64,000 nucleotides of DNA from Companilactobacillus kedongensis. Lineage in GTDB: Bacteria > Bacillota > Bacilli > Lactobacillales > Lactobacillaceae. Shown piece after piece: positions 1-64,000 of this stretch (the stretch's first letter is position 1; each line of letters starts with the position of its first letter). The notes under the pieces were generated by a model. The model saw only the letters and a list, made by a program, of their open reading frames with translations. It was not told the DNA's origin and did no database searches. Position numbers and translations under genes: made by a program. The stretch is from assembly GCF_003946625.1 (NCBI RefSeq), contig NZ_RHOR01000001.1:1-64000 (forward strand), read 5' to 3'.

Positions 1-28
1 CTAGTTTTGAAGGTACGAGTAAGAATAG

Positions 29-145
29 TGTGGTGGCGATAGCAAGAAGGATACACCTGTTCCCATGCCGAACACAGAAGTTAAGCTTCTTAACGCCGAA
101 AGTAGTTGGTGGGAAACTACCCGCGAGGATAGGTAGTTGCCACGC
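29..145 (+). rRNA. rrf: 5S ribosomal RNA
   Basis: About 117 nt with the conserved 5S core (CACCTGTTCCCATGCCGAAC, then the GAAGTTAAGC segment) and complementary ends TGTGGTGGC and GCCACGC. It is followed 6 nt later by a tRNA, so this is the 3' end of an rRNA operon whose 16S and 23S genes should lie upstream of the window. End positions are accurate to a few bases. Confidence 0.96.
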
Positions 146-151
146 TGTTAT

Positions 152-224
152 TCCGGATTAGCTCAGTTGGTAGAGCATCTGACTGTTAATCAGGGTGTCG
201 TCAGTTCGAGTCTGACATCCGGAG
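152..224 (+). tRNA. tRNA-Asn (anticodon GTT)
   Basis: A 73-nt cloverleaf: acceptor arms TCCGGAT/ATCCGGA, D-arm GCTCAGTTGGTAGAGC, anticodon stem TCTGA/TCAGG around loop CTGTTAA (anticodon GTT), and T-arm with GTTCGAG. It is linked to the rRNA operon. CCA is not encoded. Confidence 0.96.
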
Positions 225-262
225 TTAAAATAATACTTAGGAACACCTAGGTGTGCCAAATT

Positions 263-299
263 AATACATCTAGTTCATATGAATTAGATGTATTTTTTT
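263..299 (+). terminator. Rho-independent terminator after rRNA/tRNA-Asn
   Basis: The inverted repeat AATACATCTA/TAGATGTATT around a short AT-rich loop is followed by a run of T. It probably ends the rRNA-tRNA-Asn transcript. Confidence 0.8.
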
Positions 300-313
300 A
301 GGCTTTTTATTTT

Positions 314-403
314 GGAGAGTTGTCCGAGTGGCTGAAGGAGCATGATTGGAAATCATGTATACGGGTTTTGCCTGTATCAGGGGTTCAAATCCCCTACTCT
401 CCG
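314..403 (+). tRNA. tRNA-Ser (anticodon GGA)
   Basis: A 90-nt class II tRNA: acceptor arms GGAGAGT/ACTCTCC, anticodon stem CATGA/TCATG around loop TTGGAAA (anticodon GGA), a long variable arm (TACGGG..CCTGTA), and a T-arm with GGTTCAAATCCC. Confidence 0.96.
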
Positions 404-446
404 TTGTACTTAATTCCGATTAATGTACATCCATGTATATTTGTGT

Positions 447-482
447 AAAAGGGCGTCGTATCTATGATACGGCGCCTTTTTT
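447..482 (+). terminator. Terminator after tRNA-Ser
   Basis: The GC-rich hairpin GGGCGTCGTAT..ATACGGCGCC is followed by six T. It ends the tRNA-Ser transcript. Confidence 0.85.
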
Positions 483-510
483 GGTATCTGGATATTTATT
501 TTGATTTGTT

Positions 511-540
511 AAAAAAAAGAACCACCGTGAGGTGATTCTT
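511..540 (-). terminator. Terminator of the lysC-dapF operon
   Basis: On the minus strand the hairpin AAGAATCACCT/GGTGGTTCTT with a short loop is followed by T8, just after the dapF stop codon. Confidence 0.85.
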
Positions 541-547
541 CGTATAA

Positions 548-1528
548 TTATTTATTTAATGATTTTACAAAAGCCTGATAATGATCTTCTTCACCGGTGA
601 TTTGAACATCAACCTTAGATAATTTAGCAACATGTAAATCATTTTCACTGATCTCAATTGTATGAGTGAAGGTAGCATTTCCAATCAAACGAATTTGGCT
701 CTTTTCAGGTACTGCATTTAATTGAATATTAGTTTTAACCATGCCACCAGGATTAAATACTTCGATATCTTTAGTATGGTCAAATTTATCACCGTGGATC
801 ATGGCAAAAGCCAAACTAGTAGCGGACATTCCTGTACCACATGCATTAGTGAAGCCGACTCCACGTTCATATGTTTGAACGAATAACTTGTTATTGTCTA
901 AAATCTTGGCAAAACTAACATTTACGCCTTCTGGGAAGTATTCATTAGGACCGTTGAGTAGTTTACCTAATTTACCTAAGTCGTCCTCTTTGACTTCATT
1001 AACGAAGCTGATGAGGTGAGGATTAGGGACGGCAATGGCTGTAAAAGTTTGTCCATTGATAAATTCAGGGACTTCATCATCAATTAATTGGGACTTATCC
1101 TTGTAACTAAAGGGTAGGTCCATTTTTGCGAATGAAATCGGTGAGATCTCGACACTAAATGCAGGCAATCCCTCAGCAAGATCTTGTGACTTTTTAACTG
1201 ATAGGTTGTTTTCAAAGGTTTCGACTTTAAATTCAGTTTTATCAAATTTCTCTGATAGGTAGCGACTAACGGTTCTTAATCCATTACCGCACATCTTGGC
1301 TTCACTGCCATCAGCATTGATAACTCTCATTTGTCCAAGACAGTCGTCATACTTTGAATCATTTACTACTAATAATCCATCTGAACCGTGCAATAAACCG
1401 GTTTTAGGACTACAAATCTTAATGGCCAGTTGTTTCAATTCGTCGTCTGATAATTGTTGTTTCAATTTAGTTTGATCTAAAATGAAAAATTGATTTTCGG
1501 AGCCATGTACTTTTAAAATTTGGACCAT
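548..1528 (-). CDS. dapF: Diaminopimelate epimerase DapF
   Basis: Converts LL-diaminopimelate to meso-DAP, the direct precursor of lysine and of the peptidoglycan cross-link. The protein is cytoplasmic, about 326 residues, slightly longer than the usual ~275. Both catalytic cysteine motifs are present: AKMCGNGLRT near residue 80 and TNACGTGMSAT near residue 230. I chose the ATG at 1528 (MVQILKVHGSEN) because GAGGTG lies six bases before it; the in-frame GTG at 1537 is part of that ribosome-binding site. It follows lysC by 17 nt on the same strand, so the two form an operon that ends at the hairpin downstream. It completes the DAP pathway encoded divergently from 3340. Confidence 0.95.
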   Translation of the reverse strand: MVQILKVHGSENQFFILDQTKLKQQLSDDELKQLAIKICSPKTGLLHGSDGLLVVNDSKYDDCLGQMRVINADGSEAKMCGNGLRTVSRYLSEKFDKTEFKVETFENNLSVKKSQDLAEGLPAFSVEISPISFAKMDLPFSYKDKSQLIDDEVPEFINGQTFTAIAVPNPHLISFVNEVKEDDLGKLGKLLNGPNEYFPEGVNVSFAKILDNNKLFVQTYERGVGFTNACGTGMSATSLAFAMIHGDKFDHTKDIEVFNPGGMVKTNIQLNAVPEKSQIRLIGNATFTHTIEISENDLHVAKLSKVDVQITGEEDHYQAFVKSLNK

Positions 1529-1545
1529 TATTTTCACCTCAAAAT

Positions 1546-2901
1546 TTATTCAAAGAATGTTTCGTAAATATTTTGAACAGCTGCTTTGGCATCTTTGACT
1601 TGTGTTCCGATCATGATAGAAATTCGTGATGCACCTTGGTTGATCATGTCGATCGCAATATTATTTTCAGTTAAAGAATCGATAATTTTGCTTACAGTGT
1701 CAACGGTATGAGCCAATCCTTCACCAACAACCATGATAATAGCATAGTCATCGATCCATTCAAGATAGTCAGGATTTAGAGTCTTTTTAACATCGTTGCA
1801 GAGATTCTTGATTGTTTCTGGGTCTAGTTTACTTTTATCAAAAATTACTGTTAAATCATCAATTCCTGATGGCATATGTTCATAGGGGATTCCGTATTTA
1901 TAAAAGATCTGTAGTAATTTTAGTGTAAAACCAACTTCTTTATTTAATAGGTATCTGTGAAGATATAAAGCTGAAAAGCGGTCAGAACTAGCAATACCTG
2001 TAATAGGGTTTGCTGGATTGAATAAGAATTGTGAAGGTACGATCAGGGTTCCTGGTTTTTGGGGATTATTTGTATTTTTAACATTTACTGGTACTTGTCC
2101 TTCAACGGCAGGAATGATGGCTTCATCTTGGAAAACTGAGAAACCAGCATATGATAATTCTCGCATTTCACGATATGACATCTTCTTGATTGCTACTGGA
2201 TGGTCAACGATATGGTTATTTGCCACATAGATAGCGTCTACGTCGGTAAAGTTCTCATATAAGTCCGCATTAAAGCCGCGGCTTAAAATGGCACCTGTGA
2301 TGTCTGAGCCACCACGTGAGAAAGTAAAGATATCTCCATCTTTACTGTAACCGAAGAATCCTGGAAAAACGATCTTAGTATCATCGAATTGAATTTTTGC
2401 CAAATTACTGTAAGTTTCTGGTAAAACATCAGCATTATTAGGTTCACCACCGACCAAAAATCCAGCTTCTTTAGGATTCAAAAACTTAGCTTTTATTCCT
2501 TTATGGTTGAGGACATCAGCTAGAGTGATGGCATTTAGAAATTCACCATGTGCTTTAAAGGCTGCCATAATATGATCGTCATCTTTATAGGTTGCTTTAG
2601 CCAAGTCGGTCAGTTTGGTTTTTATTTTATTGATCGTATCATCAGTTAAATGATAATAATCAGTTATTTCTTGATATCGATCAACTATTTTGTTGTAAAC
2701 CTCTTGATAATCTTTATTTTCTAGAACTAAATTTGCGTACTTTATTAATAGGTCAGTAACTTTAACATCACCCTTGAAACGTTTACCGGGGGCAGAAGTA
2801 ACGATGACCTTTCGATCATCATCACTTGTTACAATATTAATAACTTTATCAAACTGTTCACCATTTGCTAGGGAACTACCGCCGAACTTGACGACTTTCA
2901 C
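1546..2901 (-). CDS. lysC: Aspartate kinase
   Basis: Phosphorylates aspartate in the first committed step to lysine, threonine and methionine. The N-terminus carries the aspartokinase signature KVVKFGGSSLA and the family's later motif FSRGGSDITGAIL is present. The C-terminal ~150 residues look like paired ACT regulatory domains (IDDYAIIMVVGEG, DMINQGASRISIMIG), the usual site of feedback inhibition. I prefer the GTG at 2901 (MKVVKFGG, 451 residues): GGAG lies 8 nt upstream, whereas the GTG at 2910 overlaps that ribosome-binding site. First gene of lysC-dapF. It is not preceded by a lysine riboswitch, unlike the divergent operon. Confidence 0.95.
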   Translation of the reverse strand: MKVVKFGGSSLANGEQFDKVINIVTSDDDRKVIVTSAPGKRFKGDVKVTDLLIKYANLVLENKDYQEVYNKIVDRYQEITDYYHLTDDTINKIKTKLTDLAKATYKDDDHIMAAFKAHGEFLNAITLADVLNHKGIKAKFLNPKEAGFLVGGEPNNADVLPETYSNLAKIQFDDTKIVFPGFFGYSKDGDIFTFSRGGSDITGAILSRGFNADLYENFTDVDAIYVANNHIVDHPVAIKKMSYREMRELSYAGFSVFQDEAIIPAVEGQVPVNVKNTNNPQKPGTLIVPSQFLFNPANPITGIASSDRFSALYLHRYLLNKEVGFTLKLLQIFYKYGIPYEHMPSGIDDLTVIFDKSKLDPETIKNLCNDVKKTLNPDYLEWIDDYAIIMVVGEGLAHTVDTVSKIIDSLTENNIAIDMINQGASRISIMIGTQVKDAKAAVQNIYETFFE

Positions 2902-2950
2902 ATGTATCACTCCAATTTTTAATTAAAAAGTTAATACTTTTTTAATGAAG

Positions 2951-2978
2951 AGTTTAGCATTTTCACTCATTAAAACAA
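2951..2978 (-). promoter_or_regulatory. Probable promoter of lysC-dapF
   Basis: Minus-strand -35 TTGTTT, a 16-nt spacer and an extended -10 TGCTAAACT. The start site would lie about 45 nt before the lysC GTG, leaving no room for a lysine aptamer. Confidence 0.55.
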
Positions 2979-3026
2979 GCTTAAAGTTGAAAAGTTAGAA
3001 AATATATTCAAATTCCTTAATTAGGG

Positions 3027-3053
3027 TTGACGTATTATTAGAGTTGTTATAAT
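3027..3053 (+). promoter_or_regulatory. Probable promoter of the lysA operon
   Basis: TTGACG (3027-3032) and TATAAT (3048-3053), separated by 15 nt, slightly short. They lie immediately upstream of the lysine riboswitch. Confidence 0.65.
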
Positions 3054-3074
3054 CTTTTAAGCAACAAAACAAAA

Positions 3075-3304
3075 AGAGGTCGCGACTGACATTATTAAGC
3101 AAGGGAGTTCTTGCAAGAACAGTGAACTTGTCCAAAGGGGATGTCGCCGAAGCGCTGGGTGTTGCAAAGCTCAGTTCGCTGGGACGTACTAACAATATAG
3201 TACGAACTGTCGCAGCAAAATGTCGCTGCGTTGCGCTTATGACAAAATGATGCGGAATTACGTGAATTTTGGATCTCTTTGTTTAAGCAAAGGGGTCTTT
3301 TTTT
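3075..3304 (+). promoter_or_regulatory. Lysine riboswitch (L-box) with terminator
   Basis: The leader has the conserved L-box segments AGAGGTCGCGAC, AAGGGGATGTCGCCGAAG and GCTGGG in the right order and spacing. At 3272-3304 an intrinsic terminator follows (GATCTCTTTG/CAAAGGGGTC, then T7). In this RNA class lysine binding favours termination, so the operon from lysA onward should be repressed by lysine. The exact end of the aptamer is an estimate (about 3215-3230). Short open frames on the minus strand here are not genes. Confidence 0.9.
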
Positions 3305-3339
3305 ATCCAACCTGACCTCTAAGAAAGGTAGATTATAAA

Positions 3340-4638
3340 ATGATAAGTAGTGAATTAACTAGTAAGAACGGACATTTGATGATTGGAGGCGTTGATAGCG
3401 TGGAGCTTGCTTCCAAATATCAAACACCTTTAGTTGTTTATGATGTAGAAGAAATTAGAAATCAAGTTCGTCGTTTTAAGGATAGTTTTGAAAAGAGCGG
3501 ACTGAAGTATCAAGTTAGCTATGCTAGTAAAGCATTCGCTGCTGTCGGAATTTATCAAGTTCTAAACCAAGAAGATGTTCATACGGATGTTGTTTCTGGT
3601 GGTGAACTATTCACAGCCTTAAAGGCAGGTTTTCCTGCAAATAAGATCAGCTTTCATGGTAACAACAAGTCACAAGAAGAATTAGAGATGGCAGTTGATA
3701 ATCATGTTGGTGTAATTATTCTAGATAATTTTTATGAAATTGGTTTATTAGAAAAAGTTCTTGAAACTAAGGATGCAAAAATAGATGTTATGTTGAGGTT
3801 AACACCAGGAATTTCAGCACATACTCATAAATATGATCAAACTGGTCAAGTTGATAGCAAATTTGGATTTGACGTTGGTTCTGGTCAGGCATCTGAGGCA
3901 CTTCAAAAAGTTCTCAACAACAAACGGATGAATTTAATCGGTATCCATGCACATATTGGTTCACAAATCTTCGGTGTTGAAGGTTTCGTTATGTTAGTTA
4001 AAAAGATGTTTGAGATTGCTGAAGATTGGCAAAAGAAATTTAACTATGTACCGCAAGTGATCAATTTGGGCGGTGGTTTTGGTATTAGCTACAATGACCA
4101 AGATGAAGCTATTGGACCAGATGTCTTTATCCAAAAGATTGCTGAAACAGTAAAGCAACAAGCTGAAACAAAGAATTTGGCATTACCAGAGATTTGGATC
4201 GAACCAGGACGTTCAATCGTTGGACCTGCCGGTTATAGTCTTTATACGATCGGTTCAAGAAAAGATGTTCCTGACTTAACTTCTTACGTAAATGTTGATG
4301 GTGGTATGGGTGATAATATTCGTCCAGCACTTTATCAAGCTAAGTATGAAGCGGTTGTCGCTAATAAGATGGATGAAAAGTTGACCCAAGATGTTCACAT
4401 TGCTGGTAAGTATTGTGAATCCGGAGATATCTTGATTGACCATCAAAAACTTCCTGATACAAAAGCAGGGGATGTCTTAGCAGTACTTGATGCAGGAGCT
4501 TATGGGTATTCAATGGCTTCTAACTATAATAGAAATCCTCGTCCAGCAGTTGTCTTTGCCGAAGGTGGGCATGATAAATTAGTTGTTGAACGTGAATCAT
4601 ATGAAGATTTAGTTAAGTTAGATCGTAATTACATTTAA
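3340..4638 (+). CDS. lysA: Diaminopimelate decarboxylase
   Basis: PLP enzyme that decarboxylates meso-DAP to L-lysine, the last step of the pathway. 432 residues, normal for the family. The PLP lysine is in VSYASKAFAAVG (Lys64). The phosphate-binding GGGFGISY, EPGRSIVG and the active-site CESGDIL motifs are present. It is first in the riboswitch-controlled operon, with AAGAAAGG before the ATG. Having the decarboxylase first, ahead of the DAP-forming genes, is notable because DAP is also needed for the cell wall. Confidence 0.96.
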   Translation: MISSELTSKNGHLMIGGVDSVELASKYQTPLVVYDVEEIRNQVRRFKDSFEKSGLKYQVSYASKAFAAVGIYQVLNQEDVHTDVVSGGELFTALKAGFPANKISFHGNNKSQEELEMAVDNHVGVIILDNFYEIGLLEKVLETKDAKIDVMLRLTPGISAHTHKYDQTGQVDSKFGFDVGSGQASEALQKVLNNKRMNLIGIHAHIGSQIFGVEGFVMLVKKMFEIAEDWQKKFNYVPQVINLGGGFGISYNDQDEAIGPDVFIQKIAETVKQQAETKNLALPEIWIEPGRSIVGPAGYSLYTIGSRKDVPDLTSYVNVDGGMGDNIRPALYQAKYEAVVANKMDEKLTQDVHIAGKYCESGDILIDHQKLPDTKAGDVLAVLDAGAYGYSMASNYNRNPRPAVVFAEGGHDKLVVERESYEDLVKLDRNYI

Positions 4639-4668
4639 ACGGTTACATATAATAGGAGGAGTTTTTTC

Positions 4669-5373
4669 ATGAGTAAGATGGATGCAGAAGAAATTATTAA
4701 TTATATTGGAAATTCTAAGAAGGTCACTCCCGTTAAAGTCTATTTACAAGGTGACTTATCTTCATTGAAAATTCCAGACTCAGTTAAATTTTTTAATACT
4801 GGTTCAATGGGAATTTTAATTGGGGACTATAAAGAAATTGCTCCTCTATTGAGTAATGATGGTATCAGCGATTATTACTTAGAAACAAGTGCTCAAAATT
4901 CAGCTGTTCCTATGTTGGATATTAAAAATATCAATGCCAGAATTGAACCGGGTGCCATTATCCGTGATCAAGTTACGATCGGTGACAATGCGGTTGTAAT
5001 GATGGGAGCAGTTATCAATATTGGTTCAGAGATCGGTGATGGAACAATGATCGATATGGGAGCTGTTCTTGGTGGACGTGCTATCGTCGGTAAGAATTCT
5101 CATATTGGTGCTAATGCAGTCTTAGCTGGAGTTATTGAACCAGCTTCTGCCGATCCAGTAAGAATTGGTGATAACGTAACTGTTGGTGCTAATGCAGTTG
5201 TTTTGGAAGGTGTTCAAGTTGGCGATAATGCAGTTATCGGTGCCGGTGCTGTTGTTACTAAAGATGTTGAGCCGGGAGCCGTAATGGCTGGTGTTCCTGC
5301 CAAAGTTTTGAAGATCAAGGATCAACAAACAACTGACAAAACACACATCGAAAATACTTTAAGGAAGTTGTAA
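4669..5373 (+). CDS. dapD: Tetrahydrodipicolinate N-acetyltransferase
   Basis: Acetylates the open-chain form of tetrahydrodipicolinate, starting the acetylase branch of DAP synthesis typical of Firmicutes (DapH type). 234 residues. The N-terminal ~85 residues are the family-specific domain; residues ~85-205 are hexapeptide repeats forming a left-handed beta helix (for example [36 protein letters not shown]). AGGAGG precedes the ATG. It lies 30 nt after lysA and 2 nt before the deacetylase gene. Confidence 0.95.
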
Positions 5374-5375
5374 TT

Positions 5376-6533
5376 ATGATCCTAGACGAACATCAATTAA
5401 TTGATATTAGAAGAAAATTACATCAAATTCCTGAATTAGCTTTAGATGAATTCCAAACACATACTTATATAAAAAAAGTTATTGCAACATTTCCTCAAAA
5501 TTATTTGGAATTAAAAGAAATAAGAGAATTACCAACCGCCTTACTAGTACATGTCCAAGGTAGTGATCCTAAACGTACGATCGGTTATCGTGCTGACATG
5601 GATGCTTTACCAGTGACTGAAGAAAATAATTTGTCATATGCTTCAAAGAATAAAGGTGTTATGCATGCTTGTGGACATGATATTCATATGACAGTCGCTT
5701 TAGGAATCTTGAGTTACTTTGCTACACATCAACCTAAAGACAACTTAGTAGTTTTCTTTCAGCCTGCTGAAGAAAGTGACAGTGGTGGTCAAAAAGCTTA
5801 TGACCTCGGAGTATTTCAAGGGAAATATGCTATTGATGAATTTTATGGATTGCATGATAACGCGGATTTAGCAACAGGCGTTATCGGAACTAATGCGGAA
5901 ACTCTATTCGCTGGTACGACTGAAGTCAACGTTATTATTCAGGGAAAGAGCGGTCACGCTGCTTTTCCACATAATGCCAATGATGCTGTTATTATTGCCG
6001 CAAACTTTATTAATCAAGTTCAAACAGTCATCTCTAGAAATATTGATCCCGTTAAATGCGGTGTGATCACTTTTGGAAAAGTTGAAGCAGGAACAATCAG
6101 AAATGTGATTGCTGGAACTGCTCGACTAGAAGGTACGATTCGTGGATTGACGCAAGATATGATCGAATTTATCCGTAATCGCGTTGCTGAGATAGCTAAA
6201 GGATTAGAGATCTCATTTAACGCAAAGATAACGGTTGAGTATCATCAAGGCGGTTATTATCCAGTGGAGAATGATCCTAAACTTGCTAAGCGATTTATTA
6301 AATATATGAAACAAGATGACCAAGTAAGATTCCAAGAAACTAAGCCAGCAATGACAGGAGAGGATTTTGGTTATCTATTAAATAAAATCCCTGGAACAAT
6401 GTTTTGGTTAGGTGTATCCAGTCCAGGATCATTACATTCAGTTGACTTTTTGCCACATGAAGAGGCAATTATGGCTGGTGTTAAAGCCTTTACAGGATTT
6501 TTAAATTACCGTATGAATTTGGAGGAAGAATAA
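5376..6533 (+). CDS. ykuR: N-acetyldiaminopimelate deacetylase (M20 family)
   Basis: Removes the acetyl group from N-acetyl-LL-DAP, the step after transamination. 385 residues, M20 peptidase fold. Metal and catalytic motifs are visible: [23 protein letters not shown], and FQPAEES near residue 130. The dimerisation-domain region [15 protein letters not shown] is intact. The ATG lies 2 nt after the dapD stop and the stop overlaps the dapA start by one base (TAATG), so translation is probably coupled. YkuR (DapEL) rather than an amino-acid hydrolase is inferred mainly from the operon. Confidence 0.92.
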
Positions 6534-7405
6534 TGTTTGAGAATGCAGAATTAATGACAGCAATCATAACACCGTTTAATGATGAAGCTACAGAAATCGA
6601 TTTTGACGCTTTGGAAAAATTAACAAATCACTTGTTAGAACATGGTAGTCAAGGATTTGTTATTGGTGGAACTACTGGTGAGACACCAACTTTAACTGAG
6701 GCTGAAAAATTATCATTATATGAAAAGTTTTCTGAAATTGTTTCTGGACGTGTGCCAATAATTGCCGGTGTCGGTAGTAATAATACTCAAGGTACGATCG
6801 ATTTTGTTAAAAAAGTTGGTCAAATCAAAGGTATCGATATGGCATTAGTTGTTGTTCCCTATTACAACAAACCAAATCAACGCGGTATGAAGGCCCACTT
6901 CGCAGCTGTCGCTGAAGCTTCACCAATACCAGTTATGATCTATAACATTCCTGGTAGAACTGGAGTTTTGATGGACAAAGAAACAGTTGTCGAATTGTCA
7001 AAGAATCCTAACATTCAAGGTATCAAACAATGTAATTCCTTAGACGATTTGGAATATATCGTTGAACATACTGCTGATGATTTTCTAGTTTACAGTGGTG
7101 AAGATGGTCAAGCATTGTACGCAAGAGTTCTTGGTGCAAACGGAGTTATTTCAGTTGCAGCTCATATTTATGGCGACGAAATGTCTTCAATGTATCATAA
7201 ATTGGCTAGTGGGGATGTCGCTGATGCCGGAGCATTACAAAGAGAATTGACACCTAAGATGAGTGCATTATTCATGTATCCATCACCATCACCTGTTAAA
7301 GCCGTTTTAAATGCTAAAGGTTATCATGTCGGCGGATGCAGGTTACCCATTCTTTCATTAAATGATTCAGAACAAAAAATCTTGTTTGATAAATTAGGTT
7401 TGTAG
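6533..7405 (+). CDS. dapA: 4-hydroxy-tetrahydrodipicolinate synthase
   Basis: Condenses pyruvate with aspartate semialdehyde, the branch point to DAP. 290 residues, TIM barrel. Motifs: TAIITPF at the N-terminus, the substrate loop [10 protein letters not shown], the catalytic Tyr in [10 protein letters not shown], and the Schiff-base Lys in [10 protein letters not shown]. It overlaps the preceding gene by one base and is followed by dapB after 11 nt. Confidence 0.96.
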
Positions 7406-7416
7406 GAGGATTACTT

Positions 7417-8193
7417 GTGATTAAAGTTATTGTTTCAGGTTTTAACGGATCTATGGGTCAAAAAGCCGTTGCTATGGTTAATGAAAATACTGATTTTCAG
7501 TTAGTAGGAGTTTTTAATCCCATTATCGACAGCTTAGATCCAGCCGATTACGGATTAGATCCCGATATCAAAGTCTTTAATGAGTTTTCACAGATCAATA
7601 TTCCAGCTGACATTTGGATCGATTTTAGTATTCCCAGCGCTGTTTTTGAAAATACTAAATTCGCTATCAGTAAGAATATTCGTCCAGTCATTGGTACAAG
7701 TGGTCTTTCAGAGGTACAAACTAGTGAATTGAAGTCATTGGCCGATTCAGAAAAATTAGGTGGAATTATTGCATCTAACTTTGGAATTTCAGCCGTATTG
7801 ATGATGAAATTTGCACAAACAGCTGCCAAGTATTTTGACCAAGCTGAAATAGTGGAAACACATCATGAAGACAAACTTGATGCTCCGTCAGGAACTGCTC
7901 TAAATACAGCTCGTTTGATCCATGAAGTTCAACAAAAAGATGAACCAGAAAATCCTAACGAATCAGATCCATTAGGGACGCGTGGTGGAGATTATCATGG
8001 CATAAAAATTCATGCTATCAGATTACCCGGATTTATCGCTGATGAAGAAGTCATCTTTGGTAGTGATGGTGAAAGTTTGACAGTCAAGCAAAGTACAACT
8101 GACCGTACTTCTTTTATGAAGGGTGTCGAGTTGGCAGTTAAAGAAGTAATGAAGAGAAATGAATTGGTAATTGGATTAGAAAAAATTATTTAA
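7417..8193 (+). CDS. dapB: 4-hydroxy-tetrahydrodipicolinate reductase
   Basis: Reduces the DapA product to tetrahydrodipicolinate with NAD(P)H. 258 residues with the nucleotide-binding loop VSGFNGSMGQ and the family signature VETHHEDKLDAPSGTA. The start is GTG, chosen because AGGAGG lies 7 nt upstream. It lies between dapA and the aminotransferase pair. Confidence 0.96.
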   Translation: MIKVIVSGFNGSMGQKAVAMVNENTDFQLVGVFNPIIDSLDPADYGLDPDIKVFNEFSQINIPADIWIDFSIPSAVFENTKFAISKNIRPVIGTSGLSEVQTSELKSLADSEKLGGIIASNFGISAVLMMKFAQTAAKYFDQAEIVETHHEDKLDAPSGTALNTARLIHEVQQKDEPENPNESDPLGTRGGDYHGIKIHAIRLPGFIADEEVIFGSDGESLTVKQSTTDRTSFMKGVELAVKEVMKRNELVIGLEKII

Positions 8194-8209
8194 AGTGGAG
8201 ATGAATTCT

Positions 8210-9391
8210 ATGCCTAAATTAGCAAAAAGCGTAGCAGAAGTTGGTAACAAATTAACACGACCAATCGGAGATGACAAAATTCTGATGTTTAATTCAGAAA
8301 TTGCCAATATTCCCGGGATCGTCAGATTAACTCTTGGTGAACCAGATTTTAACGTTCCAGAACATGTAAAACAGGCTGCCATTAAGAGTATTGAAGATAA
8401 TCAATCACATTACACACCACAAAAAGGTATTCCTGGTTTGCGTAAAGCAATCAGCAATTACTTAGCTAAAGATTATGATGTGCATTATGATCCTGAAACA
8501 GAAGTAATTGTTACCATCGGTGCTACAGAGGCAATCTATACTTCACTTTCAACTATTATGAATCACGGTGATAAGATTTTAGTTCCAACACCAGCTTTCT
8601 CAATTTACATGGATGATATTGAATTATTAGGTGGAGAACCTGTTGAGATTGATACATCAAAAGATAACTTCAAGTTAACACCAGCTAAGTTGAAAGAAGT
8701 TTTAGCTAAAGAACCAGATGCTAAAGCAATTATTATCAACTACCCAAGCAATCCAACTGGTATTGTCTATACAGAAGAAGAATTAAATGCTTTAGCAGAC
8801 GTTATCCGTGACCAGTCATTGTATGTAATTTCTGATGAAATATACAGTCAATTAGTTTATGGAGAAAAACATGTTTCATTTGCCAAAGTATTGCCAGAGC
8901 AAACAGTTTTGATCAATGGACTTTCAAAATCACATGCTATGACTGGTTACAGAATCGGTTATATCGCTGCTCCTAAGGAATTTGTCGATCAAGCAAGTAA
9001 AGTACATTCATTTACTGTTACTTGTCCTTCTAACCCAGCTCAATTTGCTGCACAAGAAGCTTTGGAAAATGGTTTGGATGATCCAATCGAAATGCGTAAG
9101 ACTTACGAAGAACGTCGTGATTATGTAGTTAAAGAAATGAATGATCTAGGCTACAAGACAGTTAAACCAGAGGGCGCTTTCTACGTCTTCCCGGCTATTC
9201 CTAAGAAATTTGGATTAACTTCAGAAGAATTCTGTCGCAAACTTGCTAAAGAAGGTAAAGTTGGAGTTGTTCCTGGTGATGCCTTTGGTGAAGCAGGCGA
9301 AGGATTCTTTAGAGTTTCTTACGCTACTTCAATGGACAATATTCAAGAAGCTATGAAACGATTAAAAGCATTCACGGCCAAACTATTATAG
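8210..9391 (+). CDS. patA: N-acetyl-LL-diaminopimelate aminotransferase
   Basis: Fold-type I PLP aminotransferase, 393 residues, expected to transaminate N-acetyl-L-2-amino-6-oxopimelate with glutamate. Motifs: LTLGEPDFNVPEHVK, NYPSNPTGIVY, ISDEIYSQLVYG and the PLP-lysine motif GLSKSHAMTGYRIGY. I start at the ATG at 8210 (MPKLAKSV), which matches the paralogue's start; the in-frame GTG at 8195 belongs to the ribosome-binding site GTGGAG. A close paralogue follows directly. Confidence 0.9.
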   Translation: MPKLAKSVAEVGNKLTRPIGDDKILMFNSEIANIPGIVRLTLGEPDFNVPEHVKQAAIKSIEDNQSHYTPQKGIPGLRKAISNYLAKDYDVHYDPETEVIVTIGATEAIYTSLSTIMNHGDKILVPTPAFSIYMDDIELLGGEPVEIDTSKDNFKLTPAKLKEVLAKEPDAKAIIINYPSNPTGIVYTEEELNALADVIRDQSLYVISDEIYSQLVYGEKHVSFAKVLPEQTVLINGLSKSHAMTGYRIGYIAAPKEFVDQASKVHSFTVTCPSNPAQFAAQEALENGLDDPIEMRKTYEERRDYVVKEMNDLGYKTVKPEGAFYVFPAIPKKFGLTSEEFCRKLAKEGKVGVVPGDAFGEAGEGFFRVSYATSMDNIQEAMKRLKAFTAKLL

Positions 9392-9431
9392 AATTAAGAT
9401 TAGTAACAAATTAATTTTAGGAGAAAGTTAT

Positions 9432-10619
9432 ATGCCAAAACTAGATTCTAGTGTTGAACACGTTGTTAATAAAGTTGTTGACCCCATTGGAGTTTCTCAA
9501 ATAAGATATTTTGCTAAGAAATTTTCACAAATTCCTGGCATTATCAAAATGACTTTAGGCGAACCAGATTTTAATGTGCCAGAACACGTTAAACAGGCAG
9601 CAATTGAAAGTATTAAAGAAAATGACTCACACTATTCAGAACAAGCTGGGATTATTGGTTTGCGAAAAGCTATTGCTAATTACTTAAATGTACGTTTCGA
9701 CTTAGACTACGATCCTGAATCAGAAATCGTTGTAACTATCGGAGCTACTGAAGCAGTTTATGCGACTTTTGCAGCCATGATCAATCCTGGTGATAAGGTG
9801 ATTATTCCTACACCAACATTTGCCTTGTATATTCCTATTATCAAAGTATTAGGTGGAATTCCTGTGCAAGTCGATACAACTGCCGATGGCTTCAGATTAA
9901 CTGGTAAGAAGTTAGCTGAAGTAATCGAACGTGAAGGTGAAGATAAAGTTAAGGCCGTTTTGATCAATTATCCTGGTAACCCAACTGGTTTTGTATATTC
10001 TAAAGAACAATTAGAAGAAATCGTTGATGTTGTTAAAGATAAAGAAATGTTTGTTATTTCAGATGAAATTTACGCTGAATTAATATATGGCAGAAAGCAT
10101 GTTTCATTTGCTAAATTATTGCCTGGTAAGACAATTTTGATCAACGGACTTTCTAAATCACATGCCATGACAGGATATCGTATCGGATACCTTGCTGGAC
10201 CAGAAGGATTTGTTAAGAATGCTTTGAAGATGCACGCCTTTATGGTAACTGCACCATCAAATCCTGCTCAATATGCCGCACAAGAAGCACTGGAAAATGG
10301 TATCGATGACGCATCAGAGATGAGAGTTGTCTATCAAGAACGTCGTGACTATATCGTTGGTAAATTAAATGATCTAGGTTATGACACACTTCTACCAGAA
10401 GGAGCATTCTATACATTTTCAAAGATCCCAGCTAAATTTGGTTTAAGTTCAGTTGAGTTTTGTACACGTCTAGCTGAAGAAGCAAAACTTGGTGTAACAC
10501 CAGGAATGGCCTTTGGTGAAGGTGGAGAAGGATACTTCAGAATGTCTTACGCTTCTTCAATGGAAGATATCAAAGAAGCTATGAATCGTTTAGAGAAATT
10601 TACAAAGAGTTTACAGTAA
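9432..10619 (+). CDS. Second PatA-type aminotransferase (tandem paralogue)
   Basis: 395 residues, colinear and highly similar to the preceding aminotransferase throughout: TLGEPDFNVPEHVKQAA, NYPGNPTGFVYS, ISDEIYAELIYG, INGLSKSHAMTGYRIGY. It is intact, with all PLP-binding residues. It arose by tandem duplication and lies 40 nt downstream with its own GGAG. It may share the DAP transaminase step or have shifted to another amino acid (aromatic, methionine or aspartate); the sequence alone does not decide. Confidence 0.85.
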   Translation: MPKLDSSVEHVVNKVVDPIGVSQIRYFAKKFSQIPGIIKMTLGEPDFNVPEHVKQAAIESIKENDSHYSEQAGIIGLRKAIANYLNVRFDLDYDPESEIVVTIGATEAVYATFAAMINPGDKVIIPTPTFALYIPIIKVLGGIPVQVDTTADGFRLTGKKLAEVIEREGEDKVKAVLINYPGNPTGFVYSKEQLEEIVDVVKDKEMFVISDEIYAELIYGRKHVSFAKLLPGKTILINGLSKSHAMTGYRIGYLAGPEGFVKNALKMHAFMVTAPSNPAQYAAQEALENGIDDASEMRVVYQERRDYIVGKLNDLGYDTLLPEGAFYTFSKIPAKFGLSSVEFCTRLAEEAKLGVTPGMAFGEGGEGYFRMSYASSMEDIKEAMNRLEKFTKSLQ

Positions 10620-10645
10620 AAATTTATTAAAGGGATGGAAAAATA

Positions 10646-11710
10646 ATGAGTGAAGGTTATGAAGTTGCTATTTTAGGAGCTACAGGTGCAGTAGGTACAC
10701 GTTTAATTCAACAATTAGAGGAATCAACAATTCCTGTTTCAAAGGTAAGATTATTAGCATCAAGTCGATCAGCTGGCAAAACTTTACATTTTAAAGGTCA
10801 ACCAGTGACTGTTGAAGAAGCTAAACCAGAATCATTCGAAGGTGTAGATATTGTTTTGGCATCTGCAGGTGGTTCGGTATCAAAGAAATTGTTGCCAGAA
10901 GCTGTTAAACGCGGTGCCGTTTGTGTTGATAATACTAGTGCCTTTAGAATGGACCCTGACGTACCTCTAGTCGTACCAGAAGTTAATGAAAAAGCTCTTT
11001 ATAAGCATCATGGTATTATTGCCAACCCTAACTGTTCAACAATTCAAATGATGGTTGCACTTGAACCGATCAGAAAAGCTTTTGGTTTGAAACAGATTAT
11101 TGTTTCAACTTATCAAGCCGCTTCTGGTGCTGGTCAATCAGCTTTGAATGAATTATATAGTGAAGCTCAAGACTTTCTTGACGGCAAAGAAATGTCAGCT
11201 GATATCTTCCCAACTAAAGGTGATAAAGAACACTATCCTTTGGCATTCAACTTGTTACCACAAATTGATGTCCTAGAAGATAACCTTTATTCACATGAAG
11301 AGTGGAAGATGATCCACGAGACTAAAAAGATTATGTTAGATGATATGGATTCACCAGAAATCAAAGTAACAGCAACTTGTGTCAGAGTACCAGTTCCTAT
11401 CAGTCATGGTGAATCAATTTATATTGAAGTTGAAAAGAAAGATGAAGCTTCAGTAGAAAAGATTCGTGAAGCTATCGAAAATGCACCTGGTGCAGTTCTT
11501 CAAGATGATCCTGCACATCAAGTTTATCCACAGCCAATTAATGCAACTGGTAAGCGTGATACATATGTTGGTAGAATTCGTCCTGATCTTGAGAACAAAG
11601 GAGCCTTCAATATGTGGGTCGTTTCCGACAACTTGCTAAAGGGTGCTGCTTGGAATACTGTTCAAATTGCTGAGAGACTTGTTGCTGATGGCCTTGTTGA
11701 GGTAAAATAA
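10646..11710 (+). CDS. asd: Aspartate-semialdehyde dehydrogenase
   Basis: Reduces aspartyl phosphate (the LysC product) to aspartate semialdehyde, the substrate of DapA. 354 residues. NADP-binding loop [13 protein letters not shown] at the N-terminus, active-site Cys in [12 protein letters not shown], and the later motif [13 protein letters not shown] with its conserved His. It is last in the riboswitch-controlled operon and is followed by a strong terminator. Confidence 0.96.
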
Positions 11711-11723
11711 TTTTTTAGTTATT

Positions 11724-11760
11724 AATTCCCGTCATTCATTAAACAATGACGGGATTTTTA
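11724..11760 (+). terminator. Terminator of the lysA-asd operon
   Basis: Hairpin TCCCGTCATT/AATGACGGGA followed by T5ATATT7. Confidence 0.88.
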
Positions 11761-11780
11761 TATTTTTTTGAGGTGATTTT

Positions 11781-12500
11781 ATGGAAGAAGTACAAACTGA
11801 TCCAGGCTATACAACTTTCCGGGATGGAGTTAGGAGCTGTTTACCTACAGTTTTAGGATATTTGGGTATTGGTTTTTCCTTTGGTATTGTGGGGATCAAC
11901 TCACATCTTAATTTGTTTGAAATTGCATTGATGTCAGCCATTGTTTATGGTGGGAGCTCACAATTTGTTATGTGTGGCTTATTGTTAGCTAACACATCTA
12001 TTACTGGTATCGTTATGACGGTGTTTTTGGTTAATTTAAGACATTTATTGATGAGTATGACTGCCAGTCCACATTTTAGGGAAGAGTCACTGTTGAAAAA
12101 CATTTCGATAGGTTCTCTACTGACGGATGAATCCTTTGCAGTTTTTTCTACTACGGTCGCACAAGAGAAACACTTTTCTTTGCGCTGGATGGAGGGCTTG
12201 AACGTAACTGCATATATTACTTGGATCGTTGCAACTATTCTAGGGGGAGTGGTTGGCAATTTTATTACTAATCCAGAACAATTTGGGCTCGACTTTGCTT
12301 TGACAGCAATGTTTGCCGGATTATTTATTACCCAATTTCAGTGGGAATTGACAAAGAGTCAAAAGAAATCCGTTTCGGTGGTGGTATTCGTCGGTGTAAG
12401 TTTATATTTATTGCTATTTTTCGTTAGTTCATCTGTTGCTGTTATTATTTCCGCTTTGGTCGGATGTTTTGTTGGGGGGATCATTCATGATAATAAGTAA
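11781..12500 (+). CDS. azlC: AzlC family branched-chain amino acid exporter, large subunit
   Basis: Integral membrane protein of 239 residues with several hydrophobic helices (about 5-7). Motifs typical of AzlC are present: LGIGFSFGI, MSAIVYGGSSQFV, NLRHLLMSM and TDESFAVF. With AzlD it forms an exporter, in characterised relatives for branched-chain amino acids; the substrate here is inferred. The azlD start overlaps its last 14 nt. Confidence 0.9.
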   Translation: MEEVQTDPGYTTFRDGVRSCLPTVLGYLGIGFSFGIVGINSHLNLFEIALMSAIVYGGSSQFVMCGLLLANTSITGIVMTVFLVNLRHLLMSMTASPHFREESLLKNISIGSLLTDESFAVFSTTVAQEKHFSLRWMEGLNVTAYITWIVATILGGVVGNFITNPEQFGLDFALTAMFAGLFITQFQWELTKSQKKSVSVVVFVGVSLYLLLFFVSSSVAVIISALVGCFVGGIIHDNK

Positions 12501-12813
12501 AAGTATCCTGTTAATATTAGTCGGAAGTGCTTTAGTTACATGGATCCCCAGAATAACGCCATTTATTTTGGGAAAGATGGTTAAATTTCCAGCTGTGGTG
12601 ACACGGTTCTTGGAATATTTACCACTTTCAATATTGTTTGCTTTATTATTGGAGACTGTTTTTAATGCGAAAACAGGCCATTTAGCTGTTCCTAAATGGG
12701 ATATAGTTATTGCTTTGGTGCCAACCGTTATAACGGCTGTTTGGTTAAAAGATCTAATGAAGACAGTTATTGTTGGGATTGTTGCTATGGCCTTAGTTCG
12801 TTTGGTTATGTAG
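12487..12813 (+). CDS. azlD: AzlD family membrane subunit
   Basis: Small membrane protein of 108 residues, about four hydrophobic segments, with the AzlD pattern WIPRITPFILG and FLEYLPLSILFALL. I start at the ATG at 12487 (MIISKSILL), preceded by GGGGGG; the upstream extension falls inside azlC. The 14-nt overlap implies coupled translation and a two-subunit exporter. Confidence 0.88.
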   Translation: MIISKSILLILVGSALVTWIPRITPFILGKMVKFPAVVTRFLEYLPLSILFALLLETVFNAKTGHLAVPKWDIVIALVPTVITAVWLKDLMKTVIVGIVAMALVRLVM

Positions 12814-12839
12814 TCATTACGATAATGGTAAATATTATT

Positions 12840-12878
12840 AAGAAGCTAGATTGATATTTCAATCCAGCTTCTTTTCTT
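12840..12878 (+). terminator. Terminator of azlCD
   Basis: Near-perfect hairpin GAAGCTAGATTG/CAATCCAGCTTC followed by TTTTC and a further T-rich stretch. Confidence 0.82.
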
Positions 12879-12917
12879 TTACTATATGTGTATATAAATT
12901 ATTCAAGGGAGTTTATT

Positions 12918-14228
12918 TTGAAAAAATTCTTTGAAACCTTTTCAGAGGGAGTATTGAACTTATTTGCCAATGTGGGAGTTGTTATTCCATATTTTTTCTG
13001 TTTATCACTCTATAATCATAATAAAAGTGTGGCCGCCTATGTCTTGCCGTTCTTGATGTTATATACTTTTCGTTCGATAGGAATGTTGATCACAGTTTAC
13101 ATCAGATACTCGGCATCACTTATGTTGATCATATCTAATTTATTTGGCGTTATTGGTTCGTTGTGCCTGATATTTGCTCGAAATATTTGGTTTGGAATAG
13201 TAGGGGGAATATTACTAGGATTGGCTTCTAGTTGGGTTTGGCCGTACTTCTTAACAGTCCGTACTAAAGGGAAAATAACCAATGATTTTCATCTAACCAA
13301 ATTGCATTGGTTAGGATCACTTCTCTCAATGATTCTTTTGATAATTGTTGAATTATTAGCTATTAAAACTTCGCAATATTGGATCTCATTCGTCATTTTG
13401 GCAGTTCTATTTGCTATCTCAATGTGGGGAAGCTGGAAAATGAATTCCAAAATTGATTTCTATCGTGATCATGAATTTAGTAGGCACAGTCGCAATTATT
13501 CAGCAATCGGTCTGATATTTATTGTGATACTAATCATGCTAATCTTTATGATTCGTTATACAAGGTTAGAAAATATCATGCGTGTTGGAGATATCTACAT
13601 AGGTGGAATTGCTGTTGTAGCATTAGTGATCCTATGGTTCTATCAATTGAAAATTCATAGAATGCTCTTTCCATTAAGCTTGGCTTCGATCAATCGAGGA
13701 GTTGTGATGAATTTTGTTTTACTATATACAATTTTTGACAGTAGCTTGAGATTGGGTTTCAGTACCTTATTGATCGTATATCTGTTGTACTTGTTAGGGT
13801 TTGAAATTGGTCCTTTTATATTAAAAAGTCACTTAGGATTACGTTATCCATTAGTGATATTAGGGTTGATACTATCGTTGTTTAATTTCACTTATTTCGT
13901 TGGTATTTTATGTTGTGCATTATTTGTTGGATCAGATAATTCAATTTTGAATAATTCATTATACAGTCACCCAAAGATTGAAACTGAGCGTGCATTTTTA
14001 GTTAAATATCAGCTATCGGCGGTCGGTAATATTTCTCAACAATTGTTTTATATGGTCGTTGTCTACTTAGTAAGTTTTTGTAGTCATACTGGGGTTTTGA
14101 AATTCTTCAGTACAGGTGCAAAAGTTCCTGGTTCTTTATTATTAGCAGTTCGGATACCAGTAACTCTGACTGTATTATTGTCGGTGGTTATTACTTATTA
14201 TTTTGTTCGAGGGGAAAAAACTGAATAG
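12918..14228 (+). CDS. MFS-like polytopic membrane protein
   Basis: 436 residues, about 12 hydrophobic helices spread evenly, with a short charged loop near residue 180 (KMNSKIDFYRDHEFSRHSR), an arrangement like the 6+6 helices of major facilitator transporters. I see no substrate-specific motif. I start at the TTG at 12918 (MKKFFETF) because AAGGGAG lies 6 nt upstream; the GTG at 12888 has no such site. It has its own terminator region downstream, made of a structured repeat and a hairpin. Function unknown beyond likely transport. Confidence 0.7.
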   Translation: MKKFFETFSEGVLNLFANVGVVIPYFFCLSLYNHNKSVAAYVLPFLMLYTFRSIGMLITVYIRYSASLMLIISNLFGVIGSLCLIFARNIWFGIVGGILLGLASSWVWPYFLTVRTKGKITNDFHLTKLHWLGSLLSMILLIIVELLAIKTSQYWISFVILAVLFAISMWGSWKMNSKIDFYRDHEFSRHSRNYSAIGLIFIVILIMLIFMIRYTRLENIMRVGDIYIGGIAVVALVILWFYQLKIHRMLFPLSLASINRGVVMNFVLLYTIFDSSLRLGFSTLLIVYLLYLLGFEIGPFILKSHLGLRYPLVILGLILSLFNFTYFVGILCCALFVGSDNSILNNSLYSHPKIETERAFLVKYQLSAVGNISQQLFYMVVVYLVSFCSHTGVLKFFSTGAKVPGSLLLAVRIPVTLTVLLSVVITYYFVRGEKTE

Positions 14229-14234
14229 TGGTAT

Positions 14235-14409
14235 GCCTACGAGCGAGATGGTACTGGTCTGCTTTGGGAACGGCTTCAGCCAAGGTCTGAAGCCTCGATT
14301 TTGAGCTTTGCTTTCGCAAATCTCGAAATACGTCCATTCTGTAAGTACGGCTGCGCCGTTCTAACAGAATTTTCACAGCTGACCAGCACCATCTCGCTCT
14401 CCGGCTCGG
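14235..14409 (+). repeat. Structured 3'-UTR element, copy 1 (forward)
   Basis: About 175 nt beginning 6 nt after the MFS-like stop codon. Outer arms at 14241-14259 and 14381-14399 pair with one mismatch (GAGCGAGATGGT..CTGGTC). Inside are three hairpins: CTTCAG/CTGAAG around CCAAGGT; ATTTTGAG/CTCGAAAT with inner TTTGC/GCAAA; and ATTCTGT/ACAGAAT with inner ACGGC/GCCGT. The same layout recurs in seven other full copies with different but still complementary arm sequences. Function unknown. Confidence 0.85.
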
Positions 14410-14442
14410 GTATCTTAGTTCAATTAAATATGCAAAATTAAA

Positions 14443-14500
14443 AATCCCTTTATAAAAAGTCAGATGTTACATCGGACAAATTATAAAGGGATTATTTTTT
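14443..14500. terminator. Hairpin between paired elements, probably a bidirectional terminator
   Basis: Arms AATCCCTTTATAA (14443-14455) and TTATAAAGGGATT (14481-14493) are perfectly complementary, with an inner GTC-GATGT/ATC-GAC stem and a T-rich tail on the plus strand (AAAATT on the other side). It separates the convergent MFS-like and hrtRBA transcripts. Confidence 0.7.
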
Positions 14501-14510
14501 GATGAATATA

Positions 14511-14682
14511 GCCGAAGGTATCTAGTAATGGAACCAGTTGCGGTTGTGGCGTTAGGACGGTGGTACACCGTTCTTACACCACGGACGATTCTGAGATTTT
14601 CGATAACAAAGCTCAAAATCGAATCTTCATACCTTGGCTGAAGATGTTCCCGTAACAGGTGGAATTACTAGATACCTTCGGC
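14511..14682 (-). repeat. Structured 3'-UTR element, copy 2 (reverse)
   Basis: Read on the minus strand it starts 10 nt after the stop of the HrtA-like ATPase. Outer arms 14511-14529 and 14664-14682 are a perfect 19-nt inverted repeat whose sequence differs from copy 1. The three inner hairpins are conserved. It forms a head-to-head pair with copy 1 around the terminator hairpin. Confidence 0.85.
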
Positions 14683-14691
14683 GGGAAAACC

Positions 14692-15381
14692 CTACCCAGC
14701 TTTCAAACTGTTATTAAGGCTCATATTACCATCCATGATTTCGTAAACATTGTCAGCAAAGTTTATTAGTCGTAGATCATGTGTCACTACCACAACAGCG
14801 GTATTTTGTTCTTTAGCTAAAGTTTGAAAAATTTTTCCTACCTCTGCTACACGTTCACTATCTAAAGCAGCTGTCGGTTCATCAGCTAAGATAATATCAG
14901 GCTTAGTGAAAAGCGCTCTAGCAATTGCTACTCGTTGGTTTTGACCACCAGATAGTTCGCCGGGATATTTATTTTCCAAATCAGTAATGCCTAGTTGATC
15001 CATCAGACTATCTAATGTTTTGTCATCAAGATTGTGTTCCTTTTTTACTTTTGTGACTAATTTGAATTGTTCTTTCACGGTTAGGTAAGGGATAAGATTA
15101 TAAGCCTGTAATACAAATCCAATTTTATTTAGTCTTAAAGCATCTCTTTGCTTATTTGAGAGTGATTTTAATGCTTGTCCTTCTAGTTCCACTGAACCTT
15201 CGGTTGGTGTCTGTAATCCACCGGCAATGGTCAGAAAGGTACTTTTTCCAGATCCGGATGGTCCTAGAACTAGATTGACTTCACCTTTTTTGGCGGTAAA
15301 ATTTATATCTTTTAAAACATGTACACGACTGCTGCCAGAGCCGAAATATTTATTGATATTTTTAAGTTGTAAAGTTGTCAT
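14692..15381 (-). CDS. hrtA: ABC transporter ATP-binding protein, HrtA-like (heme efflux)
   Basis: 229 residues. Walker A LGPSGSGKST (residues ~39-48), Q-loop IGFVLQAYNLIPYL, signature LSGGQNQRVAIARA, Walker B DIILADEPTAALD and the H-loop THD. This is the MacB/LolD-type ATPase that pairs with FtsX-like permeases. I start at the ATG at 15381, with GGTGG upstream; the GTG at 15390 is less likely. It overlaps the permease gene's end region by a few bases depending on start. Heme as substrate is inferred from the operon and operators. Confidence 0.8.
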   Translation of the reverse strand: MTTLQLKNINKYFGSGSSRVHVLKDINFTAKKGEVNLVLGPSGSGKSTFLTIAGGLQTPTEGSVELEGQALKSLSNKQRDALRLNKIGFVLQAYNLIPYLTVKEQFKLVTKVKKEHNLDDKTLDSLMDQLGITDLENKYPGELSGGQNQRVAIARALFTKPDIILADEPTAALDSERVAEVGKIFQTLAKEQNTAVVVVTHDLRLINFADNVYEIMDGNMSLNNSLKAG

Positions 15382-15382
15382 A

Positions 15383-16444
15383 TTAACCACCGATCACGCT
15401 GACAGGATCAACGTTTAGAATTAATTTAATAGGTATTAGGGCACCGATCAGTCCTGTTAAAATTAAACCGATACCAACACTGGATAGGATGGGGATGTCA
15501 AAGCTCATAGGAATCGATGTGGGAATAATAAGAGCTGTTGCCGCTGTTAAGATGGTTCCAATTAACAGACCACCGATCACGAGAATGATCGATTGAGATA
15601 TTGTAGCGCCAACCAGAGTTTTTGCGGGAATACCCTGTGCTCTGAGAACTGCATAATTTTGAAGTTTTTGAATTGTTAAAATGTATAGAAAAACGGCGAT
15701 AACTATTAAGGAAATGACCATTAAAAAGCCGATCATAAAGATAAATGTTGAGTTTTGAGCTGAATATCCGGGTAATTTAGAGATAAAAGTAGATGTTGAG
15801 TAGGTTTCCAATTGTTCATTATTAGCTTTGAAATTTGCATTTTTGGAAACAATGGCACTACCAGTAAATTGTCCGTTTAAGTTTTTGATACTTTGCCAAG
15901 CTGTTATGTCGCCGTAAATGACGGGAGCAATATTTAATTTGGCATTTTTTACGAAACCAACGATTGTGTACTTAGTTTTGTCAGAGTTGAGGTTTAATTT
16001 ATCCCCAAGTTTATAACCGTCAGTTTTAAACTTTTCATCAACGACGATTTGATGATTGCTGTTGATCTTGTGTCCCGAAGTTAAAACTAGATTTTTGGAA
16101 ATGAATTGTTTCTTACTTAATCCCAAAAATTGTGATGACTCTTTAGCATACCCAGATTTCTTAGCAACTACTGAGGCTTGTCCGATCAAGGCCTCATTTT
16201 TAGTTAGTTTGATGTTTTTCCTTTGATCTTTAGTAATTAATGATTGGGATAGGCTAGTGTTGGAATCCTTATCCAAAACGATACTTTTCATGTTCCATGA
16301 ATCAATTGCATCGGTATTTTGACTTGATAGCCCCATGGCCAAACTGGTTAAAATAAAAATCAGATAACAGATCATGACAATCATGGCTACGATCAAACCA
16401 TATCTGAACTTTTCTTTCTTAATTTCTTTTAGTGATAAGAACAT
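15383..16444 (-). CDS. hrtB: ABC transporter permease, HrtB-like (FtsX fold)
   Basis: 353 residues: one N-terminal membrane helix (residues ~15-38), a ~180-residue extracellular domain, then three C-terminal helices, the classic FtsX/MacB permease layout. The start (MFLSLKEIKKEKFRYGLI) and the segment AIDSWNMKSIVLDKD resemble lactococcal HrtB. It expels heme from the membrane in characterised systems. The ATG lies directly after the regulator's stop, so all three genes form one operon. Confidence 0.8.
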   Translation of the reverse strand: MFLSLKEIKKEKFRYGLIVAMIVMICYLIFILTSLAMGLSSQNTDAIDSWNMKSIVLDKDSNTSLSQSLITKDQRKNIKLTKNEALIGQASVVAKKSGYAKESSQFLGLSKKQFISKNLVLTSGHKINSNHQIVVDEKFKTDGYKLGDKLNLNSDKTKYTIVGFVKNAKLNIAPVIYGDITAWQSIKNLNGQFTGSAIVSKNANFKANNEQLETYSTSTFISKLPGYSAQNSTFIFMIGFLMVISLIVIAVFLYILTIQKLQNYAVLRAQGIPAKTLVGATISQSIILVIGGLLIGTILTAATALIIPTSIPMSFDIPILSSVGIGLILTGLIGALIPIKLILNVDPVSVIGG

Positions 16445-16963
16445 TTATTTTTCCTCTTTTGCTAAAGTATCTAAGACATTAGCAAGTTTCTTCAATAGAA
16501 TTTCTTTGGCGTTAGGTTCTAGCATAATTTGTTTGATGGTTTCGTGGATCATCACTTGAGTGGCCCAATAATATTCACTTTCGGTTATCAGATGATCATC
16601 AAAAGTGGAAACAAAATCCGATTCATTATGCAAAATGTGCATTTTAACTAATGTATAAAAACGGCTGTCTTTACTTTTTTCAACGAATTCACGCGTTTGT
16701 TGAACATATGCGGATGGGGATTCAGTGCGCTCAGTTGTGATATTTTGATGGATCTCTCTCATAGCTATTCCGTATAGATAGCTATAAGCATCTTTTAAAT
16801 CGTCGAAATATTTATAGAAGGCACCTCGGGCAATATCAGATTCTTTAACGATTCGAGAAACCTGTGCCGAATTCAATGTGTGATTAGAGAACTCGTTTAG
16901 TAGTGCATCTATTATTCTTGCTTTTTTGTCATTATCTAAATTTTCAAATGTATTTGAAACCAT
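16445..16963 (-). CDS. hrtR: TetR family regulator, HrtR-like
   Basis: 172 residues. N-terminal helix-turn-helix of the TetR type at ~25-50 (SAQVSRIVKESDIARGAFYKYFDDLKDAYSYL, cited here in part), followed by a ligand-binding domain with several His and Tyr residues (FYTLVKMHILHNESDF). Order regulator-permease-ATPase matches the lactococcal hrtRBA operon, whose regulator releases DNA on binding heme. Two copies of a GACAC-N3-GTGTC type palindrome flank its promoter, which supports autorepression. Confidence 0.82.
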   Translation of the reverse strand: MVSNTFENLDNDKKARIIDALLNEFSNHTLNSAQVSRIVKESDIARGAFYKYFDDLKDAYSYLYGIAMREIHQNITTERTESPSAYVQQTREFVEKSKDSRFYTLVKMHILHNESDFVSTFDDHLITESEYYWATQVMIHETIKQIMLEPNAKEILLKKLANVLDTLAKEEK

Positions 16964-16977
16964 AATAGCCTCCTAAG

Positions 16978-17037
16978 TGACACCGTGTCATCTTTAACTG
17001 TGATGCAAGTATAGATTAAAAAATGACACCGTGTCAA
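16978..17037 (-). promoter_or_regulatory. hrt promoter with two HrtR-type operators
   Basis: Minus-strand -35 TTGACA (17032-17037), 18-nt spacer, -10 TATACT (17008-17013). The palindrome TGACACCGTGTCA occurs twice: 17024-17036, overlapping the -35, and 16978-16990, between the -10 and the ribosome-binding site. Known lactococcal HrtR recognises a closely similar 15-bp palindrome, so these are very likely the regulator's operators. Confidence 0.82.
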
Positions 17038-17311
17038 CCTAAAGAGAATAATTTCTGATAGAAGAAAAATAACCACATATATATATAAATTGAATAAAAT
17101 TTAAAAAATGATAAATAAATTAACTAAAAAAATTCCTTGATTTTTTGAGTGAAATTTGGATTTTTTATGAAACATTATCAGAGAAAATAATTTATTATCT
17201 AGGAAGCACATACCAGATATAGCGTGAAACAAAATGGCACTACCACTAGATATTGATTTACTCAAAATAACCCCATATAATATTATTTATTCAATAGAGG
17301 GTTGTGTGTGT
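17038..17311. other. AT-rich upstream region of nrdD
   Basis: Very AT-rich stretch between the divergent hrt promoter and nrdD, including CACATATATATATA near 17073. I see no convincing NrdR box or strong promoter. If translation of nrdD starts at 17234, the last 78 bases are coding. Confidence 0.4.
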
Positions 17312-19519
17312 ATGTTAGATATTAGAGAAAATGTACTGGATACATTAAACGAAATTCCAGTCGAAAAAAGATCTGGAGAGAAGACAAAATTTTATGCTTA
17401 CAAAATCGATTTTGTCTTAAATAAATTGATCGATGATGCAAGTTTGGTCAATCAAATAAAACAAGATATCGTCACCGAATACCAAGATTCAACATTGATC
17501 GAAACAGCTGAATTGCATCAATTGATTGTTGACCTGATGAATAAATATAAGTTGACGACTCAAGTTGACTTATATCAGGCTTATTTTGCGCGTGAAAGAG
17601 AGTCTTTTTCTGACGCCACAAACGTAGAGAAGAATATTAATAAACTCTTTGGTAACAATGAGGCCATTGTTCATGAAAATGCCAACAAGGATAGTAAAGT
17701 TTTTAATACGCAACGTGATCTTGAAGCTGGTGTGGCCAGTCGGGCCATCGGGTTAAAGATGTTGCCGGATCTAGTTGCCAAAGCCCATTTAAGGGGAGAT
17801 CTTCATTGGCATGATTTAGATTATTCACCAGTTACGCCGGAGACAAATTGCTGTTTGATCGACTTTGATGAAATGCTGACAAATGGCTTCAAGATCGGTA
17901 ATGCTTGGGTGTCTTCACCGCGTTCTATTCAAACGGCAACAGCTCAGATGTCACAGATAATTGCTAATGTTGCTTCATTGCAATACGGTGGTTGTTCAGC
18001 TAATAGGATCGACCAATTATTAGCGCCCTATGCACAGATCAATTATGAAAAACATCTTGCTGATGCTAAGAAATGGGTCAAAGATGATAAGCAGGATGAA
18101 TTTGCTCGCGAGAAAACTAAAAAAGATATTTACGATGCCATGCAAGCCTTGGAATATGAAATCAATACTTTGTATTCATCACAAGGTCAGACACCTTTTA
18201 CAACAATTAATTTTGGTTTAGGAACTAGTTGGATCGAACGTGAAATTCAAAAATCAATTTTGAAGATCCGTATCAAAGGATTGGGAAAGGAACATCGTAC
18301 GGCAATTTTTCCCAAGTTAACTTTTACAGTTAAAAGAGGCTTGAATTTAGCTCCAACAGATCCTAATTACGATATTAAAGAACTAGCCTTAGAGTGTTCA
18401 ACTAAGAGAATGTATCCTGATTTGTTGATGTATGACAAGATTGTTGAATTGACGGGTAGTTTTAAAACCCCAATGGGATGTCGTTCATTCTTACAAGGTT
18501 GGGAAGATGAAACTGGCAAAGAAGTTAATTCTGGACGGATGAATCTAGGTGTTGTTACGGTTAATTTACCAAGGATTGCTCTGGAATCAGCTGGAAATAA
18601 AGATTTATTCTGGGATATTTTTGAAGAGAAAATGGCTCTATGTCATGAAGCTCTAGAGTATCGGATTGAACGTACTAAAGAAGCTAAGCCAGAAAATGCG
18701 CCACTATTGTACATGTATGGGGCTTTTGGTAAACGTCTAAAAGAAAATGACAGTGTAGATGAACTATTTAAAGAACAACGGGCCACGGTCTCACTAGGAT
18801 ATATTGGTATTTACGAGGTTTGTACAGAATTTTTTGGTAAAGATTGGGAACATAATCAAGAAGCACATGATTTTGCGGAAAGTATTGTTAAAGCACTACA
18901 TGATAAATGTAGTGTTTGGGCAGAAGAGAGCGGTTATCATTACAGCCTGTATTCAACACCAGCTGAATCTTTGACTGATACATTTTGTCGAGATGATATT
19001 AAAAAATTCGGTCGCATTCCTGATATCACTGATAAAGAATATTACACAAATAGTTTCCACTATGATGTTAGAAAACATCCATCACCATTTGAGAAATTAT
19101 CATTTGAAGAAGTATTTCCTAAATATGCTTCTGGAGGTTTTATCCATTACTGCGAATATCCAAATCTTAAACAAAATCCTAAGGCACTAGAATCCGTATG
19201 GGATTGGGCCTATGACCATGTTGGATATTTGGGAACGAATACTTCCATCGACCAGTGTTTCAAATGTGGATTTAAAGGTGAATTCAAGGCAACAGCTAGG
19301 GGTTTTGTTTGCCCTGAATGTGGAAATCATGATCCTAAGTTTTGTGATGTTGTTAAAAGAACTTGTGGATATTTAGGAAATCCTCAACAGCGTCCAATGA
19401 TCCATGGACGTCACGTAGAAATTGCTTCAAGAAGAAAAAATATGACACCGGAGATGATCAAGAATGCCGCGAACTACCAGAGAACCAAACAATCCGACAC
19501 CCAAAGAGTGGATGGCTAA
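17312..19519 (+). CDS. nrdD: Anaerobic ribonucleoside-triphosphate reductase
   Basis: Class III glycyl-radical enzyme that reduces NTPs to dNTPs without oxygen. 735 residues from the ATG at 17312 (MLDIRENVLDTLNE); an in-frame ATG at 17234 would add 26 hydrophobic-leaning residues but has no ribosome-binding site, while AGAGG precedes the later one. C-terminal zinc site CFKCGFKGE..CPECGNHD, glycyl-radical loop RTCGYLGNP near residue 700, and active-site region TPMGCRSFLQGWED are present. It overlaps nrdG, its activase. Confidence 0.93.
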   Translation: MLDIRENVLDTLNEIPVEKRSGEKTKFYAYKIDFVLNKLIDDASLVNQIKQDIVTEYQDSTLIETAELHQLIVDLMNKYKLTTQVDLYQAYFARERESFSDATNVEKNINKLFGNNEAIVHENANKDSKVFNTQRDLEAGVASRAIGLKMLPDLVAKAHLRGDLHWHDLDYSPVTPETNCCLIDFDEMLTNGFKIGNAWVSSPRSIQTATAQMSQIIANVASLQYGGCSANRIDQLLAPYAQINYEKHLADAKKWVKDDKQDEFAREKTKKDIYDAMQALEYEINTLYSSQGQTPFTTINFGLGTSWIEREIQKSILKIRIKGLGKEHRTAIFPKLTFTVKRGLNLAPTDPNYDIKELALECSTKRMYPDLLMYDKIVELTGSFKTPMGCRSFLQGWEDETGKEVNSGRMNLGVVTVNLPRIALESAGNKDLFWDIFEEKMALCHEALEYRIERTKEAKPENAPLLYMYGAFGKRLKENDSVDELFKEQRATVSLGYIGIYEVCTEFFGKDWEHNQEAHDFAESIVKALHDKCSVWAEESGYHYSLYSTPAESLTDTFCRDDIKKFGRIPDITDKEYYTNSFHYDVRKHPSPFEKLSFEEVFPKYASGGFIHYCEYPNLKQNPKALESVWDWAYDHVGYLGTNTSIDQCFKCGFKGEFKATARGFVCPECGNHDPKFCDVVKRTCGYLGNPQQRPMIHGRHVEIASRRKNMTPEMIKNAANYQRTKQSDTQRVDG

Positions 19520-20045
19520 AGATTTAAGTCAGAAGCGAATTGCTGATTATAAGCCGTTCAATTTTGTTGATGGAGAAGGTGTTCGCTGTAGTCTTTATGT
19601 GAGTGGTTGTCTATTTAGATGTCCCGGTTGTTATAATGTAGCCGCCCAGGATTTTAGATATGGCAAGCCATATACCAAGGAATTGGAAGATCGGATCATT
19701 GAGGATCTAAGTCAAAGCTATGTTCAAGGACTTACTCTATTGGGTGGGGAACCATTTGTTAACACACAAGTGTGTCTGTCGCTGTGTAAAAGAGTTAGAA
19801 AAGAATTTGGACACAGTAAGGATATTTGGTCATGGACAGGATATTCATGGGATGAATTAATGAAGGAATCCGACGACAAGCTAGAATTATTATCTTTAGT
19901 AGATATTTTGATTGACGGTAGATTCTTACAAGCTAAAAAAGATTTAACATTACAATTTCGTGGAAGTTCTAATCAGCGCATAATTGATGTTCAAGAATCC
20001 TTAGCAGAAGATAAAGTTATTATTTGGAAAAATTTAGTTAAATAA
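19512..20045 (+). CDS. nrdG: Anaerobic ribonucleotide reductase activating protein
   Basis: Radical SAM enzyme that installs the glycyl radical on NrdD. 177 residues from the ATG at 19512, which overlaps the nrdD stop (ATGGCTAA) and suggests coupled translation; an in-frame ATG at 19464 inside nrdD is less likely. The [4Fe-4S] motif CLFRCPGC (CX3CX2C) near residue 34 follows FNFVDGEGVRCSLYVSG, and the SAM-binding LLGGEPF is present. Confidence 0.93.
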   Translation: MAKDLSQKRIADYKPFNFVDGEGVRCSLYVSGCLFRCPGCYNVAAQDFRYGKPYTKELEDRIIEDLSQSYVQGLTLLGGEPFVNTQVCLSLCKRVRKEFGHSKDIWSWTGYSWDELMKESDDKLELLSLVDILIDGRFLQAKKDLTLQFRGSSNQRIIDVQESLAEDKVIIWKNLVK

Positions 20046-20051
20046 AAGGAA

Positions 20052-20088
20052 AAACGGTCTTGAGTATTGAGCTCAAGACTGTTTTTTT
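20052..20088 (+). terminator. Terminator of nrdDG
   Basis: Hairpin ACGGTCTTGAG/CTCAAGACTGT followed by T7. Confidence 0.88.
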
Positions 20089-20125
20089 AGGTATAATCGG
20101 GAGTAGGGTCATCAGGAGGTTAACT

Positions 20126-21919
20126 ATGAATTCAGATAAGATCAAGCTCTATGGAACTTTAACCATAGGGGCGGTAGCGTTTGTATTGGAGTTCTTGTTT
20201 AAACTGCCAATCTATTCGCAATGGATCATCAGTATTTTAGGGTTGATTTTAGCCTTGATCATGTTAATTGATATGTTTAAGGTATTGAAAAATGGAGATT
20301 TCGGTGTCGATCTTTTAGCAATTACTGCAATTGTCGCTACAATCGTTCTCGGCCAATATTGGGCTGGTTGGGTCATTTTACTGATGCTCACAGGTGGAGA
20401 TAGTTTGGAAGAATATGCTGCTAATAAGGCTAAAAGTGAGCTAAAATCGCTTTTAGATAATGCTCCTTCATTTGCACACAAAATAACTTCACAAGGGATT
20501 CAAGATGTCGATATAGATGATGTTCAAGTTGGGGATAAATTGTTGATTCGTTCTAAAGAGCAAGTTCCCGTTGATGGTGCAGTATATGATGGTAAGTCAA
20601 ACGTTGATGAGTCTTCTTTGACAGGTGAATCGGTACCAGTTGATATTGGTGTTGGCTCAGAGGTCATGTCAGGTTCGATCAATGGCGAATATCCATTTAA
20701 AATGGAAGCTAAGAAAATTGCTGCTGACAGTGAATATCAGGCTATCGTTAAATTAGTTAAAGAGTCAGAATCTAATCCAGCACACTTTGTTAGATTAGCC
20801 GATCGTTATGCTTTGCCGTTTACAATCATTGCCTATGTGATTGCGGGACTCGCTTGGTACTTGTCTAAAGATCCAATCAGAATAGCCCAAGTATTAGTTG
20901 TTGCGTCGCCATGTCCATTGATATTGGCGGCTCCAATTGCCTTTGTATCAGGGATGAGTCGCACAAGTAGAAATGGTATCATCGTTAAATCAGGTACGGC
21001 TTTAGAAAAAATATCTTCAGCTAAAACAATTGCATTTGATAAAACAGGAACGATCACCAAAGGTAAATTAGTAGTTGATGATGCAATCATTAAGCCTGAC
21101 TTCGATGAAACTACGGTTTTAACTTATGCAGCTTCGCTAGAAGAAAATTCCAGTCATATTATGGCGCAAACGGTTGTCAATTATGCAATAGAAAGAGGAT
21201 TGAAACTTAAAAAAGCTGATAAGATCAAAGAATATACTGCTCAAGGTATCGTCGGATTTATTGATGGACATTATGTTAAAGTTGGTCAAGAAAAGTTTGT
21301 CACTGAAGAAGAAGTAGATCAGGTCAAAGGGTCTGGCGTATATGTTTCAATTGATAGCAAATATGCTGGAGTGTTTAGTTTGCTCGATCAAGTTAGACCA
21401 GAAGCCGCTTCAACTATTCAAAAGTTAAAGGATTTTGGCCTAAAAAATATTCTCTTAATAACGGGTGACAAAAAAGAGACAACCGCAAAGGTTGCCTCTC
21501 AAGTGGGTATAACACAAACTTATCCAGAAAGTTTACCTAATGATAAAGTTAAAATCATTAAAGGTATTAAGGAACATCCAACTATAATGGTTGGTGATGG
21601 TGTAAATGATGCTCCAGCACTAGCTTTAGCTGATGCTGGTATCGCGATGGGGTACCAAGGTGCAAATGCCGCCAGTGAGTCAGCTGATGCAGTTATTCTG
21701 CAAGATGATTTTGGTAAAGTGGCACAGGTCGTTAAAATCTCACGTGATACGTTGAAGGTAGCTAAAGAAGCAGTTTTGATCGGTATCTTTATCTGTATCG
21801 TGCTGATGGTCATTGCCGGATTTGGGCTTATACCAACCATTATCGGAGCATTACTTCAAGAAGTGGTTGATACAGTTACGATCCTCTATGCTTTGAGAGC
21901 TAGAAGTGATCGACTATAA
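20126..21919 (+). CDS. Heavy-metal P1B-type ATPase with SPC motif
   Basis: 597 residues from the ATG at 20126, which has AGGAGG 6 nt upstream; the longer frame from 20060 starts inside the nrdDG terminator. About six helices, no N-terminal metal-binding domain. Core motifs: ESSLTGESVPVD, phosphorylation loop FDKTGTITKG, and GDGVNDAPALALADAG. The metal-site helix reads ASPCPLILAAP, that is SPC rather than the CPC of copper/zinc/cadmium pumps. SPC is typical of the P1B-4 group (cobalt, iron, zinc). The substrate is therefore uncertain. Its last 6 nt overlap the convergent mpg gene. Confidence 0.85.
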   Translation: MNSDKIKLYGTLTIGAVAFVLEFLFKLPIYSQWIISILGLILALIMLIDMFKVLKNGDFGVDLLAITAIVATIVLGQYWAGWVILLMLTGGDSLEEYAANKAKSELKSLLDNAPSFAHKITSQGIQDVDIDDVQVGDKLLIRSKEQVPVDGAVYDGKSNVDESSLTGESVPVDIGVGSEVMSGSINGEYPFKMEAKKIAADSEYQAIVKLVKESESNPAHFVRLADRYALPFTIIAYVIAGLAWYLSKDPIRIAQVLVVASPCPLILAAPIAFVSGMSRTSRNGIIVKSGTALEKISSAKTIAFDKTGTITKGKLVVDDAIIKPDFDETTVLTYAASLEENSSHIMAQTVVNYAIERGLKLKKADKIKEYTAQGIVGFIDGHYVKVGQEKFVTEEEVDQVKGSGVYVSIDSKYAGVFSLLDQVRPEAASTIQKLKDFGLKNILLITGDKKETTAKVASQVGITQTYPESLPNDKVKIIKGIKEHPTIMVGDGVNDAPALALADAGIAMGYQGANAASESADAVILQDDFGKVAQVVKISRDTLKVAKEAVLIGIFICIVLMVIAGFGLIPTIIGALLQEVVDTVTILYALRARSDRL

Positions 21920-22537
21920 CCAACCATAGGTATCAAGATTCATATCACGTTTATACATTTTGGAAACATAAGGGTTTCCTTCAACAATAAAACGCATTTC
22001 TTTAGAAGTCCATGGCTCTTTATTTGGGACACCGATCCTTGGTGTGGCCAAAATATTTTGAGGAGTCTGGACTTTTTCTTTGGAAAAAACAAAGTTATCC
22101 GAATTTAATAAGGTACCAGATAAAGTTTTGTCACGAATTCCAAAAGCTCTGATCCATTTAGCCGGTCCATTTGAAACATCGAAGCCAGTTTTTTTACGAT
22201 TTTTTTCCATCAAATCTATGCCTTCAATGGGTTGTAATCCACGAATCAAGATACCATTTGGAACGCCTTTTTTCTGAATACTGATATCCATATCGAGCCA
22301 ACTATGGATCGAATAAATATAAATCGTACCACCATCTTGGTAAAGTGGGTCATTTGCAGGAGTGTGCCGACCGTTGTAGGAATGGGCTGCCTTGTCTATT
22401 TCTCCCAAATAGGCTTCTGTTTCCACGATGATTCCTGAAAATTTTCCTTGTTCTGAATTGTATGTAAAAGTATGTCCCAGCATCTCTTTTGCAATATCCA
22501 TTGTTTCTCCATTTTCAAAAAAATCCTTTATATTCAA
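21914..22537 (-). CDS. mpg: DNA-3-methyladenine glycosylase (AAG/MPG family)
   Basis: Base-excision repair enzyme that removes alkylated purines. 207 residues, the usual length of bacterial AAG. Catalytic and binding motifs: GIIVETEAYLGEIDKAAHSY, NGRHTPANDPLY, GTIYIYSIH and RGLQPIEGIDLM. GGAGG precedes the ATG. It converges on the P-type ATPase with a 6-nt overlap. Confidence 0.93.
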   Translation of the reverse strand: MNIKDFFENGETMDIAKEMLGHTFTYNSEQGKFSGIIVETEAYLGEIDKAAHSYNGRHTPANDPLYQDGGTIYIYSIHSWLDMDISIQKKGVPNGILIRGLQPIEGIDLMEKNRKKTGFDVSNGPAKWIRAFGIRDKTLSGTLLNSDNFVFSKEKVQTPQNILATPRIGVPNKEPWTSKEMRFIVEGNPYVSKMYKRDMNLDTYGWL

Positions 22538-22580
22538 TATCTGCCTCCACTAACTTTTTTACAAAAACTTTAAAAAGGGC

Positions 22581-22609
22581 TTGCCACACCTTTATAGTTA
22601 ATATATAAT
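22581..22609 (+). promoter_or_regulatory. Promoter of the tRNA-Glu/tRNA-Val pair
   Basis: TTGCCA (22581-22586), 17-nt spacer and a consensus TATAAT (22604-22609), about 32 nt before tRNA-Glu. Confidence 0.8.
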
Positions 22610-22641
22610 ATTTTTTGTGCTTGAGAAAGACATAATTAAAT

Positions 22642-22713
22642 GACCCGTTGGTCAAGTGGTTAAGACACCGCCCTTTCACGGCGGTAACATGGGTTCAAAT
22701 CCCGTACGGGTCA
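22642..22713 (+). tRNA. tRNA-Glu (anticodon TTC)
   Basis: 72-nt cloverleaf with acceptor arms GACCCGT/ACGGGTC, anticodon loop CCTTTCAC (TTC) between CCGCC/GGCGG-type arms, and GGTTCAAATCC in the T-arm. Confidence 0.96.
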
Positions 22714-22722
22714 CTTTTATTT

Positions 22723-22795
22723 GGAGGATTAGCTCAGCTGGGAGAGCATCTGCCTTACAAGCAGGAGGTCACAGGTTCGATCCCTGTATCCTCCA
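22723..22795 (+). tRNA. tRNA-Val (anticodon TAC)
   Basis: 73-nt cloverleaf with acceptor arms GGAGGAT/ATCCTCC, anticodon TAC in TGCCTTACAAGCA, and T-arm ACAGGTTCGATCCCTGT. Confidence 0.96.
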
Positions 22796-22810
22796 TCAAA
22801 TAAAACATTT

Positions 22811-22838
22811 TAGCTAGGACGTGTTCCTAGCTTTTTTT
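22811..22838 (+). terminator. Terminator of the tRNA pair
   Basis: Hairpin AGCTAGGA/TCCTAGCT followed by T7. Confidence 0.88.
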
Positions 22839-22908
22839 GTGCTCTAAATAAAGTATGACTTGATCCACAATACTATGTTAATTACTACGACAATGTTTTT
22901 GGATATAT

Positions 22909-22943
22909 AAAAACGGGAGCTGGATCGCATCCAACACCCGTTT
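22909..22943 (-). terminator. Terminator of the membrane protein at 22948
   Basis: Minus-strand hairpin AAACGGGtgttGGAT/ATCCagctCCCGTTT followed by TT. Confidence 0.75.
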
Positions 22944-22947
22944 GTTT

Positions 22948-23613
22948 CTATATTAATAGAAGAATATTTCCAATCAAGCGATAAACTAAGTTTGAAAATG
23001 AAATGTGCCTGAATTCTTTTAATAATGTTGCAGCAATGACAAAAATGACGATCGTTACGGCGGTGATGATATTGATATATCCCAGTAGGAAGAGAATCAA
23101 TGTTAATCCTGCTAAGGTTATTAGTTGAATGAAATCAGCGGTTTCACCTTCAAAGTAGGCAATTAAGATAGTAGCAATATTAACTAATAGTAATGGCACT
23201 ACGAAATTTACGGAAATAAAATGTGCATATGTATAGGCAATAGCAATCGAAGTGAAACTTGGAATTATGAAATTGTCGATCAATGTTTCTAAAATCTGAT
23301 ATCTCTTGGAAATGTATTTGGTCAAATATAAGAAGACCAATTGTACAAATACCAAAATGATCACATTGATATTTAAGGTCCGATACGAAATGAATGCCAG
23401 AATAAAGAAGCAGACACTATAGAGGCCATTAAAATAGAAATTCGGTTTCAATGTACGAACATATTCTTTGTAGAAGGCAATCATGGCGACCATAACTAAC
23501 AGGTAAAAGTTAATTGAATAGTTATTCAAACTATGTGTAAATAAAAAGCTGATGGGGAAAATATGATAGCTGATAAACTCCAGCAGAGCAACGATTAATT
23601 TGCGATTATTCAT
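22948..23613 (-). CDS. Hypothetical integral membrane protein
   Basis: 221 residues, almost entirely hydrophobic, about seven or eight helices separated by short loops (for example YKEYVRTLKPNFYFNG, YISKRYQILETL, FEGETADF). AAAGGAG precedes the ATG. I recognise no family motif. It is a single-gene unit between the tRNA genes and the metK leader, transcribed away from metK and ending at its own hairpin. Function unknown. Confidence 0.7.
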   Translation of the reverse strand: MNNRKLIVALLEFISYHIFPISFLFTHSLNNYSINFYLLVMVAMIAFYKEYVRTLKPNFYFNGLYSVCFFILAFISYRTLNINVIILVFVQLVFLYLTKYISKRYQILETLIDNFIIPSFTSIAIAYTYAHFISVNFVVPLLLVNIATILIAYFEGETADFIQLITLAGLTLILFLLGYINIITAVTIVIFVIAATLLKEFRHISFSNLVYRLIGNILLLI

Positions 23614-23710
23614 AGAGACTCCTTTACGTATAAAGACATATTAGTGTAGAAAAACTTTCACGTCAATTCAACTTTTTCCTGAAAGTGTGGAAAAGATGTG
23701 TTAACCTATT

Positions 23711-23790
23711 AAGAGGTTCCTGATGGGATCCTTTTTTTATTTCTGGGAAACTGGATAAAAGGAGAAGCCCTGTAACCGAAAGGTGGAAAA
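23711..23790 (+). promoter_or_regulatory. SMK box (SAM-III) riboswitch of metK
   Basis: The leader ends with AAGCCCTGTAACCGAAAGGTGG directly before the metK ATG (motif at about 23765-23786), and an upstream AGAGGTTCC (23713-23721) can pair around it. GTAACCGAAAGG with the Shine-Dalgarno embedded in it is the hallmark of the translational SAM-III/SMK switch found before metK in Lactobacillales. SAM binding would hide AAGGTGG and stop translation. A weak hairpin with T7 at 23713-23737 lies inside the element. Confidence 0.75.
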
Positions 23791-23793
23791 AAT

Positions 23794-24990
23794 ATGTCAA
23801 AGAATTACTTATTTACTTCTGAATCAGTTTCAGAAGGACATCCTGATAAAGTTGCTGATCAAATCAGTGATTCAATTCTCGATGCTATCCTAGAAAAGGA
23901 TAAAAACGCTCGTGTGGCCTGCGAAACGACTGTTACTACTGGTTTAGTATTGGTTGTTGGTGAAATATCAACTAGCGCTTACGTTGATATTCAGAGTGTC
24001 GTTCGTAATACAATCAAAGAAATTGGTTACGACGGAACAAATCCAGGCTTTGACGGTAATAGTTGTGCCGTCCTTGTTGCTTTAGATGAGCAATCTCCTG
24101 ATATCGCCCAAGGTGTTGATGATGCGCTTGAAAAGCGTGGAAATGATACAGATTACGATCCATTGGATCAAATTGGTGCCGGAGATCAAGGTTTTGTATT
24201 CGGTTTTGCTACAAACGAAACTAAAGAATACATGCCATTACCAATTTCTTTAGCACACAAGTTAATGCGTAAAACAGCTGAAGTTAGAAAAAATAATACG
24301 ATCGATTACTTGATGCCTGACGCTAAGTCACAAGTAACGATCGAATATGATGAAAACGATAAGCCAGTTCGTGTTGATACAATCGTTTTGAGTACTCAAC
24401 ACAAAGAAGAGGCAACTCTTGAACAAGTTCAAAAGGATATCAAAAAATACGTTATCGATGAAGTCGTACCAAAGAACTTGATCGACGATAATACTAAGTT
24501 TTTGATCAACCCAACAGGACGTTTTGTTATTGGTGGACCAGAAGGAGATTCTGGTTTAACTGGTAGAAAAGTTATCGTTGATACTTACGGTGGCTTTGCT
24601 CGTCACGGTGGTGGTGCCTTTTCAGGTAAAGATGCTACTAAGGTTGACCGTTCGGCAAGTTATGCGGCAAGATACATTGCCAAAAACTTAGTTGCTGCTG
24701 GTATTGCTGAAAAGTGTGAGATTCAAATTGCTTATGCTATCGGTGTTGCTAGACCAGTTTCAATTCACGTTGATACTTTTGGAACAAGTGATTATGCTGA
24801 AGAGCAAATTGTTGCATGTATCAATAAGAATTTCGATTTAAGACCATTAGGTATCATTAAGATGCTTGATTTACAAAGACCAATTTATAAGAAGACGGCC
24901 GCATACGGTCACTTCGGACGTACAGATATTGACCTTCCATGGGAAAAACTTGATAAGATTGATGATATCAAGAGTTTTCTACAGGATTAG
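23794..24990 (+). CDS. metK: S-adenosylmethionine synthetase
   Basis: Makes SAM from methionine and ATP. 398 residues, standard length. Motifs: [19 protein letters not shown] at the N-terminus, the hexapeptide [17 protein letters not shown] and the P-loop-like [16 protein letters not shown]. It is controlled by the SMK-type leader, consistent with feedback by its product. Confidence 0.97.
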
Positions 24991-25001
24991 TCGGTGATTA
25001 C

Positions 25002-25049
25002 AGAGGCGTTCTTTAAAGATATTCTCTTTAAAGAATCCTCTTTTTTTTT
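25002..25049 (+). terminator. Terminator of metK
   Basis: Long hairpin AGAGGcgTTCTTTAAAGA/TCTTTAAAGAAtCCTCT followed by T9. Confidence 0.88.
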
Positions 25050-25060
25050 GGAGGAAATTA

Positions 25061-26536
25061 ATGGAAAAGAAACAATCGCATGTTTTAGTAGTTACAATTG
25101 CTGTCTTTATAGCGACATTTATGACAGCAATCGAGGGAACTATCGTATCTACAGCCATGCCGACAATTATTGGAAGTCTGCATGGTGTTAGCTTGATGAA
25201 TTGGGTTTTCTCAATTTATTTATTGATGACGGCTGTGGCAACACCAATTTATGGGAAATTGTCAGATATCGTTGGACGAAAACCCATCTTTATTTTGGGA
25301 CTTATTATATTTGTTGTTGGATCAACACTTTGTAGTGTATCTAATTCAATGCTGACTTTAATTCTAGCTCGTGCTGTACAAGGTATTGGGTCTGGTGCTA
25401 TTCAACCTTTGACCTTTACAATTATTGCTGATATTTATCCTTTGGAAAAAAGAGCCCGTGTTTTAGGATTGAACGGTTCATCTTGGGGAATAGCTGCTGT
25501 TATTGCACCGTTATTAGGTGGATTCATTGTTGAAAAATTAAGCTGGCATTGGGTCTTTTTGATCAACTTGCCAGTTGGATTGATCACGATTACTTTGATC
25601 TGGTTATTCTTTAAAGAAGAAAAGAAAGAGCATGACAAAATTAAGATCGACTATACCGGAACAATATTATTAGTTGCTGTTTTGCTGCCATTGATGCTTG
25701 CTCTTCAAAATATCGGAACTGGATCAGCCTTTATTCCATTAGGCTTGACTGCAATTTCAATTATTGCCGTAATTTTATTTATCGTGATTGAAAAACGTGT
25801 TGCAGACCCGATTTTGCCACTGAATTTATTTACTAATAAGACCTTTGTTATTCAAAATGTTATTGCCTTGTTAGTTAGTGGGTTCTTGATCGGTTTTGAA
25901 GCTTATATTCCAACTTGGATGCAGGGAATATTAGGCTTGAGTCCATCAATGGGTGGATTTGCCGTTACGCCAAGTTCAATTGTTTGGATATTTGGATCAT
26001 TCTGGGCTGGTCATTTGATCAAAAAAATGGCACCCAATCGGATCATTTACATTAGTTTATTCTTCCTATTAATAGCAGGTAGTGCTTTGATAATGGCTAC
26101 TGTAACTTCACCATTTGCTTACTTCTGTGCTTTGGCAGCAGTTGCAGGTTTAGGTTTTGGATTAACTATCACGACTACGACTGTTACCGCACAGACAGTT
26201 GTGCCACCTGAAAATGTTGGTGTAGCAACTAGTTTTAACACGTTACTTAGAACTATCGGACAATCAATGATGGTTTCTATCTGTGGAGTGGTTTTGAATA
26301 CCGCTTTAGCTAAAGGCGCGGCTGAGAATAAAAAAATAACCGTCGATATGATGAATCAATTAATTGATCCACAAACCGCCAGTCAGTTGCCAGTTGAGTT
26401 ATTGCCTAAGATGAGACAGATTCTGTTCTCAGGTCTACATAATATTTATATTGCTTCAATTGTTTTATTACTCATCGCTTTGCTTATTAATATGTTTGAA
26501 CTTAAAAACAAGCAAATTTTGGGAGAAGAGAAATAA
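25061..26536 (+). CDS. MFS drug exporter, DHA2 (14-helix) family
   Basis: 491 residues, about 14 helices. Motif A GKLSDIVGRKPIF follows helix 2, motif D1-like FMTAIEGTIVSTAMPTI is in helix 1, and the helix 4-5 region has ARAVQGIGSGAIQPL and the GSSWGIAAVIAPLLGG antiporter motif C pattern. Such proteins export drugs with proton exchange. GGAGG lies 7 nt before the ATG. Its 3' end overlaps the convergent PAP2 gene by 69 nt. The substrate is unknown. Confidence 0.88.
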   Translation: MEKKQSHVLVVTIAVFIATFMTAIEGTIVSTAMPTIIGSLHGVSLMNWVFSIYLLMTAVATPIYGKLSDIVGRKPIFILGLIIFVVGSTLCSVSNSMLTLILARAVQGIGSGAIQPLTFTIIADIYPLEKRARVLGLNGSSWGIAAVIAPLLGGFIVEKLSWHWVFLINLPVGLITITLIWLFFKEEKKEHDKIKIDYTGTILLVAVLLPLMLALQNIGTGSAFIPLGLTAISIIAVILFIVIEKRVADPILPLNLFTNKTFVIQNVIALLVSGFLIGFEAYIPTWMQGILGLSPSMGGFAVTPSSIVWIFGSFWAGHLIKKMAPNRIIYISLFFLLIAGSALIMATVTSPFAYFCALAAVAGLGFGLTITTTTVTAQTVVPPENVGVATSFNTLLRTIGQSMMVSICGVVLNTALAKGAAENKKITVDMMNQLIDPQTASQLPVELLPKMRQILFSGLHNIYIASIVLLLIALLINMFELKNKQILGEEK

Positions 26537-27127
26537 CGTAGTAAAAGTGACGATGGTAGCAGCTAGTAAGTAACCACCAATAACGTCACTGGGATAGTGC
26601 ACACCTAAAAAGATTCTGCTGTATCCGATCAGCACCGTCATAGCAAGGCAACTTATTCCAATTAGTACCCGTAATTTTAGATTTTTAAAAACAAACCATG
26701 CTATAATAAAGAGCGTTATATACAATGCGAATGCACTAGCTGAATGTCCACTGGGATAGCTAAATCCTCCAGCGTAAACAAAGTGATGATGGCTGGGACG
26801 TTCACGTTCAACTAAATGTTTTATAATAGTGTTAGTAGATGTTACGAGTATTTTATTAATGATCAAAAAAGTTGCTGCATAATAATAACGCTTCCAAAGT
26901 AAGATAAAAACAAAAATGATCACAATCGCGATTGTTTGATTAGTATCTCCGAGGAAGGTTATCCCCTTAAAGAATTTCAGGGACCAAACTGAATGATGAT
27001 ATATCTCTGAAATTATAGAGCTATCAAACAGTTTGATAGGGGATGTTTGAAGTATTACGTTGATACTCCAAATTATGAATGCAATTAGCAAAAAAATGTT
27101 AAAAGTTACTTTTTGGGAAGTTTTCAT
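26468..27127 (-). CDS. PAP2 family membrane phosphatase
   Basis: 219 residues from the ATG at 27127 (MKTSQKVTF), which has AAAGGA upstream; the longer frame to 27208 lacks one. About six helices. All three PAP2 motifs are visible: KHLVERERPSH, YPSGHSASAF and SRIFLGVHYPSDVIGG. Likely dephosphorylates a lipid phosphate such as undecaprenyl diphosphate or phosphatidate; which one cannot be decided. Its 3' end overlaps the MFS exporter's end by 69 nt. Confidence 0.88.
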   Translation of the reverse strand: MKTSQKVTFNIFLLIAFIIWSINVILQTSPIKLFDSSIISEIYHHSVWSLKFFKGITFLGDTNQTIAIVIIFVFILLWKRYYYAATFLIINKILVTSTNTIIKHLVERERPSHHHFVYAGGFSYPSGHSASAFALYITLFIIAWFVFKNLKLRVLIGISCLAMTVLIGYSRIFLGVHYPSDVIGGYLLAATIVTFTTLFLFSQNLLVFKFKHINKQSDE

Positions 27128-27187
27128 TGATAGAGTCCTTTGGTATCTATTTATTTTGCAGTTCGATATACGGGGGTACAGATTATT

Positions 27188-28405
27188 ATGACAATTACAC
27201 GTCGTCAACGTATGGCTGAAGAGGGTCGATTGACTAGATTAAATAATAAAAAAACTAAAAGAGCAAACTAAAAAAAGAAAATGACCGTTTTGGGTGCCGG
27301 TCTATTTGTTGGTGGAACAGTTGCTGAAGTCAGCAATGCCACTTTACCAATTGTTCATGCTGATAGTTATAGTAATAACGATGCAACTGATGATACCCAA
27401 GCATCAACTGATTCAAGTCCAATCATTACCCCTCGTGGAGTCGGTGATCAAGAATTTATTGATTATATTGGTAATTCAGCTCGTAAATTAGCTCAAAATA
27501 ATGATATTTATGCTTCGGTTATGATTGCCCAAGCCATGGTAGAAAGTGGTTGGGGAACTAGTGGTCTAGCTAGTGCTCCAAACTATAATTTGTTTGGTAT
27601 CAAGGGATCATATAAAGGTGACTCAGTTAATATGGGTACACAAGAAGATGATGGAACTGGTAGTCTTTATTCGATCAATTCTGACTTTAAGAAATATCCT
27701 TCATATAAAGAGTCACTTGAAGATTATGTTTATTTGATCAGAGGTGGAGTTTCTGGTGATCCTCAGATTTATTCTGGGGCATGGAAGAGCAATACCTCAT
27801 CATACAAAGATGCTACGTCATATTTAACAGGTCTTTACGCTACTGATACAAGTTATGCTGACAAATTAAATAGTGTTATTGAAAAATATAACTTAACGCA
27901 ATTTGATCAAGCTGATGATTCTGTCCAAGATCAATCATATGTTGTTGCTCAAGGAGATACTTTACAGTCAGTTGCTACTAAATTCAATATGGATGTTAAT
28001 TCATTAAAGACTTTGAACAATGTTAATTCTGATAGTTACGTTTATCCTGGTAAAACTCTGACAGTTACAAGTCAAGCTCAACCACAAGATACAACTGATG
28101 CTATCAATGTAACGAATACTTTGGATGATACGACTAAAGATGCCTATGGTGCAAATCAAGCTCCGATCATTGTAAAAGATGAAACTAACGGAGTTAAGAA
28201 ACATACTAAGAGTATCAGTGTCGATAATACATTATCTGATAATTCAGCAAGTTCATCATCAAACCAATCTAGTTCGGTAACAGTTCAATCCGGTGATACA
28301 ATTGATTCTATCGCTAGTCAAGCTGGTACAACGGTTGATCAAATCAGACAAGATAACAATTTAAATTCAGATTTATTAGTTGTCGGACAGAAATTAATGG
28401 TATAG
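27188..28405 (+). pseudogene. Secreted glucosaminidase with LysM repeats, interrupted by an early stop codon
   Basis: The original gene starts at the ATG at 27188 (ribosome-binding site GGGGG) and reads MTITRRQRMAEEGRLTRLNN.., then hits TAA at codon 28 (27269-27271). The same frame continues with a basic KKK, a hydrophobic signal-peptide core, a cleavage-like VHA-DS, a GH73 N-acetylglucosaminidase domain (FIDYIGNSARKLAQ.., MVESGWGTSGL, NLFGIKG) and two LysM domains (residues ~215-260 and ~330-374 counted from the ATG at 27281). That ATG could reinitiate translation but would lack the basic N-region of the signal peptide and a good ribosome-binding site. The rest is intact, so the lesion looks recent. 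A peptidoglycan hydrolase that may be inactive, poorly secreted, or rescued by readthrough. Confidence 0.8.
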
Positions 28406-28409
28406 TATA

Positions 28410-28636
28410 TTACAACAAACGGAAGTAGTAAGTTTAAGAAGAATTTCAGAAAGCACGTGGTCAATGTGAACGTGTAACTTGTTAAACTGAACTCGTCCAC
28501 TTAAGTTTGATCACTGAACTAATAGTAAGTGATCACGTACATTCTGCGTTAAAGATATCGAGAGTCGCCAATTGGCGGAACTTAGGTGGTAACGCGATAA
28601 TTCGTCCTATGATTTTATAATCATAGGACTTTTTTA
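28410..28636 (+). promoter_or_regulatory. T-box leader of leuS
   Basis: The T-box sequence AGGTGGTAACGCG (28584-28596) is followed by terminator GTCCTATGATT/AATCATAGGAC and T6 (28604-28636). Upstream is a long stem I region with AGTA and AGAA-type motifs; CTC in TGAACTCG (near 28490) is a plausible leucine specifier. Uncharged tRNA-Leu would favour antitermination of leuS. Confidence 0.9.
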
Positions 28637-28664
28637 TTGCACTCATAAATATTGGAGGAATTAT

Positions 28665-31085
28665 ATGTATAATCACAACGCTGTTGAGAAAAAATGGCAA
28701 AAGTATTGGAAAGAGAACCAAACTTTTAAAACAACTAATGACAAGAATAAGGATAACTTCTATGCACTAGATATGTTTCCATACCCATCAGGGCAAGGTC
28801 TACATGTTGGACATCCTGAAGGTTATACAGCTACTGATATTTTAGCTCGTATGAAACGTGCTCAAGGCTATAATGTTTTGCATCCAATGGGTTTTGATGC
28901 TTTTGGATTACCAGCTGAACAATATGCGATGGATACTGGTCACAATCCAGCAGACTTCACTGAAAAGAATATCAACAACTTTAAACGTCAGATTAATTCA
29001 CTTGGCTTTTCATATGATTGGGACCGCGAAGTTCAAACGACAGATCCTAAATATTACAAGTGGACACAATGGATCTTTGAACAAATGTACAAAAAGGGTC
29101 TAGCTTATGAAGCTGAAGTTCCGGTTAACTGGAGTCCAGATCTTGGTACAGTTGTTGCCAACGAGGAAGTTATTGATGGTAAGACAGAACGCGGTGGTTT
29201 CCCAGTTGTTAGAAAACCAATGCGTCAATGGATGCTAAAAATCACTGCTTATGCTGACAGATTACTTGATGATCTCGATTTGATCGACTGGCCAGAAAGT
29301 ATCAAAGAAATGCAACGTAACTGGATCGGTCGTTCGATTGGTGCTCACATCAGCTTCCCAATTGATGGATATGATGATAAGAAGATCACTGTCTTTACAA
29401 CACGTGCTGATACTGTATTTGGTGTTTCATATGTTGTTTTGGCACCTGAAAATGATTTAGTTGATGTTATTACGACGGATGAACAACGTGCCGCCGTTGA
29501 AGCATATAAAGAAGAAGCTTCAAGAAAATCAGATCTTGATAGAACTGATTTGAATCATGATAAGACCGGTACCTTTACAGGTGCATACGCAATTAATCCG
29601 GTAAACGGTGAAAAGGTTCAAATTTGGATTTCTGATTATGTTTTGGCAACATATGGAACTGGTGCAGTTATGGCTGTTCCTGCCCATGATGAACGTGATT
29701 ATGCTTTCGCTAATAAATTTAATTTACCGATCAAGCAAGTTGTTGAAGGTGGAGATATTTCTAAAGAAGCCTTTGGCGGTGATGGCGCACATATTAATTC
29801 TGACTTCTTAGATGGACTTCATCAAAAAGAAGCTATCGATAAGATGATCGAATTTCTTGAAGATAAAGGTTATGGTAAGAAATTTGTTAACTACAAACTT
29901 CGTGACTGGTTATTCTCACGTCAAAGATACTGGGGTGAACCAATTCCTGTTATCCACTGGGAAGATGGCGAAACAACTTTAGTTCCTGAAGATGAATTAC
30001 CATTGAAGTTGCCTGCTGAAGCTGACATCAAACCTTCAGGTACTGGTGAATCACCACTTGCTAACTTGACAGACTGGGTAAATGTTGTTGATAAAAATGG
30101 CCGTAAAGGTCGTCGTGAAACTAATACAATGCCACAGTGGGCTGGTAGTTCATGGTACTACTTAAGATATATTGATCCACATAACGATGAAAAATTAGCT
30201 GACTACGATTTATTGAAACAATGGTTACCAGTTGATCTTTACATTGGTGGTGCTGAACATGCCGTTCTTCACTTGTTGTATGCAAGATTTTGGCACAAAG
30301 TATTATATGATTTGGGCGTTGTTCCAACTAAAGAACCTTTCCAAAAATTATTCAACCAAGGTATGATCCTCGGTGATAATCACGAAAAAATGTCTAAATC
30401 AAAAGGTAATGTAGTTAATCCAGATGATGTGGTTGAATCATACGGTGCTGATACGTTAAGAGTCTATGAAATGTTCATGGGTCCTTTGGATGCATCAATT
30501 CCTTGGTCAGAAAATGGACTTTCAGGAGCACACAAATTCTTGGACCGTGTTTGGAGATTATTCATTAATGATGATGATTACAGCACTGTTAGAGAAGGTT
30601 TCTTAACTGACAAGAATGACGGTAAATTGGATAAAGTTTACAATGAAACAGTTAAGAAAGTAACTGAAGATTTTGATCAATTACACTTCAATACAGCTAT
30701 CTCACAAATGATGGTCTTCGTTAATGAAGCTCATAAAGTTGATACAATGCCAAAGGATTATGCCGAAGGATTTATCAAAATTCTAGCTCCAATTGCCCCA
30801 CATATGATGGAAGAATTATGGAATAAGTTAGGCCATAATGAATCATTGTCATATGCTGCATGGCCAAAGTTTGATGAAAGCAAGTTAGTTTCTGATACTG
30901 TTGAAGTTATTATCCAAGTTAATGGTAAATTACGTGATAAGATCGAATTACCAGTTGATATGGATAAGTCTGAGGTTGAGAAATTAGCTAAGACTGACGA
31001 GAAGATCCAAAAGTTTGTTGAAGGTAAGAATATCGTTAAAGTTATTGTTATCCCTAACAAGATCGTTAATATCGTTGTTAAATAA
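28665..31085 (+). CDS. leuS: Leucyl-tRNA synthetase
   Basis: Class I aminoacyl-tRNA synthetase that charges tRNA-Leu. 806 residues, usual size. HIGH motif appears as HVGH (residues 47-50) in [24 protein letters not shown] near residue 575; the CP1 editing domain lies between ([18 protein letters not shown]). GGAGG precedes the ATG. Controlled by the leucine T-box directly upstream. Confidence 0.97.
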
Positions 31086-31099
31086 AGATAATGTTTTAC

Positions 31100-31132
31100 G
31101 CCTGATCATTTAAATATGATTGGGCTTTTTTT
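31100..31132 (+). terminator. Terminator of leuS
   Basis: Hairpin GCCTGATCA/TGATTGGGC with an AT-rich loop, then T7. Confidence 0.85.
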
Positions 31133-31186
31133 GTATGATTATTCTCAGTCCTTCCGACTAGTATTAACAATTTTCTATAGCAAAAA

Positions 31187-31234
31187 TAGGATCTGTCTCA
31201 TGTCTGAAATAAATCAGACATGAGACAGATCCTA
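31187..31234 (-). terminator. 21-bp perfect palindrome, terminator-like on the minus strand
   Basis: Arms 31187-31207 and 31214-31234 pair completely (TAGGATCTGTCTCATGTCTG core) around AATAAA. Read on the minus strand it is followed by TTTTTG. The arm ACAGATCCTATTTTTG also occurs in the hairpin at 42404 and, in altered form, at 33452. Confidence 0.6.
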
Positions 31235-31258
31235 TATGATTTTGTAAATTAATAAAAA

Positions 31259-31345
31259 AAGCGTAAAAAAATAGACAAGTGACCACACCTGCCTATCTCT
31301 TCATACAAAGTGACTGTGAAGGTCACCCATAAAAGCTGTATGGGT
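31259..31345 (-). ncRNA. Candidate small RNA
   Basis: On the minus strand an extended -10 TGCTATACT (about 31350-31358) is followed by a short hairpin CCCATACAG..ATGGG, a GTGACC/GGTCAC pairing, and an ending hairpin ATAGGCA/TTGTCTAT with T7. The size would be about 85-90 nt. The layout is reminiscent of type I antitoxin RNAs, but I find no small toxin frame next to it, so the class is uncertain. Confidence 0.3.
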
Positions 31346-31557
31346 TAAGTATAGCAGTAAATTGGATGAATAGATAGGATGGTTTTCGGAAATAAAATAA
31401 ATGTCGTTTAAAAGATTATCTAAATATATTGATATTATGGTTGATTCGGTGGGAATGTCTTAGATTCATTCACTGAATATTTGAAAGATGATTTCTGTTT
31501 TATATTTTTCTTTCCTTGGTTAATTGTTATTTATGTTGTATAACTTTGGTGGAAACG

Positions 31558-31668
31558 CGCTAAGAACAGCAAGCTTTTCCGCACAGCTACGATACCTAAA
31601 GGATGCTAAAACCGCATCATTTAGGTATCTAGGCTATGCTCGAAGCTTAAGCGCTGTTCTTAGCGCTC
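31558..31668. repeat. Large nested inverted repeat
   Basis: Outer arms GCGCTAAGAACAGC (31558-31571) and GCTGTTCTTAGCGC (31655-31668) pair perfectly. Inside, GATACCTAAA/TTTAGGTATC and GATGC/GCATC also pair, and AAGCTT recurs on both sides. It resembles the ~170-nt elements in overall architecture but not in sequence. It lies about 50 nt before the flippase promoter. Confidence 0.75.
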
Positions 31669-31758
31669 TTGCATTTTGTAGAATTTAAGAGTATTTTAAA
31701 GTTTCTGAGATTAGAACTTTGCTATAATTGAAGAGATGTTTTTAAGGTGGTGCAAAAC

Positions 31759-33429
31759 TTGAACGAAAATAACAACCAGAATGGTGAAGAGGTTATGCCG
31801 GTTATTAATCCTGAGTCTAATACTCAAGATACAATGCTTAAGGGTTCTGCTTGGATGACGGCTGGTAGTATTTTTTCACGTATTTTAGGTGCTATTTATA
31901 TTATTCCTTGGATGGCTTGGATGGGTGCGTCTTATCCTGCGGCTAATGCACTTTATGCTAAGGGTTATAATATTTATAGTCTTTTTATAATTATTTCTAC
32001 TGCGGGTATTCCTGGAGCAATCTCTAAGCAGATTTCCCATTATAATGCGCTTGATGAGTATTCTACTGGTAATAAATTATTTAAACAGGGTCTAAAGATC
32101 ATGATCCTGATGGGAATAATTTTTGGTGCTGTAATGTACTTTGGTGCATCGTTTATGGCGGCGATATTTGCTGACGGTGATCCCAGAAGTGTGCCGGTCA
32201 TTCAATCATTAGCAATTGCGGTTCTGATCATTCCAATCTTGAGTATTCTTCGTGGTTACATGCAAGGATACTCCGATATGGCTCCATCAGCTATCTCACA
32301 GTTTGTTGAACAGATAGCTCGTGTACTTTACATGTTGGCTGCTACGTACTTTATTATGAAAGTTCAAGGTGGCGGTTATATTTCAGCTGTTGTGCAATCG
32401 ACTTTCGCGGCATTTATCGGTGCTGGAGTTGGTATTGCTATACTATTGATAGCTTTCGCTAGAAAGCTGCCAAAACTTCGATCTTTGTCCAGAAACGGTA
32501 AAGCACCGGAGAAGTTGAATAAGAACTTTACTAAAGAAATATTTGAACAGGCAATTCCCTTTATTATTCTGGGCGCTGGTATTACATTATTTAATTTGTT
32601 CGATCAGTCTACCTTTAATCAAATTATGAGAATGTTTGTTAAAGCAACGAACGCTCAGTTAGATAATTATTATTCATTGTTTGGATTCCAAGCTAATAAA
32701 CTGATTATGATCATCGTTTCTCTATCCACAGCGATGTCTGTTACAGCGATTCCTATTTTGTCAGGGCTTTTCTCAAAGGGTGTCAAAAAGGATATTGAGA
32801 ACCAAATCTCTAATACGTTGGAATTATTCTTCTTTATTATGATTCCTGCCTCATTGGGAATGTATGCTGTCTCACAACCATTGTGGACGACCTTTTATCG
32901 TTATGATCAATTAGGAATTTGGATGTTACAATTTTCATCTATTATCTCAATTCTGTTGGGGATGTTTACCGTTTTGTCAGCAGTTTTGCAGGCGCTATAT
33001 TGTAACAAGCTAGCTATTCAATACTTTATAGTTGGCTTGATAGTTAAAATCGTTGTACAGGTACCAATGATCGGATTATTCCATGAATTTGGACCATTGG
33101 TTGCTACAAGTATTGGTATGGGGGTAGTTTGTTTCTTGATGATGCGCAAATTGCACAGTCTGTATCCATTCGATACCAATAGAATATCTCGGCGTATCAG
33201 TGGGATTATTGTCTTTTCATTGGTAATGTTTATCGCTATCTTCTTTATCAACAGTGTAGCCTTCAAGTTTATCGGCAATTCTGACCGTATCGTCAGTGTC
33301 GTGATCTTGATAGTTGAAGCTGTTGTTGGTTCATTGATCTATGGATATTTAGTTTTGAAGACTAAACTAGCCGATAAGATCATGGGTACCAGAGTAGGTA
33401 GAATTAGACGATTAGTTAAAATCAAATAA
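31759..33429 (+). CDS. MurJ/YtgP-like lipid II flippase (MATE-fold exporter)
   Basis: About 556 residues with 14 helices. The N-terminal block MLKGSAWMTAGSIFSRILGAIYIIPW and AGIPGAISKQISHYNALDEY.. resemble Bacillus YtgP, a MurJ-type flippase that moves lipid-linked peptidoglycan precursor across the membrane. Start is uncertain: I prefer the TTG at 31759 with AAGGTGG eight bases upstream; GTG at 31747 or 31750 and ATG at 31795 are alternatives. A polysaccharide-repeat flippase is the other possibility, but no glycosyltransferases are nearby. Confidence 0.82.
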   Translation: MNENNNQNGEEVMPVINPESNTQDTMLKGSAWMTAGSIFSRILGAIYIIPWMAWMGASYPAANALYAKGYNIYSLFIIISTAGIPGAISKQISHYNALDEYSTGNKLFKQGLKIMILMGIIFGAVMYFGASFMAAIFADGDPRSVPVIQSLAIAVLIIPILSILRGYMQGYSDMAPSAISQFVEQIARVLYMLAATYFIMKVQGGGYISAVVQSTFAAFIGAGVGIAILLIAFARKLPKLRSLSRNGKAPEKLNKNFTKEIFEQAIPFIILGAGITLFNLFDQSTFNQIMRMFVKATNAQLDNYYSLFGFQANKLIMIIVSLSTAMSVTAIPILSGLFSKGVKKDIENQISNTLELFFFIMIPASLGMYAVSQPLWTTFYRYDQLGIWMLQFSSIISILLGMFTVLSAVLQALYCNKLAIQYFIVGLIVKIVVQVPMIGLFHEFGPLVATSIGMGVVCFLMMRKLHSLYPFDTNRISRRISGIIVFSLVMFIAIFFINSVAFKFIGNSDRIVSVVILIVEAVVGSLIYGYLVLKTKLADKIMGTRVGRIRRLVKIK

Positions 33430-33451
33430 AATTTTAAGAGTTAATAAATAA

Positions 33452-33498
33452 GAGTTGTATCACACTTTATCTCAGGTGTGTTACAGCTCCTATTTTTG
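33452..33498 (+). terminator. Terminator of the flippase gene
   Basis: Hairpin GAGTTGTATCACAC/GTGTGTTACAGCTC followed by CTATTTTTG. It shares its 3' arm and tail with hairpins at 31187 and 42404. Confidence 0.8.
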
Positions 33499-33586
33499 TA
33501 TAAGCATTCTTATTTCTAGAGATGGACAAGTATCCTTGAGCAAATATGAGTACAAAACTTTCCGATTTATGTATACTAACAGTGAA

Positions 33587-33651
33587 AGATATTCCTAAAC
33601 TATATCAAATATATTTAAATTATTTATTTTAGGATAGTTTAGGTAATATCT
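33587..33651 (+). promoter_or_regulatory. Inverted repeat in the leader of the HesB-like genes
   Basis: Arms AGATATTCCTAAACTAT (33587-33603) and ATAGTTTAGGTAATATCT (33634-33651) are complementary apart from one extra base, around a 30-nt AT-only loop. It lies between a weak promoter-like TATACT (33571-33576) and the ribosome-binding site at 33671. It could be a leader hairpin or an operator. Confidence 0.5.
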
Positions 33652-33686
33652 ATGAGCATAAATAAAGTAGAGAGGGTGCATATATA

Positions 33687-34052
33687 ATGAAAATTGAACT
33701 TACAAATGATGCTAAGAGTAAATTACAATCATACGTTGATGCAGGCAAGAAAATTATTCTTGATCTTGATGACGGTTTAGGACGTTTTTCTGGTGAAGGT
33801 GACTGTGCCTTGATCACTAAATTTAGAATTATTGCTGTCAGTGCCGATGAAGACTTATCTGATTACAAGATAACTTTGGATAGTGATTTAGGAAAAATCT
33901 ACTACAAGCAAAGTGCGGAAGATTTTCTTGACGATAGTTTAAAACTAGAAGTAAATCCTAAGACACAGCTTTTAGTACTAAAGAATGCAAATGAGATTAT
34001 TGATAATAGTGTAAATATCATTGATTACGATGTTGTTAAGGCTAACGCCTAG
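33687..34052 (+). CDS. HesB/IscA-like iron-sulfur biosynthesis family protein
   Basis: 121 residues, the Fe-S biosynthesis (HesB-like) fold family common in lactobacilli as single small genes. Start MKIELTNDAKSKLQSYV and the central segment GEGDCALITKFRII carry a single cysteine (Cys40) rather than the three of true IscA, so an Fe-S scaffold role is unproven. GAGAGGG precedes the ATG. A damaged tandem copy follows 12 nt downstream. Confidence 0.75.
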   Translation: MKIELTNDAKSKLQSYVDAGKKIILDLDDGLGRFSGEGDCALITKFRIIAVSADEDLSDYKITLDSDLGKIYYKQSAEDFLDDSLKLEVNPKTQLLVLKNANEIIDNSVNIIDYDVVKANA

Positions 34053-34064
34053 ATTGGAACTATA

Positions 34065-34448
34065 ATGAAAATTGAAATAACAAATGAAGTTAAACAAAAA
34101 TTGAAGCCATATACTGATGCTGGTAAAGTGATATTACTGGATTTAGATAATGGTTTAGGACCATATTCAGCAGAAGGCAATTGAGCTCTCGTTACAAAGT
34201 TTAGACTTATTGCAATTGATGCAGATGCACCTAAGTCTGACTATGAAATCACTTTGGATAGTGATATAGGACCTATTTATTTTAAGAAGATCGCTGACGA
34301 TTATATTCAAAAGGATATGAAACTGGAAGTAAATCCTAAAACACAGATGATCATCTTTAAGAATGCACGTGAACTGGTTGACGGCGCCGTTAATATTATT
34401 GATTGGGATGCCGTTAATGAGAAGGTCACAAATTCTGGCGAATGCTAA
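34065..34448 (+). pseudogene. Second HesB-like copy with TGA at the conserved Cys codon
   Basis: Reads MKIEITNEVKQKLKPYTDAG.. in full alignment with the previous gene up to codon 40, where TGA (34182-34184) replaces the cysteine codon TGT. The same frame continues without further damage for 87 codons (ALVTKFRLIAIDADAPKSDY.., then VNPKTQMIIFKNARELVDGAVNI) to TAA. A simple TGT/TGC to TGA nonsense mutation explains it. Selenocysteine is formally possible because the position matches, but I see no clear SECIS-like hairpin after the TGA. Confidence 0.8.
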
Positions 34449-34482
34449 AAAACACCTCCAAAATTGGAAGTGTTTTTTTTAT
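34447..34482. terminator. Bidirectional terminator between the HesB-like genes and the esterase
   Basis: Hairpin AACACCTCCAAAATTGGAAGTGTT with T8 on the plus strand and A6 before it, serving both convergent units. Confidence 0.85.
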
Positions 34483-35333
34483 AGGTATTTTTCTAGGAAA
34501 TCACTGATAATATCAATTATTTCAGGTTGCCAATATCTAATGTCCATATGTCCGGCGCCTTTTAATTTATAAAAATCAGCTTTAGCGTTATTTTTTATTA
34601 GAGTATCGTAAAGTCTCTCACCATCTTCAATAGGAACGACTACATCTTGATCACCATGGAAAATCAAGAATGGCACGGTTTTATCATTAATATATGTTAA
34701 AGGATTAGCAGCCGCATCCAGTTCAGCGTTTTCTTCAGGTTCAGCTCCCAATAGGTTGCGATAAACAAAGTCGAAATCGTTACTCAAACTTCCTTCTTTG
34801 GCAGTTAATGGATCAACCACGCCGTACAAAGGAATTGTCACTTGAACATCGCTCATAAATTCCAAGTTGTCACCAACGTCGAATTTATCAACATCATTTG
34901 TGACACCGAGCATGCTTGCTAAGTGTCCTCCTGCTGATTCACCCATTGCTACAAATCTTTCAGGATCAATTTGAAATTTGCAGGCATTCTTTCTCATGTA
35001 GCGAATAGCAGCTTTGGCATCATTTAATTGTCCCGGAAAGTTTATTTTGTTACTGTCACGGTATTCGACACTAACAATAACGTAACCTTTTCTTGCTAAA
35101 TCAACTAAGTTAGGTAGATGGATATTATGATCAACATCCATCCAACCGCCACCAGCAAACCAAAAAATAACCGGATACTTGGTATTCTCATCATCAGTAG
35201 GGAAGTGGCGAATGACAGATAACTTCAAGTCACGAGTAGAGTTGCCCAACCAACCAGGTACTTGTGCATAAGTGATGTCACTATCAAGCCAAAGTCCGTC
35301 ACGTGTTATTGGAACTTCAATTTCTTTTTTCAT
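34479..35333 (-). CDS. Alpha/beta hydrolase (carboxylesterase-like)
   Basis: 284 residues. Oxyanion region FWFAGGGWMDVD, nucleophile elbow MGESAGGHLAS (Ser near residue 135), acidic residue in FHGDQDVVVP and His in KGAGHMDIRYW form the catalytic set of the esterase/lipase (BD-FAE/Aes-like) group. No signal peptide, so cytoplasmic. The substrate is unknown; such enzymes cleave short acyl esters. It is 21 nt downstream of nnrD on the same strand. Confidence 0.85.
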   Translation of the reverse strand: MKKEIEVPITRDGLWLDSDITYAQVPGWLGNSTRDLKLSVIRHFPTDDENTKYPVIFWFAGGGWMDVDHNIHLPNLVDLARKGYVIVSVEYRDSNKINFPGQLNDAKAAIRYMRKNACKFQIDPERFVAMGESAGGHLASMLGVTNDVDKFDVGDNLEFMSDVQVTIPLYGVVDPLTAKEGSLSNDFDFVYRNLLGAEPEENAELDAAANPLTYINDKTVPFLIFHGDQDVVVPIEDGERLYDTLIKNNAKADFYKLKGAGHMDIRYWQPEIIDIISDFLEKYL

Positions 35334-35354
35334 TGCCCCGACTCCTAATAATTA

Positions 35355-36194
35355 TTAATTTTGACTACATGCAAATTCTTGCATAGTTTCGGGGATTTTA
35401 CTAGCTAACTTTGTTGGTAAAACCACATAATCTTTTTGATAAATTTTATCAGCAATGTGGCTGTGTAAGTACAATGCAGCGCTTACAGATTTTAGAGAAT
35501 AACCAAATTGTCCAACGAATCCGGCGATGATCCCAGTCAAGGTATCACCCATACCTCCTGTTGCCATACCAGGGTTTCCACTTAGCAGTTGATAAACTTT
35601 TTCTTGATAGTAAACTTCAGATAAATGTTTTTTGACAATTAATAAACTGTTTGGTGCCAATGAGTTTATTTTTTCAAGATTATTTTTTGAGGTCTGATCG
35701 GGTATTTTTAGACCCGATAAACGCTGCCATTCACCTTGATGGGGAGTCAAAATTAAGTTTTTGATAGCTTTTAAATCAATATTTTTTTCAGCTGCGACCG
35801 TTAAAGCTGATGCATCCATGATGATTATTTGCTCACTGATATTTTCAATAACAATTTTTATCAGATGAAGAGTGCTTTCAGATGAACCTAATCCTGGTCC
35901 GATCACAATGACTTCATTTTTTGAAATGGCATCCCTTAGGTCATTTTCTTGATGATAGTCGATCGTCATAGCTTCGGGAATATCAATGTTAATAGCTGTG
36001 AACTTCTCTGGCACAGTAGCAACGGTGACCAAGCCAGCCCCAGTATTGACTGCTGCACGGGCTGACATTAAAGCTGCTCCACCGAAATGGATCGATCCGG
36101 CAATTATCAAAACACGACCATAATTTCCCTTGTATGAAATGTCTGGTCTCCTGTGGATTACTTCTGAAAGAATTGATTCATCAATTTTTTGCAT
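35355..36194 (-). CDS. nnrD: ADP-dependent NAD(P)H-hydrate dehydratase
   Basis: Repairs hydrated NAD(P)H back to NAD(P)H. 279 residues from the ATG at 36194 (MQKIDESILS), which has AAAAGGAG upstream. Ribokinase-like fold with YKGNYGRVLIIAGS, VIGPGLGSSE, TPHQGEWQRL and GMGDTLTGIIAGF. The partner epimerase domain (NnrE) is absent from this protein and not seen next to it. Confidence 0.92.
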   Translation of the reverse strand: MQKIDESILSEVIHRRPDISYKGNYGRVLIIAGSIHFGGAALMSARAAVNTGAGLVTVATVPEKFTAINIDIPEAMTIDYHQENDLRDAISKNEVIVIGPGLGSSESTLHLIKIVIENISEQIIIMDASALTVAAEKNIDLKAIKNLILTPHQGEWQRLSGLKIPDQTSKNNLEKINSLAPNSLLIVKKHLSEVYYQEKVYQLLSGNPGMATGGMGDTLTGIIAGFVGQFGYSLKSVSAALYLHSHIADKIYQKDYVVLPTKLASKIPETMQEFACSQN

Positions 36195-36264
36195 TACAAG
36201 TGCTCCTTTTTGTAGTATCATTTATTATTGTAATCTTATTACAAAAGATATTGTATTAACTTAT

Positions 36265-36348
36265 GCCGCCGTGGCGGAATTGGCAGACGCGCAGTGTTCA
36301 GGTCGCTGTATGGTTTTCCATGTGCAAGTTCGACTCTTGTCGGCGGCA
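36265..36348 (+). tRNA. tRNA-Leu (anticodon CAG)
   Basis: 84-nt class II tRNA: acceptor arms GCCGCCG/CGGCGGC, anticodon stem CAGTG/CGCTG around loop TTCAGGT (CAG), a variable arm, and T-arm GCAAGTTCGACTCTTGT. Confidence 0.95.
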
Positions 36349-36390
36349 TTTTAAGAATTAAAGAGAACGAAAGTTCATATAAATTGAAGT

Positions 36391-36424
36391 AGGAAAGCTG
36401 TTATATCGGCTTTCCTGCTTTTTT
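36391..36424 (+). terminator. Terminator after tRNA-Leu
   Basis: Hairpin AGGAAAGC/GCTTTCCT with a 10-nt loop, then T6. Confidence 0.82.
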
Positions 36425-36560
36425 GATTTTACGATGATCAAGAGTTTTTAAAAACGTTTTGCATGGCTTTTGTTACATTTAGTTTTCATTTATTACATAT
36501 TTATGTATGGTCGTACCAATTTTGGTAAAATTGAAATGAAAATTAAATAGGGGGCTCGTA

Positions 36561-37472
36561 ATGAAAAAGGGGAAAGTTCTGTTATCGAGTGTAATGGCAA
36601 TACTATTAGGAGTATTGTTTATTTCACTTGGTGGCTTAAATATTAAAGCTGATACAGTTAACAGCTATATTTTAGGGAATAAGATTCAACCAGCAGAGAT
36701 TCAATATCGTGAAGGTACATTTTCACACTGGTTTGGTTATGAAAACGGTGTTGGAAAGCCTGAGGGTGTTGTAGTTCATGAGACGGCTGATCCAAATGCC
36801 ACCGCTGAAAATGAGGTTTCATATTTTAATAACAAGTGGCCAAGTCTTCAAACTTATGTACATGCGTTTGTCGATGATAAAGAATCTATTAATATTCACA
36901 GTGCGGATTACGGTGTCTGGGGTGCTGGACATACTGCTAATTATAAATTCATTCAAGTTGAGTTGTGTGAAGTTCACGATTATGATGCTTTTGCACGTTC
37001 ACTATCCAATGATGCATACTACATTGCTACACGTTTGATCCAATATAATTTGCCGGATATTCCTGGTCAAACGGTTGTTTCACATCACCAAGTAAGTAAC
37101 ATGTATAGAGAAACAACACATGTTGATCCTGATGGTTACTTTGCAAAATGGGGTTATGATATGAATCAGTTTAACGATTTGATCTCATATTATTACAACA
37201 ATTTGAAAGACTCTGGTCTACTTTATGGTAGAGATAGTAGTAATGCTAATGTTCCTCAGGCAACAGTACTTTCAGTTAACAACGACAAAGCTATCTTTGT
37301 TCCTTTAGTGGCATTTGATGAATCTAACAATAAGACAGATATTAAGAATCGTGGTTTAGCAAATAATACTCCATGGCAATATGATCAACAAAAAGACTTT
37401 GATGGTCATGCATATTATCGTGTTTCTACGAACGAATGGGTCATGGATACATACGTAACAAGCCACTCATAG
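36561..37472 (+). CDS. Secreted N-acetylmuramoyl-L-alanine amidase with C-terminal SLAP domain
   Basis: 303 residues. Signal peptide at 1-31 (MKKGKVLLSS then a long hydrophobic stretch, cut near IKA-DT). Residues ~45-215 are an Amidase_2 domain with zinc ligands in GVVVHETADP and ETTHVDPDGYF plus a conserved VSHHQVSN. Residues ~235-303 form one SLAP-type wall-binding domain ending in HAYYRVSTNEWVMDTYV, the same module found three times in each large adhesin at 50455-61183. It cleaves the peptide from glycan in the wall, probably in autolysis. GGGG precedes the ATG. Confidence 0.9.
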   Translation: MKKGKVLLSSVMAILLGVLFISLGGLNIKADTVNSYILGNKIQPAEIQYREGTFSHWFGYENGVGKPEGVVVHETADPNATAENEVSYFNNKWPSLQTYVHAFVDDKESINIHSADYGVWGAGHTANYKFIQVELCEVHDYDAFARSLSNDAYYIATRLIQYNLPDIPGQTVVSHHQVSNMYRETTHVDPDGYFAKWGYDMNQFNDLISYYYNNLKDSGLLYGRDSSNANVPQATVLSVNNDKAIFVPLVAFDESNNKTDIKNRGLANNTPWQYDQQKDFDGHAYYRVSTNEWVMDTYVTSHS

Positions 37473-37481
37473 AATATCTTT

Positions 37482-37513
37482 AAACTAGTAAATTCCGATT
37501 TACTAGTTTTTTT
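37482..37513 (+). terminator. Terminator of the amidase gene
   Basis: Hairpin AAACTAGTAAA/TTTACTAGTTT followed by T4. Confidence 0.85.
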
Positions 37514-37552
37514 ATTGTCTAAAATGTATATTGGATATAGGAGGTTGCGCCT

Positions 37553-38101
37553 ATGTATAAGAGTAAGTTGGAATTTGAAACGGTTGATATTACTACAATT
37601 GAAAGTGACTGTATCGTGAATGCTGCCAATCGAACCCTTTTAGGTGGTGGCGGAGTTGATGGAGCAATTCATCGTGCCGCCGGTCCGGAGCTATTACAAG
37701 AATGTCGGACTTTAAATGGTTGTAAAACTGGTCAAGCTAAGATAACGAATGGTTATGATCTGCCAGCAAAACACGTTATCCACACAGTTGGTCCAGTTTA
37801 TTCTGGCAGTGACAGTGATGTTTTGAATTTGACGAGTTGTTACAAGAATTCACTTGATTTAGCAAGGAGTAGAAATCTACATAGTATTGCTTTTTCAGCC
37901 ATTTCGACGGGTGTCTATGGATATCCATTTGATGAAGCAGCGATGATCGCACTTGAAACCACTTCGCAATGGTTGGTAAATAATTCTGATTATCAGATGG
38001 AGATACTGTTAACTTGTTTTGATGATCGAGTATATAATTCATATGTAAATTATTTAAAAAACTATACCGGACATAATGAATATTTAAAGAAAATCAGCTA
38101 G
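37553..38101 (+). CDS. Macrodomain protein, probable O-acetyl-ADP-ribose deacetylase
   Basis: 182 residues, a single macrodomain of the YmdB/MacroD type. Ligand-binding motifs: DCIVNAANRTLLGGGGVDGAIHRAAG (cited here as a span, residues ~22-45) and SAISTGVYGYPFDEAA. It should hydrolyse O-acetyl-ADP-ribose or ADP-ribose esters. GGAGG precedes the ATG. It is a single-gene unit between two terminators. Confidence 0.9.
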   Translation: MYKSKLEFETVDITTIESDCIVNAANRTLLGGGGVDGAIHRAAGPELLQECRTLNGCKTGQAKITNGYDLPAKHVIHTVGPVYSGSDSDVLNLTSCYKNSLDLARSRNLHSIAFSAISTGVYGYPFDEAAMIALETTSQWLVNNSDYQMEILLTCFDDRVYNSYVNYLKNYTGHNEYLKKIS

Positions 38102-38122
38102 CCGATATTGGCTAGCTTTTTT
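38096..38122 (+). terminator. Terminator of the macrodomain gene
   Basis: Hairpin AGCTAGCC/GGCTAGCT around GATATT, then T6; it begins within the last codons. Confidence 0.88.
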
Positions 38123-38243
38123 AAGCAATTAGATTGATTTTAAATAAAAATGGCTTATTATTCGTGTTGAGAAATCGTTATTTATTGCGCGCTGACTGGT
38201 AAAAAGGATAAGATTATTTATATAGTTTTATCAGGAGGGGTAT

Positions 38244-38624
38244 ATGTCAAAATATTTAGATTTTTGGAAGAAGATGGGCGTATTTAATGCGACTGCTACA
38301 AGAAGTCAGTATTGGATACCAACCATCGCCAACTATTTTCTTTTAGCAATTTATTATGCACTGACAAATCAAGCACAGTATGTGGTTAACGAAACATATC
38401 AAATGCATTTAACGCTTAACTCGATCATGTTTGTGATCATTACGGCATTGTTGTGGTTAGCCAATTTTACGGTGCGTGCACGAAGATTGCACGATATTAA
38501 TAAGAGCAACTGGTGGATGCTGATTGAATTTGTACCACTGATCGGCATTATCTGGTTGTTCATTTTGATGCTGACGGCTTCAAAACCTAGTCGTTGGACT
38601 ATTAATCAAGCAGATATTAATTAG
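38244..38624 (+). CDS. DUF805 membrane protein
   Basis: 126 residues, three or four helices. The DUF805 signature is clear: FWKKMGVFNATATRSQYW at the N-terminus and RARRLHDINKSNWWML in the middle. Function of the family is unknown. AGGAGGGG lies before the ATG, and a possible promoter (TTGCGC, 18 nt, TAAGAT) lies about 40 nt upstream. It is followed by mscL after 15 nt, probably one transcript. Confidence 0.85.
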   Translation: MSKYLDFWKKMGVFNATATRSQYWIPTIANYFLLAIYYALTNQAQYVVNETYQMHLTLNSIMFVIITALLWLANFTVRARRLHDINKSNWWMLIEFVPLIGIIWLFILMLTASKPSRWTINQADIN

Positions 38625-38639
38625 ATAGGAGATTATTGT

Positions 38640-39017
38640 ATGTTAAAGGAATTTAAAGATTTTATTAGTCGTGGTAATGTAATGGACTTGGCAGTTGGTG
38701 TTATCATGGGGGCTGCTTTTACGTCGATCGTTCAATCTTTAGTAAGTAATTTAGTAAATCCTTTGATCGGGTTATTTTTGGGAAAAGTTGATCTGTCAAA
38801 TCTGACCTTTGCTGTTGGGGATGCTACATTTAAATATGGTACCTTTATTGAATCTATCATCAACTTCTTGATTATTGCTTTGGTAGTATTCTTCTTGGTT
38901 AAGATCATGAACAAGTTGATCAATAAACGTGAAGAAGAAACAGAAGAAGAGTCAACTAAAGAGGATGAAATGATCGAATATCTTAAGAAAATTTCTGAAT
39001 CTTTGGATAAGAAATAA
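38640..39017 (+). CDS. mscL: Large-conductance mechanosensitive channel
   Basis: Releases solutes on hypo-osmotic shock. 125 residues with two membrane helices, the N-terminal [24 protein letters not shown] block typical of MscL, and a charged C-terminal tail ([15 protein letters not shown]). AGGAG precedes the ATG. It is followed by a structured element and the Na+/H+ antiporter gene. Confidence 0.96.
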
Positions 39018-39040
39018 AATTTGTTGTTGTAAATTGTCGC

Positions 39041-39210
39041 GAGGCTCTAAAGTAATTCCACCTGTTGTGTGGACCGGTCCCAGCCTTGGTCTGGGACCTC
39101 AATTTGAAGCCTTGCTTTTGCAAGTCTTCAAATTGTCCGTAATGTACGAACGGGAGACCGCCGTTCTACATTACGCGCACAACTGGTTCCATTACTTTAG
39201 ATCCTCGGCT
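39041..39210 (+). repeat. Structured 3'-UTR element, copy 3 (forward)
   Basis: Begins about 24 nt after the mscL stop. Outer arms CTAAAGTAAT (39047-39056) and ATTACTTTAG (39191-39200) are complementary, extended by CACCTGTTGTG/CACAACTGG. The third inner hairpin TAATGTA/TACATTA with ACGG/CCGT differs in sequence from other copies but still pairs. The second reads AATTTGAAG/CTTCAAATT. Confidence 0.82.
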
Positions 39211-39359
39211 GATATTGGTTTGTTTTAAGTGGTAAGATATGAATGTTTATGGTGATTTTGGACTTAGAACAGATTGCTAGATTCAAAAGCTGTCCAGTTC
39301 ATAACTGGCTCTGTTACTTGAACCTTTTTATTATATTAGCTAATTAGAATATTTATAGA

Positions 39360-39398
39360 TAAAGCATGATCCCATTTTTGCGGAGGATCATGCTTTTT
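39360..39398 (+). terminator. Hairpin terminator between mscL element and antiporter gene
   Basis: Arms AAAGCATGATCC/GGATCATGCTTT with an internal T5 loop, followed by T-rich TTTTTG. A weaker CCAGTTCATAACTGG hairpin lies at about 39294-39308. Confidence 0.78.
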
Positions 39399-39420
39399 GT
39401 GTCTTTATACTAATTATAAT

Positions 39421-39484
39421 GAGACGGAGGTCGAGAGGTGGATGGTCCGACAGCAGACCATCCACCTCTCGACCGTAGTCGGCA
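39421..39484 (-). repeat. Collapsed copy of the structured element (outer stem only)
   Basis: Perfect 19-bp inverted repeat (39429-39447 and 39456-39474) around only 8 nt. The flanks GAGACGGAGG and CCGTAGTCGGCA match the outer flanks of reverse-orientation full copies (compare 62614-62622 and 47848-47857). It looks like a full element that has lost its three inner hairpins. Confidence 0.7.
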
Positions 39485-39570
39485 ACATCTAATCCTATTT
39501 TTTTATGCCATTAAATTAATTGTTGCGTTAAACTTAAACAGATTAAAAATTACCAGGGAGGGTAATTGAT

Positions 39571-41589
39571 ATGGAGACTGTTTTTATAATTTTATTATTG
39601 ATAGCAGCGGTAGTTGGAGCCAATGCTATTTATTCGCGTTTTGATTTAATACCAGTGGCATTTTTACAAATGGCTGGTGGCTATATTTTGTCATTTTTAC
39701 CGATTTATAAGCATTTTGAGCTGGAACCGGAGATTTTTTTGTTGGTGATTATTTCTGTTTTGATGTTCAATGATGGGCAGAATACTAATATTAGAAAATT
39801 GATGCGTCAAATGGGTACTACGTTGTCAATGTCAGTTGTTCTGGCGATATTGACAGTTCTAGTGGTGGGGACGGTCACACATCAATTGATCCCACAATTT
39901 TCATTACCATTAGCTTTAGCCTTAGGTGCTATTATCACACCGACAGATGCGGTGGCGGTATCTTCAATTACTAGTAAAGTATTAGTACCTAAAGATGCGA
40001 TGAATACATTGGAAAATGAGTCGCTTTTTAACGATGCATCCGGTATCGTGGCTTTTAATTTATCAATTGCCGCATTAGTTACTGGAAGATTTTCAGTTGC
40101 TGATGGGATAAGCAACTTTTTATATGTGTTTGTTGGCGGGATTATTTTGGGATTAGTTTTGGGATATATTATTGTTGCTATTAGGATCATGTTGATCAAT
40201 ATGCGTGTTGATACTCCTTCTGTTATTGTGCCTTATACATTGTTAACGCCATTCATTGTTTATTTATTAGCGGAAATGGTCGGAGTATCCGGTATTTTAG
40301 CAGTAGTTGCTACAGGGCTTATTCATGGAATGCAGCAAGATCGTTTGCGCTTGACTACCTCAAGGTTACAGATCGTTATGGGAACTACGTGGTCGATCAT
40401 AGCTAGTATTTTGAACGGAATCGTTTTCGTATTATTAGGCGCATCACTGCCAGAAGTTATTATTCATTTAAATGAGCGTGATACCGGTTCAGTCGGCATT
40501 TTAGTAGGATTAGGAATTATTTTGTATATTATTATGACTTTAATGAGATTTTTGTGGACGCAATTAGGCTTTGCAGAAATCAGAGCTTGGAGTTCACGGG
40601 ATAAGATCCTGAATAGTGCTATCATGGCATTAAGCGGTGTTCATGGTACTATTACTTTAGCGATGGCTTTTTCTTTGCCGCTTACATTATCAGGTCATGA
40701 CTTTACTTATCGAAACGATATAATTTTCGTAGCGGCAGTGGTCATCTTAACCAGTTTGATCGTACCAACTTTGGTATTGCCATTCTTGTTACCTAAAAAG
40801 GTACCAAATATCACTGAAAACGAGTTGTCAAAGGCTAAGTCTGAAATGGTTCACAGTGCTGTTCAGATGATCCAAAGAGAATTTAATGATTCGTCTGAAT
40901 GTGGTGAAGTTATTCGTACCTTAGAAGGTCAACGAACCTATGCAGGACGTTGGAATCTCGATCGAGAAAAACTCGATGAACTGTTTCATAAAACCTATGA
41001 TATTGAACGTTCTATGTTAGATAAAATGTTGGTTGAAGGTAAAGTAACAGATCAAGAATACGGTATGTATATGCGTGTTGCCGAACATATGCTGATCCAT
41101 AACCAGAAACGCTTTGGTAAGAAGGCTATTTTAATTCTTAAATTTGTTTTTGTGGCAAAATTGTCATTGAGTAAAAAATCCCGTCATCGTCGTAGTGAAT
41201 TGAGAAAAATTAGACGTGATTATCGAAAACAAAATCATACAAGAGAACAAGCTATGAGACAGAATCGTCAAGTATGGGGACGTATTAAAGAGATAGAAGT
41301 GGAACCATATAAAGAAATAACTTCTTATTTAAGTAATCAGATGACTGATGATAATGAGGTAGAAACAGGTATTGTGCGTCGTGCTTATGATCAAACACAT
41401 CGTCGTTTGTCTGGTACTAGAGATATGGAAAACTCTCAAAATGAGCTGTTGATTAGAGCTTTTCAACATGAACATAATTTCATTCAAGAGCAAGTTGCTT
41501 CAAATAAGTTTAGTCGTGAAGTTGGTAATGAATTGTATCAGCAAATTTCAACTGACCAATTAGTTTGTTTCCAAACCTTCACTGAATAG
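39571..41589 (+). CDS. Na+/H+ antiporter, CPA1 (NhaP/NhaK) family
   Basis: 672 residues. About 12 helices up to residue ~405, with the ion-binding region ALGAIITPTDAVAVSSI and FNDASGIVAFNLSIAAL typical of CPA1 exchangers. The last ~260 residues are a hydrophilic, Arg/Glu-rich cytoplasmic tail, probably regulatory. GGGAGG lies before the ATG. A TetR-type regulator gene follows after 20 nt and may control it. Confidence 0.9.
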   Translation: METVFIILLLIAAVVGANAIYSRFDLIPVAFLQMAGGYILSFLPIYKHFELEPEIFLLVIISVLMFNDGQNTNIRKLMRQMGTTLSMSVVLAILTVLVVGTVTHQLIPQFSLPLALALGAIITPTDAVAVSSITSKVLVPKDAMNTLENESLFNDASGIVAFNLSIAALVTGRFSVADGISNFLYVFVGGIILGLVLGYIIVAIRIMLINMRVDTPSVIVPYTLLTPFIVYLLAEMVGVSGILAVVATGLIHGMQQDRLRLTTSRLQIVMGTTWSIIASILNGIVFVLLGASLPEVIIHLNERDTGSVGILVGLGIILYIIMTLMRFLWTQLGFAEIRAWSSRDKILNSAIMALSGVHGTITLAMAFSLPLTLSGHDFTYRNDIIFVAAVVILTSLIVPTLVLPFLLPKKVPNITENELSKAKSEMVHSAVQMIQREFNDSSECGEVIRTLEGQRTYAGRWNLDREKLDELFHKTYDIERSMLDKMLVEGKVTDQEYGMYMRVAEHMLIHNQKRFGKKAILILKFVFVAKLSLSKKSRHRRSELRKIRRDYRKQNHTREQAMRQNRQVWGRIKEIEVEPYKEITSYLSNQMTDDNEVETGIVRRAYDQTHRRLSGTRDMENSQNELLIRAFQHEHNFIQEQVASNKFSREVGNELYQQISTDQLVCFQTFTE

Positions 41590-41609
41590 TAAAGAGGGCG
41601 GTGGATTTA

Positions 41610-42167
41610 ATGGATGATAAGAAAAAAAGATTATTCGATGCAGCACATGTTTTATTCTTGGAACGTGGATTTAAAGATACCGGTATCTCGGATATTTCAG
41701 GATTAGCCGATGTTGCAGTAGGGTCATTTTACTTATATTTCCAATCTAAAGAAGATGTTTTTTCTCAAGTTTATAATCGTGAAAACGAAGAGATCAAACG
41801 CTTGATTTTGGAAAAGGTTAATTTAGATGATGATCCAGTTAGATTAATTCATGAAGTAATTGATCAAATTTTCAAGTTATCTAGTAATAATGCTATCTTA
41901 AAAGATTGGTTTGCAAATCAAAAAAATATTTCATCACAGAATGAGATGGCCGTACAAGATAGTTTGATTTATTCAATTTTGAGCAAACTGATCGATCGCT
42001 GGTTTCTTGAGGATAAACTAAATCCTAATATGACTAAGACCAGAATTATCGGTTTATTTGATTCTTTGATCGTGATTAACTTTCATAAAAAAGAGATTGA
42101 AACCGATGATTATGGTCAGGTTTTGGATGATATGATTCTAGGAGTGTTGAGAGTTGTATTGAAGTAG
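41610..42167 (+). CDS. TetR family transcriptional regulator
   Basis: 185 residues from the ATG at 41610. N-terminal helix-turn-helix at ~20-45 (GISDISGLADVAVGSFYLYF), then an all-helical ligand domain without recognisable specificity. A GTG at 41601 is an alternative start but is too close to the AGAGGGCGG site. It probably shares a transcript with the antiporter gene. Its ligand and targets are unknown. Confidence 0.85.
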   Translation: MDDKKKRLFDAAHVLFLERGFKDTGISDISGLADVAVGSFYLYFQSKEDVFSQVYNRENEEIKRLILEKVNLDDDPVRLIHEVIDQIFKLSSNNAILKDWFANQKNISSQNEMAVQDSLIYSILSKLIDRWFLEDKLNPNMTKTRIIGLFDSLIVINFHKKEIETDDYGQVLDDMILGVLRVVLK

Positions 42168-42180
42168 TCTGTCCGATTAC

Positions 42181-42347
42181 GCCTCCGCGAGTGAGGATGC
42201 TGGTCTGCTGTGCGAACGATTCCAGCCAAGGTCTGGAATCTCGATTTTGAGCTTTGCTTGCGCAAATCTCAGAATCGTCGATGCCGTAAGAACGTCTGCG
42301 ACGTTCAACGCCATTGTCACTGCTGGCCAGTATCCTCACTCGCTCCG
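42181..42347 (+). repeat. Structured 3'-UTR element, copy 4 (forward)
   Basis: Starts 13 nt after the TetR gene. Outer arms 42187-42205 and 42325-42343 pair with two differences that include wobble (GCGAGTGAGGATGCTGGTC). Inner hairpins: GATTCCAG/CTGGAATC, CGATTTTGAG/CTCAGAATCG, and ATGCCGT/ACGCCAT with AACGTC/GACGTT. Confidence 0.85.
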
Positions 42348-42403
42348 TTTTGTTTGATTTTAAAATTAGTAATAGTTAATAAAAATTTTAAGGCTTTTCA
42401 AAT

Positions 42404-42452
42404 AGGACCTGTGTCACATTTTAATTTAAATTGTGATACAGATCCTATTTTT
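42404..42452 (+). terminator. Terminator-like hairpin (ACAGATCCTATTTTTG class)
   Basis: Arms AGGACCTGTGTCACA/TGTGATACAGATCCT around an AT loop, followed by ATTTTTG. Same tail as the hairpins at 31187 and 33452. Confidence 0.75.
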
Positions 42453-42490
42453 GTGTAGGTGAATGTTCTCATTTTTGTAGACGAATAAAA

Positions 42491-42550
42491 AAATCCCTCT
42501 ATAGAAGTATGATCTAAACATTCCATACAACTAAAGAGAGATATTTTATA
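42491..42550 (-). terminator. Second hairpin of the central region, probable brnQ terminator
   Basis: Imperfect arms ATCCCTCTATAGAAGTATG and CATACAACTAAAGAGAGAT with A-rich flank 5' (T-run on the minus strand). Comparable to the central hairpins at 14443 and 47617. Confidence 0.55.
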
Positions 42551-42565
42551 AATCAGTGATATTGA

Positions 42566-42735
42566 GCCGTAGGTTATGAGTAATGGAACCAGTTGCGCAA
42601 GTGGTGTAGAACGGCGTAGACGTTCGTACACCACCGACAATTCTGAGATTTTCGAAGCAAAGCTCAAAATGGAGATGAGAGATCTTGGCTCGAATCGGTC
42701 GCGTAACAGGTGGAATTACTCATAACCGGAGTCGG
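42566..42735 (-). repeat. Structured 3'-UTR element, copy 5 (reverse)
   Basis: Starts 2 nt after the brnQ stop on the minus strand. Outer arms GGTTATGAGTAAT (42572-42584) and ATTACTCATAACC (42715-42727) are perfectly complementary. The CCAAGGT hairpin is degraded in this copy (GATGAGAGATCTTGGCTCG). It pairs head-to-head with copy 4. Confidence 0.82.
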
Positions 42736-42737
42736 AA

Positions 42738-44135
42738 TTAATACTTAGACTCCTGTGTAACGCGTTTATTATTAGTAACAAATACTCCCATCTTACCTAA
42801 CAATAATCCAACAGCAAATCCTAATAATGTTGGTGTGACCCAACCGAGACCTAAGCTGGCAAATGGTAGATATTGATGGTAAACACCTAATAAGTATTTT
42901 ACGAAACTCAAGTTAGTAACAACAGCAGGTGATGAATTCAACATATCAAGGACTGCAGGTACAACTGTGAAGGCGATGGTCATTTTATAAACGACTCCAG
43001 CGTATGGTTTAGCGTGGACCGTTAATGAAACTAAGATCAAAGCAAGTGATAGAGGATATAGTAACATCAAAACTGGTAATGACCAGCTGATGATAGTATC
43101 TAGTCCGGCATTAGCAACAGCAAATGATACAAAACATGTAACACGTAGCCAAACTAGGTAGCTAACCTTAGGGAATAATTTATGGAAGTCTTGGGCAAAT
43201 GATGCGACAAGGCCCATTGCAGTTGTGAAGACGCCCAGTGTAACTAGGACACCAAGTAATGCGGCTCCAAAATTGCCAAAGTATAAATTAACGATTGATG
43301 ATAATGCATTACCACCATTGGCAGATAATTTCATTTTATTCAAACTGAAAGCACCTAACAAAACTAAACCTAGATAGATCAAAACTTCAAGAACGATACT
43401 TAAAGTACCAGCTTTAGCAGTAACTTTTGATAATTCTTTATCACGATAACCAAGACTACGAACAGCATGCACGAAAGTGACACTTAGAGCCAATAGAGCA
43501 ACGGCATCAACTGTGTTGTAACCTTCTAACATACCACTGACAGTAGAGGTTGTTTGATAAGCGGTAGTAGGCATATGATTCAATCCACCCATGGGATTCA
43601 AAAATGCTACTAAGAAGACGATAGCTAATAATACCAAGAAAATTGTATTCAGATATTTACCGACATACTTCAATAAACTACTTTGATGAACGGTTAATAA
43701 ATATGCAACTCCAAAGAATAGTGCGGTGAAAACTAACATACTGACACGATCAAATTGTGCTGGTAAAAATGGTTTAACGGCCATCTCGTAAGCTGTAGCA
43801 GCGGTACGTGGAGTACCGAAGAATGGTCCGATAGTCAAATGTACTAGGACTAAGAATAAGGCAGCATAATGTCTGCCGACTGGTTTGGCCAAATCATATA
43901 GGCCATCACTCTTGGTGACAACAACGGCCAAGATAGCCAATAATGGAAAGAGTGAACCTGAAACTGCAAAGCCAACTGCGGCTGAGAACCAATTGTTCCC
44001 AGCCATTTGTCCTAAGTGGACTGGAAAAATCAAATTACCTGATCCAAAAAACATTCCGAAAATAAGGGAACTAACTACTAATAATTGAAAAAACTTACTC
44101 TTGTTTGATTTCTTTTCTACTAAATCGTTCTGCAT
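42738..44135 (-). CDS. brnQ: Branched-chain amino acid:cation symporter BrnQ
   Basis: Imports leucine, isoleucine and valine with Na+ or H+. 465 residues, about 12 helices, with the LIVCS-family start SSLIFGMFFGSGNLIFPVHLG. I start at the ATG at 44135 (MQNDLVEKKS), with AGGAGGG upstream; the longer frame to 44201 has no such site. It is preceded by a T-box leader on the same strand, so expression should rise when a branched-chain tRNA is uncharged. Confidence 0.93.
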   Translation of the reverse strand: MQNDLVEKKSNKSKFFQLLVVSSLIFGMFFGSGNLIFPVHLGQMAGNNWFSAAVGFAVSGSLFPLLAILAVVVTKSDGLYDLAKPVGRHYAALFLVLVHLTIGPFFGTPRTAATAYEMAVKPFLPAQFDRVSMLVFTALFFGVAYLLTVHQSSLLKYVGKYLNTIFLVLLAIVFLVAFLNPMGGLNHMPTTAYQTTSTVSGMLEGYNTVDAVALLALSVTFVHAVRSLGYRDKELSKVTAKAGTLSIVLEVLIYLGLVLLGAFSLNKMKLSANGGNALSSIVNLYFGNFGAALLGVLVTLGVFTTAMGLVASFAQDFHKLFPKVSYLVWLRVTCFVSFAVANAGLDTIISWSLPVLMLLYPLSLALILVSLTVHAKPYAGVVYKMTIAFTVVPAVLDMLNSSPAVVTNLSFVKYLLGVYHQYLPFASLGLGWVTPTLLGFAVGLLLGKMGVFVTNNKRVTQESKY

Positions 44136-44223
44136 AACAAACCCTCCTAATGTTATAAAGCCTAATCTGCGTAATGCCACTAATATCAGAATCCAAAACA
44201 ACCACCTCTTTCAAATTTATAAG

Positions 44224-44490
44224 AAAAAAAAGAGCCCTTCTCCAACTAAGGAAAAGGGCTCAAGTAGAACGGTACCACCTTTTTTGAGTAGTCAAAAAAA
44301 CTACTCACTTTAAATAACGGACAAACTTATCCGCTAGCCTGATATTGGTGGCAACCACGATGATCTACATTATCGACATCGAACTCAGAAATGATTTTCA
44401 AAATTCTCTTAACGGTCACTTCACACTAACCATGACTCACTGGGCGTAGTTGAGATTTCTACTTTTTTCTTCAACGTTTGTTTTTGTTTA
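44224..44490 (-). promoter_or_regulatory. T-box leader of brnQ
   Basis: Minus strand: T-box sequence GGTGGTACCG (44270-44279) then terminator GAGCCCTTTTCC/GGAGAAGGGCTC with T8 (44224-44262). Stem I lies between about 44330 and 44480. The specifier is probably ATC (Ile) in GTAGATCATCG, but I could not fold it with certainty. Confidence 0.88.
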
Positions 44491-44498
44491 TGGCTCAT

Positions 44499-44527
44499 AT
44501 TATATTCACAAGAAAATTAGATTTCAA
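44499..44527 (-). promoter_or_regulatory. Promoter of the brnQ T-box transcript
   Basis: Minus-strand TTGAAA (44522-44527), 17-nt spacer, TATAAT (44499-44504). Confidence 0.8.
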
Positions 44528-44571
44528 GGGTTTTACTTAATTTATTTCTAATTTATTTTCTTAGTATTCAC

Positions 44572-44600
44572 TTGAAGATTTGCTTCTTCTACTTTATAAT
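44572..44600 (+). promoter_or_regulatory. Promoter of argGH
   Basis: TTGAAG (44572-44577), 17-nt spacer, TATAAT (44595-44600). The leader of about 165 nt before argG contains a small GATACC/GGTACC hairpin (about 44650-44668). I see no clear ARG box. Confidence 0.75.
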
Positions 44601-44773
44601 GATTTCAATTTCGTAAAATATCTAAAAAAATATTTTTTTGAAGTCGTTGATACCACGGGGTTCGGTACCGCTTGCAAAAAATGACTACTTCAGAAGGTTG
44701 TAATCATAACAATTTAATGTTAGGGTGTTTTTACAAAATTAATTTTTTTCTAATCAACGGAGGGAACAATATT

Positions 44774-46000
44774 ATGACAGAAACAAAGAAAGTAGTTTTA
44801 GCTTATTCAGGAGGTTTAGATACATCAGTTGCTATTCCTTGGCTTAAGAACAAAGGATACGATGTTATTGCTTGCTGTATTAATGTAGGAGAGGGTAAAG
44901 ACCCTGAATTTATTAAAAATAAAGCGATTCAGGTGGGTGCGGTTGATGCTTTCTCAATCGACGCCCTAGACGAATTCGCCGACGAATATGCTTTAGTAGC
45001 ATTACAAGGACATACCCTTTATGAAGGAACATATCCTTTGCTCTCCGCTCTATCCCGACCTCTGATTAGTAAAAAGTTAGTAGAAATTGCACATCAAGAA
45101 GGAGCTGACACCATTGCTCATGGTTGTACCGGTAAGGGTAATGATCAAGTTCGTTTTGAACTAGCAATCCACGCTTTAGCACCTGAGCTTGATGTTCTTG
45201 GACCTGTTCGTGACTGGCACTGGTCACGTGAAGAAGAAATTGATTACGCTAAGGAAAACAATATTCCTATTCCTATCAATTTGGACTCACCATACTCAAT
45301 TGACGCCAACATTTGGGGACGTGCTAATGAATGTGGAGTTCTTGAAGATCCATGGGCAGAAGCTCCAGAAGATGCCTTTGGTATTACAAAACCAATCGCT
45401 GAAACACCAGATACACCAACAAGTATTGAAATTACCTTTGATAAAGGTGTTCCAGTTGCTCTAGATGGCGTTGAAATGAAATTTGCTGATATCATCAAAG
45501 AAATCAACACAGTTGGTGGTGAAAATGGTGTCGGAAGAATTGACCACATCGAAAACAGATTAGTTGGTATCAAATCTCGTGAAGTTTACGAAGCACCAGC
45601 AGCTATGATCTTGATCAAAGCTCATAAAGAACTTGAAGATCTAACTCTTGAACGTGACCTTGGTCATTTCAAACCAGTTATTGAAAAAGAATTAAGTGAG
45701 ATCATTTACAATGGTCTTTGGTTCTCACCATTAATGAAATCACTTCTAGCATTCTTAGACGAAAGTCAAAAGTATGTTAACGGTGTTATCAAATTACAAT
45801 TATTTAAAGGTAATATTTGGATTCAAGGACGTAAATCAGAGAATTCACTATATGATCTTGACCTTGCTACATATACATCAGCTGATTCATTTGACCAAAA
45901 GGCCGCTGAAGGATTCATCAAATTATGGGGTCTTCCAACAGAAGTTGCTGCTCAAGTAGCTGCCAAAAATGCTGATAAGAATAAAGACGAGGTAAAATAA
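44774..46000 (+). CDS. argG: Argininosuccinate synthase
   Basis: Joins citrulline and aspartate using ATP in arginine synthesis. 408 residues from the ATG at 44774 ([20 protein letters not shown]), preceded by GGAGGG; the longer frame from 44672 has no ribosome-binding site. ATP-binding PP-motif AYSGGLDTS at the N-terminus, with the family motifs [13 protein letters not shown] and [15 protein letters not shown]. The stop overlaps the argH start by one base. Confidence 0.96.
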
Positions 46001-47385
46001 TGGGTACTAAAAAACTCTGGGGTGGACGTTTCCAGGCTCAAGCTGAAACTTGGGTCGATGAATTTGGCGCTTCCATTGGATTCGATCAGTTAATGGCTGA
46101 TGAGGATCTTGAGGGTTCTTTGGCACACGTTAAAATGCTTAAGAAAACGAAGATTTTGAATGAATCCGATAGTGATCAAATTATCGCTGGACTTGAAAAC
46201 CTTCAAGAAGAATTACATGCAGGTAAACTTCACTTTACAGTTGAAAACGAAGATATTCATATGAATCTCGAAAGTATTTTGACTGATGAAATCGGACCAG
46301 TTGCAGGTAAACTTCATACCGGCCGATCACGGAATGATCAAGTTGCAACTGATTTCCATCTCTATGTAAAGAATCGTTTGCCTAAGATCATTGAAGAAAT
46401 CAAAACTATCCAGAGTAGCTTAGTTGATTTAGCGGATAAAAACGTTGAAACAGTTATGCCGGGATATACTCATTTGCAACATGCTCAACCAATTTCATAC
46501 GGTCATTATTTGATGGCTTACTATTCAATGCTAAAACGTGATGTTGAAAGATTTGAATTCAATATGAAACACGCAGATATTTCACCATTAGGTGCTGCAG
46601 CTTTAGCAGGAACTACTTTCCCGATCGACCGTCAATTCACAGCCGACGAATTAGGATTCAGTAGTATTTATACTAATTCATTAGATGCCGTATCTGATCG
46701 TGACTTTGCATTGGAATTCTTGAGTAATGCGTCAATTTTAATGATGCATTTATCACGTTTTTGTGAAGAGATCAGTATGTGGGTCAGTTATGAATTTAAG
46801 TATCTAGAATTGAGTGATCAATATACAACCGGAAGCTCAATTATGCCTCAAAAGAAGAATCCAGATATGGCTGAACTTATCCGTGGTAAAAGCGGACGTG
46901 TATACGGACATCTTTTAGGATTGCTTTCGACAATGAAATCATTACCATTGGCATATAATAAGGATCTTCAAGAAGACAAAGAAGGTACATTTGATACAGT
47001 CAAAACTCTTTTGCCAGCCTTGAAAGTCTTCAATGGAATGATCTCCACTATGAAAGTTAATAAAGACAAGATGTATCACGCTACTATTAATGATTTTTCT
47101 AATGCAACAGAATTGGCTGATTATTTAGCTACCAAAGGTATTCCATTTAGAGAAGCCCACGGGATAGTTGGCCAATTGGTATTGAAAGGTCTTGAAGAGC
47201 ATCGAAACTTGCAAGACATCACAATGGAAGAGTTTAAGAAAATTTCTCCATTGATTGAAGAAGATGTCTATCCGGTCCTGCAACCGGAAGTTGCTGTAGC
47301 TAGAAGAAATTCATATGGCGGAACAGGTTTTGAACAGGTAAAGAAACAAATCCAACAAGCCAAACTAGAGTTGGCAGAAAAATAG
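46000..47385 (+). CDS. argH: Argininosuccinate lyase
   Basis: Splits argininosuccinate into arginine and fumarate. 461 residues. Fumarase/aspartase superfamily signature [16 protein letters not shown], plus [13 protein letters not shown] and the catalytic-His segment [11 protein letters not shown]. Starts in a TAATG overlap with argG. No other arg genes lie in the window, so citrulline must come from elsewhere. Confidence 0.96.
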
Positions 47386-47414
47386 AGGAGTCCTCGAATA
47401 GAGGCTCCTTTTTT
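47386..47414 (+). terminator. Terminator of argGH
   Basis: Hairpin GGAGTCCTC/GAGGCTCC followed by T6, starting one base after the argH stop. Confidence 0.85.
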
Positions 47415-47416
47415 GC

Positions 47417-47589
47417 TGCCTACGGGAGAGCGATAGTTGACCCGCTGTGCGGCCGATTCCAGCCAAGGTCTGGAATCTCAATTTTGAGCTTTGCCTTCGC
47501 AAATCTCAGAATCACCGATGCCGTAAGAACGGCTACGCCGTTCAACGCCATTGTCACTGCGGGTCAACTATCGCTCTTCCTCCGGCTCG
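47417..47589 (+). repeat. Structured element, copy 6 (forward)
   Basis: Lies directly after the argGH terminator. Outer arms 47427-47445 and 47559-47577 are a perfect 19-bp inverted repeat (AGAGCGATAGTTGACCCGC). Inner hairpins GATTCCAG/CTGGAATC, ATTTTGAG/CTCAGAAT and ACGGC/GCCGT are all intact. Confidence 0.86.
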
Positions 47590-47616
47590 TTCTGCACGGA
47601 TAAATTAAAAATAAAT

Positions 47617-47671
47617 AATCCTTAATTATACAGAAACTTTTATGAATTCTGTGTATCTAAGGATTTTATTT
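47617..47671. terminator. Central hairpin between copies 6 and 7
   Basis: Arms AATCCTTAATTATACAGAA and TTCTGTGTATCTAAGGATT are complementary apart from a few bases, with TTATTTT after them. Same position in the pair as the hairpin at 14443. Confidence 0.65.
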
Positions 47672-47684
47672 TCCAGTCTGTATA

Positions 47685-47856
47685 GCCGAAGAATTTGAGT
47701 AATGAAAACAGTTGCGCAAGTGATGTAGAACGGTGATTTTCCGTTCGTACATCACCGACGATTCTGAGATTTGCGGTAGCAAAGCTCAAAATCGAGTCTT
47801 CAGACCTTGGCTGAAGACGGTCGCGTAACAGGTGGAATTACTCAAACTCGTAGGCG
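47685..47856 (-). repeat. Structured element, copy 7 (reverse)
   Basis: Arms AATTTGAGTAAT (47692-47703) and ATTACTCAAACT (47837-47848), inner hairpins AGTCTTCAG/CTGAAGAC, ATTCTGAGAT/GCTCAAAAT and CGG/CCG all present. No minus-strand gene lies upstream of it; the copper promoter begins 26 nt further on. Confidence 0.84.
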
Positions 47857-47881
47857 GCAACCAAAACATCCATCTTAGTTG

Positions 47882-47932
47882 TTGACATTTGTAAACTCAA
47901 AGAATAATATATAACCAAGGATTACAAATGTA
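47882..47932 (+). promoter_or_regulatory. Copper-responsive promoter with two cop boxes
   Basis: TTGACA (47882-47887), 17-nt spacer, TAATAT (47905-47910). A near-match cop box GACATTTGTA (47884-47893) overlaps the -35, and a perfect TACANNTGTA box, TACAAATGTA, lies at 47923-47932 downstream of the -10. These are CopY-type repressor sites, released by copper in characterised Lactobacillales. Confidence 0.75.
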
Positions 47933-47955
47933 AACAAGGGAAAGAGGAAATCATT

Positions 47956-48327
47956 ATGGTAAAAATTTTAGTTTTGATCGTTGGTTTAGCAATTATAGGA
48001 TTTATAGGTTGGTGGTTCTTTGGTAAGCATGAAGTCGCAGAAATATCTGCAGATGTTTCTGATAAGGGTCAAAGTATTGATGTTGAGGTCAATGGTGGCT
48101 ATTCACCTGAAACTGTTGTTTTAAAGAAAGGCGTTCCAGCCACACTTAATTTTACGAGAAAAGATAAATCCAGTTGTTTGGATCGTGTAGTTTTCTCAGA
48201 TTTTGGAATCAATCAAGCTTTACCTATTAATGAAAAGCAAGAGATCAAAATTGATACTACCAAAGCTGGAGAATATCAATGGGCTTGTGGAATGGATATG
48301 TTCCATGGCAAGTTGATCATCAAATAG
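47956..48327 (+). CDS. Membrane-anchored cupredoxin-like protein
   Basis: 123 residues. One N-terminal membrane helix (residues ~3-22), then a cupredoxin-type beta domain with VNGGYSPETVVLKKGVPATL and candidate copper ligands in SSCLDR and WACGMDMFHGK (Cys, Met, Met, His). It may bind copper at the outer membrane face and pass it to or from the ATPase encoded 15 nt downstream. It is the first gene after the cop-box promoter. Confidence 0.82.
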   Translation: MVKILVLIVGLAIIGFIGWWFFGKHEVAEISADVSDKGQSIDVEVNGGYSPETVVLKKGVPATLNFTRKDKSSCLDRVVFSDFGINQALPINEKQEIKIDTTKAGEYQWACGMDMFHGKLIIK

Positions 48328-48342
48328 TTAGGGGATCATAGT

Positions 48343-50268
48343 ATGTCAATTACAAAACGTTTTTGGATATCATTAATATTTTCATTACCAATGTTGGCCA
48401 ATATGATTTTAATGCCATTTGGTTGGATGTTACCGGGTGGTAATTGGACACAATTAATTTTAACGACAGTTATCATGGTTATTTCAGCTAGACCTTTTTG
48501 GCAGAGTGCTTGGGCTTCTTTTACTAAGCATCATTCAAATATGGATACATTAGTTGCCATTGGTACTGTTACAGCCTATGTGTACAGTATTTACGCTATG
48601 GTAACAAAACAGCCGGTTTTCTTTGAGAGTGCTGCTTTTGTAACGACTTTTGTTTTATTAGGACAAGTTTTTGAGGAACGAATGAGAAATAATGCTTCTA
48701 ATGCAGTTGAGAAGTTGGTTGATCTTCAGGCTAAGGACGCTGAGGTTATGCGTGATGGTAAATTGGTTAAGATTCCACTTTCAGATGTTGTTGTAGGAGA
48801 TATCATCCGTGTAAAGCCTGGTCAAAAGATTGCCGTTGATGGGATGATTACTGAAGGAACATCAACTATTGATGAATCTATGGTCACTGGTGAAAGCATG
48901 CCGGTTTCTAAAAAAACTGGGGATAAAGTTATTGGTTCGACTATCAATAGCAATGGTACCTTCATGTTTAAAGCTGAAAAAGTCGGCGATGATACGATGC
49001 TTTCACAAATCGTTGAACTTGTTAAGAAGGCTCAAAACAGTCATGCTCCAATTCAAAATTTAACCGATAAAGTTTCAGATATTTTTGTTCCTGCAGTATT
49101 GATCATCGCTATTTTAACGTTTGTAGTTTGGTACGTTCTCTTGGGTGCCAGCGTTGCTAGTTCATTGATCTTTGCTGTAGCAGTTGTTGTGATCGCCTGT
49201 CCATGTGCATTGGGATTAGCCACTCCAACAGCTCTAATGGTTGGAACTGGACGTTCTGCCAAGATGGGTATTTTGATCAAAAATGGTGAAGTCCTTGAGG
49301 CTGTTAACGACATCAAATCAGTTGTATTTGATAAGACAGGGACTATCACAGTTGGTAAACCTGAAGTTACAGATATTGTTGGAAATGAAAAAGCTGTTCT
49401 TAAGGTGGCTACTGGTTTGGAACAATCTTCAGAGCATCCTTTAGCTTCAGCAATTGTTAAAAAAGCTGAAGAAAATAACGTTTCCGTACCTAAGGTCAGT
49501 CAATTCAAAGCAATTGAAGGAAAAGGTGTCTCAGCCTTGATCGATGATAAGGAATCATTTGTTGGAAATGATAAATTGTTAGACGATGTCAAAATTGACG
49601 CTAAATTAGAGCAACAAGTTATCAAACTTCAAGAAGAGGCCAAAACAGTTGTCTTTGTCGGAGTTGAAAATAAAATTATTGGTTTGATCGCCATTCAAGA
49701 TGCTCCTAAAGAAACGTCTAAAGAAGCAATCGCCGATTTAAAGGCTCGTGGATTAAAGACCGTTATGTTAACTGGTGACAACAAACGTGTAGCCGATGCA
49801 GTTGCCAAACAGGTTGGAATTGATTCAGTTATTGCTGACGTGTTGCCAAGTGACAAAGCTGATCATGTTAAAGCACTACAACAAGATGGTAAAGTTGCCT
49901 TTGTCGGTGATGGTATCAATGATGCTCCAGCCTTGACCGTCGCAGATGTTGGTATTGCCATGGGTTCAGGTACCGATATTGCTATTGAATCTGGTGGAAT
50001 CGTCTTGGTTAAGAATGATTTACGCGATGTTGATCGTGCTTTAGCATTGAGTAAGAAAACCTTTAATCGAATCAAACTCAATTTGTTCTGGGCATTCATT
50101 TATAACATTCTAGGAATTCCAGTTGCTGCGGGTATCTTTTATGGAATCGGTTTAACCCTGAGTCCAGAATTAGCCGGTTTAGCAATGGCCTTTAGTTCCT
50201 TGTCTGTTGTGACAAGTTCAATGTTATTAAATAAAGCTAAAATTACTAGTAAAGCTAAATTTGCATAA
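48343..50268 (+). CDS. copA: Copper-translocating P1B-type ATPase
   Basis: 641 residues, eight predicted helices, no N-terminal CxxC metal-binding domain. Metal site CPCALGLATPTA, phosphorylation loop VFDKTGTITVG, SEHPLASAI (HP motif), MLTGDNKRVAD and GDGINDAPALTVADVG are all intact. The CPC motif points to Cu+. AGGGGATC precedes the ATG. With the cupredoxin-like protein and the cop boxes it forms a copper export unit; the expected CopY repressor and CopZ chaperone are not beside it. Confidence 0.92.
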   Translation: MSITKRFWISLIFSLPMLANMILMPFGWMLPGGNWTQLILTTVIMVISARPFWQSAWASFTKHHSNMDTLVAIGTVTAYVYSIYAMVTKQPVFFESAAFVTTFVLLGQVFEERMRNNASNAVEKLVDLQAKDAEVMRDGKLVKIPLSDVVVGDIIRVKPGQKIAVDGMITEGTSTIDESMVTGESMPVSKKTGDKVIGSTINSNGTFMFKAEKVGDDTMLSQIVELVKKAQNSHAPIQNLTDKVSDIFVPAVLIIAILTFVVWYVLLGASVASSLIFAVAVVVIACPCALGLATPTALMVGTGRSAKMGILIKNGEVLEAVNDIKSVVFDKTGTITVGKPEVTDIVGNEKAVLKVATGLEQSSEHPLASAIVKKAEENNVSVPKVSQFKAIEGKGVSALIDDKESFVGNDKLLDDVKIDAKLEQQVIKLQEEAKTVVFVGVENKIIGLIAIQDAPKETSKEAIADLKARGLKTVMLTGDNKRVADAVAKQVGIDSVIADVLPSDKADHVKALQQDGKVAFVGDGINDAPALTVADVGIAMGSGTDIAIESGGIVLVKNDLRDVDRALALSKKTFNRIKLNLFWAFIYNILGIPVAAGIFYGIGLTLSPELAGLAMAFSSLSVVTSSMLLNKAKITSKAKFA

Positions 50269-50282
50269 TAAAATAATCTGAA

Positions 50283-50340
50283 GAATTCGTTGATCAAGAT
50301 AATTGGGATTAATTATTATCTTGTTTTAACAAATGAATTT
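50283..50340. repeat. Inverted repeat after copA
   Basis: Nested arms GATAAT/ATTATC and GAATTCGTT/AACAAATGAATT, AT-rich, with no strong T-run. Perhaps a weak terminator or mRNA-end hairpin. Confidence 0.5.
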
Positions 50341-50369
50341 GTAAAGATTAATGAGGTATATTAGAGTAA

Positions 50370-50398
50370 AAAAAGACGGAAATTTCCGTCTTTTTTTG
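50370..50398. terminator. Hairpin AAAGACGGAA/TTCCGTCTTT
   Basis: Perfect hairpin with A5 before and T7 after, so it can work on both strands. Near-identical hairpins close the first and second adhesin genes (53981 and 57629). Confidence 0.8.
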
Positions 50399-50454
50399 TT
50401 TTCAGTCCTAAATTAGAACTATTATAAAGGGTATAAGAGGGGGACGTGACTGAT

Positions 50455-53400
50455 ATGCGATTTCAACAATTGAAACATAGATCAAATTCTATTTTAAGGA
50501 AGAAATTATATAAGTCTGGTAAAAACTGGATAGTAAAATCCAGTTTAAGTTTTGCAGGGGGATTAATTCTTTTCGGCGCAACACAAGTTATCAATGTTTC
50601 GGCTGATACAGTTCCCGTAGATCAAAGCCAGAGTGTAGATACTGAAGTACCACAGACTGCTTCTAAACCGAATTATGAAAGCAAATCTGGGACTCAAAAT
50701 CCAACTACAGAACAAATAAATACGCCAACTCCAGATCCGTCTGAGGTAAGTTCAAATACTCAACAAAATACAAATAATACTGATCCAACAACTGTCACAA
50801 AGGATACTAACCAAAGTAATAATCAGGTTATTGATTCAAGATCTAACAATATTACACCTCAAGTAAAATCTAATTATAGTGTGCAGACTAGAACACCAAT
50901 AGCACAAGCTAATGCAGAATCACCAGTACAAGAACAAACTGACAATAATCAAGTAACTACTCAGGTTACGGAAGCAACACTTCCTGCTGATAAAAGTTCG
51001 CTGGGTAGTTGTTATTATTATATTGATGATAACGAAGTTTTACATATTACCGCTGGTGAGTTTACCCAAGAGCAATATGATGCAGAGTATGACCGGATAC
51101 ATGGATCTACGAGTAAAAATGTTAGTTCAATTTTTAATAGCATCGCTAAGCCTTATAATAAAATTTCTTTTGATGGAAAGGTTATAGCACATGGCAGTAT
51201 TGCAAACTTCTTTAACAGTGTAAAGGCAACCGAAATAGACAATATAGATAATTTTGATACATCAGATGTAACCGATTTTAGTAACTTTTTGGCAAATAGT
51301 AAAATACAATCATTTGATTTGGGAAAATTGGATACAAGTAAGGCTACATCAATGTCAGGTATGTTTTCTGGATGTACTGATTTGAATAGTTTGAATACTA
51401 TAAATAGTTCAACTAATAAAATATTTGATGCTTCAAAAGTTACCGATTTTTCCAATATGTTTAATCAAACAAATTTAACATCAATAGATTTAACAGGATT
51501 AGATACTAGTAGTGCAAATAATATCAATGGTATGTTTGCTCAAAACTCTAAAATGAAAACAATTGATGTTTCTGGCTTGGATACTTCCAATGTTACTAAT
51601 ATGGGTAATGTATTTCATTCAATCGGAATTTCTGGAGATGGTTTTGTTGATATCAAAGGATTAGATAAATGGGATACGTCCAAAGTTACTGATATGTCAA
51701 ACATGTTTGCAAATGATAATTTTGATACAGCTAAAATACAACACTGGGATACATCAAAAGTAGAAAATATGAATGGAATGTTTCAGGACTCTACTCTTAA
51801 AGGGGAATTGAATCTACCCAATATTGTTGGTGAGAGTCTTACTAGTATGAGAGATATGTTTTCAGGAGCAAAATACTTAACTAAGATAAATTTAAGTAAT
51901 TTGGATGGTTCAAAGTTAGTTGATGTTCCGACTGAAAGTAATATTGAAACGGCGCTTACGAGTGCATTTTATAATTGTTCCAATTTACAAGAAGTCGATT
52001 TAGATAATTTTAATAGTAAGAATGTAAATGATTACACGACACTTTTTGCTGGCTGTCCCAAATTAACTACAATTAAATGGCCTTATGAAACGACAGATAA
52101 GGCAACTAATTTTAGTCAAATGTTTAGTGGAGACAGTAGTTTAACGACAGATGAGTTAGATTTTTTGAAAAACTTTGTTACTTCAAATGTAACTATATTT
52201 AATAATATGTTTAATGGCTGTACTAGTATAACTACTCTTGAACCTGTGGAGTCTTGGGACGTTAGTTCTGGAACAGACTTTTCATCCATGTTTCAGGGTG
52301 ATTCTTTGTTGACGAAGTTAGATTTATCAAACTGGAATATTAATAATGCAATTATTTTAAAACGTTTCATAAGAAATTGTGTTTCCTTAACCAATCTGAA
52401 ATTGCCGAACTTTGATCCTAAAAATTCCGATGTAAATATGGAATATATGTTAGAAGCTGACGATAAGTTGAATCTGCTAGATCTCTCAAAGTTTATTATT
52501 CCAGAAGATGCTAAAAAAGAGGGAATGCTTAGCAATGTTAAACACCTTTATAAGTTGGTTTTGAGTAAAAAGGTAAACTTAGATGGTACTGATTTAAGCT
52601 ATTTTGATATTTACAAAGGCTGGAATAATGTTGGCACTGATACTGACGATGAACCTGAGAGTAATCTGGGTCTGCATGATGCTAATATGATGATGTCAAC
52701 GTACAGTAACAACAGTGGACCTGATGATACTTGGGTTATTGCTGAACGTAAGATAGTTGATTATCAGATTAAATATGTTGATAACGATACGAAAAAAGAT
52801 TTGAATCCGGATTATGATATAAGTGGCCAATACCGTGAGGGGTTGGATTTATCTATCCCAACGCTTAAGCAAAATGGGATCTTGTTACCAGGTTATGATG
52901 CAGAAACATATTATGATGATAAGGGTATCTCGTACTGGGATGGGAATAATCTAACTGAAACGATCCCAGATTATGGAACTGCTGCTGCTAAGAATCTAGT
53001 TTATACAGTTGGAGTTCCTAAAGTAGATCCATTTACTATTAAAATCAGTGACGTATCAAATCCAATTGTTCTATACGTTAATGAAGTCGTTAAAGATAAT
53101 AAAGGATTGCAAGGTTTAAATAGCACTAAGCAATTGGATCCTGATAAAACAATGCTGCATGTCCAAATGTCAGGTGATATTGATAGAGATTATACTGAAA
53201 CACAGTACTTTGATAGATACCAAAAGAAAGCACCTACAAATATTAAAAATCTAATCGATCTGTTTTTTGATTTGAATGGTATTTTAAATAATGGAGAAGT
53301 ATTGTCGGGTGGTAATTTATCAGTTGATGTAGCTTATGTTCCTAATACTAATAACAATAATGGCAATTCAGGTAATGGAACAGTGGATCGTGCTGTTCAA

Positions 53401-53976
53401 GATATCGACCAAACCAGTGCTACTTTCAGTGATAGGCCAGCGGTTCAACTTTATGATTTTGATGGTAATGTCATTGCAAATAGGAAATTAGGTGTCAATA
53501 CAGATTGGTACAATGATCAAGAAATGACTTTGAATGGTCAAAAATATTATCGAGTTTCGACTGACGAATGGGTCAAGGCTAATGATGTCTATGTATATGT
53601 AGCATCCCTATCAAGAGTCAGAACTTATCAAGGTGGTGCCGTTCAAATGAAGAATGCGCATGTAAATAATGCACGTGGATTAGCGCCTGCTTCTGATTGG
53701 AAGACTGATCGCTATGCAATATTTAATGGTCAAAAGTATTATCGAGTATCGACTAATGAATTTGTTCCTGTTAATAAAGTATATAAGTATGAAGATAGTA
53801 ATAAAGTCATTCATTCTAGACGTGCTACACCGCTTTATGATGAACATGGTAATAGTATTGGACGTACTTTAAATCCTGATACAGATTATAAGACTGATAA
53901 GTATGTTGAAATTGGCAATGAACCCTATTATCGAGTTTCCACTAATGAATTCGTTAAAACTAATGACATAGATTAA
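50455..53976 (+). CDS. BspA-family leucine-rich repeat surface protein with SLAP anchor, copy 1
   Basis: 1173 residues from the ATG at 50455 (MRFQQLKHRS), about 10 nt after GGGGGA; a GTG at 50446 is too close to that site. KxYKxGKxW-type signal peptide (KKLYKSGKNW at 16-25, cut near VSA-DT at ~50). Residues ~50-185 are Ser/Thr/Asn/Gln-rich and low in complexity. Residues ~230-700 are BspA/DUF285-type repeats (FDTSDVTDFSNF, WDTSKVTDMSNMF). Residues ~760-865 resemble a MucBP-like domain (DYQIKYVDNDTKKDLNPDY). The last ~190 residues are three SLAP modules ending in YYRVSTNEFV. No LPXTG, so binding to the wall is non-covalent. Probable adhesin. Confidence 0.88.
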   Translation: MRFQQLKHRSNSILRKKLYKSGKNWIVKSSLSFAGGLILFGATQVINVSADTVPVDQSQSVDTEVPQTASKPNYESKSGTQNPTTEQINTPTPDPSEVSSNTQQNTNNTDPTTVTKDTNQSNNQVIDSRSNNITPQVKSNYSVQTRTPIAQANAESPVQEQTDNNQVTTQVTEATLPADKSSLGSCYYYIDDNEVLHITAGEFTQEQYDAEYDRIHGSTSKNVSSIFNSIAKPYNKISFDGKVIAHGSIANFFNSVKATEIDNIDNFDTSDVTDFSNFLANSKIQSFDLGKLDTSKATSMSGMFSGCTDLNSLNTINSSTNKIFDASKVTDFSNMFNQTNLTSIDLTGLDTSSANNINGMFAQNSKMKTIDVSGLDTSNVTNMGNVFHSIGISGDGFVDIKGLDKWDTSKVTDMSNMFANDNFDTAKIQHWDTSKVENMNGMFQDSTLKGELNLPNIVGESLTSMRDMFSGAKYLTKINLSNLDGSKLVDVPTESNIETALTSAFYNCSNLQEVDLDNFNSKNVNDYTTLFAGCPKLTTIKWPYETTDKATNFSQMFSGDSSLTTDELDFLKNFVTSNVTIFNNMFNGCTSITTLEPVESWDVSSGTDFSSMFQGDSLLTKLDLSNWNINNAIILKRFIRNCVSLTNLKLPNFDPKNSDVNMEYMLEADDKLNLLDLSKFIIPEDAKKEGMLSNVKHLYKLVLSKKVNLDGTDLSYFDIYKGWNNVGTDTDDEPESNLGLHDANMMMSTYSNNSGPDDTWVIAERKIVDYQIKYVDNDTKKDLNPDYDISGQYREGLDLSIPTLKQNGILLPGYDAETYYDDKGISYWDGNNLTETIPDYGTAAAKNLVYTVGVPKVDPFTIKISDVSNPIVLYVNEVVKDNKGLQGLNSTKQLDPDKTMLHVQMSGDIDRDYTETQYFDRYQKKAPTNIKNLIDLFFDLNGILNNGEVLSGGNLSVDVAYVPNTNNNNGNSGNGTVDRAVQDIDQTSATFSDRPAVQLYDFDGNVIANRKLGVNTDWYNDQEMTLNGQKYYRVSTDEWVKANDVYVYVASLSRVRTYQGGAVQMKNAHVNNARGLAPASDWKTDRYAIFNGQKYYRVSTNEFVPVNKVYKYEDSNKVIHSRRATPLYDEHGNSIGRTLNPDTDYKTDKYVEIGNEPYYRVSTNEFVKTNDID

Positions 53977-53980
53977 TTTT

Positions 53981-54009
53981 AAAAAAGACGGAGATTCCGT
54001 CTTTTTTTT
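53981..54009 (+). terminator. Terminator of adhesin copy 1
   Basis: Hairpin AAAGACGGA/TCCGTCTTT around GAT, then T8. Confidence 0.85.
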
Positions 54010-54064
54010 ATTAATTAATTTATTTAAAGGACTATTATAGATGGTAGAAGGGTAAGTGACTGGA

Positions 54065-57000
54065 ATGCGATTTCAACAATTAAAGCGTAGGTCAAATGTT
54101 ATTTTAAAAAAGAAATTATACAAATCAGGGAAAAATTGGGTGATAAAATCCAGTTTAAGTTTTGCCGGAGGGTTGATTCTTTTCGGTGCAACACAAGCTA
54201 TCAATGTTTCAGCTGATACAGTTCCAACTGTTCAAACTCAAAGTGTCGATACAGGAGCACAACAAGGAGCAGCCAAGCCAGTTGATACAGAGAATAGTAC
54301 TGAAACTCAAAATTCAACTTCTGAGCAGACTAGTACACTGACTCCAGATACGACAAATATTCAACAAAATACAGATAATACTGATCCAACAACCGTGACC
54401 AAGAACAGTAGTCAAAATAATAATCAAGTTGTGGAGACAGGATCGAATAATTCTACACCTCAAGTAAAAGTTAATTATGATATTAAGACTTCAACACCAG
54501 TTGCACAGGCAAGTGCACAGTCACCAGTCAGTAATACAGACAATAATATTGCACCACAAAATCAGACTCAAGTAACACAGGAGACTGATCCCAAAACAGT
54601 TCCCGCAGGTTCTATATCCTTGGGCAGTTGTTATTATTATGTTGATGATAATCAAGTTTTACACATTACTGGTGGTGAATTCACTCAGTCAGATTATGAC
54701 GCAGCTTTTAAACGAATAAATGAAAAAAATAATACAAATAACTCAATTTTCACTGGTACCGATAAATCGTTTAACAAAATATCCTTTGATGGAAAAGTTA
54801 TAGCACATGGAGATATCTCAAGCTTTTTTGAATTTTCACAAGCTACAGAGATTGACAATATAGAAAATCTTGATACTTCAGATGTGACTAATTTTACTAA
54901 CTTTTTAGCAAATAGCCATATACAATCATTTGATTTAGGAAAACTAGATACAAGTAAGGCTACTTCAATGAAAGGTATGTTTCAAAATTGTACCAGTTTG
55001 ACTAGCTTGAATACTAGGAACGCTGATGGTCAGATATTTAATACTTCAAATGTTATTGATTTTTCCGATATGTTCTATAATACAAATTTAAGTTCATTAG
55101 ATCTTATAGGAATGGATACACGTAAAGCTACTAATATGGATAGTATGTTTGCTAGTAATAGTAACCTGCATTATCTAGATGTTTCTAGTTTTAATACCTC
55201 AAATGTAACTGATATGTCAAATATGTTTCATGCAATTGGTTCTTCGGGGAATGGTTTTGCCGATATTGCTGGATTAGAGAAATTCGATACTTCAAATGTA
55301 ACTGATATGTCGTTTATGTTTGTACAGGATGATTTTGACAGTTCTAAATTACAAAAATGGAATACTTCAAAAGTTCAGGATATGAGCAGTATGTTTTTGT
55401 ACTCTAATCTTAAAGGAAAACTAGATCTATCAAATTTTGTAGGTGATAGTCTTATTTCTATGTCATCTATGTTTGATGGTGCAACCAAGTTAACAGAAAT
55501 AGATTTAAGCAATTTGAATGCTAAATTAAAAGATACTATAGATAGTAACGGTTTTAATAAATATGGATTTATGCGTGCCTTTGAAGGTTGTCACGATCTG
55601 GTAAAGGTCGATCTATCTAAACTTAATACTAATGACGTAAAAAGATATTCGGATGCTTTTCAAAAATGTCCTAATTTGACTACGATCATTTGGCCCGAAG
55701 TGTCTACAGAGTACGCAAATGATTTTGATTCTATGTTTGCGGGTGATAGTAGCTTAACTTCAGATAATTTAGCTTTCTTGAATAAGTTTAATACTTCAAA
55801 TGTTAAAATATTTAGATCCATGTTTTCTGGATGTCAAGGTATAACGACACTTCATCCTGTGGAATCTTGGAATGTTGATTCAGGTTCAGATTTTTCTTAC
55901 ATGTTTAATAATGATACTTCCCTAACAAGTTTGGATTTATCTAAGTGGAGTATTAATAATGCAAAAATTCTAAATAATTTATTTGCACTTGACACTTCAT
56001 TATCAAATTTAAAGTTACCAAAGTTTGATGATCCTCAAGATCCTAGCTTAAGTATGGAAGAAATATTTGCACAGTGTGATAAATTACATTTACTAGATTT
56101 CTCTAATTTTAATATTCCGACTACTGCTGATAAAGATGGTATGTTTGGTGGTGCTCAACATCTTTATAAATTGGTTTTGAATGATAAAGTAAATTTGAAT
56201 GGTTCTAGCCTAAGTTATTTTGATATTTATAAAGGCTGGTATAACGTCGGTAATGGTACTGATGAAGACCCACAAGGTAATTTGATCCTTCATGATGGTA
56301 ATGAAATGATGAAGACATACAGTAATAATGATGGACCTGATGAGACATGGGTCATCGCTGAACGTAAATATGTTGATTATCAAGTAAAGTATGTCGACTA
56401 TGATACTGGCAAAGACCTAAACCCAGCTTATGATTTGAGCGATGAAACTCGTGAAGGTTGGAATGTTAGTATTCCTACATTTAGTGAGCGTGGCATTTCA
56501 ATACCAGGATATGAATTAGATACTTATTATTATGGCGACGATGGAACAGATTATTCGGATGGATACGATTTGGAAGTTCAAATTCCAGGCTACGGGACAG
56601 CCGCAGCCAAGAATTTAGTTTATACGGTCAGGGTAAAGAGTAAGGCTCCATTTATTATTAAAATAAGTGATGTCTCGAAGCCGATTGTTTTAAATGCTGG
56701 AGATCCTAATGCAATTAAAGATAGTGTAGGACTTAAAAATCTTGATACGACTAAGCAATTGGATCCAGATAAAACAGCTCTTAGTATTGAAATGACCGGC
56801 GGTGAGATGAATTACACTGAACAGCAGTTTTTTGATCGTCTTAACAGAGTGCTGCCTACATCCATTCCAATAAGTAAAAACGTAAAAGATTTAGTAGATC
56901 AATTTATTAAATTTTCTGGATTGGTATCTGATGGAGAAGTGCAAATATCTGGTACCCTAACAATCAATGTTTCGTATGCACCTAATACAGGCAATAATAG

Positions 57001-57625
57001 TAGCAGTTCCGGTAATTCAGACAGTGAACCAGTAAATCGTATCGTTCAGGATATCGACCAAACTAGCGCCACGTTCAGTGATCGACCAGAGGTTCAATTG
57101 TATGATTTTGACGGTAATCTCATTAAAAATAAATTATTAGGGACCAATACCGATTGGCATAATGATCAAGAAATGACCTTAAATGGTCAGACTTATTATC
57201 GGGTATCCACAGATGAGTGGGTCAAATCTGATGATGTGTATGTATACGTGGAACACATTTCTAAAGTTAGAACTTATCAAGGTAGTGAAGTGCAATTGAA
57301 AGATGCACATGTAAATAATGCACGTAAATTGGCACCAGCCACTGATTGGAAGACCGATCGTTATGCGATATTTAATGGTCAAAAGTATTATCGTGTATCA
57401 ACTAATGAATTTATCCCAGATGATAAAGTATACGAATATCAAGATAGTGATAGAGTGATTCATTCAAAACGTGCTACACCGGTATATGATGAACACGGTA
57501 ATGGTGTTGGATCTACCTTAGCACCTGATACGGATTATAAGACTGATAAGTCTGTTGAAATTGGCCGTGAACCTTATTATCGAGTTTCGTCAAATGAATT
57601 CGTTAAAACTAATGATATAGATTAA
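54065..57625 (+). CDS. BspA-family leucine-rich repeat surface protein with SLAP anchor, copy 2
   Basis: 1186 residues from the ATG at 54065, with the same layout as copy 1: signal peptide (KKLYKSGKNW..GGLILFGATQAINVSADT), low-complexity Thr/Asn/Gln linker with repeated VAQASAQSPV-like segments, LGSCYYYVDDNQVLHIT, BspA repeats (FNTSNVTDMSNMF), MucBP-like region (DYQVKYVDYDTGKDLNPAY) and three SLAP modules. The signal peptide and C-terminal third are much closer to copy 1 than the repeat region is. The promoter is probably within ATTATAGATGG just upstream; GAAGGG precedes the start. Confidence 0.88.
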   Translation: MRFQQLKRRSNVILKKKLYKSGKNWVIKSSLSFAGGLILFGATQAINVSADTVPTVQTQSVDTGAQQGAAKPVDTENSTETQNSTSEQTSTLTPDTTNIQQNTDNTDPTTVTKNSSQNNNQVVETGSNNSTPQVKVNYDIKTSTPVAQASAQSPVSNTDNNIAPQNQTQVTQETDPKTVPAGSISLGSCYYYVDDNQVLHITGGEFTQSDYDAAFKRINEKNNTNNSIFTGTDKSFNKISFDGKVIAHGDISSFFEFSQATEIDNIENLDTSDVTNFTNFLANSHIQSFDLGKLDTSKATSMKGMFQNCTSLTSLNTRNADGQIFNTSNVIDFSDMFYNTNLSSLDLIGMDTRKATNMDSMFASNSNLHYLDVSSFNTSNVTDMSNMFHAIGSSGNGFADIAGLEKFDTSNVTDMSFMFVQDDFDSSKLQKWNTSKVQDMSSMFLYSNLKGKLDLSNFVGDSLISMSSMFDGATKLTEIDLSNLNAKLKDTIDSNGFNKYGFMRAFEGCHDLVKVDLSKLNTNDVKRYSDAFQKCPNLTTIIWPEVSTEYANDFDSMFAGDSSLTSDNLAFLNKFNTSNVKIFRSMFSGCQGITTLHPVESWNVDSGSDFSYMFNNDTSLTSLDLSKWSINNAKILNNLFALDTSLSNLKLPKFDDPQDPSLSMEEIFAQCDKLHLLDFSNFNIPTTADKDGMFGGAQHLYKLVLNDKVNLNGSSLSYFDIYKGWYNVGNGTDEDPQGNLILHDGNEMMKTYSNNDGPDETWVIAERKYVDYQVKYVDYDTGKDLNPAYDLSDETREGWNVSIPTFSERGISIPGYELDTYYYGDDGTDYSDGYDLEVQIPGYGTAAAKNLVYTVRVKSKAPFIIKISDVSKPIVLNAGDPNAIKDSVGLKNLDTTKQLDPDKTALSIEMTGGEMNYTEQQFFDRLNRVLPTSIPISKNVKDLVDQFIKFSGLVSDGEVQISGTLTINVSYAPNTGNNSSSSGNSDSEPVNRIVQDIDQTSATFSDRPEVQLYDFDGNLIKNKLLGTNTDWHNDQEMTLNGQTYYRVSTDEWVKSDDVYVYVEHISKVRTYQGSEVQLKDAHVNNARKLAPATDWKTDRYAIFNGQKYYRVSTNEFIPDDKVYEYQDSDRVIHSKRATPVYDEHGNGVGSTLAPDTDYKTDKSVEIGREPYYRVSSNEFVKTNDID

Positions 57626-57628
57626 ATA

Positions 57629-57656
57629 AAAAAAGACGGATATTCCGTCTTTTTTT
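57629..57656 (+). terminator. Terminator of adhesin copy 2
   Basis: Hairpin AAAAGACGGA/TCCGTCTTTT around TAT, then further T. Confidence 0.85.
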
Positions 57657-57712
57657 ATTAATTAATTTATGTAAAGGGACTATTATAGGTGGTGGAAGGG
57701 TAAGTGATTGGT

Positions 57713-60700
57713 ATGCGGTTTCAACAATTAAAACGTAGATCCAATGCTATATTAAAGAAGAAATTATATAAATCAGGGAAAAATTGGGTCATAAAATCCA
57801 GTTTAAGTTTTGCTGGAGGATTAATGATTTTTGGAGCAACACAAGTCGTTAATGTTAAAGCAGAAACAACAGACCCAACACAAACTACACAGGAAAATTC
57901 TGATAATACGAATAGTCAAATTCAACCAGCATCGGCAAGTCAAACGACAGATACTGATTCTACTGCGACAACAGACAGACAAGTTGTTAATACAGATAGC
58001 AATAATGAAAAAAACGTAGACAACTCAGTTGTTACACCAACAACTGATAATGCACAAAAAAGTTCTGGTGTAGCAAATAGTCAGAGTAATGTTCAGACGA
58101 ATCAATCTGTTCAAGTGACGACGCCACAAAATAATACGCGTTCAGTCGCGCAGGCAAGTGCACAAGCACCTGTCCCAACACAAACTAATACAAACCAAGT
58201 TCAACAGGCCTCTTCAGCTGATCCTGATGATATACCATATGATACACATTCATTAGGACCAGAAGTTAAGTATTATATAGATGATAGTAGGACATTACAT
58301 GTTACCGCTGGGGACATTAGTGAATCCACCTATCACATGTATAGTGAAACGGGCGCAGTAAATACTAGTCCGTTTAATATTGGTGTATCTAGAGATTACG
58401 ATAAAGTTGTTTTTGATGGAGAAGTGACTCTACACGGAGATGCTTCTAATTTCTTTATGGGTGTTCCAGCAACCAGTATTGAGAATATCGAAAAATTAGA
58501 TACATCGGATGTTACTAATTTTAACAACTTTTTTAGTGATTCTAGTTTAAAATCCGTAGACTTATCAAAACTTGATATGAGCCACGCCACAACTGTGAGA
58601 AATATATTTAATGGTTGTGCTGATTTAACTGACGTTAAGATGAAGGATGATTCTGGTAAAACGGTTGATACCTCAAAAGTAACTGATTTTTATGGTATGT
58701 TTTGGGGCGCTTTAGCACTAAAAAATTTGGACGTATCAGGTTTAGATACTAGTAGTGCCACAACTATGGTAGATATGTTTTCGGGTGACCAAAGTTTGCA
58801 AAAATTAGATGTTTCAAACTTTAATACATCTCATGTAACTAATATGTCCAGTATGTTTAACAATTTTGGCTCTGATGTGGGTAAGGTTGATATTATTGGT
58901 CTTGAGAACTGGGATGTAAGCAACGTCAAGTCAATGGACAATATGTTCGATGGTGTAAATTTTTCTCCAGCAGGGTTAAGTACGTGGGATACCTCAAATG
59001 TTATTTCAATGATGACGATGTTTCAGAATTCTAAAATTGAAGGTGAACTTGACCTATCTAATTTTACAGGTGATAGCCTTCAATCTATATCTGGGATGTT
59101 TAATGGTGCATCATTAATAACTAAAATTAATTTAAAAAATTTGAAATCAACTATGATGAATGATACACATAATAACCAATACTATATTAGTGATTCTATT
59201 AAAGAAGCCTTTGCAAATTGTACAGCTCTTACGTCTGTTGATCTATCGTCCTTTAGTGGTTCCAAAATAAAATCGTTTAATAATTTATTCCATTATGATA
59301 AAGCATTGACCACAATAATCTGGCCCAATATAGATACTGATAGTGCCACTGATCTTAGTAGTATGTTTAGTTGGGATACATCTATGACGACAGACTCTTT
59401 TAAATTTTTAGATAGATTTAAAACATCCAAAGTAACAGACTTTAGTGGGATGTTTAATAATTGTCAAAATATGACTTCATTAGATTTGTCTAACTGGGAT
59501 GCATCAGCTGCACTAGACTTTAGTACCATGTTTAGTGAATGCGATAGCTTAACAGATTTGAAGTTGCCAAAATTTGAGAACAAGAGTGCTTCCGATTACT
59601 TAAATATGAATAATATGATTTCTGACTGTAACAACTTATCTAAACTAGATTTAACTAATTTTGTAGTTCCAATTGATGCTAACAGGAGTGCAATGTTAAG
59701 AAATTCTGATAATATTAAGACGCTTGTTTTAAATAGTAAGTCTAATCTTAATGGGACTGAATTGTCATACAGTGATATCTATAAAGGCTGGAGTAATGTT
59801 GGTACAGGTACCGTTGATGATCCTGAGGCGGATATTCTTAATCAAGATAATGATTCCTTATTTAAGGGTTCAGATATGATGGCGCTATACAATAATGATA
59901 AGGGTCCTAGCGAAACATGGGTAATTGTTGAACGTAAACTTGTTCCATATGTAGTTAAATATGAAGATTATGATACCGATGCTGATCTTGGAGATACGTA
60001 TGACATTAGTGGTACAGGCCGTGAAGGGCTGAGTTTTGATATTGAAACATTAGCGCAACAAAATCTTTCATTACCAGGATACGATACGGGAACTATTTAT
60101 TATAATGGTTCTCCTTATTCTGGATCAGTTAAAGCAACTTTCCCCGCATATTCGGATGAAACTGCCAAAACGCCAACTGTTTATATTGTAAAAGTTAAAA
60201 AAATAGAACCATTCAAAATAATAATAAGTGATGTAAAAGATCCGATTGAATTAGAAGTCAATGATCCTGATGCGATTGCTGAAAATACAGTTTTAAGTAG
60301 TTTGGATAATGTTAAACAACTTGATCCTGATAAAACGACAATAGATATTGGTATTGGAACACTTTATTCAGAAACAGATCTTTATAATTTGATTAATCAA
60401 AGTTATCAAACTAACTATTCACCAAGTAAAACGGTTAAAGGATTGGTTTTTGATATTATTAATATTTTAGGAGGAGGTAATGGTAAAGTAGTGACACAAT
60501 CAGTAACTTTACCTATAAATGTAGTTTATGCGGCTAATCAAAATACCGGTGGATCTTCAACGGGTAGTACAACTGGTACAACAGATTACCGTACTGTTAG
60601 AAGTGTAGCTCAAACAATTGCAACATTTAGTGATGGACCAGCAATTCAAGTTTATGATTATAACGGGAATGAAGTCTTCGGAAAAACACTTGATCCTAAT

Positions 60701-61183
60701 AGTGATTGGAAGAATGATCAGATAATGACTTTGAATGGTCAAACTTACTACCGGGTATCGACAGATGAATGGATCAAGTCCGATGATGCATATGTATATG
60801 TGGAGCATATTTCAAAAGTCAGAGTTTATAAAGATGAAGTTGCTCAATTGGAAGATGTACATATGAAAGTTGATGGAAAATTGCCTGTATCAACTGATTG
60901 GAAGACGGACCGTTATGTGATTTTTAATGGTCAAAAGTATTATCGAGTATCAACCGATGAGTTTGTTCCTGTTAATAAAGTGTATGAATATCAAGATACA
61001 AATCAAATCGTCCATTCTGAACGAGCAACACAACTTTATGATGAGCGTGGTAATAGTGTTGGTCATACGTTGAACCCAGATACAGATTATAAGACTGATA
61101 GAATTATTCATATTGGTCAAGTGACATATTATCGAGTGTCAACTGATGAGTTCGTTCGTGAGGATTCGGTATTATTTAGGTAG
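57713..61183 (+). CDS. BspA-family leucine-rich repeat surface protein with SLAP anchor, copy 3
   Basis: 1156 residues from the ATG at 57713. Same order of modules; the signal peptide is nearly identical (KKLYKSGKNWVIKSSLSFAG) but the cleavage region differs (VNVKAETTD). The BspA repeats (LDTSSATTMVDMFSG, NTSHVTNMSSMF) and MucBP-like region (PYVVKYEDYDTDADLGDTY) are the most divergent of the three. Three SLAP modules end the protein. Unlike the other copies it is not followed by the AAAGACGGA hairpin. Confidence 0.88.
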   Translation: MRFQQLKRRSNAILKKKLYKSGKNWVIKSSLSFAGGLMIFGATQVVNVKAETTDPTQTTQENSDNTNSQIQPASASQTTDTDSTATTDRQVVNTDSNNEKNVDNSVVTPTTDNAQKSSGVANSQSNVQTNQSVQVTTPQNNTRSVAQASAQAPVPTQTNTNQVQQASSADPDDIPYDTHSLGPEVKYYIDDSRTLHVTAGDISESTYHMYSETGAVNTSPFNIGVSRDYDKVVFDGEVTLHGDASNFFMGVPATSIENIEKLDTSDVTNFNNFFSDSSLKSVDLSKLDMSHATTVRNIFNGCADLTDVKMKDDSGKTVDTSKVTDFYGMFWGALALKNLDVSGLDTSSATTMVDMFSGDQSLQKLDVSNFNTSHVTNMSSMFNNFGSDVGKVDIIGLENWDVSNVKSMDNMFDGVNFSPAGLSTWDTSNVISMMTMFQNSKIEGELDLSNFTGDSLQSISGMFNGASLITKINLKNLKSTMMNDTHNNQYYISDSIKEAFANCTALTSVDLSSFSGSKIKSFNNLFHYDKALTTIIWPNIDTDSATDLSSMFSWDTSMTTDSFKFLDRFKTSKVTDFSGMFNNCQNMTSLDLSNWDASAALDFSTMFSECDSLTDLKLPKFENKSASDYLNMNNMISDCNNLSKLDLTNFVVPIDANRSAMLRNSDNIKTLVLNSKSNLNGTELSYSDIYKGWSNVGTGTVDDPEADILNQDNDSLFKGSDMMALYNNDKGPSETWVIVERKLVPYVVKYEDYDTDADLGDTYDISGTGREGLSFDIETLAQQNLSLPGYDTGTIYYNGSPYSGSVKATFPAYSDETAKTPTVYIVKVKKIEPFKIIISDVKDPIELEVNDPDAIAENTVLSSLDNVKQLDPDKTTIDIGIGTLYSETDLYNLINQSYQTNYSPSKTVKGLVFDIINILGGGNGKVVTQSVTLPINVVYAANQNTGGSSTGSTTGTTDYRTVRSVAQTIATFSDGPAIQVYDYNGNEVFGKTLDPNSDWKNDQIMTLNGQTYYRVSTDEWIKSDDAYVYVEHISKVRVYKDEVAQLEDVHMKVDGKLPVSTDWKTDRYVIFNGQKYYRVSTDEFVPVNKVYEYQDTNQIVHSERATQLYDERGNSVGHTLNPDTDYKTDRIIHIGQVTYYRVSTDEFVREDSVLFR

Positions 61184-61431
61184 TGCCGCATACGTGTACA
61201 AGGTTATTGTCTTTTATGTTTAGTGAAGAATGTATAAAATTGCTTTAGGACATTATTATTCTCTCCTTGGATTGGGGTTAGTCGCTTAAATCCTAATATG
61301 AGAATAGTAATGTTCTTTTGTTTTGCTTAAAAATGTTAGGAATGGATTCTTTTCGTAAAAAGGGCATGAAAATGTAATCGAGTTTGACGGTAGTTTCAGA
61401 ACATGATAATTTGTTAATAAATAAAGGAGGG
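61184..61431. other. Non-coding stretch after the adhesin array
   Basis: About 250 nt with no gene. It holds a likely promoter for the next unit: TTGACG (61384-61389) with TAATTT at 17 nt or GATAAT at 15 nt (61405-61410). AAGGAGGG at 61424-61431 is a strong ribosome-binding site for a very short leader frame. No terminator for the adhesin copy 3 is obvious. Confidence 0.45.
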
Positions 61432-61588
61432 ATGACTGGTGTCAGTATCTATGTAAGGACAATAATTTGAGCAATTTTGGCTGGGAGACTAGTTTATTTG
61501 ACTCGCTCAAACTGCCTTGCAGAAGATATCGATATTAGAACTCCTTCGATATAATCCTTGGTGCAGTTTGATACTGCACTTTTTTTGT
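61432..61588 (+). promoter_or_regulatory. Attenuator-like leader of the GNAT gene, with a short leader frame
   Basis: Three mutually exclusive pairings: TTTGAGC/GCTCAAA (61466-61472 with 61505-61511), CAAACTGC/GCAGTTTG (61508-61515 with 61563-61570, enclosing an ATATCGA/TCGATAT hairpin), and a terminator GTGCAGT/ACTGCAC with T7 (61561-61587). The first overlaps the second, and the second overlaps the third: this is antiterminator logic. After AAGGAGGG a 12-codon frame from ATG 61432 (MTGVSIYVRTII) or a 5-codon frame from GTG 61439 ends within or before the first arm. No known riboswitch or T-box motif is seen. Confidence 0.6.
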
Positions 61589-61627
61589 ATTCTGAAAGGC
61601 ATTTTGCAAATAATTAGGAGAATACAA

Positions 61628-62296
61628 TTGAAAAAAATTGATTTAAAAGAAGTTACATTAAGACAAGAAACACCTGCAGATTACCGTGAAACTGAGACCC
61701 TGGTTAGGAATGCGTTTTGGAATCAGTTTCAACCTGGAGCAATCGAACACTATTTGATTCATGTCATGCGTGATGCTGATAGATTCATTTCCAAATTAGA
61801 TATAATAGCTAAATATCAAGGTAAAACCGTTGGTCAGATTGCTTATATGGAAAACTATATTCAAGGTGATGACGGAATCAAATATCCTGTAATTGGAATT
61901 GGACCAATCTGTGTGGCGACGGAATACGAGGGAAATGGGATCGGTGAGAAACTTATCAATTACACGCGTGATTTAGCAATTCAGATGGGCTATTCTGCAA
62001 TCTTATTACAAGGTGATCCTGATTTTTATTCTCGCAAAGGTTTTGTTCCTTCAAAACAATACAGCATTCGGACGGTTGATAATAAATATGCGGCTGCCCA
62101 ACAAATCGTTGTTCTTTCGAAAACAGCATTAAAAGGTGTCACTGGAAGATATATTGAAGATTCGATCTATTTCTTTGAAATGGATGCTGTTGATAAATTT
62201 GATAAAACTTTCCCACATAAAGAGAAAATTTCGGGGGTACGTCTACAAAATAAAATTAATCAAATTGTTGGGATGGTTGAAGATTACAATGGTTAA
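61628..62296 (+). CDS. GNAT family N-acetyltransferase (YhbS-like)
   Basis: 222 residues from the TTG at 61628 (MKKIDLKEVTLRQET), with TTAGGAG 7 nt upstream; the longer frame from 61517 crosses the leader terminator. GNAT core at residues ~8-150: LRQETPADYRETETLVRNAF, IGIGPICVATEYEGNGIGEKL (acetyl-CoA loop) and LLQGDPDFYSRKGF. The substrate is unknown. An attenuator-like leader precedes it, suggesting inducible expression. Confidence 0.85.
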   Translation: MKKIDLKEVTLRQETPADYRETETLVRNAFWNQFQPGAIEHYLIHVMRDADRFISKLDIIAKYQGKTVGQIAYMENYIQGDDGIKYPVIGIGPICVATEYEGNGIGEKLINYTRDLAIQMGYSAILLQGDPDFYSRKGFVPSKQYSIRTVDNKYAAAQQIVVLSKTALKGVTGRYIEDSIYFFEMDAVDKFDKTFPHKEKISGVRLQNKINQIVGMVEDYNG

Positions 62297-62362
62297 AATT
62301 TTCAGTAGGATAAAAACTATATTCCTTCAAGTGTACAGTTAAAATAGAATGCTATTAAAAAA

Positions 62363-62402
62363 AAGGCGTAATTCCGACAGAAATGTCGTAATTACGCCTT
62401 TT
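62363..62402. terminator. Terminator of the GNAT gene
   Basis: Hairpin AAGGCGTAATT..TAATTACGCCTT with inner CGACA/TGTCG, A8 before and T5 after; works on both strands. Confidence 0.85.
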
Positions 62403-62535
62403 TCTATAAATATCTTTCACTTATATTTGCTGGGATTTTTTTATTGTCGTAAAACAAATCATCATCTGGCGTAATGGAACGCATTTTCTTTGCAGGATTA
62501 CTCCAAAGTAATATCGTATGAGAGTTAATAAAAAA
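62403..62535. other. Non-coding spacer without recognised features
   Basis: Between the GNAT terminator and the minus-strand terminator I see no gene, RNA or clear promoter. A loose copy of the element motifs (GCGTAATGGAACGC near 62470-62483) is too short to call. Confidence 0.35.
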
Positions 62536-62575
62536 GTGAGTAATTAAATCTTCCGTTGGAGATTTAATTACTCAC
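62536..62575 (-). terminator. Terminator downstream of the WxL-like gene and its element
   Basis: Perfect 16-bp stem GTGAGTAATTAAATCT/AGATTTAATTACTCAC, followed on the minus strand by T5. Confidence 0.8.
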
Positions 62576-62616
62576 TAGTCTTAGTCTGTTTTATATCATA
62601 TTACATAGTATAATGA

Positions 62617-62788
62617 GCCGGAGATTTTGAGTAATGGGCCAGTTGCGCAAGTGGAGTAGAACGGCGATTTTCCGTTCGTACACCACCGACGATTATGAGA
62701 TTTGCGTAAGCAAAGCTCATAATCGAGTCTTCAGACCTTGGCTGAAGACGGTCGCGTAACAGGTCCCATTGCTCAAAATCGGAGGCGG
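62617..62788 (-). repeat. Structured 3'-UTR element, copy 8 (reverse)
   Basis: Begins 5 nt after the WxL-like stop on the minus strand. Outer arms ATTTTGAGTAATGGGCC (62624-62640) and GGTCCCATTGCTCAAAAT (62762-62779) pair with small changes. The inner hairpin reads ATTATGAG/CTCATAAT where other copies have ATTCTGAG/CTCAAAAT. Both arms changed together. Confidence 0.85.
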
Positions 62789-62793
62789 AAACC

Positions 62794-64000
62794 CTAGACA
62801 GACTCAACAGCTTTCCATGTCCATGTGCTGGTGTAATTACCAGGAACAGTAGAATTATTGTTTTTAAAATCCAGTTTAATATTATCTTTGATAATATCGG
62901 TCATATTAGTTGTGGTTAGCCATACTTCACTACTAGCTCTAGGTGTCTTACCAACAAACAATTCAGTATCTTGCATTGGTTGATCATTCCAATAGAATCT
63001 ATGATCAAGACTGTGAGTTTGTTCATCATCGTGAGTAAAATCGTTAACCGATAATGTAACTTTTAGCGGACATTGATTGTTTGATCGAAAGTCATGAACT
63101 TGCAAAGAGCCACTGATATCAGGCTTGATCTTTTTGGTGCTTTTATCTTCAGAGGTTTGTTCGACCCCAAAATCGATCGAGTGTGGTGCTACTAATTGAA
63201 AGGTTCCATCCTTGTGCTGAAAGTAGAGAGTATCGCTGTCACTGTTGCCGTCATAATCAGTAATTGTCAGAACAATTTTGTGAAGCTTTACATCGTTAAA
63301 TTTACTGATTGAAAGTTCAGGCAATTCCCAGAAATAGGTTGATCCAGGATGCTTATTTTCGATATCCTCGAACAATATTTCTTCTTCATTATCGTCGATT
63401 TTATAAGTGGCATTTTTAATTCTTTTACTATCTTTATCAGACCAAGTTCCAGTCAGAGATAAATTGTGGGTAGTTGGTTCGAAAGGATTTAACTCGGACG
63501 ATTCCGGACTAAGGATCTCAATTGACGGGACGATTGTTGGTGGTGGATTGATTTTAATAACCGTCTGTGCAATTTCTGACAGATTGCCATCACTATCTTT
63601 TACCCAAAGTCGAAGGTAATGTGGTCCTTCCTCTAAATCCTTTATTGAAATAGCATCGGACCATTCTTGAGGTTTACCTGCTTTAGAATTCTTTTCGGAT
63701 TGTTTTAGTTTCTTAATGAGTTTACCTTGATGAGTGTCATCGGTATCGACGGTATAGTATAACTCGGCATCGGTACTGTCAAAATCATACCATGTTCCAG
63801 TTACACGATAATTTTGAGCACCATCTTGAATAATATCAGGTGATGTTTCAGTACCTTTTTGATCCAGTTCAATAGCAGGAGCAAATCTTGCTCCAATAAT
63901 ATCTATTTGTGAGGCGTAGTGCATGGAAACCGATTTATCTACTTCTAATGTTTGAACTTTAGTATGCATCGCAAAACCTGAATCCCAAGGGCGTTCACTT
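62794..64000 (-). CDS. WxL-like cell-surface protein, C-terminal part (cut by window edge)
   Basis: The frame is open to the window end (it continues upstream of the ATG at 63969 with codons for SERPWDSGFA), so only about 402 C-terminal residues are seen. There are Ig-like repeats of ~100 residues with the pattern TGTWYDFDSTDAELYY and LTGTWSDKDSKRIKNATYKID. The last ~150 residues (IDFGVEQTSEDKS.., LQVHDFR, WNDQPM, EVWLTTTN, YTSTWTWKAVESV) resemble the WxL wall-binding domain, though the signature is not exact. Probably a large secreted protein bound to peptidoglycan. It is followed by element copy 8 and a terminator. Confidence 0.65.
   Translation of the reverse strand, partial: SERPWDSGFAMHTKVQTLEVDKSVSMHYASQIDIIGARFAPAIELDQKGTETSPDIIQDGAQNYRVTGTWYDFDSTDAELYYTVDTDDTHQGKLIKKLKQSEKNSKAGKPQEWSDAISIKDLEEGPHYLRLWVKDSDGNLSEIAQTVIKINPPPTIVPSIEILSPESSELNPFEPTTHNLSLTGTWSDKDSKRIKNATYKIDDNEEEILFEDIENKHPGSTYFWELPELSISKFNDVKLHKIVLTITDYDGNSDSDTLYFQHKDGTFQLVAPHSIDFGVEQTSEDKSTKKIKPDISGSLQVHDFRSNNQCPLKVTLSVNDFTHDDEQTHSLDHRFYWNDQPMQDTELFVGKTPRASSEVWLTTTNMTDIIKDNIKLDFKNNNSTVPGNYTSTWTWKAVESV

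Follow-up and report, generated by a model that had tools for sequence, protein, structure and literature searches.

A probable vmlR-type transcription attenuator with a five-codon uORF before a YhbS-like GNAT gene of Companilactobacillus kedongensis, and before a second RsgA-type GTPase in its relatives

Described attenuators and the leader of the window

Genes placed under ribosome-sensing attenuators have repeatedly proved to be resistance factors, as vmlR, hflXr and erm illustrate. Leaders of the ermC type are translational attenuators, and the yjhQ gene of E. coli encodes a GNAT-like protein. In the vmlR leader of Bacillus subtilis, drugs stall ribosomes on a tiny uORF. According to the accessible part of PMC9226507, this 3-codon uORF lies inside an anti-antiterminator, a TTNTTT pause motif is present, and a hairpin that sequesters the Shine-Dalgarno (SD) sequence is opened in the readthrough RNA. 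The same part of that paper places the 30S toeprint of the uORF start codon at +16.

The leader compared here lies upstream of a GNAT gene in a 64,000-nucleotide stretch of DNA from Companilactobacillus kedongensis (contig NZ_RHOR01000001.1, positions 1 to 64,000; hereafter the window), and we consider it highly probable that it is a ribosome-mediated transcription attenuator of the vmlR type. Its elements are the following.

61384-61412, + strand: probable promoter, with -35 TTGACG (61384-61389), a 17-nt spacer, extended TG (61404-61405) and -10 TAATTT (61407-61412)
61423-61431, + strand: uORF Shine-Dalgarno, AAAGGAGGG
61439-61456, + strand: uORF GTG TCA GTA TCT ATG TAA (MSVSM, 5 codons), with TAA 61454-61456 at +16 from the start
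61427-61461, + strand: 5' strand of the anti-antiterminator (SD and uORF), partner of 61513-61547, from folding and permutation covariation
61513-61547, + strand: 3' strand of the anti-antiterminator, from folding and permutation
61466-61511, + strand: hairpin P2, its 3' side T-rich, with TTNTTT at 61494-61499
61508-61515, + strand: 5' strand of the antiterminator, CAAACTGC, with AAACTGC at 61509-61515
61563-61570, + strand: 3' strand of the antiterminator, GCAGTTTG, with GCAGTTT at 61563-61569, overlapping the 5' arm of the terminator
61560-61586, + strand: intrinsic terminator, arms 61560-61567 and 61573-61580, 8 bp, loop of 5, seven T, -11.4 kcal/mol
61585-61627, + strand: hairpin P4 at the SD of the GNAT gene (AGGAG 61616-61620)
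61628-62296, + strand: GNAT gene, YhbS-like, TTG start, 222 aa

The promoter was read by eye and is absent from the consensus-scan list; a similar TTGACG-N17 arrangement was seen by eye upstream of loci L004, L069 and L073. It predicts a transcript start at about 61419, that is, upstream of 61590; a start downstream of that position would speak against the attenuator that an earlier sequence-only reading had proposed. That reading had posited three mutually exclusive structures in an antiterminator/terminator design, and all of these elements were recovered in place, with the leader (61415-61590) folding better than 200 of 200 dinucleotide shuffles (z -5.45). Farther upstream, at 61235-61330, lies a repeated element of about 90 bp with copies in 12 of the 36 genomes of the genus (eight matches in G026, four in G005), which Rfam Ref64 and sau-5949 match weakly and far below gathering; it may belong to a mobile hairpin element or to a family of sRNAs. 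The window also holds a lysine riboswitch, a SAM-III riboswitch and two T-box leaders, at 3066-3246, 23704-23796, 28406-28612 and 44251-44483.

The likeness to vmlR extends to the tiny uORF in an anti-antiterminator, the antiterminator, the intrinsic terminator and the variability of the uORF peptide (PMC9226507, as far as its text is available). The TTNTTT after P2 matches the vmlR pause motif and hairpin P4 would be the counterpart of the vmlR SD-sequestering hairpin, with vmlR-like opening and pausing predicted here, and the vmlR toeprint at +16 equals the distance of the conserved stop codon in leaders of the window's type. A P4-type stem touches the SD of the gene in all six GNAT leaders folded, its stability being as a rule no stronger than that of shuffles (z -0.6 to -2.6), and the P4 loop AAAGGCA (61595-61601) is complementary to TGCCTT (61513-61518) of the antiterminator region. 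Behind the P2 hairpin, TTNTTT was present in 17 of 24 leaders (mean 4.9 and maximum 10 over 300 rounds of shuffling), and the copy at 61494-61499 is a possible NusG pause element; the P2 arms were borderline in permutation (969/20000). The two systems differ in uORF length, 3 codons in vmlR and 5 in the window (3 or 4 in some relatives), and in what they control, an ABC-F protein (ARE ABC-F) for vmlR, whereas leaders of the window's type control a GNAT or an RsgA-type GTPase. Induction by lincosamides, pleuromutilins and streptogramin A has been shown for vmlR, whereas the window leader is known from sequence and folding.

Other described systems share particular features with this leader. In the hflXr/rli80 system of Listeria, too, uORF transcription attenuation controls an additional copy of a ribosome-associated GTPase whose housekeeping copy is also present; the system differs in that the GTPase is HflX instead of RsgA and that the uORF has 14 codons and an RLR motif (available sections of PMC6310831). 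In Streptomyces coelicolor, WblC (of the WblC/WhiB7 regulon) activates, among other genes, 16 GNATs and the RsgA/EngC paralog SCO6149 under translation-targeting antibiotics, and wblC itself has uORF attenuation (PMC7157823, in the part accessible, where RsgA and the uORF are mentioned in separate passages). There, control is by a transcription factor and not by the gene's own leader, and SCO6149 is compared with the second RsgA-type GTPase described below (RsgA2) as a paralog of RsgA, not as an established orthologue. In the E. coli topAI-yjhQ operon, the toiL uORF likewise base-pairs over its length with RNA downstream of it and responds to several ribosome-targeting drugs, in some cases through its start codon; unlike the window leader, it works through RBS occlusion and Rho, has no intrinsic terminator and serves a toxin-antitoxin operon (PMC12121999, in the passages available). 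Finally, more distant GNAT and RsgA2 genes resemble the ermC type in having longer uORFs followed by RBS-sequestering stems, whereas the window leader is mainly transcriptional and its uORF is without a known arrest motif.

The uORF, its partner strand and the proposed switch

The sequence-only reading had proposed that a frame of 5 or 12 codons reaches the first stem and that the position of the ribosome on it may set the fold. Good SD spacing exists only for the GTG at 61439 (8 nt), the ATG at 61432 being 1 nt away, which makes the 5-codon frame the probable uORF. Relatives do not preserve the 12-codon frame: it stops after two codons in L004, is another short peptide in L009 and L005 and lacks its ATG in L007. 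The proposal thus stands for the 5-codon uORF and falls for the 12-codon frame, which is not conserved. The same observations bear on a macrolide-type arrest leader acting through the 12-codon frame, MTGVSIYVRTII. ErmCL carries S-I-F-V, which the S-I-Y-V of that frame resembles at the same positions, and the longer possible uORF of a Roseburia fusion gene, described below, contains ...AIVRT.... However, a start 1 nt from the SD and a frame broken in relatives argue against it, and a conserved arrest motif of the erm type was not found, as the 12-codon frame is not conserved and the 5-codon peptides vary. The likeness to macrolide leaders was accordingly abandoned, and we regard this type of leader as very unlikely here.

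Across leaders the uORF encodes peptides that include MSVSM, MTVSM, MIVSK, MSVSR, MSVSC, MIAHN, MIA, MLFI, MKVIR and MSDIQ. Despite these differing peptides, a stop codon lies at +16 from the start in 33 of 35 short-uORF leaders, a set that was gathered by eye with near-duplicates included and into whose selection, as into the scan described below, the +16 rule was partly built. The +16 stop is kept even in leaders whose frame is already closed by a stop before it (L007, L069, L070, L071 and L073), and an SD-like stretch occurs at the matching place in nearly all of the 35, being weak in L113. A start-to-stop distance that is constant while the peptide varies suggests sensing at or near the start codon. 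Attenuation by scarce charged tRNA, as in amino-acid biosynthesis, would formally fit a uORF inside an attenuator, but no regulatory codon is repeated or conserved in MSVSM, MTVSM, MIVSK, MIAHN, MIA, MLFI, MKVIR and MSDIQ, and the controlled genes are not biosynthetic; we think this most improbable.

A metabolite riboswitch, which the sequence-only reading had entertained, would also explain a structured leader with a terminator, and there is a precedent in another GNAT, in Lactobacillus, that is under a guanidine-IV riboswitch (PMC9788692, in its accessible part). But no Rfam match above gathering, T-boxes included, was obtained in the window leader or in eight related loci (the guanidine-IV model being unconfirmed in that Rfam copy), and conservation falls on the SD, the start codon, the +16 stop and the complementarity and not on the hairpin loops. 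A guanidine-IV riboswitch or variant was set aside because the uORF signals are conserved, and we give a metabolite riboswitch very little credence.

When sequences were scanned for the combination of SD, start, stop at +16 and terminator, with thresholds fixed after the leaders were seen, 22 canonical rsgA loci out of 36 (163 kb with both strands counted) gave no match and the window gave two, namely the GNAT leader and one at 328 in a tRNA stretch; the scan misses L005, L007, L113 and L116, which have a weak hairpin, an interrupted T run or a weak SD. ATG frames of 3-5 codons preceded by an SD numbered 26 at 25 type-1 RsgA2 loci and none at 19 canonical rsgA loci. The frame-length spectrum comprised 18 five-codon, 6 four-codon, 2 three-codon and 2 longer frames at the 25 RsgA2 loci of short-uORF design, against a single frame, of 15 codons, at the 19 canonical loci.

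The whole uORF lies inside the long anti-antiterminator stem (61427-61461 with 61513-61547), and conservation of this pairing was assessed in 26 representative leaders picked from 34 after near-duplicates were dropped, L113 being left out because of its interrupted T run. The duplex of each uORF with its own downstream strand averaged -20.2 kcal/mol, compared with -14.3 (sd 0.64) for permuted partners; none of 20,000 permutations was as good as the matched pairing, a result unchanged with two other cuts, and the window leader ranked first of 26 in both directions. The short GNAT leaders L005 and L007 fail this test, recut included, their pairing being a 7-bp stem only, and L068 and L111 are unremarkable in it. 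A match was also seen between the stretch separating uORF from terminator and the sequence that follows the terminator (2/20000 permutations). The sequence-only reading had suggested covariation across homologues as a check and had named pairings that are not conserved as grounds against it. For the uORF and the anti-antiterminator strand the pairing is conserved; for the antiterminator with the terminator arm, covariation by permutation was not significant (1197/20000), perhaps because these strands are conserved in sequence.

Folding of the nascent RNA is consistent with a switch set by the ribosome. In simulations of the window leader, the antiterminator had 0.2 pairs with the uORF free, 10.7 with a ribosome at the start codon and 12.1 with a ribosome at the stop codon, and the means over the 26 leaders were 1.8, 10.5 and 11.4, respectively. 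Clear switching on simulated occupancy of the uORF was seen in 20 of 26 leaders, versus 18 of 156 controls with a shuffled middle. When the start codon alone is occupied by a ribosome, the full-length window RNA still favours the terminator at equilibrium, and readthrough would thus need kinetic folding, with the antiterminator first, or a ribosome further along.

The leader on GNAT genes and on RsgA2

The GNAT of the window is YhbS-like, with 4rs2 its best match both by sequence (E 9e-15) and by fold (TM 0.71/0.86). Its AlphaFold model has a pLDDT of 95.8, and its nearest solved folds are, in order, E. coli YhbS, a Brucella GNAT, AAC(2')-Ia, human Naa60 and Eis. The enzyme might, as the sequence-only reading suggested, act on an antibiotic or a metabolite. 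A relative occurs in 15 of the 36 genomes of the genus, and among these 15 GNATs (a weak second match in G028, L017, was left out) the same leader precedes nine, the window included, with uORFs MSVSM, MTVSM, MIVSK (five loci), MIAHN and MIA. L006 has only a remnant, SD and uORF MID*; L014, L015 and L016 have a different, RBS-sequestering type of leader; and no leader was seen at L003 and L013. Beyond the genus, 13 of the 18 GNAT loci displayed from the family had no evident leader, and none was seen at the 12 GNAT loci displayed from an order-wide search, which says little because the displayed upstream DNA is coding in about half of them. Leader control of the GNAT is a lineage feature and not universal. 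A Selenomonas GNAT has an upstream uORF, MRNNTLEIAG*. Additional parts, their domains recognised by eye, occur in GNAT relatives from other families of the order (L182 in G532, L177-L179 and L181): in one, the frame (465 aa) continues into an apparent class I methyltransferase, and several have a second GNAT-like domain in frame ahead (frames of about 390-430 aa).

A covariance model built from seven of the nine GNAT leaders and searched in the 36 genus genomes at E up to 0.1 gave 22 matches: eight GNAT leaders, six leaders of a second RsgA-type GTPase, RsgA2 (E 8e-7 to 0.01), and eight others. Among the last, L049, L050, L052, L054, L055 and L056 resemble plain terminators or sequence with no relation to the leader, and L058 and L059 were left unclassified; four matches in other genera (L060-L063) look like terminators. 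By protein search, RsgA2 is present in 8 of the 36 genomes and canonical RsgA in all 36, the window's own genome having canonical RsgA only. The leader architecture was recognised by eye at all eight RsgA2 loci of the genus, six of which the covariance model finds. RsgA2 and close GNATs do not co-occur in the genus beyond chance (8 and 11 of 36 genomes, 3 shared).

In the family, RsgA2 occurs in 68 of 301 genomes and 18 of 40 genera. Of 26 RsgA2 loci displayed from other genera, 19 have the short-uORF design, with peptides that include MSVSR, MSVIR, MSAVQ and MAVID, and six have longer uORFs before RBS-sequestering stems; no uORF leader was seen at L103, where the upstream sequence is incomplete. 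L108 was recognised as a short-uORF locus only through the scan. Most of 38 further RsgA2 loci have, by eye, longer uORFs, and none was seen at L138, L144, L164 and L167. Candidate longer uORFs also precede RsgA2 in Listeria, Peptoclostridium, Cetobacterium and Brevibacillus, four of five loci, the fifth, in Lysinibacillus, showing no clear uORF by eye. The Listeria monocytogenes relative (L125, NZ_CP030101.1) lies behind the candidate uORF MAIVKMENLIINTGVFYL* with an SD. On the Lysinibacillus plasmid (L128, NZ_CP130332.1), RsgA2 lies directly upstream of the fosfomycin-resistance gene fosM and a HAD hydrolase.

Ile-Val occurs in 34 of 46 longer uORF peptides of RsgA2 and GNAT genes (shuffled mean 6.7, maximum 16), a collection made by eye that is phylogenetically redundant and possibly biased by the choice of frame. 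In type-2 leaders, a count of stem changes found changes on both sides in one pair only, with modest controls. In RsgA2 leaders (L104, L105, L074 and others), a conserved strand before the antiterminator, GUGUACCC, is, as read by eye, complementary to two places, the loop of the terminator and the GGGUAC of a hairpin beside the SD of the gene, which suggests that it may have alternative pairing partners.

The two proteins are also linked outside these leaders. A Roseburia plasmid encodes a single 526-aa protein with GNAT and RsgA domains, its gene standing about 360 nt behind the longer possible uORF MNKKMAIVRTEYV... mentioned above, and Pseudoalteromonas has the GNAT and then rsgA in a row behind a MerR-family regulator. 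These were the only two of 180 plasmid records to match over 80% of the fusion.

Proposed mechanism and possible role

The comparative and folding evidence supports the uORF, its conserved pairing and the proposed logic of the switch. In unstressed cells, ribosomes would translate and then leave the five-codon uORF, whose free RNA would pair with the strand adjoining the antiterminator, which would let the terminator form and end transcription near 61587. If a ribosome were retained on the uORF, in the simplest case on the start codon through inhibition of initiation or of early elongation, it would block this anti-antiterminator pairing; the antiterminator would form first, RNA polymerase would read through and the GNAT would be expressed. 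The attenuator probably has a second, translational layer as well, in that the antiterminator strand may open the hairpin over the GNAT SD in the readthrough RNA. By analogy with vmlR, hflXr, toiL and WblC, drugs that block protein synthesis would be the inducers, and the GNAT and RsgA2 would have a protective role. The presence of the Streptomyces RsgA paralog in the antibiotic-induced WblC regulon fits such a role.

Alternatively, the leader might be a general sensor of translation-initiation or 30S assembly stress (cold, immature subunits) and not of drugs. RsgA is a late 30S assembly GTPase (PMC6912228, in the text accessible) whose paralog has the same leader, one species has the GNAT and an RsgA domain in a single protein, and the GNAT could modify a ribosomal component. 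However, other RsgA2 and GNAT leaders have Ile-Val peptides at varying places, a better fit to drug- or ligand-specific arrest; the vmlR and hflXr leaders serve resistance; and the Streptomyces RsgA paralog follows WblC and tetracycline (PMC7157823, available passages). We consider a general stress sensor unlikely, although it deserves some weight, and prefer induction by inhibitors of translation.

The novelty lies in the cargo that the vmlR-like leader serves, namely RsgA2 and a YhbS-like GNAT. A literature search that was thin on subscription papers and preprints, and was judged by titles, abstract openings and selected passages, found neither RsgA nor a YhbS-like GNAT linked to a leader of its own, nor a module of GNAT and RsgA2 described as such. 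Tentatively, and as an evenly balanced proposal, we suggest that the two form an inducible module countering translation inhibitors, in which RsgA2 would be a small-subunit counterpart of HflXr or of target-protection factors and the GNAT would modify the inhibitor or a ribosomal component. In Bacillota, these genes would have come under separately built uORF attenuators, one of terminator type with a fixed 15-nt start-to-stop distance and one of RBS-sequestering type with a recurrent Ile-Val arrest motif; the Pseudoalteromonas genes stand behind the MerR-family regulator, and the Streptomyces RsgA paralog belongs to the WblC antibiotic regulon.

A GNAT and an extra 30S assembly GTPase are linked by a common leader, by one fusion and by one operon. 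This connection would offer a testable entry to a ribosome-protection function in lactic acid bacteria, and the leaders themselves may serve as natural sensors of translation stress.
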